Below are positions 1 to 32,641 of a DNA stretch of 32,641 nt, piece by piece. This DNA is from Candidatus Woesearchaeota archaeon (lineage in GTDB: Archaea > Nanobdellota > Nanobdellia > SCGC-AAA011-G17 > GW2011-AR20). The translations under genes and the position numbers were made by a program. The number at the start of each line of letters is the position of its first letter. Position 1 is the first letter of the stretch. The DNA lies in contig JAGVZQ010000017.1 in assembly GCA_018302465.1 (NCBI GenBank), forward strand, positions 1 through 32,641. The letters are read 5' to 3'. The notes under the pieces were generated by a model. That model searched no databases. It was not told the origin of the DNA and worked only from the letters and a program-made list of their open reading frames with translations.

Positions 1-177
1 AAAGGAAGGAAAGAAACACAGAGGTTTAGTAAAAATAAAACCCAATATTCATGACATGGAATATAAAATTCATCACTACTATCAGAAATACCTTTAATTT
101 CCTCATTTGAAACAAACCAATCTATTCTATGACTAAGGCAGTAAAGATTTATATAATTAAAAAGTATAGGATAATCA

Positions 178-579
178 ATGAAGAAAAAAATAATATACCC
201 AACAATAGAAAAGATAATCGAATTTAATCTAATGGCCCTAAGTTTAATCAAGGTTAAGAAAGCAGACAAACCAGAAGTATTGAGCAGACAGAAAATTAAA
301 GAAGTTATTGAAGAATGTCAAAAATCCAAAGGAGGCACATATGACAAAGCAGTAATTTTATTAAAAGGTATAGTTCAAAAACATTCATTTGCCTCTGGAA
401 ATAGAAGAACTGCATTCATAGTAACCAAAGACTTTGTAATTTCCAATAGCGAAAGATTTAAAATAAAGGATGATCCCAAGTATGCTAGAGTAATGATAGG
501 CATAAGAGAAGGCTATTATTCAGATAAAGAGATTAATGAATGGATTAAAAATGGCAAAATTAAAAAATTCAAAAGATAA
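178..579 (+). CDS. Fic/Doc-family (death-on-curing-like) protein
   Basis: Motif HSFASGNRRTAF resembles the Fic/Doc active-site motif HxFx(D/E/N)(G/A)N(G/K)R; size 133 aa fits Doc-like proteins. Confidence 0.65.
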   Translation: MKKKIIYPTIEKIIEFNLMALSLIKVKKADKPEVLSRQKIKEVIEECQKSKGGTYDKAVILLKGIVQKHSFASGNRRTAFIVTKDFVISNSERFKIKDDPKYARVMIGIREGYYSDKEINEWIKNGKIKKFKR

Positions 580-673
580 ACTAAAATTAGAAATAATTTC
601 TCAGGAGTTAAAGAAGTTTAATAAGCTAGTAGAAGGTCATGAAAAGTTATTAATGGCAATAGGAAAATTGTAA
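551..673 (+). CDS. Small 40-aa ORF overlapping the 3' end of the Fic/Doc gene
   Basis: Manual translation MAKLKNSKDKLKLEIISQELKKFNKLVEGHEKLLMAIGKL*, overlapping the Fic ORF by 29 nt in another frame; charged helical composition. Below the ORF-track cutoff. Confidence 0.4.
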   Translation: MAKLKNSKDKLKLEIISQELKKFNKLVEGHEKLLMAIGKL

Positions 674-693
674 ATTCACTTTTTGATAAACTT

Positions 694-912
694 CTAGTAC
701 ATGATTTCCAATAAATCCACTCCATCATTTACAACAATAACCTCTGTTTTAGAAATCCTCCCATTAACCTCAGGAATTGATTTAATAACACTTCCAATAG
801 TTAATTCTTCATTATACGCTGGAATTATAACAATTAGTTCATTAGTTTGTGCCAAAAGTAAGTTATAATTTTTGAAGGAGTTTATTACATTTTTTCTATA
901 GATTGTCTCCAT
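694..912 (-). pseudogene. N-terminal fragment of a family 2 glycosyltransferase
   Basis: ELIVIIPAYNEELTIGSVIKSIP...EVIVVNDG matches the GT2 N-terminus (IPAYNE ... VVNDGS), then stops after 72 aa. Confidence 0.65.
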
Positions 913-995
913 CAGAAGATCTCCCTTTATAATTTATTTATGTCTGCAACTATAAAAACAAAAAGGTTATAAACAATTCTTATATGCTTAGCCCA

Positions 996-1361
996 ATGTC
1001 AGTTAAAAGAACGCTACTTGAAATCCTCTTAGCAGGAGCGCTGCTAGGTAGCTCTGGATGTAACAGGACAGACCATTCTCAATATGATTACCATGGAACA
1101 ATTGATAATAACATCGTAACATTTTATGAACGAAAATATATGGGTAATAGGGATGAAAATATTCTGATTGTAACAGAACCAGACAGCACAACCACAGAAT
1201 ATGTAGACGATATAGGCGACGACTTAAAGATAGAATATTCTAATACCTCTAAGCATGATCAAATAACTAGACATAGTCCTAATGGTGAAACCCAAAAAAA
1301 ATTTGATTATTATTTGAGAAGAATTAAAGAAACCAAAATAGGCAAACCGGAAAAAAATTAA
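996..1361 (+). CDS. Putative lipoprotein
   Basis: MSVKRTLLEILLAGALLGSSGC: basic N-terminus, hydrophobic stretch and lipobox-like GSSGC. Alternative start at 984. Confidence 0.55.
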   Translation: MSVKRTLLEILLAGALLGSSGCNRTDHSQYDYHGTIDNNIVTFYERKYMGNRDENILIVTEPDSTTTEYVDDIGDDLKIEYSNTSKHDQITRHSPNGETQKKFDYYLRRIKETKIGKPEKN

Positions 1362-1837
1362 CTTAAATCTGCTTTTCTGGCATAAAATTTCCTTCCTTTT
1401 CTAGCTTGTCCAATCAGATAGTCTCCTTCCACTTTCTTCATCTTTCCTCTTTTAACAACTACCCTTCCATCATTAGAATAAAGACTATAAGGCAAGCTAT
1501 ATGCAACCACCTCTAGTTTCGAGCTGGTTCTATCGCTCCTAATTATTGGAAACTTAATAGGCTCTAAATACAATTCATCTAACACCACTAATTCTAATTC
1601 ATCCGGCTTGAACATTCCAAATGTTTCCCATCCAGAATATACTCTTCTAAGATCAAAATCTCCAGCATAAAGTCTTCCCCCTTCTAACATTCTTGTTAAT
1701 TTTATATTAATCCTCCCCCCCCAAGAACAAACTAATCTAAACTCTTCCCCTACTCTCTCGTAAATATTATACATAGAAGTACCCTTTCCCTCACTTAGAA
1801 GATGAATTGTATCTAACTGCCCATATCCTTCAAACAT
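1358..1837 (-). CDS. Hypothetical protein
   Basis: 159-aa ORF, intergenic to neighbours; no family recognised. Confidence 0.5.
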   Translation of the reverse strand: MFEGYGQLDTIHLLSEGKGTSMYNIYERVGEEFRLVCSWGGRINIKLTRMLEGGRLYAGDFDLRRVYSGWETFGMFKPDELELVVLDELYLEPIKFPIIRSDRTSSKLEVVAYSLPYSLYSNDGRVVVKRGKMKKVEGDYLIGQARKGRKFYARKADLS

Positions 1838-2019
1838 AAACTTAATTAAATAAGAAAGTTATTAAAATCTAATTAAAAACTTCAATTTTCTTTGAAACAT
1901 CTCTTTTAGTTAATATCCAATCCAATTTTATTAAATTAACCGCATAATTTGAAAACTATATCTCTAAATAATCTTTTCTCAATATAAATGTTTAAATAAA
2001 AATTTTAAATAACATAATC

Positions 2020-2520
2020 ATGGATTTTGAACTAAGAATAATTGTTTCTTACGCTGAAGGAAGAGTTATGGGTAATAAAGGAAAGATCCCATGGAGTATT
2101 GAAGCAGACAGAAAAAGATTTAGAGACCACACAAAAGGCAAAGCAGTAATAGTTGGAAGAAGAACATCCCAATTCCTAGAGCCCCTTCCTGGGAGAGAAA
2201 GAATAGTTCTTACTCATGATACAACTCTTGATACCAAAGGAGAAGGTGTAGTCTATGATTTTGAAGAAGCCGTTAGAACTGCCAGATTTATAAATCCTGA
2301 AGTTGCTTATATTGGTGGAGGACATAGTCTTTACATGTTAGCTCTGGCTCATAACTTAACCAAGAGAATAGAAGCAACTGAAATTCATAGGTCCTATCAA
2401 GGAGATACTTTCTTTCCTGAATTAGGGAGTGAATGGAAAGAAATAACCAAGAGAGAAAGAAGTTATACGAGAACAAATGGAGAAGTAGTAACATACTCTT
2501 TTGTTGATTATGAACGGTAA
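2020..2520 (+). CDS. folA: Dihydrofolate reductase
   Basis: RIIVSYAEGRVMGNKGKIPWSIEADRKRF...VGRRTSQFL...AYIGGGHSLYMLAL...GDTFFPEL typical of DHFR. Confidence 0.9.
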   Translation: MDFELRIIVSYAEGRVMGNKGKIPWSIEADRKRFRDHTKGKAVIVGRRTSQFLEPLPGRERIVLTHDTTLDTKGEGVVYDFEEAVRTARFINPEVAYIGGGHSLYMLALAHNLTKRIEATEIHRSYQGDTFFPELGSEWKEITKRERSYTRTNGEVVTYSFVDYER

Positions 2521-3148
2521 ATTTATCACATTTGAAGGCTCAGACAAAGCTGGAAAAAGTACACAATTTTACTTAACTGTAAATTATTTAACATCTGAAA
2601 GAATTGACTTCACTTCTATTAGAGAACCAGGAGGAGATCCTTTATCAGAAAAAGTAAGAACTCTTTTATTAGACCCGGAAAATGAAATAGAAGATTTAAC
2701 AGAATTATTTTTGTATGAAGCTGCAAGAGCTAATTTAGTAAGAAGAGTTATAATGCCTAGTCTAAGGGAAGGAAAAGTAGTCATATGTGACAGGTATACT
2801 GATTCAACTACAGCTTATCAGGCATATGGAAGAGGATTAGATTTAGACATTGTAACTGCTCTTAACGATTGGGCCACTGATGGAATATACCCTGAATTAA
2901 CTTTGCTTTGCCTAGACAGATTCGCTCAAGAAGACGGTACAAGACTTGAAAATGCGGGTGATGGTTTTAGAAGAAGGGTTGAAGAAGGCTATCAAATATT
3001 AGCTGAAAGAGAGACTCAAAGAATTAAGATAGTAAGGACAATTCCAGGAGCAACTGCTGAAGAAAGTATTCAAAGAACTTTTGAAGAATCCACATTGCCT
3101 TATATTAAAGAATGCTTAAAAACTTTCCTAAATAATTCTCCTTTATGA
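2510..3148 (+). CDS. tmk: Thymidylate kinase
   Basis: P-loop FEGSDKAGKST, REPGG, DRYTDSTTAYQAYGRGLD typical of TMK. ORF track starts at 2501; ATG at 2510 is a likely alternative. Confidence 0.92.
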   Translation: MNGKFITFEGSDKAGKSTQFYLTVNYLTSERIDFTSIREPGGDPLSEKVRTLLLDPENEIEDLTELFLYEAARANLVRRVIMPSLREGKVVICDRYTDSTTAYQAYGRGLDLDIVTALNDWATDGIYPELTLLCLDRFAQEDGTRLENAGDGFRRRVEEGYQILAERETQRIKIVRTIPGATAEESIQRTFEESTLPYIKECLKTFLNNSPL

Positions 3149-3618
3149 AATGTTTAGTAGTTATTCACACAGAAATGAACTATGTAAGAAACGGAGCCAG
3201 GTATATTTCTGATATTTTTGATAGAATTGCTCTAGCAATCATAGAAGCACCAATAGTTTATTATCTTCCTGGAGGGGAAGAAATCTACCCCAGAATTGGA
3301 GTATTAATCCCAAGGATGAAGGTAATGCCTGAATTAACAACTAGAAGTTATGCATCACAATTTCTCGCAGCAAAAGAAAGAGCTATTGCAGAAGGAATAA
3401 CAGAAACAGTAATAAGTGGTATAGCTTATGGATGCTGTGTACAAGCCGTGCATCGTCTATTCCAAGGTGGACCTGTCTTGCAGGGGATAGCATATTTTAG
3501 AAGAGAGCATTACAAAGATGCAGCTGAGCTGATGAGATGGGATGAAGAAAGATTTGAAAGAGTAATAAAAACAAGGATAAGCTCAAGCATTGATAGAATC
3601 TTGACTGACGCAAAATAG
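3145..3618 (+). CDS. Possible isochorismatase-like hydrolase
   Basis: ETVISGIAYGCCVQAVHRLF resembles the isochorismatase nucleophile-Cys region (GxxxxxCV..A); overlaps tmk by 4 nt (ATGA). Confidence 0.4.
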   Translation: MKCLVVIHTEMNYVRNGARYISDIFDRIALAIIEAPIVYYLPGGEEIYPRIGVLIPRMKVMPELTTRSYASQFLAAKERAIAEGITETVISGIAYGCCVQAVHRLFQGGPVLQGIAYFRREHYKDAAELMRWDEERFERVIKTRISSSIDRILTDAK

Positions 3619-3653
3619 AATAACTTTAAATATAAAGTGTTATTTATTACCTT

Positions 3654-5447
3654 GTGGTATTAAAAAGAAGTAGGAAAAAGAATATAATTAAAAATCTGTT
3701 AAGTATTTTATTCACAGCAGTTATCATTTCTCTTTTGATTTTAGCAGGTCCTGTAAGAGCTATTAGTGTTAACTTAGACATAGAAGATATTGACATAAGC
3801 ACAGAAACAGAAAAAGAATTTACCTTAAAAGTTAACTACAATGATGGAGAAACCCCGCATATCAGTCAGATAGATTTAAAATTTAATAATGAGGTAACCT
3901 GTCAGGTAAATAATGATATAGTCTCAGGTTGTAACTTTTTAGAATTTAAAAATAAAGAAGTTTCAGGTTTCTCACCAGGATTTGGGTATGGCTACGGTTA
4001 CGGCTATGGATACGGATACGGGTATGGTTATGGCAGTACTTTCACAACCTCAGGCTCAGTTACATATACCTTCTTAATTAAAACCCCTTTACTTCCTTCA
4101 TCCTTCATAGGGAATGAAATAGACATAGAAGCTGTAATAACAAATAATAACCAGTTAATAACAGAATCAGAATCTATAACAATAACACAGTCACAAGCAA
4201 ACATAGATGAAATCTTAGTAGATGAAGCATATAATGCTCTAACAACTAAAAGAGTATTAAACGGAAATCCTTCATTGGATAAAATTGTAAGTAATGTATA
4301 CCTTCCTGAAAACTTGAAAAGCTTGGAAAGCGTCTCAATTTCCTGGGAATCAAATAACACTAATGTAGTCTCATTAAACGGCTCAGTTACAAGAAATTCA
4401 GTAGACAAAGATGTAAAGTTAACATCAACAATAAAGAAAGGTTTAAGTGAAAAAACAAAAGTTTTCGAAGTTACAGTCAAAAAAACAATACCTCCGGCAG
4501 TAGTAGATAACACAACTGGAAAAATAGATGTAACAAATCCAGATGAAGATATTGTTATTGACCAGTCTAATGTAAATAATTTAAAAGAAATTGAAATTAA
4601 TGATGATGGAGAAAAACCAGTAGTATTAAACTTGATGTCATTGGTAACAGTAAATAAAACATTAAACTTGAGCACTAATAAATTAACATTAACAAGAAAT
4701 ACCGGCTCTGTAACATACTCAGTAGAAATACCTCTTGGAACAATAATCCAGGGCAATGATGACTGGAACGGTTTAATCACATTGCCGACAGTGAAAGAAA
4801 ATTCAGGAAAGAATGTAACTAACGGAAATGCAGAATTAGTAATTGAAGTTGGAAGTGAAAATGTAATGCTGACATTTGATAAATCTGTTAAAATAACATT
4901 GCCAAATCAGGCAGGGAAGAACGCAGGTTACATATTTAATGAAGCATTCAATGAAATAACTGCATGCTCAGCCTCAGAATTAGCAGATCCAAACAGCATA
5001 GTAAGTGAGGGGGATTGTTATACAACATCAGGAGCAGACATGATAGTATGGACTAAACACTTCACTGAATTCGTTTCATACACTCCAACATCTTCAAGCC
5101 CATCAAGTGGAGGAAGTACAAGCAGTGCTGGAATTTCATCTGGAGGAAGCTCAAATATCTACTCACCAAATCCCCCTCAGGAAATAGAAGAAGAGATTAT
5201 AGAAGAACAACCTGTAATACCAGAAGAAGCTCCAATAGCAGAAACACCACAGCAGGAAGAACAAAAAGGATTCTTCAATGCCTTAACAGGTGCAGTAATA
5301 GGTGGTATAGGAAGTGTCAAAGAGTTCTTGCCAGTAGCTGCAGGTATATTAATCATAGGTGGATTCCTTGGTCTTTACTACAGAAATAAAAAGATTGAAG
5401 AGCAGAAAAGAAAAGAAGAAATAGAAAAAATGATGAAAAAAGAATAA
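3654..5447 (+). CDS. Secreted, C-terminally membrane-anchored surface protein with (GY)n tract and Ig-like repeat region
   Basis: N-terminal signal/TM segment, GYGYGYGYGYGYGYGYG tract, Ig-like region (ISWESNNTNVVSLNGSVT), Ser/Gly- and Glu/Pro-rich linker, C-terminal TM (FLPVAAGILIIGGFLGLYY) plus charged tail. GTG start. Confidence 0.75.
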   Translation: MVLKRSRKKNIIKNLLSILFTAVIISLLILAGPVRAISVNLDIEDIDISTETEKEFTLKVNYNDGETPHISQIDLKFNNEVTCQVNNDIVSGCNFLEFKNKEVSGFSPGFGYGYGYGYGYGYGYGYGSTFTTSGSVTYTFLIKTPLLPSSFIGNEIDIEAVITNNNQLITESESITITQSQANIDEILVDEAYNALTTKRVLNGNPSLDKIVSNVYLPENLKSLESVSISWESNNTNVVSLNGSVTRNSVDKDVKLTSTIKKGLSEKTKVFEVTVKKTIPPAVVDNTTGKIDVTNPDEDIVIDQSNVNNLKEIEINDDGEKPVVLNLMSLVTVNKTLNLSTNKLTLTRNTGSVTYSVEIPLGTIIQGNDDWNGLITLPTVKENSGKNVTNGNAELVIEVGSENVMLTFDKSVKITLPNQAGKNAGYIFNEAFNEITACSASELADPNSIVSEGDCYTTSGADMIVWTKHFTEFVSYTPTSSSPSSGGSTSSAGISSGGSSNIYSPNPPQEIEEEIIEEQPVIPEEAPIAETPQQEEQKGFFNALTGAVIGGIGSVKEFLPVAAGILIIGGFLGLYYRNKKIEEQKRKEEIEKMMKKE

Positions 5448-5460
5448 TTGAGTTGTAAAA

Positions 5461-5802
5461 TTACATTCCTAGTCTTGAACGCCAGTCTAAATCTTCCCCT
5501 CTCCCTCTTCTTTCATTTTCAAATCTTAAAAAATAAAAAAGGGTTTCATCATGAAAAAATCCATCAGGGTCTCTTGTTTCTAGCTCCCATAATCCAAGCG
5601 CAGCGCCATTCTCATGAGTAATTCCCCATATTCCCTCTGCTTTCTCCTCAAAAACTAAATCAATACCTATTAAATTATTAGAAGAAGGTAATATATAATG
5701 TCCTCTTAGTCCCCTTGAACAGCCCAACGCTAGTAATTCCCGCTCAAACCAAGGATATAATGCAATTTCTATATATCCCTTATCTACAAAATAGACCCCC
5801 AT
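5461..5802 (-). CDS. Hypothetical protein
   Basis: 113-aa ORF convergent with the upstream gene; no family recognised. Confidence 0.5.
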   Translation of the reverse strand: MGVYFVDKGYIEIALYPWFERELLALGCSRGLRGHYILPSSNNLIGIDLVFEEKAEGIWGITHENGAALGLWELETRDPDGFFHDETLFYFLRFENERRGRGEDLDWRSRLGM

Positions 5803-5950
5803 AGACTAATTCAAGAAAAACTAATATTTAATTAATTGTGTAATAAAAAGAGGATTTCAAAGTATATTAATTCAATTCTCATTTATATGGCCCTTCCGTC
5901 TAATACAGTGTTTAAGATAAATTTATAAGCTTTTTTCAATCAAAATTCAA

Positions 5951-6292
5951 ATGGCAGGATGGAAATTATATAAATGGGTTACACCTTTTGGAACACAGGA
6001 AGAATGTCGAGCAACAGTATTCTCTTTATCTGAAAAATTAGGCTATTCTCAAAAAAGTGACCCGATAGTTAGTATTAGAGAAGGGGAATTAATGAAAATT
6101 GAAGTTGCAGCATGGGACAGAAGATATGTTCAAGCAATGTATGCATCACAACACAAAAGCCCTTTTCTTAGAACAATAAGGCTCGCACTTGGAGAACCAG
6201 AAGAAGTAGAAGATTTATTAGAATCAATACCGATAAGAAACTATATGGGACCTAAAATAGAGAAAAAAACGGTTTTCCCAACAGCATTTTAA
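5951..6292 (+). CDS. Hypothetical protein
   Basis: 113-aa ORF with AT-rich upstream region; no family recognised. Confidence 0.5.
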   Translation: MAGWKLYKWVTPFGTQEECRATVFSLSEKLGYSQKSDPIVSIREGELMKIEVAAWDRRYVQAMYASQHKSPFLRTIRLALGEPEEVEDLLESIPIRNYMGPKIEKKTVFPTAF

Positions 6293-6504
6293 TCTCCTCT
6301 TTTATAATAAACAATTCCGGACCGAATGCTCACTTCCAGTAAGCCTATCCTAAAATCAGACAAAATTGTGCCTTCTAAAATAGGTTCAGAAACACAGCCA
6401 TCAATTATAAAATACAAATCATAAAGTAAAAGTCTTTTTTTAGAAGAAACAAAATCCTCTTCTCTCTTGACTCTGGTATATGCTTCTCTAATTGCTTTAG
6501 TCAT
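6289..6504 (-). CDS. Hypothetical protein
   Basis: 71-aa ORF overlapping the end of the coiled-coil gene by 8 nt, suggesting co-transcription. Confidence 0.4.
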   Translation of the reverse strand: MTKAIREAYTRVKREEDFVSSKKRLLLYDLYFIIDGCVSEPILEGTILSDFRIGLLEVSIRSGIVYYKRGD

Positions 6505-7729
6505 CTTCTTCAGCTAAAAAGTCTACAATCTTCTCAAATATGCCCTTTCCTTCTTTTTTCTCTTCCTTCACTTCTTCTTTTCCGTCTTTTCCATCTTTCT
6601 TTACTTCTTTTTTCTCTTCTTTCTTTTCTTTTTTAACTTCAACCCTATTAGCAGATTTTATAGCATCTCTCAAGCTCTCAATAGATTCTTTTATCTCATC
6701 TATTTCATCTTTAAATTTATTATTAACATCTTTAGATTGTTTTTCAAGTTTCTTTCCAATTTCATTGTTAAATTCTCTAACCTGCTTTTCTAATTTTTTC
6801 TCGACTTCATTATTGTCAAGATTTTCTAATTTATCTCTTAAATCATTAATCTTTTGCTCTACTTTGCTCTTATCAATATTTTTTAATTTATCCTCAATCT
6901 TTTTATTAACTCCATCTATCTCATATTCAAATTTATTATTAGCATCTTTAATTTGCTTTTCTAGTCTTTCTCTAACCTGTTTTTCAAGTTTCTTTTCAAC
7001 GTCATTATTAAATTCTTTAATCTGTTTTTCTAGTCTTTCTTTAATTTGTTTTCCCAGTTTCTTTTCATTCTCAGCATTAGCATCTTTAATCTGTTTTTCT
7101 AACCCGGTTTTACTATTTGCAATTTTATCTTTTAACTCATCAACTTCCTTCTTTAAATTAATCTTATCAAATTCTTTTAATTTATCCTCAACTTTTTTAT
7201 TCAGCTCTTTAGACCTATCACCTAAATTGTAAACATCATTATCAATTTCATTTTTATAATCCTCAATATCCTTCCTTATCCCAAAAACTTCTTTTTCTAA
7301 TAAAGAAATAGAATCGCTAAAAGTTTTAATATCCCCTTTAATAACTATTTTCCTGTCAATTTCAGTTAAAGACCTCTCAAATTCTTTTATCTTGTCCTTT
7401 ATATCATCAACATTGATTTTCCTTGAATCATTTACTCTTTCTCTGATCTCAGAAACATTGCTCAAAAGCATATTAATCTCTTTATTCCTCTCATTAATTG
7501 CCTTCTCCATATCCTTTCTTAAGCTGCTCAAACTCTCAGTATAATCTGCTAAATCTGCTAAATTATCCTGCAATTCTATAATATCTTTTTTAATCAGCTC
7601 AAAGGAATTGCCCACTACCTTAGTTATCCTGTTCTCAACCCCATTTAATTTAGAAAACCCGTCTTTCAGGCTATTTATGTCCTTTCTTACTAAGCCAAAA
7701 GAATTTCTCACAGCTTTTTCGTCAATCAT
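6497..7729 (-). CDS. Long coiled-coil protein
   Basis: 410 aa almost entirely heptad-like Lys/Glu-rich sequence with repeated KKLEKQ(I/V)(K/R)ERLEKQIK units. Confidence 0.75.
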   Translation of the reverse strand: MIDEKAVRNSFGLVRKDINSLKDGFSKLNGVENRITKVVGNSFELIKKDIIELQDNLADLADYTESLSSLRKDMEKAINERNKEINMLLSNVSEIRERVNDSRKINVDDIKDKIKEFERSLTEIDRKIVIKGDIKTFSDSISLLEKEVFGIRKDIEDYKNEIDNDVYNLGDRSKELNKKVEDKLKEFDKINLKKEVDELKDKIANSKTGLEKQIKDANAENEKKLGKQIKERLEKQIKEFNNDVEKKLEKQVRERLEKQIKDANNKFEYEIDGVNKKIEDKLKNIDKSKVEQKINDLRDKLENLDNNEVEKKLEKQVREFNNEIGKKLEKQSKDVNNKFKDEIDEIKESIESLRDAIKSANRVEVKKEKKEEKKEVKKDGKDGKEEVKEEKKEGKGIFEKIVDFLAEEDD

Positions 7730-7787
7730 ACCACTTTAAAGTAAGGAAAAGCATATAAATATTATTGTTCCAGATTGTATAATCAAA

Positions 7788-8213
7788 ATGTTGAGTCAAG
7801 AAGAACTAGAAGGGGAAGCACGGTACCTTAACCAGGCTATAGGCTCAAACAATAGGTTTTATGATGCTATGAATGCACCAGACCCACTAGATTTATTAGA
7901 AGCTTCAAGAACGGCATATTATGATTTAACCTCAGCCCTTATTTCATTAGACAGGTTAGAATTGCACGGAGTATCAATAGATCCAAGGGAAGGATGTGAA
8001 AATACAGACCTCAGAAGCTTACTTGAGTCAAGACTAATATTCCTTGTTTATGTAGCTGTAAGTGAAGATATAGATCCAGGGATGAAAACTAAATTATTGC
8101 AAACACCGTGGGGAAAGAAAGCAAGAAATCCAGAATACACAAGAAAATTATTTGAAGGCGACTCCGCAATGGAAGAAATCCATGAAATAAGAAAAACCTT
8201 AGACTTAGATTAA
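7788..8213 (+). CDS. Hypothetical protein
   Basis: 141-aa, predicted helical ORF; stop codon lies 2 nt before the tRNA-like repeat at 8216. Confidence 0.5.
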   Translation: MLSQEELEGEARYLNQAIGSNNRFYDAMNAPDPLDLLEASRTAYYDLTSALISLDRLELHGVSIDPREGCENTDLRSLLESRLIFLVYVAVSEDIDPGMKTKLLQTPWGKKARNPEYTRKLFEGDSAMEEIHEIRKTLDLD

Positions 8214-8215
8214 TT

Positions 8216-8232
8216 TTGCGGGAACTAGAATT
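8216..8232. repeat. Copy of the 3' end of tRNA-Leu (att-like direct repeat, left)
   Basis: TTGCGGGAACTAGAATT versus TTGCGGGAACTAGGATT at 9248-9264: 16/17 identity, same orientation. Confidence 0.75.
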
Positions 8233-8256
8233 TAACAGAAACATTTAAATACCAGT

Positions 8257-8274
8257 TGATAATATAAATTATCA
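8257..8274. promoter_or_regulatory. Palindromic operator candidate immediately upstream of the MNT start codon
   Basis: TGATAAT-ATAA-ATTATCA: perfect 7-nt arms, 1 nt before ATG at 8276; TATA-like TTTAAAT just upstream at 8244-8250. Confidence 0.55.
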
Positions 8275-8275
8275 T

Positions 8276-8803
8276 ATGAAAAATAATAATATCAAAGATA
8301 AAATAAAAGAATACTTTTTCTTAAATCCTACTATAAAATTAAGAGTAAGGCAAATAGAAAGAATTGTAAAAGTTCCTTTGCCTTCAGTAATCAGATATAC
8401 AAAAGAATTAGAAAAAGAAAGTATACTCACTAGTTCTGAAATTGCCAATATAAGGGTATTTTTAGCCAACAGAGCTTCAAAACAATTTTTATTAGAGAAG
8501 AGGCTATTTAATATAAAAAATATCTCCACACTAACAGATTTTCTCATAGAAGAATTAAGCAATCCAAATATTGTAATTTTTGGTTCATACTCCAAGGGGG
8601 AAGATTTAGAAAATTCAGACATTGACATTTATATAGAAACAGCTTCAAAAAAGAAACTTAATCTGGAGAAATTTGAAAAACTATTACAGAGGAAAATACA
8701 TGTTTTTGTTTATAAAAATATTAATACTATTGAAAACAAGGAATTAGCTAATAATATTTTAAATGGGATCATAATTAACGGATTTGTAGAGGTGTTTAAA
8801 TGA
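8276..8803 (+). CDS. MNT-type nucleotidyltransferase with N-terminal winged-HTH (putative antitoxin)
   Basis: IFGSYSKGEDLENSDIDIYI = GSx10DxD nucleotidyltransferase motif; N-terminal VRQIERIVKVPLPSVIRYTKELEKESIL resembles a wHTH. Confidence 0.8.
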   Translation: MKNNNIKDKIKEYFFLNPTIKLRVRQIERIVKVPLPSVIRYTKELEKESILTSSEIANIRVFLANRASKQFLLEKRLFNIKNISTLTDFLIEELSNPNIVIFGSYSKGEDLENSDIDIYIETASKKKLNLEKFEKLLQRKIHVFVYKNINTIENKELANNILNGIIINGFVEVFK

Positions 8804-9222
8804 AAGAAAGCTCATGGAAAGATTGTATTGAAAGTAATTCATCTATTTCAGTAAGTAAGGATAAAGCTAAAGCTAAATCATTAATTGATACTGCTTCTGG
8901 AAGAAATCAATTTTTAAGCAGGAATAAAATAGATGAAAATAATGCCAATTATATTTTTGAGGGTTATTATTCCTCTCTTGTAGAATTAATGCATGCTTTG
9001 GTTTTGCTTAACGGCTATAAAGTTGGAAATCATATTTGTTTAGGTTTCTATTTAAGAGACGTTATGAATAAAGATAGTCTATTTAGAATTTTTGATGACT
9101 GCAGGTTTAAGAGAAACTCTTTAGTTTATTATGGAAGAAAGATGGATTTTGAAACTGCCAAAGAAGCTGTTAAAAGATGTAAAGAATTAATTAAAGAAAT
9201 TAACAAAATGCTTGAAAAATAA
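8800..9222 (+). CDS. HEPN-like protein (putative partner of MNT)
   Basis: 140-aa helical protein overlapping MNT by ATGA; C-terminal RNSLVYYGRKMDFETAKEAVKRCKELIKEI resembles the HEPN RN....YYG region. Confidence 0.65.
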   Translation: MKESSWKDCIESNSSISVSKDKAKAKSLIDTASGRNQFLSRNKIDENNANYIFEGYYSSLVELMHALVLLNGYKVGNHICLGFYLRDVMNKDSLFRIFDDCRFKRNSLVYYGRKMDFETAKEAVKRCKELIKEINKMLEK

Positions 9223-9247
9223 TACTCCCTCTATACTTTAAGACATA

Positions 9248-9264
9248 TTGCGGGAACTAGGATT
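9248..9264. repeat. tRNA-Leu 3' end (att-like direct repeat, right)
   Basis: TTGCGGGAACTAGGATT; pairs with the copy at 8216-8232. Confidence 0.75.
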
Positions 9265-9353
9265 CGAACCTAGGTAGACACTAAGTCACATGGTCCTTAG
9301 CTTGGCAGTTTTTTGCAAAACTCATGCCCGTTTGACCACTCCGGCATTCCCGC
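9250..9353 (-). tRNA. tRNA-Leu, probably intron-containing (anticodon UAA tentative)
   Basis: Acceptor GCGGGAA/TTCCCGC, D-loop with GTGGTCAAA, T-arm CTAGG-TTCGAAT-CCTAG, A73, long variable arm; ~104 nt before A73, and the anticodon arm only closes if ~18-19 nt are removed. Confidence 0.75.
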
Positions 9354-9382
9354 ATAAAATTAATAAGAGAAATAGCTTTAAT

Positions 9383-10159
9383 TTACTTTGCTTTAGAAAA
9401 ACTCTTTTCAAAATCTATTAATTTCTTATCTAAAATATCTAAAGCAGTCATAACAATTTCTTTTGGTTCTAATTGCCCCCAGCTTTCTAAGAAAAATATA
9501 AATTTAGTATCGCTGTAGTTTATCTTAACTCCATTCTCCTCGCAAAACTGCTCGCATGCATCATTCCATTTCATAAAATCAGTAATCTCAACTTTGTCTC
9601 CTTTCTCAACTAATAGACCTTTGCACAATTTAATAGCTTCTTTAGCTTTACTTTTATTCTCAATATTAAATTCAGGATATCCTTTATAGTAAATATGACC
9701 TGGGCTGAATTTCATGTGCTCTTTTCCTCTTCCCAAAACAGCAGTAGCAACAAATTCTAATTTCTGCCCCTTATTTAATTCAACAATAGGAATCTCAGCA
9801 ATAGCAGGTTTAATTTTAGGATCTTTGCTATCAATATCTTTAGAATAGACCATGCCCTCTTCTTTCAAAAATAAAAACAATTCGACCTGGCATAGCGCGC
9901 ATCCCTCTCCTTTACATTTACATTCATCAGGTAAATTATAAGATTTTAAATCAGTAGTTAAAGGAACTAACCCAAGTCTATGAGAAAGAATTTCATCAAA
10001 TAAAGCTGAACTGTTCTTTCTGAATTCAACTTCTTTTATTGCCATAACCGGGACTTCAACAAAGATTGTTCTTCTAAGAGTATTTGCTATTACAGGATTA
10101 ATATTATCAATAGTAAAAACAAGTTCATTCTCTGATTTATTTATAACTTCTACTTTCAT
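9383..10159 (-). CDS. rpoD: DNA-directed RNA polymerase subunit D
   Basis: NPVIANTLRRTIFVEVPVMAIKEVEF...LSHRLGLVPL...DECKCKGEGCALCQVELFL matches archaeal RpoD/Rpb3. Confidence 0.95.
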   Translation of the reverse strand: MKVEVINKSENELVFTIDNINPVIANTLRRTIFVEVPVMAIKEVEFRKNSSALFDEILSHRLGLVPLTTDLKSYNLPDECKCKGEGCALCQVELFLFLKEEGMVYSKDIDSKDPKIKPAIAEIPIVELNKGQKLEFVATAVLGRGKEHMKFSPGHIYYKGYPEFNIENKSKAKEAIKLCKGLLVEKGDKVEITDFMKWNDACEQFCEENGVKINYSDTKFIFFLESWGQLEPKEIVMTALDILDKKLIDFEKSFSKAK

Positions 10160-10530
10160 TATACTCTCCTTCCTCTTCTAAAATGCTTCTTTCTGCATCC
10201 ATCATGTGGAATTGGTGTAACATCTTCTATAACCCCTATTCTAAAGCCGCTTCTTGATAATGTTCTTACAACAGCCTGCGCTCCAGGTCCGGGGTTATGT
10301 GGTCCTTCATGTCCTCCAGGTGCTTTTATTTTGATGTGTAAGGCATTTATCCCTGCATCTCTTGCAAGATCGCTTACTTTCTTAGCCGCAGACATTGCAA
10401 TAGTGGGGCTACTTTCTAATCTATGAACTTTAGTCATCATTCCACCACTAGCAATCCCTATAGTTTCGCTTCCTGTAACATCCGTAATATGAATGAGAGT
10501 ATCATTGTAAAATAGCTTCCTTGTCTTGGA
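10159..10530 (-). CDS. rps11: Ribosomal protein uS11 (S11); start codon unclear
   Basis: ORF track gives 10159..10440 from MMTK, but homology continues upstream in frame: [26 protein letters not shown], up to the TAA of uS4. Confidence 0.85.
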
Positions 10531-11169
10531 TTACTTATCGGCCTTTGGTCTTTCTTTTCCATGTTTCTTTATTTCTTTTTCTTTTTTAACTTTTATCTCT
10601 TCCTTCTCTTCATTTTTTATTATTGTGCTTTTCCTTTTTAATTCATTTTCTTTTGTTTCCTTAGGTCTTTCAGGATGATCTTCCTTGCTTAATGGAGAAC
10701 CAGGTTTAAAACCAATTTTCCCCTCTTCATCTTTTTTAACAATGTAGGAAGGAACTGTCAATTTATTCCCTCTTACTGTAACATGCCCATGTATTATAAG
10801 CTGTCTTGCCTGTTTAACAGTTCTTGCTAAATTCTTTTTAAATAAAATAGTCTGAAGTCTCCTTGAAAGAATATCTTTTGTTGTTAAAGTCAAAGCATCA
10901 CTCATTTTTGCATCATTACCAACTAATCCAAGACTTGCTAATCTCTTTAACAATTGTGTCTGCTCTTTTTTTGATTGCTCAGTATCCAAAGTTGCAAGTC
11001 TCTTTATTTGTTTTGTAACTCCTCTTAAAAGAGACTGCATCTTCCACAATTCTTTTTTATTTTTTAATCCAAATTCATTAACATATACTTTTTCAGCTTC
11101 TATTCTTTCTCTCTTCCATGGGTGCATAGGTGTTTCATACTTCTTCCTTATTTTTTTAATAGAACCCAT
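10531..11169 (-). CDS. rps4: Ribosomal protein uS4 (S4) with charged C-terminal extension
   Basis: KIRKKYETPMHPWKRERIEAE..., S4 domain RRLQTILFKKNLARTVKQARQLIIHGHVTVRGNKLTVPSYIV. Likely start MGSIKKIRKK at 11169. Confidence 0.95.
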   Translation of the reverse strand: MGSIKKIRKKYETPMHPWKRERIEAEKVYVNEFGLKNKKELWKMQSLLRGVTKQIKRLATLDTEQSKKEQTQLLKRLASLGLVGNDAKMSDALTLTTKDILSRRLQTILFKKNLARTVKQARQLIIHGHVTVRGNKLTVPSYIVKKDEEGKIGFKPGSPLSKEDHPERPKETKENELKRKSTIIKNEEKEEIKVKKEKEIKKHGKERPKADK

Positions 11170-11170
11170 T

Positions 11171-11671
11171 TTACTTCTTGCCTCCTGCTTTCTTAGCAGG
11201 TGCTGCTTCTTTCTTCTTAGCTGGCTGAACTTGTGATTTCTTTGATACTCCAACTGCACTGCCCTTTCTGAAGTGTGCTCTTGTTCTCTGACCTCTTAAT
11301 GGTAATCCCCATGCATGTCTTAATCCTCTGTAAGATTTAACTTGTTTTAATCTCTTAATATCCATCTCATGATTTAATTTAAGTTTTGAAGACATTAAAT
11401 GTAAATTATTCCCAGATTCATAATCATTTCTTCTGTTCAGCATCCACACAGGAACTTGCTTGGTAGGATCTTCTAAAACCTTGTTTATGCTCTCAATCTC
11501 TTTCTCGCTCAGTTCCCCTATTTTTTTATCCTTATCTAGCTCTAAAATATTACAAATAGCATTTGAAAACATAAAGCCAACGCCTTTAATCTTCATTAGA
11601 CCCTTAAAAACAGATTTATTCCCATCTAAGTAATCTTGGTATATCTTCACAATCTGTTTAAGTTCTGCCAT
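11171..11671 (-). CDS. rps13: Ribosomal protein uS13 (S13)
   Basis: IKGVGFMFSNAIC...RLKQVKSYRGLRHAWGLPLRGQRTRAHFRKG typical archaeal S13; Lys/Ala-rich tail. Confidence 0.95.
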   Translation of the reverse strand: MAELKQIVKIYQDYLDGNKSVFKGLMKIKGVGFMFSNAICNILELDKDKKIGELSEKEIESINKVLEDPTKQVPVWMLNRRNDYESGNNLHLMSSKLKLNHEMDIKRLKQVKSYRGLRHAWGLPLRGQRTRAHFRKGSAVGVSKKSQVQPAKKKEAAPAKKAGGKK

Positions 11672-11713
11672 TCTTATTTAAAATCTATAAATACCCTTTT
11701 TAAAGTTTTTTAT

Positions 11714-12301
11714 TTACCTGCTACCATCTGCTTGTCTTTCAAGCTCTAATTTCCTAGAAATAGCAGCACTTCCCTGTTCCATGTTATAAGCAGCCATTAT
11801 CTCTTCTGCCAGTGCATCCACCATTTTCTTCTTCTTCCCATAAGACTTCTGATATGCTCCCTGAACCATCATTCTTAAGGAAATATCTATTCTCCTTTGA
11901 GGAGAGCAGTCAACAGCCTGAGGATATTTAGCTCCTCCATACTCTATTGTAGTTATTTCTTCTCTAGGTGCTGAATTTTCTATAGCTTTGACAAAAACTT
12001 CAATAGGATTTTTCTTTGTTTTATTTTCAATGATTTTAAAAGCGTCAAAAACAATGTTATAAACAGTATGGCTTTTTCCAGTGCATTTTCCAGAAGTTAA
12101 TTTATGCTTCTTTCCCTTATGTCCAGGAACCATTAGCTTGTTCATTAATCTCTCAACAATTGAATATTTGCTTTTCCAGAATCTAACAACTGTATTTTTT
12201 CCGCCTGTTTTAGGGACTAAAATCGGAGAAAGATTGACATAGTTGACTAAGCCTCTATCTTCAATTCCAATGTTTGTATCCCAAGTATCAAATAGTTTCA
12301 T
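11714..12301 (-). CDS. rps7: Ribosomal protein uS7 (S7)
   Basis: NYVNLSPILVPKTGGKNTVVRFWKSKYSIVERLMNKLM...YPQAVDCSPQRRIDISLRMMVQGAY matches S7. Confidence 0.95.
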   Translation of the reverse strand: MKLFDTWDTNIGIEDRGLVNYVNLSPILVPKTGGKNTVVRFWKSKYSIVERLMNKLMVPGHKGKKHKLTSGKCTGKSHTVYNIVFDAFKIIENKTKKNPIEVFVKAIENSAPREEITTIEYGGAKYPQAVDCSPQRRIDISLRMMVQGAYQKSYGKKKKMVDALAEEIMAAYNMEQGSAAISRKLELERQADGSR

Positions 12302-12627
12302 GGTCCCATCACCATTTTTGGATCGTAAGCATTATATGGTTTTTCCTTAACTTCTCTATAAACAAATAAACTTTTTAATCCACTCGACAAATCTACTTTA
12401 ATCTCTACTCTATATCCTTGAGGTAAACGTCTCTCTAACACCTCCCTAGATTTTTTAAGTCTTAAGTCTTCTTCAGAATAAGCTCTTACACCTCCTCTAA
12501 TAAAACATTTTTGACCAGGTAGCATATGGCTTAAGTCAGTAACTAATGTACTTAAATCACCATACATTAACATATCAGCTTCTGCATCAGTACTCATATG
12601 ATATTCAACCCCCCCTACATTACTCAT
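12298..12627 (-). CDS. Hypothetical protein inserted between uS12 and uS7
   Basis: 109-aa ORF overlapping uS7 by ATGA; no family recognised. Confidence 0.6.
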   Translation of the reverse strand: MSNVGGVEYHMSTDAEADMLMYGDLSTLVTDLSHMLPGQKCFIRGGVRAYSEEDLRLKKSREVLERRLPQGYRVEIKVDLSSGLKSLFVYREVKEKPYNAYDPKMVMGP

Positions 12628-12710
12628 TTTTCCACATACTCCGCTCTTCCTAAAGATTCTCCATGAGCACTTTCATCTCCTCCAGATTTTCCTCTCTCAA
12701 ACCCGTTCAT
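12624..12710 (-). CDS. Putative 28-aa microprotein
   Basis: [28 protein letters not shown]; start overlaps the uS12 stop (ATGA) and stop overlaps the next start (ATGA). Too short for the ORF track. Confidence 0.45.
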
Positions 12711-13144
12711 CTTCTACCCTTCTCTATCTTTCCTCTGATTAAGGCATTTAAACTTTGATCATTAACTTTTATAACCTGCCATCTAATCCCTGGAATATCT
12801 CCTTTAGATTTTCCCATTGGCCCTCCGATGCATTCAACAACAACTTCATCATGCTCATTTATCATTTTGATAGCATTATATCCAGGAACAAAAACTCCAA
12901 TTTTCTTTCCATTCTTAATTAATTGAACGATAACACATTTTCTCATCGCTGAGTTAGGCTGCTTAGCTTCTCTTTGTGTTTTTTCCAGAACAATAGCTTT
13001 AGCCTGAGGACTTCCTTTTAATGGATCAGACTTTGCTTTAAGATTTAAAGTACTTCTTGTATACCATTTATTATTCCATCTAAACTTCTTCCTTTTATCT
13101 CTAAGCTTCTTTCCTGCATTCAATCCATTTGATTTGTTTCCCAT
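12707..13144 (-). CDS. rps12: Ribosomal protein uS12 (S12)
   Basis: [68 protein letters not shown] typical S12. Confidence 0.96.
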
Positions 13145-13145
13145 T

Positions 13146-13538
13146 TTAAACTACTTTCATTTCAATATTGAAATATTTCTTTAATAGGGTATTATAAAAC
13201 TTTAGGTTTTTGCCATCCCTGCCTATTAACAAGGCTTTTGTCTTTGTATCTCCTTTAGCTTCTAAAAAACTTCCTTTGTCTGTAATTTCAGCCTTCAAAG
13301 GGTAAATTAGGCTATTTATAAAATTAACCTTATTTTCTGTATATTCAACTATTTTTATTTTTTTCTTCATTAAATAAGATATCTTTTTTACATTTTTCCC
13401 TTCTTTTCCTATAGCCTTTGCCCCATTATCAACTATAAAGACTAAAATTTCATTATGAGAATGCATATCCTTCACTTTAGAATGTGTCAATTTTTCAAAC
13501 AAATTTATTTGCTGAATTGTGTCATTAGAATATATCAT
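13146..13538 (-). CDS. nusA: NusA-like KH-domain transcription factor
   Basis: KH-like motifs [25 protein letters not shown] and [20 protein letters not shown]; canonical position between L30e and S12. Confidence 0.85.
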
Positions 13539-13539
13539 T

Positions 13540-13788
13540 TTAAAAGCTCAAAACACTGATAGAAAAAGGTTTTTTGCATATAACTCCGAGTTCCTCATTA
13601 GTCTCTTTTACTTTATTCAATTTTGCATTAAACACTTTGCAGTAATGCTCTATATCTCCTCTAACCTCTTCAGGACAGTTGCTGGAGATGTAAACATTTT
13701 TTACCTCTCCCTTCTTTAATTTCTTTAGAGTTTTCTCTGTCCCAACTACTATTTTTCCTTCTTTCAAAGCTTCTCTTAAATCTTTCAT
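13540..13788 (-). CDS. rpl30e: Ribosomal protein L30e
   Basis: L7Ae/L30e-type KIVVGTEKTLKKLKKGEVKNVYISSNCPEEVRGDIEHYC; conserved synteny after rpoA2. Confidence 0.85.
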   Translation of the reverse strand: MKDLREALKEGKIVVGTEKTLKKLKKGEVKNVYISSNCPEEVRGDIEHYCKVFNAKLNKVKETNEELGVICKKPFSISVLSF

Positions 13789-16373
13789 TTTTTCATATCC
13801 CTTATTTTAGCAATTAAACTTGGTAATCCTGTTCCAACAGGTATTTCCTGGTTTAACATTACGTTCTCAATTACTGAATTTAATTTATCTTCCTCTCCCT
13901 TAAGAGTTGCATTAACTATATGTTTTATAGGCGTTTCAAAACTGGCTCTTGCCAGCACACTTTCTTTCTCACCAGTTATACCGCTTCTTGTTATACCTTT
14001 TATAGATCCAACAGAGGTCATAACATCTGCTAATAACATAATATGTCTTATATCTATATCTAGCCCTTGATTTTCAATAACTTCAATTGCTTCATTCATT
14101 ATTGCTTGTCTTGCTGCTTCAACCCCAAGTATAGTTTGTGTCATAAACACATCATTTGTTACTGTCTTTTTAAAATCCACACCCTCTACATTCATTACAT
14201 CTTTAAGATTATTACCAACGCATATAATTATAAATTCATTATCCCTCTTTATAGGCAATACTTGTTTTATTCCTTTAACTCCTTTAGTATGAAGTTCCCT
14301 TACCTTTTCTCTTAATTGATATAACTCTTTTAATTCAAACTGCTCTGCTTTTAGTTTTATAGATATGAAATCCTTGTTTGCTCTCACATCAATATTTTTT
14401 AAAGAATCACCTATTATTTTTACAAGCTGCGCTTCAGTAATAACAAAATCTTTCATCTTCAGTTTGTTAAGATAAATTTCTATTCTTGACTGGGACATAT
14501 TTACAGAAAACTCATCAACAACTTCTGCTAGTTTAGTTTCTTTAATAGTAGCTGCAACTTTCTTTACTTTAACTGGATCTTTTGCAATTTCTTTGTCTAA
14601 ATGAACTTCTATTCTCGGAGTGCTTGGCTCTTTTCTCGCATCTAACAACTCAATAAGTCTTGGCAGACCTAATGTAACAGCAACTTCAGCAACACCTGCA
14701 AAGTGGAATACATTTAATGTGTTATGAGTTATAACTCCTTCAAATGTGGTAAATGTTTCCAACCCCGGAACAGACAAATCATATACAAAACCGTCATTCT
14801 GAACCTGCTCAATTTTCTCTATTGCATCCCAGACAACATCAGAATTAAACATTCTGTTCATAACGACTAATTCATTGGAAATATCAACATTATTTTCTTT
14901 AGATAATAATTCAAATTTCTTGATATATCTGAATAAAGCAGTTCTCCCTATTTTTTGCCTCTTAGTAAAGTTATTGACATACCTCGTGCTCATTCCGACT
15001 TTTTTGGCAGTATCATAGAATAAATTTCCAAATCCTGAAATCATATCTGTATAATCCTGGGAAGTTTCATTCCAAAATTTCCTGGCCATTCCAGCTAGTT
15101 TCTCCAAATCTTCTCTTTTATATTCTATATCGCTTCCAATATATTGCAAAAATAGCGGAGCATACTTGTAAGGAATTAGTAGCCAGTATTGATTATCTTC
15201 AGTTTTATAAGAAAAAATGTTAAACCTATTTAAAAGTAAAGCTATACCGTCTCTTAATTCTCTAGAATTAGAAGAAACTCTGATCATTTTCCCAGACACA
15301 TGAAAATTTGCATCTCCATCAAAATATCCTTTTAATAGCCCAGAGACAAATTCTTCTTCAGCACTATAAGCAAATTCAGGAACAATTTTCATTGCTGAAC
15401 CAGTTTTGCATGAATTTATTAAGAAATTTGCTAATAGAGAAGAATTTATCTTTAAATCTCTTGAAAGAGAAAATCCTCTTTGATTATACTCTTCTTTATA
15501 TCTTAAGTTTAAAAAAGAAACGAATTCCTTAGCGTTATTCATAAAATTATCATCCATATTAGATAATGAAACTTGCCCATTTGTAGCATTGCCTTCAGCT
15601 AAATAAGCCCCAATAAACCATCCGAATTTATTATCTAATTTTATAACATCAGGTATGCGCTTTGAATGTGTCTTTTCCCTAAACAATAATCCGTTATCCT
15701 CTATCAATTTAAATCTCGAATTCTCAGAAATTTTAATATAGTCGGATGTTTTAATCTCCTTAATACAGTGTTCTGGAAGATATTTAATAACAGGTATCCT
15801 GTCTCCGACATTTAAAATTTTTCCCATAATTGGAACTATTTGATTATCCTTCCTTACAACAAAAGAATGGTTATCCGTTGCTGTTATCTCTCTTCCAGAA
15901 GAAGTTGTCAATTTCATTAAATTTTTTTTGCATTTATGCCTGCTGCACTCAACAACTTTTTTCCATTCAATTTTTTCTTCCTGATTTATGCTTGGAACAT
16001 AAAGTTCATAATCATTTAAAGGAAGTATTTCAGTGTTATTAAAGCTAAAAGCGCCATTTGCATTCATTAAACCATCTAAAAATTCTCCAATTCTAACAAT
16101 CTTTATCCTGTCTTTAATTTTTATAATTATTCTCTCATTCTTTGAAAGACTCATCTGTGTACCTGGCTCACCAATACTTTCAGCAGTAACAATTCCTATT
16201 GCTTCTCCTGGGCTTATTTTTGAACTTTCAAATGAATCCCTGACTCTGTCTAATACTTTCTTTACTTGATCCCCTTTGAGCTTGTTATCTTCTACTCCTT
16301 TTCTAACTTCGTCTAGTAATTTCTGATGAAGTTCTGGATATTCATCATATATCGATTTAGCCATATGTCGCAA
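13785..16373 (-). CDS. rpoA2: DNA-directed RNA polymerase subunit A'' with intein
   Basis: Exteins AIGIVTAESIGEPGTQM / TLNVFHFAGVAEVAVTLGLPRLIELLDARKEPSTP are diagnostic of A''; interrupted by a 477-aa intein. Start MAKSIYDEYPEL (16364) possible. Confidence 0.96.
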   Translation of the reverse strand: MRHMAKSIYDEYPELHQKLLDEVRKGVEDNKLKGDQVKKVLDRVRDSFESSKISPGEAIGIVTAESIGEPGTQMSLSKNERIIIKIKDRIKIVRIGEFLDGLMNANGAFSFNNTEILPLNDYELYVPSINQEEKIEWKKVVECSRHKCKKNLMKLTTSSGREITATDNHSFVVRKDNQIVPIMGKILNVGDRIPVIKYLPEHCIKEIKTSDYIKISENSRFKLIEDNGLLFREKTHSKRIPDVIKLDNKFGWFIGAYLAEGNATNGQVSLSNMDDNFMNNAKEFVSFLNLRYKEEYNQRGFSLSRDLKINSSLLANFLINSCKTGSAMKIVPEFAYSAEEEFVSGLLKGYFDGDANFHVSGKMIRVSSNSRELRDGIALLLNRFNIFSYKTEDNQYWLLIPYKYAPLFLQYIGSDIEYKREDLEKLAGMARKFWNETSQDYTDMISGFGNLFYDTAKKVGMSTRYVNNFTKRQKIGRTALFRYIKKFELLSKENNVDISNELVVMNRMFNSDVVWDAIEKIEQVQNDGFVYDLSVPGLETFTTFEGVITHNTLNVFHFAGVAEVAVTLGLPRLIELLDARKEPSTPRIEVHLDKEIAKDPVKVKKVAATIKETKLAEVVDEFSVNMSQSRIEIYLNKLKMKDFVITEAQLVKIIGDSLKNIDVRANKDFISIKLKAEQFELKELYQLREKVRELHTKGVKGIKQVLPIKRDNEFIIICVGNNLKDVMNVEGVDFKKTVTNDVFMTQTILGVEAARQAIMNEAIEVIENQGLDIDIRHIMLLADVMTSVGSIKGITRSGITGEKESVLARASFETPIKHIVNATLKGEEDKLNSVIENVMLNQEIPVGTGLPSLIAKIRDMKK
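14721..16151 (-). mobile_element. Intein with LAGLIDADG homing endonuclease in rpoA2
   Basis: Begins SLSKNERIIIKIK after GEPGTQM, Hint motif TATDNHSFVV, LAGLIDADG-like FIGAYLAEGNA and LLKGYFDGDANF, ends GVITHN followed by T; 1431 nt = 477 codons in frame. Confidence 0.93.
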
Positions 16374-18858
16374 CCTCTTTCACAATTTTCTGCACATTAA
16401 TTTTTCCACCCTCGCTCTTGTGAACATCAATTCCATCATCACCATACTTGAACTGCACTATGTTTCCATTTGCATCTCTAACAGTTGAATCATATTCTAT
16501 CTTTAAATCCTGTAAAGCATTTGATAATCTTCTATACAAATATCCGGATTTAGGTGTTCTTAGAGCAGTATCCATCAGAGAATCCCTTCCCGTCATTGCA
16601 TGGAAAAAATATTCAGTTGGTGATAACCCATCTCTATAACCCCCATAAACAAAACCTTTTGCAGAAGGGCTTAAACTTCCTTTTTCAAAAGCAACAATAG
16701 TTCTGTCTCTATATCCGTTTCTTATTCTGCTTCCACCTAAAGCTTGCTGTCCTACAGATGCTGCCATCTGTGCAACATTCAATATATTTCCAGTAGCTCC
16801 TGATTTAGCCATTAATATTGTTGAATTCTCTTCAGGTATTGATTCAAATACAACTTCTCCAATCTTATTTCTTAAGCTGTTTAAATTCTGTAGTATCATT
16901 TTCTCTAATGTCTCTTTCACAGTCAATCCAGGCATTGCATCTAATTTTCCATTCTTAAACTGCTGGATTAATTCATCAACTTTCTTCTCAGTCTGCACAG
17001 TTAAACTCTTATTTTTCTGCAAAACATCTTCTGGCAGATCAGTATCTGAAATAGAAGTTGTAAATCCTGTCCTTAATAAAACTGCAATTCCTAGTCTGAA
17101 TAACTTTCCAAGTAAATCAATCCCAATGTCTTCCCCATACTTGGCATATAATGCTCTTATTAAAGTACCATTGTCCTCTCCAATAGTTGATTTATCAATA
17201 ATTCCCTCTACTAATTTTCCTCTCTCTATCTTCACCGTTCTTCCATCTTTTGAATTGCCTATAAAATCAAAGTCTCTGGGTAATAAAGCGCTGAATACTT
17301 CCTTTCCATCTAATTCTTTTGATTTGCTCAGGTTAAATTCTTTAACACCAATAGAATACAGTAGTTGAATTGAATCTTCCCTCGATAACTTCAAATCTCT
17401 TGTTAATAAATAATTTCCAGTTATAGCATCATTTGTGCATCCAATAACATTAAACCCATTCTTTGGAGTAATAATATGGCTTTGCACCTGCATTAAAATC
17501 TCAGCTTCTGCTCTTGCTTCCTCTGTCTGAGGAATATGTAAGTTCATCTCATCCCCATCAAAGTCAGCATTATACGGAGTACATACCCCAGGATTTAATC
17601 TGAATGATCTTCCAGGCAATACTCTTATCTTATGGCACATGATGCTCATTCTATGCAAACTTGGCTGCCTGTTAAACACGCAAACATCTCCATCCATCAA
17701 ATGCCTTTCAACAATGCATCCAGGAACTAAATCAGTAAGTATCTGCTCTTTTGTTTCTTCTGTAATCTTTCTTTTCTTTTTATCAGCAGTTATAACATAA
17801 TTAGCACCAACATAGTTTTCAGGTCCATTTTCTATAAGTTTTTTCAGCCATTCTGTATTCCACGACGTAACTTTCTCAGGAACCGTTAGTTCCATTGCAA
17901 TTATCTTAGGAATTCCAACTTCATTGAACTTTATTTTAGGATCTGGACTGATAACAGTTCTTGCAGCATAATTAACTCTCTTTCCTGCCAGGTTATATCT
18001 AAATCTTCCCTCTTTACTTTTAATTCTCTCGGACAATGTCTTCAATGGCTGTCCTGACCTATGTCTTGCAGGCGGCACTTGAGAAATAGCATTGTCAAAA
18101 TATGTAGTAATGTGATATTGCAGTAAGTCCCATAAATCTTCAATAATAATTTCAGGAGCTCCAGCATTTATATTTTCAAACAATCTCTGGTTAATTCTTA
18201 CAATATCTCCCAGTTTATGTGTTAAATCATCTTCTGATCTTTCTCCAGACTCTAAAGTAATACTTGGTCTCACAGTAACTGGAGGAATAGGTAATAATGT
18301 AAGAACCATCCATTCAGGTCTTGCATACTCTGGATTAATCCCTAACATTCTCACAGAATCATCTGAAATTTTTTCAAGTCTTGCTCTTATCTCAATAGGG
18401 CTTAATCTTACATCATTCTCAACATAGTTATTTGGTTTTTCAAGTTTAATCTTAAATTGTTTTGCCTGACAGTGTGGACACTTCCCTGTTTCTTTCAAAG
18501 TCTTCTTTTTCTTAATGTCTTCCTCATTCATCAAAACATTTGCACATTCTCTGCATGTATATTTCAAGAGTGTTAATATTGGTCTTACATATTTTATATG
18601 AATAACCGGTCTTGCAAGATCCATATACCCAAAATGGCCAGGACATTCCTTTAATTTTCCATTGCAAGTTTTACATCTTAAACCAGGATCAATAACGCCA
18701 AGTCTTACATCCATTAAACCACCGTCAACAGGATATCCCTCTTTATCATAAAGCTCTGGTGTAACAATCTTTACACTTCCTATCTTCTTTATTACGGTAG
18801 GTCCTAGTAAGCCGAAAAAAATGCTTCCTACTTTCTTGTAAATATATTCTTCTGCCAT
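16357..18858 (-). CDS. rpoA1: DNA-directed RNA polymerase subunit A'
   Basis: NADFDGDEMNLHIPQ metal-binding motif, FNRQPSLHRMSIM, LAGKRVNYAARTVISPDP. ORF track begins 18900; MAEEYIYKKV at 18858 starts after the rpoB' stop. Confidence 0.97.
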   Translation of the reverse strand: MAEEYIYKKVGSIFFGLLGPTVIKKIGSVKIVTPELYDKEGYPVDGGLMDVRLGVIDPGLRCKTCNGKLKECPGHFGYMDLARPVIHIKYVRPILTLLKYTCRECANVLMNEEDIKKKKTLKETGKCPHCQAKQFKIKLEKPNNYVENDVRLSPIEIRARLEKISDDSVRMLGINPEYARPEWMVLTLLPIPPVTVRPSITLESGERSEDDLTHKLGDIVRINQRLFENINAGAPEIIIEDLWDLLQYHITTYFDNAISQVPPARHRSGQPLKTLSERIKSKEGRFRYNLAGKRVNYAARTVISPDPKIKFNEVGIPKIIAMELTVPEKVTSWNTEWLKKLIENGPENYVGANYVITADKKKRKITEETKEQILTDLVPGCIVERHLMDGDVCVFNRQPSLHRMSIMCHKIRVLPGRSFRLNPGVCTPYNADFDGDEMNLHIPQTEEARAEAEILMQVQSHIITPKNGFNVIGCTNDAITGNYLLTRDLKLSREDSIQLLYSIGVKEFNLSKSKELDGKEVFSALLPRDFDFIGNSKDGRTVKIERGKLVEGIIDKSTIGEDNGTLIRALYAKYGEDIGIDLLGKLFRLGIAVLLRTGFTTSISDTDLPEDVLQKNKSLTVQTEKKVDELIQQFKNGKLDAMPGLTVKETLEKMILQNLNSLRNKIGEVVFESIPEENSTILMAKSGATGNILNVAQMAASVGQQALGGSRIRNGYRDRTIVAFEKGSLSPSAKGFVYGGYRDGLSPTEYFFHAMTGRDSLMDTALRTPKSGYLYRRLSNALQDLKIEYDSTVRDANGNIVQFKYGDDGIDVHKSEGGKINVQKIVKEVATYG

Positions 18859-18860
18859 TT

Positions 18861-20663
18861 TCAATATTTGCTCTTTAACACTAGTCTTGGATAAACGCAC
18901 AATGACTTTAATTCATCCATTAATAATTTGAAAGCATAACTTAGCTCAACAGATGTTATTTCTACATTACTTCCGCATTTCAGGCAATGTCTTACTCCCT
19001 TAAATGTATCATTGATTGCAAGCATACCGCACTTCTCGCATACATGAACAATTGTCTTGTCTGAATCAAATCTTTCCTTCAGCATCAAACTAGCCCCATG
19101 TGCAACAAAGCAGTCCTTCTCCATTTCTCCAACTCTCAATCCTCCACCTCTTGCTCTACCTTCAATAGGCTGTCTTGTTAACAGTTGGATTCTTCCTGAT
19201 GCCCTTGCATGTAGTTTATTAGCAACCATGTGCTTTAATCTTAAATAATACATACTTCCAACAAATATTCTGGCTCTGAATTTCTCTCCAGACATTCCAT
19301 TATAAAAGATCTCAGTTCCATTTTCTTTGAAACCCAGACTAACAAGCTCTTTTCTCAGGTCAGCCTCATTCTCAACATCAAATGTTGTTCCATCAACATA
19401 TCTTCCACCTAAACTTCCTACTTTTCCGGCAACTACTTCGATAAGATGGCTGATAGTCATTCTACCTGGAATGCTGTGTGGAGAGAAAATAATATCCGGT
19501 CTTATACCTGTAGCAGAAAAAGGCATATTCTGCTCATCAACAATCATTCCTACTACTCCTTTCTGTCCGTGTCTTGATGCAAATTTATCTCCAAGTTCAG
19601 GAATTCTTTGCTCCCTTAATCTTATCTTAACAATCTTATTCCCCTCTTCATTTTCTGTAATAATAACCATATCAACTACTCCGCCTTCTCCATGTCTTAT
19701 TGTTGCAGAGCTTTCTCTTCTCGTGCTTGCAGCAATGCTGAATTCTTCTAGCTCTCCTAAAAATCTTGGCGGGCTTGTTCTTCCGATTATAACATCATCT
19801 TCTCTTAATTCTGCGCCATTATACACAACACCATCTTTCTCTAAATATTTGTAATCTTTCTCAGCCCTATAGCCTTTTACTTCCTTATCAGGAATATGGA
19901 TCTCATCAGTTAAACCACCGCTATATCTTAACTCTTCTGCATCATAAGGTCTGAAATAAGTGCTTCTTGCAAGTCCTCTCTGCACAGATCCCTTGTTAAG
20001 GATAATAGCATCCTCCATATTATAACCTTCAAAACTCATTAATGCAATAACAACATTATGCCCTGCAGGATGCTTATCATATTTCATAACATCATGCATG
20101 AAAGATTTAACAACAGGTCTCTCAGGATAATGAAGAACACTAACATCAGTGTCCATTCTCATCAAGAAATTGGAAGCATATAACCCAACGCTCTGTTTCT
20201 GAATCTTGCTGCCTCTTATAAGTCTTGAGGAGCTTCCAAAGTTAGAATAAGGAATTAAACTTGTTGTTAATCCAAGTATTACAACTGGGCTTATCTCAAG
20301 GTGAGTATGTTTATTTGTTAGGTCTTCTTCCTTTAAGGCTATTAAGGTATCTTCTTCCTCTAATGCATCTAGATATTCAATTATTCCGTCATTTACTAAG
20401 TTGTCCCAAGTTATCTCTTTGTTGATTAATTTATTAAGATGCTCATCAGTAAAGGAAGATTTTCCGTTTTTAGCCCTTATCAAAGGTCTTCTTAATCTTC
20501 CCTTAGAACTCTCAATATAAATTTCATCTAATCTTTCTTCATAACTCAAATTAATACTTCCAAGTAGCTTATCTCCTACTCTTTTATCTCTTACATTAGC
20601 AATGAACTCTTTAGGACTATCTACATTTCCTATATACCTATTATCTAAAAATACATCAGCCAT
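18861..20663 (-). CDS. rpoB1: DNA-directed RNA polymerase subunit B'
   Basis: VVIALMSFEGYNMEDAIILNKGSVQRGLARSTYFR, ELGDKFASRHGQKGVVGMI, C-terminal zinc-type CEKCGM...CLKCG. Confidence 0.97.
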   Translation of the reverse strand: MADVFLDNRYIGNVDSPKEFIANVRDKRVGDKLLGSINLSYEERLDEIYIESSKGRLRRPLIRAKNGKSSFTDEHLNKLINKEITWDNLVNDGIIEYLDALEEEDTLIALKEEDLTNKHTHLEISPVVILGLTTSLIPYSNFGSSSRLIRGSKIQKQSVGLYASNFLMRMDTDVSVLHYPERPVVKSFMHDVMKYDKHPAGHNVVIALMSFEGYNMEDAIILNKGSVQRGLARSTYFRPYDAEELRYSGGLTDEIHIPDKEVKGYRAEKDYKYLEKDGVVYNGAELREDDVIIGRTSPPRFLGELEEFSIAASTRRESSATIRHGEGGVVDMVIITENEEGNKIVKIRLREQRIPELGDKFASRHGQKGVVGMIVDEQNMPFSATGIRPDIIFSPHSIPGRMTISHLIEVVAGKVGSLGGRYVDGTTFDVENEADLRKELVSLGFKENGTEIFYNGMSGEKFRARIFVGSMYYLRLKHMVANKLHARASGRIQLLTRQPIEGRARGGGLRVGEMEKDCFVAHGASLMLKERFDSDKTIVHVCEKCGMLAINDTFKGVRHCLKCGSNVEITSVELSYAFKLLMDELKSLCVYPRLVLKSKY

Positions 20664-22146
20664 CTTGTTTCAATCCGCATGATTCTAAAACTTTCCTTAA
20701 TTTGTCTTCAGGAACATCCTCTTGTGATATGCTTGCCAGCATTGCTAAATTCTTCCTAAGCCCGATTGGAGTACCTTCAGGAGTTTCAATTGGTCCCAAT
20801 CTTCCCCAATGTGTGCTATGCAATGCTCTCGCATCAAAATTTTCCTGTGTAGTTGACAATAAACTTACAACTCTCTGTAAATGTGAAATAGTAGCGCTAA
20901 AATTAGTTCTGTCAATGTTCTGGCTTATTCCTTTTCTCCCCCCAACCCATACTCCAGTTGCCATTGCACTCTTTATTCTTGATGTTAATAGCTGATCTCT
21001 TATAATTATTCTTACTGACTGGAACTTTCCCCTTTTCACAAGTCTCTGGAAATTATAAAGCATATCTTGTATTAATGTTCTTAAATTAACTCTGAATAAA
21101 TCAGCCAATAAATCCCCGCTTAATTTTAATCTCTTGTCCATGTAGTGATCTTTATCGCTTAAAGTTAATCCCTCTTTGCTCACTGTAAGAAATCTCTTTA
21201 TGTATTTGCATAATGTATAAGCTTTCTTAAGCCTGTCTTCCTTCGTAACCCCAAGATGAGGGAATAAATACTTATCAATCATTTCAGTTGCCCTTTCAAT
21301 TTTCTCTTCTCTTGATTGTGTAATGCCTATCTTTTTAGCAATGAACTCCAAAGCATCATCTTGTGTTTTCAGCTCAATGCATTCATAAAGGTTAATAAAA
21401 ATATCATCATAAACTTTTGTTTTAGAAATAGCCTCTGAAATTTCCTGGTCTTTAATCAAACCAAGAGCCTTAATAATCGCAACAGCAGGAATCCTCTTGA
21501 ATCTTGTAAATGAAAAGTAAATAACTCCGTCTTTCATCTGCTCTATTAAATGAGGAATCCTATAGCTTCCTCTTTCAGAATATAATCTCGCAGTATACTT
21601 GCTCGGTCCCGTTTTTGCCTTGTCAATAAATAATTTGTTTGAGGCTAAATCCTCAACAACAATAAGAACTCTTTCATTTCCATTTAATATAAAATACCCA
21701 CCAGGGTCATTAGAATCTTCATACACCTCTGCAAGTTTATCTTTGTCTAACTTATGTAAATGGCAGTATTTTGATTTCAGCATTACAGGAATCTTTCCTA
21801 TTGTTACAGTAAATGTTTCCCTTTCAACACCATCTATATAAGTGCTCACGCTTAAATTAACTGGAGCAGAATAAGTTAGTTTTCTCAACCTGGCTTCCAT
21901 AGGATAAACATCTCTCTTGCTTCCGTCTGCTTCAACTAGTTGTGGCTTCTCAACTTTTATTTTTCCTAATTTAATTTTAAAATCCTGAACCTCACTTGGA
22001 ATAATTGTAGGTATAATCTCATTAGCCTCATCAATAATTTCCTGCATTCTTCTTTCCATGAAATTATTAAAAGACTTTATGTTAGACTCAACAATAGAAT
22101 GCTCTGCAAAATAATCTCCAATTAATTCTTTATATCCCTTTACCAT
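20656..22146 (-). CDS. rpoB2: DNA-directed RNA polymerase subunit B''
   Basis: GGYFILNGNERVLIVVEDLASN, RALHSTHWGRLGPIETPEGTPIGLRKNLAMLASI. Confidence 0.97.
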   Translation of the reverse strand: MVKGYKELIGDYFAEHSIVESNIKSFNNFMERRMQEIIDEANEIIPTIIPSEVQDFKIKLGKIKVEKPQLVEADGSKRDVYPMEARLRKLTYSAPVNLSVSTYIDGVERETFTVTIGKIPVMLKSKYCHLHKLDKDKLAEVYEDSNDPGGYFILNGNERVLIVVEDLASNKLFIDKAKTGPSKYTARLYSERGSYRIPHLIEQMKDGVIYFSFTRFKRIPAVAIIKALGLIKDQEISEAISKTKVYDDIFINLYECIELKTQDDALEFIAKKIGITQSREEKIERATEMIDKYLFPHLGVTKEDRLKKAYTLCKYIKRFLTVSKEGLTLSDKDHYMDKRLKLSGDLLADLFRVNLRTLIQDMLYNFQRLVKRGKFQSVRIIIRDQLLTSRIKSAMATGVWVGGRKGISQNIDRTNFSATISHLQRVVSLLSTTQENFDARALHSTHWGRLGPIETPEGTPIGLRKNLAMLASISQEDVPEDKLRKVLESCGLKQDG

Positions 22147-22147
22147 C

Positions 22148-22393
22148 TTACACTACAACCCTGTAAAAAAATGTCTCCCCCACAGTTGGACTCTTTCTTA
22201 AAATTTTAATAACATCCCCTTTTTCAATTTCCATGCCTTCAATAGCAGGATCTGTCTTCTTGATTTTAGGTAACTGTTTTTTCTTAATGTTGTAAGTTTG
22301 AAGTAACTCATCTACTTCTTCCTTCTTCATTAAAAAATGTTTTGGCACAAGTATGTGCGTCTTCACATCAAATTTTATTTCTGTTTTTGCCAT
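22148..22393 (-). CDS. rpoH: DNA-directed RNA polymerase subunit H
   Basis: HILVPKHFLMKKEEVDELLQTYNIKKKQLPKIKKTDPAI...KGDVIKILRKSPTVGETFFYRVV is RpoH/Rpb5. Confidence 0.95.
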   Translation of the reverse strand: MAKTEIKFDVKTHILVPKHFLMKKEEVDELLQTYNIKKKQLPKIKKTDPAIEGMEIEKGDVIKILRKSPTVGETFFYRVVV

Positions 22394-22409
22394 TTTTTAT
22401 TAAAAGGTT

Positions 22410-22509
22410 GGGCCGAGCAGGACTTTCCGTAATATTGTCCATATCCCTTTTGAACCCGCGACCCCTTGGTTAAAAGCCAAGTGCTCTAGCCAAGCTGAGC
22501 TACCGGCCC
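22410..22509 (-). tRNA. tRNA-Lys(UUU) with 26-nt T-loop intron
   Basis: Acceptor GGGCCGG/TCGGCCC, anticodon arm CTTGG-CTTTTAA-CCAAG, T-stem GCGGG/CCTGC with 33-nt T-loop; removing 22423-22448 restores TTCAAAT. Confidence 0.88.
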
Positions 22510-22514
22510 AATCC

Positions 22515-22603
22515 GCCCTGACCGGGAGTCGAACCCGGGTCCCGGCCTTTCTATGTTATTGAACGCGACAGGGCCGGATGATAGGCCACTACACTATCAG
22601 GGC
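22515..22603 (-). tRNA. tRNA-Asp(GUC) with ~17-nt anticodon-loop intron
   Basis: Acceptor GCCCTGA/TCAGGGC, G73, anticodon stem CGGCC/GGCCG around CTGTCG[CGTTCAATAACATAGAA]A; intron at 37/38 (22549-22565). Confidence 0.88.
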
Positions 22604-22723
22604 ATTTAAGAGCATGATAACAATATGAATCTGAAATTTTAATTGAATTTTGATTATTTCCCCACATTTTAAGAAAGACTTGTCCCAGTGCACATGGAGA
22701 AATGGATAGATATTTAAGCATTT

Positions 22724-24523
22724 CTATTTAAACCCCATCATTGATAAACTTACCTTTTTTCCAAGGACTTTCTCAAGTTCTTTTATATGTTTTTCAGTAA
22801 TTTCCCCTATTTTAGGGTTTCTAATCTCTGAAATGTAATCATAGAATTCCTTTATGTCTACTTTTTTAGCCTCTTCAAAGCTGTTTTTGCTTATCCCAAC
22901 CCTCATTACATCTTTCTTTTCATTCCCTTCTGCAACAATAAACATCACATTTTCAAATAAATACAGCCTGCTTTTCTTATCACCGTGTTTAATCAAAAAG
23001 CTTGAATTTTCTATCTGCCCCGATTTCCTGCTCTGTATATTCTGCCCTGCATTCTTGATGAATATCTTTGCAACTCTTCTTATTTTCTGCGACTCTGCCT
23101 TGTTCATCTTTTTCTTCCTCATATCCTTTAATTCAACATATCTTTCAAATTGCTTCTTGGAAATCTTTTTTTCCTGTAAAAGCTTCTTCAAACCTGAATT
23201 AATGTCTGCTGATTTAACCTCATAAAATTCAAGCAGTTCTTTTGCACTTGACTCAACTTCATCCGCAACATCTTTCATCTTCTTTGTATCAAATCTCGTT
23301 TCAAGAACAGTAAATAATTTCTTTATTCTCTGCAAGTATTCATTTGCTCCCTTTAACAGCCTATCAATCTCTGCCCCCTTAACATCCTTGACAGTTCCAT
23401 GCTCTATATCTTTGTAATATTTTCTGATTTCCTCTAAATTCTTTACATATTTTTCTTCTAATATTTTTTCTTTTTGAACAAAAATTTCTCTCAATAGATT
23501 AATAGTTTCTTTGGGTGTTGGAGGATTTAAACCATACAACATCAAAGCTGCCTGTGCAGGATTAAGCATTGCATAATAAAGATCCTCACCAACAACGCTT
23601 AATAATTTCCCTCTTGTTCTCTCCAATAATTTTTCTCCAAGATCCATCTGCAAGTCTATTGCCTCTGAACTGGGCTTTATCCTTCCCATCTTCAGCAATA
23701 GCTTCCAAGGCATAAATACTCCTCTGTCATACAATGGAACTCCATCTCTTAAGAAAGTAAATATAACAGGATTAGCATCTTTAACACTCTCCCAGAAATC
23801 AGTTAATATGTAAGTCTGTACATGAAATTGTTTATTAACACCTGTAACTCTTGAAGCTTCGCTTCCTTGTCCAATAATAATTGCTCTTAGCTTATCTTTT
23901 AGCTCAAACCTTGACATTCTTTTAACATCAGTGTCATCAACAACAACATAAACATCAATATCATTGCTCTTTTTATCCCCTCTGAACAAGCTTCCCGCAG
24001 CAACATAACTTACAATGTACTTGTCAAACTTTCTTAGTACCATTGACTTATGAACTTCAGCAATTCTTATTGCCGCTAAGAAATCTTTCGGATCATATAT
24101 TGTAGCGCCCATTGCTATTAGTTTTAATAGCTCATATTTTCCGTCAAAGCAGTTTTCCTTTAGCTCATCCAATAAAAGAACTTGAGGTTTAATTTTATCA
24201 TTGACATCTTTAACCATCTTTCCTGCTTCAATACTCACCTTGTCTGCAAAATCATACTTGTTAACTTTCTTATCTGCAGGATTGCTCAATAAAACCAGAA
24301 CATCAATAGCATCTTTGTCAACAACCTCAGGTTTCTCTCCAGGATACAAAGGTTGAAAATTTTTATCAATCTGCTTTGGCGGCAATAATGCAACACCAAC
24401 AAGATTTTTCCTATAATCTTTTAATAATAAGTCCTTAAATTTGTCAAGATCTTTTTTTATTTGGTCAAATTTTTTCTTGATTTCTTCCTGTATACTAGAA
24501 TCGAGAGGAGGTTGGGATATCAT
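22724..24523 (-). CDS. Large MNT-type nucleotidyltransferase protein, possibly with a degenerate second NTase and a HEPN-like region
   Basis: YVAAGSLFRGDKKSNDIDVYVVV = GSx10DxD motif; N-terminal AIDVLVLLSNPAD...GATIYDPKDF parallels C-terminal DIDVYVVV...DGVPLYDRGVF; helical segment LYYAMLNPAQAALMLYG follows. Confidence 0.7.
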   Translation of the reverse strand: MISQPPLDSSIQEEIKKKFDQIKKDLDKFKDLLLKDYRKNLVGVALLPPKQIDKNFQPLYPGEKPEVVDKDAIDVLVLLSNPADKKVNKYDFADKVSIEAGKMVKDVNDKIKPQVLLLDELKENCFDGKYELLKLIAMGATIYDPKDFLAAIRIAEVHKSMVLRKFDKYIVSYVAAGSLFRGDKKSNDIDVYVVVDDTDVKRMSRFELKDKLRAIIIGQGSEASRVTGVNKQFHVQTYILTDFWESVKDANPVIFTFLRDGVPLYDRGVFMPWKLLLKMGRIKPSSEAIDLQMDLGEKLLERTRGKLLSVVGEDLYYAMLNPAQAALMLYGLNPPTPKETINLLREIFVQKEKILEEKYVKNLEEIRKYYKDIEHGTVKDVKGAEIDRLLKGANEYLQRIKKLFTVLETRFDTKKMKDVADEVESSAKELLEFYEVKSADINSGLKKLLQEKKISKKQFERYVELKDMRKKKMNKAESQKIRRVAKIFIKNAGQNIQSRKSGQIENSSFLIKHGDKKSRLYLFENVMFIVAEGNEKKDVMRVGISKNSFEEAKKVDIKEFYDYISEIRNPKIGEITEKHIKELEKVLGKKVSLSMMGFK

Positions 24524-24527
24524 TATA

Positions 24528-25289
24528 CTATTTTCCTTTATTACCCTTTTTTAAATCTTTCTCTTTAAGGTAATAAAACACAATTCCTAGGATTACAAAA
24601 ACCACAGTTAAAACCAGGCAAAGAATAAACATTTTATTAAAAACAGGGTTTACCCAGCCAGCTAAAAAGTCTTTTATTGGTGCAAGAGGAAACCCCCCTA
24701 GATTAATCTTATTCACTAATAAATCTCCAATTAATAATTTCTGTATAAGTTTATAATAAATAGCTGCAAGCCCTGTCAGTATTGCTGCCTTAACAGAAAC
24801 CTTGTAAGATGCTTTTTTCCAGTCCATATAGCCTAGAAATATAAAAACTAAACCAAGGACAATTAGTGCAGAACTTCCAACTAAAATAGCTTTAGAAGCA
24901 GGTTTAAAATTATTTAGCCCATCAACTAAGCCATCTATCTGCTTATTTAGGTCATCAATTCCTTTTTTAAAATCAGGATTACTTTCAACAAAAGCTTTTG
25001 GGTCTTCTTCTAATTGTTTCAGAATTTTGCACTCCTCAATCTCAGGATTGCTTTGGCAAAGAGCTTTAACATCTTCTAATGTTTTTCCTGAATTCTCCCC
25101 TCGCTGCATTAAAGATTCTAAAAACTCAGGAGAAGAAAACATTCCAACAATTATCTCCCCTCCTCTCCCTCTTAATACTTCTGCATCATCAATAACAAAA
25201 CCAGCAAATATCCCAAATAATAAAAGTGTTAATCCAATTCCAAAAAAAGCCCCACCAAAAAACTTGCTTATCCTTTTCAATAACTCCAT
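24528..25289 (-). CDS. Membrane protein, about 4 TM segments
   Basis: Hydrophobic segments FFGIGLTLLLFGIFAGFVI, AILVGSSALIVLGLVFIFLGYM, AAILTGLAAIYYKLI, MFILCLVLTVVFVILGIVFYYL. Confidence 0.65.
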   Translation of the reverse strand: MELLKRISKFFGGAFFGIGLTLLLFGIFAGFVIDDAEVLRGRGGEIIVGMFSSPEFLESLMQRGENSGKTLEDVKALCQSNPEIEECKILKQLEEDPKAFVESNPDFKKGIDDLNKQIDGLVDGLNNFKPASKAILVGSSALIVLGLVFIFLGYMDWKKASYKVSVKAAILTGLAAIYYKLIQKLLIGDLLVNKINLGGFPLAPIKDFLAGWVNPVFNKMFILCLVLTVVFVILGIVFYYLKEKDLKKGNKGK

Positions 25290-25561
25290 TATCTTCTCCT
25301 GAATAAAAAATAAACTATTATTACAATTATAACCAGAACGGCTAAAGGTATGTCAGGAAGTAAATCATATCTGCTCATCAACCACACTGCAATTAACAGA
25401 ACAAGTAAAGTTCCTAATCCCCATCCTTCTTTTTGATGCTCTAAACTTCTTTCAAATTCTTTTCTGAATCTTTTATCCTTAAAAAGTTTCTTCATTTCCT
25501 TGTTCAAGAAGCCATCACCTCTAAAATAATCTATATATTTCGTTATATAAATGTTTCTCAA
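25289..25561 (-). CDS. Small membrane protein
   Basis: GLGTLLVLLIAVWLMS and PLAVLVIIVIIVYFLFRRR; abuts the 24528-25289 ORF. Confidence 0.6.
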   Translation of the reverse strand: MRNIYITKYIDYFRGDGFLNKEMKKLFKDKRFRKEFERSLEHQKEGWGLGTLLVLLIAVWLMSRYDLLPDIPLAVLVIIVIIVYFLFRRR

Positions 25562-25611
25562 TCATTTTAAACAATATAAATTCTTAAAAACTTAGCTTAA
25601 TTTACACTTTT

Positions 25612-26145
25612 ATGGCAACTTCAATGATTTACTTAGTCGAGGATAATATACGCCATTGGGAAACCCCCCTACACAAAGGAACTGTTAGATTCCAACCATT
25701 ATTTGATCTTTCAAGAACAGAATTAATTGAACCATTAGGCATAGAGTCAGTAGAAGAAAGGGGTATAACATATCTAGTTAACGCATCAGCTGCAAAATAC
25801 CTTGTAAGAATATTACGTAGAGGCTCATCTGAAGAAGAGGAAAGAATTCTTTTTGAAGGTGTTATGGGAATATATCAAACAGGAAAAGTTCCAGGAACAG
25901 ATGTATCTGGCTTCCATTTGAAAATAAATGGAAGAATCTGGGTAGCCCGACAAAATATTCCAAGGTTTAGAGAAAAAAGTGAGTTGTATAGAAAGGGGTT
26001 ATGTAGGGTTATTTTTGGAGAAACAACGACTGGAAGGGGGAGAGATGAAAGAGTAAGAGCAATTATAAGAGGCTATGAAGAAATAGTCAGTCCTGAGACA
26101 GTAATAAGTGGAAATTACGGAAGATCTCCATCAGATCCTATATAG
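25612..26145 (+). CDS. Hypothetical protein
   Basis: 177-aa ORF; no family recognised. Confidence 0.55.
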   Translation: MATSMIYLVEDNIRHWETPLHKGTVRFQPLFDLSRTELIEPLGIESVEERGITYLVNASAAKYLVRILRRGSSEEEERILFEGVMGIYQTGKVPGTDVSGFHLKINGRIWVARQNIPRFREKSELYRKGLCRVIFGETTTGRGRDERVRAIIRGYEEIVSPETVISGNYGRSPSDPI

Positions 26146-27459
26146 TTAAAAACTCTCATCTAAAAATTCATCACTCATTAACCTTTCATTAATTTCTCCT
26201 TTCAAATTCTCAAATAATAAATCTTTAGCATCTTTCTTATAATTACTCAATAACCAGCTTAACTTAACGAAAGTAGTTTCAGGAGTCATATCATTTAAAT
26301 GGCCTAATACTCCAATCTCCTGCATTTCTCTTTGATTAGAATAAACATTCATATTTAATCTGCCAAAAATTGTCTGGGCAGCTAATACAACGACAGTTTT
26401 TTTAGTTAAAATTTTCAAAGCATTGAAGATTTTCTTATGGTCTTTAGTATATCTATCCAAAACACTTGTTGGTAAATTCCCAATGCCAGAAGCTTCTATA
26501 ACTAAACCATCATAATTTTTAAAAAATAAAAACTGCTTAGCATCCATGTTAATTGTAGACTTCAATAAACCAATTTTTAATTTCTCATTAAATAGATTTA
26601 ATTCTAACTTTCCATTAACTTTTTTATTAAAACTTTTGTCAACATATTTTATCTCTCCTTTTCTATAGTCAACTAAAGCCCAAGGTTTTGTATTAATAGT
26701 TTTGAAAGCATCTCTCCTAGAGGTATGCATTTTTCTCGTCTTCAAACCAGGCAAGATAGCACAATAATCATCATTCATGTTGTTATGCATACAAATTCCT
26801 ACATCACACATTTCAGAATTAACAGCAAAGTAAACCGCATTTATCAGATTCATTCCAGCATCAGAACTTCCTCTGTCAGAGCTTCTTTGTGATCCGACTA
26901 GTAAAACAGGAACAGGTAAATTCTTTAAAGCAAAAGATAAAGCAGCAGAAGTATAATGTAAAAAATCAGTGCCGTGAGTTATTATAATTCCCTTTGCTCC
27001 ACTTTCAATTTCTTTTTTAATTTCTCTTGCTAAAATATTAAAATGAACAAATCTGATATCCTGGCTCCAGATATTTCCTATTAATCTTGAGTTTATTGTA
27101 GCTATCTCATTTAACTCAGGAAACATATTAATAATTTCCTCAGGATCAAACCGAGGAGAAACAGCCCCCGTTTTATAATCTACTGTAGAAGCAACAGTAC
27201 CACCAGTATGTAATATAGAAATTTTTTTCAATCCTTTATTCACATTTAAAACCTTCACAGTTTTCTCTTTTTTATTTTTTTTGACTAATTTTATTTTCTT
27301 AACTTCTTTTTTATTAACACCAATATTATATCCTGAACTTAGTTTAATAGTCACAACATCTTTTTTGTTTGATTCAATGTAAATTCCAGAAAAAGTTTTG
27401 TCTTTTGTAGTAACTTCTACAGAATCACCATTGGTAAACTTAACCATGTAAAGAATCAA
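26146..27459 (-). CDS. gatD: Glutamyl-tRNA(Gln) amidotransferase subunit D
   Basis: Asparaginase-type motifs ILHTGGTVASTVDYKTGAVSPRFDPEEI, ITHGTDFLHYTSAALSF, VGSQRSSDRGSSDAG with GatD-type N-terminal extension. Confidence 0.92.
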   Translation of the reverse strand: MILYMVKFTNGDSVEVTTKDKTFSGIYIESNKKDVVTIKLSSGYNIGVNKKEVKKIKLVKKNKKEKTVKVLNVNKGLKKISILHTGGTVASTVDYKTGAVSPRFDPEEIINMFPELNEIATINSRLIGNIWSQDIRFVHFNILAREIKKEIESGAKGIIITHGTDFLHYTSAALSFALKNLPVPVLLVGSQRSSDRGSSDAGMNLINAVYFAVNSEMCDVGICMHNNMNDDYCAILPGLKTRKMHTSRRDAFKTINTKPWALVDYRKGEIKYVDKSFNKKVNGKLELNLFNEKLKIGLLKSTINMDAKQFLFFKNYDGLVIEASGIGNLPTSVLDRYTKDHKKIFNALKILTKKTVVVLAAQTIFGRLNMNVYSNQREMQEIGVLGHLNDMTPETTFVKLSWLLSNYKKDAKDLLFENLKGEINERLMSDEFLDESF

Positions 27460-27488
27460 TCATCAATTATATAAAAAACTTGTTAAAA

Positions 27489-27860
27489 TTAAGCGGTTAC
27501 ATCAATAATATTCCCGAGATGATTTGCAGAAGATCCATGATATCCCCTAGTTTCCATATAAGTATCCGCAACTCTTGCACCTGTCTGCTCAGCATAAGCT
27601 CTGGCACCAACACTATTATCTCCTTTTACCCTTTCAGAAGCAGCTTCTGCCGCAATCTGTGCTAAAAAATCTAAATCCCATGGAGGAAGTTCATGACTTA
27701 TAGATTTATGCCCTTCTACCCCTCTAGTTAGCTCAGACTCCCTTATCTTTTGTAGCCTAGCTTCCATAACTTCTGGTTCAGTTTCCCCTTCAACAGCCAT
27801 CGCTCTAGAAGCAGAATTTACATTATTAGCAAGTGATATTTTAAGCAAGTCTATTCCCAT
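27489..27860 (-). CDS. Hypothetical protein
   Basis: 123-aa ORF divergent from ftsZ; no family recognised. Confidence 0.5.
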   Translation of the reverse strand: MGIDLLKISLANNVNSASRAMAVEGETEPEVMEARLQKIRESELTRGVEGHKSISHELPPWDLDFLAQIAAEAASERVKGDNSVGARAYAEQTGARVADTYMETRGYHGSSANHLGNIIDVTA

Positions 27861-27900
27861 CTATTTAAAAACTAAATTTAATCATTTTTAAACCTTGTGA

Positions 27901-27925
27901 AGCAGTTTATCGACGATAAACAGCT
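27901..27925. repeat. 25-bp imperfect palindrome
   Basis: AGC-A-GTTTATCG-A-CGATAAAC-A-GCT; 8-nt perfect inner arms plus 3-nt outer arms. Confidence 0.7.
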
Positions 27926-28018
27926 AGTTTACTAAAAACCCTATTATATACTGTAAAATATATATTATTCCTGATAAAAGTTTATATATAAGAATTACAT
28001 AAAAAGAATAATAAATAT

Positions 28019-28050
28019 TTATGATTTTAATTTGGGCGTTAAAATCATAA
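28019..28050. repeat. 32-bp inverted repeat (hairpin)
   Basis: TTATGATTTTAA-TTTGGGCG-TTAAAATCATAA: perfect 12-nt arms, 8-nt loop. Confidence 0.75.
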
Positions 28051-28215
28051 GTTTGGGCTTACGAATATACAAAACGTTGAACGTCAAGTTGAGCAAAACG
28101 TAAAACGCTTTTTCTTAAAAGAGATATATGTAGAACTATAATATAAATATTACTATAGTAAAATATATATCTTGTAGAATAACAATCAAAGTAAATAAAC
28201 GAGGGGGATGGCCAA

Positions 28216-29310
28216 ATGAATTTTTTAATACAAGACGCTTTGCAAGAAGCAAAACAAGACAAGGGCTTCAATAACTTTGAAGTCGGAAAAGCTAACATAA
28301 AAGTTATAGGTGCTGGAGGAGCTGGTACCAATATGACATCATGGTTATATAAGAAGGGAATACAAGGTGCAGAAATCTTTGCCGTTAATACTGATAAACA
28401 GCATTTAGATATTTCTGAAGCTGATAATAAAATCCTAATTGGTAGGGAATTAACAAAAGGACTTGGAGCAGGAGGTTATCCTAATGTAGGAAGTGAAGCT
28501 GCTAAAGAGAACTTACAAGACCTTAAAGAAGTGATCTCAGGTTCTGATATGGTATTTGTATGCGCAGGAATGGGAGGAGGAACAGGAACTGGAGCTGCAC
28601 CAGTAATAGCTAAACAGGCTAAAGAGACTGGAGCTATTGTTATAGGAACAGTTACAATGCCTCTAAACATTGAAAAAGCCAGAATAGACAAGGCTGAATT
28701 TGGTTTACAACAGCTAAGACAAGTTTGTGATACAGTAATTGTTATTGATAATAACAGGTTAGTAACAATTGCAGGAAACCTTCCATTAAAACAGGCTTTT
28801 GCTGTAGCAAATGAATTAGTTTCCACAATGATAAAAGGTATTGTAGAAACAATTGCTGTACCTAGCTTAGTTAACCTAGACTATGCAGATGTAAAAGCAA
28901 TCATGTCTAACGGAGGAGTCTCCATTATTGGTATAGGAGAATCAGACACAGACAACAGAGTTGAAGAAGCAGTAAAGAGAGCATTAAGCAATCCTTTACT
29001 TGACGTAAGCTACTCTGGAGCAACAGGAGCTTTAATCCACATAACTGGTGGAGAAGACCTAACCCTAGATGACGTAAGCAGAGTAGGAGAGGTTGTAACA
29101 GAAGCTCTTGACCCAGATGCACAAGTTATCTGGGGAGCAAGAATCTCCGAAGATATGAACAATAAGCTAAGAGTTATGGCAATCATAACTGGAGTTAACT
29201 CTCCATACATCTTAGGAAGACAAAGCTCATCACAATCATCCGAATCAAGTAGAAGGCTCGGAAACGAGCTTGGTATCGAGATGGTAAAGGCGCATAAAGG
29301 ATTTCTCTAA
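28216..29310 (+). CDS. ftsZ: Cell division protein FtsZ
   Basis: Tubulin signature GMGGGTGTGAAPVIA; IKVIGAGGAGTNM; NTDKQHL. SD-like GAGGGGG upstream. Confidence 0.96.
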   Translation: MNFLIQDALQEAKQDKGFNNFEVGKANIKVIGAGGAGTNMTSWLYKKGIQGAEIFAVNTDKQHLDISEADNKILIGRELTKGLGAGGYPNVGSEAAKENLQDLKEVISGSDMVFVCAGMGGGTGTGAAPVIAKQAKETGAIVIGTVTMPLNIEKARIDKAEFGLQQLRQVCDTVIVIDNNRLVTIAGNLPLKQAFAVANELVSTMIKGIVETIAVPSLVNLDYADVKAIMSNGGVSIIGIGESDTDNRVEEAVKRALSNPLLDVSYSGATGALIHITGGEDLTLDDVSRVGEVVTEALDPDAQVIWGARISEDMNNKLRVMAIITGVNSPYILGRQSSSQSSESSRRLGNELGIEMVKAHKGFL

Positions 29311-29329
29311 CCCCCTTTTTGCCTTTAGG

Positions 29330-29371
29330 CTAATGCTTTCCCCAAGCATTAGTCCCCCTTTTTCTTTTTTT
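29330..29371 (+). terminator. Hairpin + T-tract terminator after ftsZ
   Basis: CTAATGCTT-TCCCC-AAGCATTAG (perfect 9-bp stem) followed by TCCCCCTTTTTCTTTTTTT. Confidence 0.75.
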
Positions 29372-29395
29372 AAAAAAATTTAGAATAATAAAGAA

Positions 29396-29695
29396 CTATT
29401 CGCAATATTCTTTTAAAAACCTTAACTTTTCTGCAACAACCCCTGCTTCTTCTTCTAAACTAGATATTAACCATTCCAATCTTTCAGGAGTTGCTAATTC
29501 ATATCCCTCTAATAATTGCTCTTGAGTCTCTCCAGGTGTGGTTACTGGAGAAAATTGCATACGGGTATTTAAAGAACTGGTATCTCTATAACTAAAAGAA
29601 CCATCATCTCTAACCTCGTGAATTATAAGGGCATAGGTAATAGTCCTATTTCTCTTATTAATATAAACTTGCCCAGGTTTTAATCCCTCACTCAT
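29396..29695 (-). CDS. Hypothetical protein
   Basis: 99-aa ORF overlapping the nitroreductase end by 8 nt. Confidence 0.5.
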   Translation of the reverse strand: MSEGLKPGQVYINKRNRTITYALIIHEVRDDGSFSYRDTSSLNTRMQFSPVTTPGETQEQLLEGYELATPERLEWLISSLEEEAGVVAEKLRFLKEYCE

Positions 29696-30359
29696 CTTCC
29701 TTCTTCAACTCATCTCTAACCTTAGAAAACTTTTCTTTTAATTTTTCAAAGAAGCCTTTGCTTTCTTTAGCCGCTTCTTTAACTGCCTTAACATTCTCCT
29801 CTTTTACTAAAGGAAAAGCATTTGATTGAGAAGTTGAACTCCCATATTCATTATAGTAAGTTAAAGTTTTTATATCATGTCTCTGTTTTTCATCTAGTTT
29901 TTCTTCAGAATAGCCTATAGCAATAACACTAATTACCTTGTAACTATCTGGAGTCCTTAATACCCTCATAACCTCACCTTCATCAAATGCACTAACCCAT
30001 GTGCTATTTAACCCCATATCTGTAGCTTTTAATAAAATATTCTCAGTGGCAGCTGAGCAATCCTCTATTCCGTAAATCTCTGCTCTATCTTCATAAAATC
30101 TCCTTAAATTAGTTAAATCACTGCAAACCACAATTAAAACAGGAGCTTGCCCTATCCATACCTGCTCCATACAAGCACTTGCAATCTCATCTTTCTTACC
30201 CTCATCTGTTACAACAATAAATCTCCAGTCCTGTAAATTTCCTGCAGAAGGAGCCTTTCCTCCAGCCCCCAATAATTGTGTAACAGCATCTAACCCTACC
30301 TTCTTATCAGTAAAAGATTTTACTGAAAATCTCTGATTAATTGAGTTATCTAGTTCCAT
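29688..30359 (-). CDS. Nitroreductase-family protein
   Basis: NQRFSVKSFTDKKVGLDAVTQLLGAGGKAPSAGNLQDWRFIVVTD and GLNSTWVSAFDEGEVMRVL...VISVIAIGY typical of the nitroreductase fold. Confidence 0.88.
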   Translation of the reverse strand: MELDNSINQRFSVKSFTDKKVGLDAVTQLLGAGGKAPSAGNLQDWRFIVVTDEGKKDEIASACMEQVWIGQAPVLIVVCSDLTNLRRFYEDRAEIYGIEDCSAATENILLKATDMGLNSTWVSAFDEGEVMRVLRTPDSYKVISVIAIGYSEEKLDEKQRHDIKTLTYYNEYGSSTSQSNAFPLVKEENVKAVKEAAKESKGFFEKLKEKFSKVRDELKKEDE

Positions 30360-30403
30360 TTTACAAAAACTTTAAATTCGATAAGATATATAAGAATTTC
30401 CAA

Positions 30404-32077
30404 ATGGAATACTCTTCTTTAGTAAAAGTGTATATTGCACTAGAATCTACTTCAAAAAGGCTCGAAAAGACAGAAATAATCTCTGATTTCTTAAAAAAAA
30501 CCCCAAAAAGAGAGGTAAAAACAGTGATTTATCTGCTGGAAGGGAGGGCATTCCCGAAATATGATGAAAGAAAAATAGGTTTTAGCACAAGAATGATGAT
30601 TAAAGCTTTATCATCCTCAACTGGAACATCAGTAAAAGACATTGAATCTAAACTAAATAAACTAGGAGACCTTGGCTTAGTTGCAGAAGAATTATTAAAA
30701 ACAAAAACCCAGTCAACTCTAGCTAAAAAAGAATTAGACATAGAAAAAGTATTTTCAAATATCCAAAAATTATCAACATTAGAAGGTCAGGGAACTGTAA
30801 ATAAAAAAGTTTCATTAGTAGTTGAATTACTAACACATTCTTCATCAGAAGAATCTAAATATATTGTAAGGACTATTTTAGAAAAATTAAGAGTCGGAAT
30901 AGCCCAAGGAATTATAAGAGATTCAATAGCAAAGGCATTTTCTTTAGATGTGAATGAAGTAGAAAGAGCAGCAGATATCTCAGGGGATTATGCAGAAATA
31001 GCAGAATTAGCTAAACACTCTAAATCTTTAAACGAAGTAAAGCTCTCTACTGAACGACCTGTAAATTCAATGCTCGCTTTATTGGCAAAAAACATAGATG
31101 AAATCTTCGAGGCCTTAGGAGAACTAGTGCAGTTTGAATACAAGATAGATGGTTTTAGATTGCAGGCAGTAAAAGGGAAGGAAATAAAATTATACACAAG
31201 AAGATTAGAAAATGTAACAAAACAGTTTCCAGAAATTATTAATTTTTTAAAAACAGTAACAGCAAAATCTTTCATAATAGATGCAGAAGCAGTAGCTTAT
31301 GATCTAAAAACAGGGAGACACAAGCCATTTCAGACTGTTTCTCAGAGAATAAAAAGAAAGTATAATATCGAAGAGATGGCTAAAAAATTCCCAGTTGAAT
31401 TACAGATATTTGACATAATGTATTATGATGGAAACTCATTAATGAATTCAACTTTAAAAGAAAGAAGAAAACTCCTGGAAAAAATAATCAAACAAACTAA
31501 AAGAAAAATTCAATTAACAAAAAAATTAGTTACCTCTGACAAAAACAAAGCAAAAAAATTCTTTAAACAATCAATTAAAGAAGGGTATGAAGGTCTGATG
31601 GCTAAAAATACAAATTCTTTTTACAGGCCCGGAAGATATGTTAACGGTTGGATGAAGTTAAAAAAGATTCTTGACCCATTAGACTTAGTTATCACAAAGG
31701 CAGAATACGGAGAAGGAAAAAGAACAGGCTGGCTTACAAGTTACACTATTGCATGTAAAAACAAAAATAAATTATTAGAGGTCGGAAAAGTCTCAACTGG
31801 GGTAAAAGAAAAATCAGAAGGATTAACATACAAAGAATTAACTAAACTGTTAAAGCCTTTAATTGAATCTGAAAAAGGAAAAGAAGTCATAGTAAAACCA
31901 AAAATAATAATTGAAGTAGGCTATGAAGAAGTTCAGGAATCAAAAACCTATAATAGTGGATGGGCGCTTCGTTTTCCAAAAGTTATAAGATTAAGAACTA
32001 ATGAAAAAACAGTAAAGGATATTGATAATTTAGAAAAAGTAATAAAGGTTTACAACTCACAGAAAGGTAAAAAATAG
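30404..32077 (+). CDS. lig: ATP-dependent DNA ligase
   Basis: Ligase motif I EYKIDGFRLQ, RLENVTKQFPEI, EAVAYD, EGLMAKN, WMKLKK. Likely start MEYSSLVKVY at 30404 (ORF track 30341). Confidence 0.94.
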   Translation: MEYSSLVKVYIALESTSKRLEKTEIISDFLKKTPKREVKTVIYLLEGRAFPKYDERKIGFSTRMMIKALSSSTGTSVKDIESKLNKLGDLGLVAEELLKTKTQSTLAKKELDIEKVFSNIQKLSTLEGQGTVNKKVSLVVELLTHSSSEESKYIVRTILEKLRVGIAQGIIRDSIAKAFSLDVNEVERAADISGDYAEIAELAKHSKSLNEVKLSTERPVNSMLALLAKNIDEIFEALGELVQFEYKIDGFRLQAVKGKEIKLYTRRLENVTKQFPEIINFLKTVTAKSFIIDAEAVAYDLKTGRHKPFQTVSQRIKRKYNIEEMAKKFPVELQIFDIMYYDGNSLMNSTLKERRKLLEKIIKQTKRKIQLTKKLVTSDKNKAKKFFKQSIKEGYEGLMAKNTNSFYRPGRYVNGWMKLKKILDPLDLVITKAEYGEGKRTGWLTSYTIACKNKNKLLEVGKVSTGVKEKSEGLTYKELTKLLKPLIESEKGKEVIVKPKIIIEVGYEEVQESKTYNSGWALRFPKVIRLRTNEKTVKDIDNLEKVIKVYNSQKGKK

Positions 32078-32163
32078 ATTGTAAAATAACAACTAACCAA
32101 TAACAATCTTTATATATAGAAATGTTTTTACATCTAAATAATAAATAATCAAAAAAAAGAGGT

Positions 32164-32641
32164 GTGCTATCACCAGGAGAGTGGTTTTACATGATTGTAA
32201 AAGAGGAGTTTCTAAACAAACTAAGGCAGTTCTTTGGATTGAACCTATATGAGGTAAGAATTTGGACTGCTTTACTTTCAAGAGGAGTCTCCACAGCAGG
32301 AGAATTATCAGATATAGGAAACGTTCCAAGATCAAGAGCATATGATATTCTAGAATCATTAGAAAAAAAAGGGTTTGTAGTTATGAAACTAGGAAAACCA
32401 ATAAAATATATTGCAGTTGAACCAAAAGAAGTTGTTGAAAGAGTTAAAAAATTAGTAATGGAAGATGCAGGCGAATCTGTTAAAAGATTAGAAGAACTAA
32501 AGACCACAGATGTTCTTAAAGAATTAGATCTTTTACACAAGCAGGGAATTGAATTTATTGAACCTACAGATTTGTCAGGTGCAATAAGAGGCAGACATAA
32601 TATCTATGCGCATATGGAATCATTAATCAAGAATGCAGAAA
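32164..32641 (+). CDS. TrmB-family-like transcriptional regulator, truncated by window end
   Basis: FFGLNLYEVRIWTALLSRGVSTAGELSDIGNVPRSRAYDILESLEKKGFVVMKLGKPIKYIAVEPKEVVERV = TrmB-type wHTH. GTG at 32164 or ATG at 32191; no stop before 32641. Confidence 0.8.
   Translation, partial: MLSPGEWFYMIVKEEFLNKLRQFFGLNLYEVRIWTALLSRGVSTAGELSDIGNVPRSRAYDILESLEKKGFVVMKLGKPIKYIAVEPKEVVERVKKLVMEDAGESVKRLEELKTTDVLKELDLLHKQGIEFIEPTDLSGAIRGRHNIYAHMESLIKNAE

Follow-up and report, generated by a model that had tools for sequence, protein, structure and literature searches.

Type VII toxin-antitoxin systems of the HepT-MntA kind place an HEPN-fold protein beside a minimal nucleotidyltransferase (MNT) with a GSX10DXD motif, both encoded in one overlapping operon, and PADLOC holds a candidate defence system, PDC-M05, described by two models (PDC-M05A and PDC-M05B). 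It has long been asked how transposase-free toxin-antitoxin pairs spread from one chromosome to another. For restriction-modification genes, insertion with long target duplication was reportedly described by Nobusato in 2000 and by Furuta in 2010. Published accounts show that these genes insert with a target duplication that is long and variable (PMC3874152; PMC3031569). The units concerned are bacterial, of a bare addiction type without transposase, and the duplications are of the order of 100 bp. Archaeal elements integrated in tRNA genes (SSV-type and similar), in turn, have a direct repeat of the tRNA 3' end on both sides of the insert.

The window analysed here, a stretch of 32,641 nucleotides from a Candidatus Woesearchaeota archaeon, carries a gene pair reminiscent of each of these systems. 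Our reading, to which we assign a probability of roughly three in four, is that a self-contained HEPN/MNT cassette of ~1.0 kb inserted at the 3' end of a tRNA-Leu gene, duplicating 17 bp and leaving the tRNA intact. The features concerned are:

7788-8213 (+): left-hand neighbour, an ORF of 141 aa without known family, whose stop codon lies 2 bp before the left repeat
8216-8232 (+): left 17-bp repeat copy, a probable duplicate of the tRNA-Leu 3' end, 16/17 identical to 9248-9264
8234-8275 (+): conserved 42-nt cassette leader, sharply bounded on its 5' side and running up to the MNT ATG
8276-8803 (+): predicted MNT antitoxin, 175 aa, N-terminal winged helix-turn-helix and minimal nucleotidyltransferase
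8800-9222 (+): HEPN-fold protein, 140 aa, probable toxin, overlapping the MNT gene by 4 bp
9248-9264 (+): right 17-bp repeat copy, within the intact tRNA-Leu 3' end (sequence match and Rfam tRNA)
9249-9353 (-): tRNA-Leu with a 21-22 nt intron, the insertion target (Rfam RF00005 at 40.6 bits; ARAGORN with introns allowed)
9383-10159 (-): rpoD (RNA polymerase subunit D), right neighbour (Pfam RNA_pol_A_bac and RNA_pol_L)

The gene pair compared with HepT-MntA

The two genes form a probable HEPN/MNT toxin-antitoxin cassette with HEPN as the toxin. In the MNT protein, the GSX10DXD motif reads G103-S104...D115-x-D117, and these four residues are invariant across 43 aligned MNT proteins. The protein matches Pfam NTP_transf_2 at 6e-10 and PADLOC PDC-M05A at 1.1e-12, and a profile search recovered MntA 5yep at 2.5e-4; its AlphaFold model (pLDDT 94.3) has fold matches to MNT antitoxins and winged helix-turn-helix domains. 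The HEPN protein, for which no significant Pfam sequence-family match was found, matches PADLOC PDC-M05B at 7e-6 and is modelled with a pLDDT of 96.7. Foldseek related this model to the HEPN structures 2hsb and 3o10 with a probability of 1.00 and a TM of 0.58-0.67, at an E of only ~0.03; the same two structures head the PDB fold ranking and HepT-type toxins come next.

The gene pair thus has folds that match HepT and MntA structures, and it resembles HepT-MntA without falling fully under that definition. Unlike in the type VII systems, the antitoxin gene comes first and carries an N-terminal winged helix-turn-helix, and the MNT match to NCBIfam MntA (7.7e-6) lies under the curated cut-off. Furthermore, the HEPN protein lacks the RX4-6H RNase motif and has instead RxxRNSxxYYG, with R102, R105, N106, Y110, Y111 and G112 invariant; the position of the motif histidine is taken by an invariant tyrosine in 46 sequences. 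Both proteins match the PDC-M05 models, but PDC-M05 is a database model only, and mobility and leader lie outside its definition.

A short direct repeat joins the cassette to tRNA-Leu

The 17-mers TTGCGGGAACTAGAATT (8216-8232) and TTGCGGGAACTAGGATT (9248-9264) are identical at 16/17 positions, stand in the same orientation and lie 1032 bp apart, in agreement with the preliminary description, which had also assigned the right copy to the tRNA-Leu 3' end. This assignment holds for 16 of the 17 bases, which cover the 3' strand of the T-stem, the acceptor strand and A73, while position 9248 lies one base outside the tRNA. Between the two copies there are the MNT and HEPN genes only, so that the repeat period contains the pair alone, as had been claimed. 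The left copy, which we interpret as a target duplication, stops 2 bp short of position -42, where the conserved leader begins. Its left neighbour, ORF 7788-8213, has no Pfam or NCBIfam match and no relative among 61 related genomes.

The suggested check for further genomic copies of the 17-nt repeat returned none beyond the two in the 748,631-base genome, where its 15-mer core occurs without mismatch at exactly two sites. Under a composition model, ~1e-6 copies of the 17-mer (with at most one mismatch) are expected within 1.1 kb, and 0.0013 in the whole genome. Chance, or a local duplication of the tRNA 3' end unrelated to the cassette, is therefore hardly credible as an explanation: a lone 17-bp repeat with one mismatch is indeed short, yet the expectation is minute, the left copy lies right at the edge of the cassette, and other cassette sites show the same arrangement more often than either of two kinds of control. 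A tRNA-Leu adjoining rpoD is common among relatives. Around 16 other rpoD-adjacent tRNA genes no comparable clean second copy was found nearby; one of them (L010) has a gapped 26-nt match with a score equal to the window's.

The unit that moves

Searches of related genomes and GTDB contigs yielded ~74 relatives of the cassette with MNT proteins 50-71% identical, hosted by Woesearchaeota, Pacearchaeota, Aenigmatarchaeota and other DPANN archaea, with one record titled Methanocellaceae. Where two cassettes are 81-89% identical at the DNA level, their alignment runs only from a point between about -38 and -49 relative to the MNT start codon to approximately the HEPN stop codon, and their flanks are unrelated in the pairs L109/L120, L135/L144, L107/L129, L124/L128, L126/L159 and L145/L152. 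Since near-identical copies thus have only leader, MNT and HEPN in common while their flanks are unrelated, the bare ~1.0-kb cassette is the unit that moves. Flanking sequence is common to the members of two further pairs (L098/L099 and L115/L119), each of which probably goes back to one insertion by descent.

The tree of MNT and HEPN interleaves phyla nearly as thoroughly as shuffled labels would, with 13 changes compared with a shuffled mean of 15.9 and a value as low in 8/200 shuffles, the phylum labels being those of record titles and the bins possibly holding foreign contigs. The cassette has spread through many DPANN archaea as a bare unit without a jumping enzyme of its own. Carriage by viruses was considered and rejected, as no relative of the cassette was found in the viral contigs of the collection searched.

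Direct repeats around other cassettes

Each left flank was compared with its own right flank within 120 bp, and same-span segments of the same loci served as controls. Flanking direct repeats with a score of at least 15 occur at 8/57 cassettes and in 4/855 control segments (Fisher 6e-8), two of the four control matches coming from one tandem array. In an ungapped flank test, only 3/600 mismatched flank pairs reached a score of at least 13. A second set of 47 distant HEPN/MNT pairs gave a similar picture, with repeats at 6/47 as against 7/1500 mismatched pairs (p 8e-7). Besides the 17 bp of the window, the repeats measure 25 bp (L102), 37 bp (L115), 30-40 bp (L119), 58 bp (L128), 25 bp (L147) and 33 bp (L164), and repeats of 87 bp (L118) and 30 bp (L159) lie farther out; overall, direct target duplications span 16 to about 105-118 bp at ~14 loci. 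Many repeat pairs consist of copies only 75-90% identical. The repeats of L131 and L139 were left aside because their reading is ambiguous (the sequence is repetitive locally at L131, and L139 has two natural tRNA-Ser genes), and that of L056 because two cassettes stand there in tandem.

The sequence that is repeated varies from site to site. It corresponds to the 3' ends of tRNA-Leu, hsdS, scpB, hjc and endA, to the 5' ends of purP, trmI and hemK, or to intergenic DNA, target gene names other than rpoD being read from translations, and the duplication keeps the neighbouring gene intact. As 49/57 cassettes have no duplication within 120 bp, either the duplication decays or other insertion routes exist. 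In one genus, a dispersed intergenic repeat of ~55 bp, AAATTAAAACRCATTTACCGTACTTA...TTTTATAAATAA, was seen beside the cassette sites L146, L149 and L215.

Precise unit boundaries together with target duplications could also be the mark of a non-autonomous transposon, moved in trans by a host transposase. Cut-and-paste transposases make target duplications of fixed length, however, and those seen here vary between 16 bp and at least 87 bp; there are no terminal inverted repeats, inverted flank matches stay at background level, and the right flank has no conserved sequence (information content near zero), hence no conserved right end. We regard this explanation as very improbable.

tRNA genes as targets

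In the preliminary description the cassette had been called tRNA-targeted, and a search for it at other tRNA genes had been proposed. A tRNA was detected within 150 bp at 3/71 loci, namely the window, L120 (78 bp from tRNA-Asn) and L139 (between two tRNA-Ser genes), where 0.5-1.1 are expected (P 0.02-0.09). There may be a weak excess, tRNA genes being common safe sites, but it is not the rule: most relatives lie away from tRNA genes, and most targets are protein-gene ends or intergenic DNA. The repeat differs at each site, as it would not with a conserved attachment site. On this census around 71 cassettes, tRNA-specific targeting was rejected, and the original label had to be given up: tRNA-Leu is one target among many, with no tRNA-specific attachment site.

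The same evidence weighs on site-specific integration, according to which an integrase-borne element, or its remnant, would have taken the tRNA-Leu 3' end for its attachment site. In favour of this, the duplication covers exactly the region where such elements usually attach, the left copy is a fragment while the tRNA is intact, and L139 and L120 lie near other tRNA genes. Against this stand the 3/71 loci near tRNA genes, repeats that vary by site and often represent a protein-gene end, and the lack of an integrase in the unit and of relatives in viral contigs. In comparison with SSV-type elements, the unit in the window is small (~1 kb) and without integrase, and its relatives use unrelated targets; neither a shared attachment sequence nor an integrase between the repeats was found. 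Site-specific integration thus seems to us quite improbable.

Empty and occupied sites

At hemK, exact 24-bp copies of AAAATGATATACGAACCAGCTGAA, the start of the gene, enclose a distant-subfamily cassette in genome G074, whereas the congeners G036 and G085 have hemK with a single copy of this start and no cassette; their genomes contain no MNT match anywhere. The last HEPN codons and the stop in G074 are read from the right copy, and the junction therefore lies within the HEPN 3' end. In this distant subfamily hemK provides the one clean empty-site comparison, and it displays what insertion with long target duplication implies, a unit present or absent between congeners and a single target copy in the empty sites.

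Other sites hold different genes in different genomes. The endA 3' end (~105-118 bp) is duplicated in G045, which has a cassette, and in G061, which has a Fic-like gene instead, but not in G033. At the G061 locus (L287, G061:C9), to be compared with L285 (G045:C33), the duplicated endA 3' end is followed by the Fic-like gene and a short stretch resembling an HEPN/MNT leader, which suggests the replacement of one toxin-type gene by another at this scar. At trmI, the insertion is common to G090 and G051. Upstream of trmI in G072 (L282, G072:C27) there is an AbrB/MazF-like pair where these two congeners have the HEPN/MNT cassette, so that G072 offers no empty site; it seems that the trmI 5' end is a hotspot where toxin-antitoxin pairs settle.

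For the window itself, the congener G001 has no cassette and one copy of the tRNA 3' end, with a different neighbour and an assembly gap there; an exact empty site, in which ORF 7788-8213 would abut the tRNA, was thus not found. Joined-flank DNA queries for seven repeat-bearing loci gave neither a self hit nor a useful match in 103 genomes across the order, and a query with the left gene of L115 gave no usable match in the class. In the genus of G020 and G037, cassettes sit at non-orthologous sites with flanks rearranged or replaced, and no clean empty site was found; the insertion at L149, compared with G020, resembles a replacement and not a clean addition.

How the cassette may insert

By analogy, the best reading of these data is that the cassette follows the "insertion with long target duplication" known from restriction-modification genes. 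Those genes are bacterial and their duplications of the order of 100 bp, whereas here it is an HEPN/MNT pair in DPANN archaea with duplications of ~16-118 bp. The window repeat would have arisen in the same way as the flanking duplications at other cassette sites, by insertion without a cassette-encoded transposase: a staggered break, or additive illegitimate recombination, may capture the incoming cassette, and fill-in at the captured break would then duplicate the target. The cassette would be retained because cells losing it are poisoned, MNT presumably nucleotidylating or otherwise neutralising HEPN. The idea of a minimal, integrase-less element, already put forward in the preliminary description, is supported by 81-89% identical cassettes in unrelated flanks, by flanking repeats above control and by the empty hemK sites.

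The main rival route is a Campbell-type or homology-facilitated crossover, which differs from the explanation above in the route of insertion and not in insertion itself. An imported cassette would bring along a short homologous gene end, and a crossover there would leave direct repeats as long as the homology. The many repeat pairs with 75-90% identity are what copies from different species should look like, and the G037 cassette has ~92 bp of left flank resembling that of the G020 site. However, one repeat copy, often free of its gene, would drift regardless; targets of 16-24 bp are shorter than the usual lengths for homologous recombination, and the hemK repeat is an exact 24-mer; furthermore, near-identical cassettes elsewhere bear no trace of the same gene end. 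We consider such a crossover unlikely, albeit worth keeping in mind.

Archaeal toxin-antitoxin pairs would thereby join bacterial restriction-modification genes in showing insertion with long target duplication, in a case where many genomes allow the moving unit to be read directly, together with its ends and the scars of its insertion. These findings favour the view of toxin-antitoxin pairs as selfish modules. The literature we searched, which did not include the primary restriction-modification papers, held no report of such movement for toxin-antitoxin pairs, and it seems not to describe bare cassettes that move with target duplication in DPANN archaea.

The leader and its putative operators

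When 70 leaders were aligned, information content was near zero upstream of -42 and jumped at this position. The leader contains two inverted repeats of the form GATA-N8-TATC, 20 bp apart, which in the window correspond to:

8238-8253 (+): putative operator 1, degenerate GAAA-N8-TACC, 2 mismatches
8258-8273 (+): putative operator 2, GATA-N8-TATC, 0 mismatches, touching the ATG

Operator 1 is without mismatch in 52/70 leaders and operator 2 in 61/70. Operator 1 encloses a TATA-like sequence, which is ATTTAAATA at 8243-8251 in the window and CTTTAAATA in the aligned leaders. Judging from sequence, the MNT winged helix may bind the two operators in its own leader and repress its own promoter, a repression that would concern transcription of a leaderless mRNA. 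The two GATA-N8-TATC sites thus provide a sharp predicted operator in a family for which no characterised member was found. In distant HEPN/MNT subfamilies (L049-L066), a different palindrome adjoins the start codon of MNT in each case, a pattern that co-evolution of operator and winged helix might produce.

A bolder reading would give this leader a part in the movement itself: MNT or HEPN would join in the break or the capture by which the cassette is inserted and the target duplicated, the double GATA-N8-TATC leader serving as an end on one side, and the cassette would be its own mobile element. We think this improbable; if true, HEPN/MNT cassettes across DPANN archaea would form a class of transposase-free selfish elements.

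Further features of the window

Default tRNA scans miss the window tRNA-Leu because of its 21-22 nt intron, and ARAGORN, which finds it only with introns allowed, reads the anticodon as AAG. A34 is unusual in archaeal tRNA-Leu. Across the window (9249-9353) and the loci L008-L036, the rpoD-adjacent tRNA-Leu reads AAG here and in many relatives and GAG in others, and in the congener G001 it lacks the intron of the window copy. The segment 22513-22604 (-) is read as tRNA-Asp without introns and as tRNA-Ser(AGA) with a 17-nt intron once introns are allowed; the latter may be right, and would hence be another A34. The ORF for RNA polymerase subunit A'' (13785-16373, -) has a long insert after EPGTQMSLS, ending VITHNT, which looks like an intein. 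Finally, 3654-5447 (+) encodes a probable membrane-anchored protein of 597 aa with a long run of Gly-Tyr dipeptides (GYGYGY...) in its N-terminal part.
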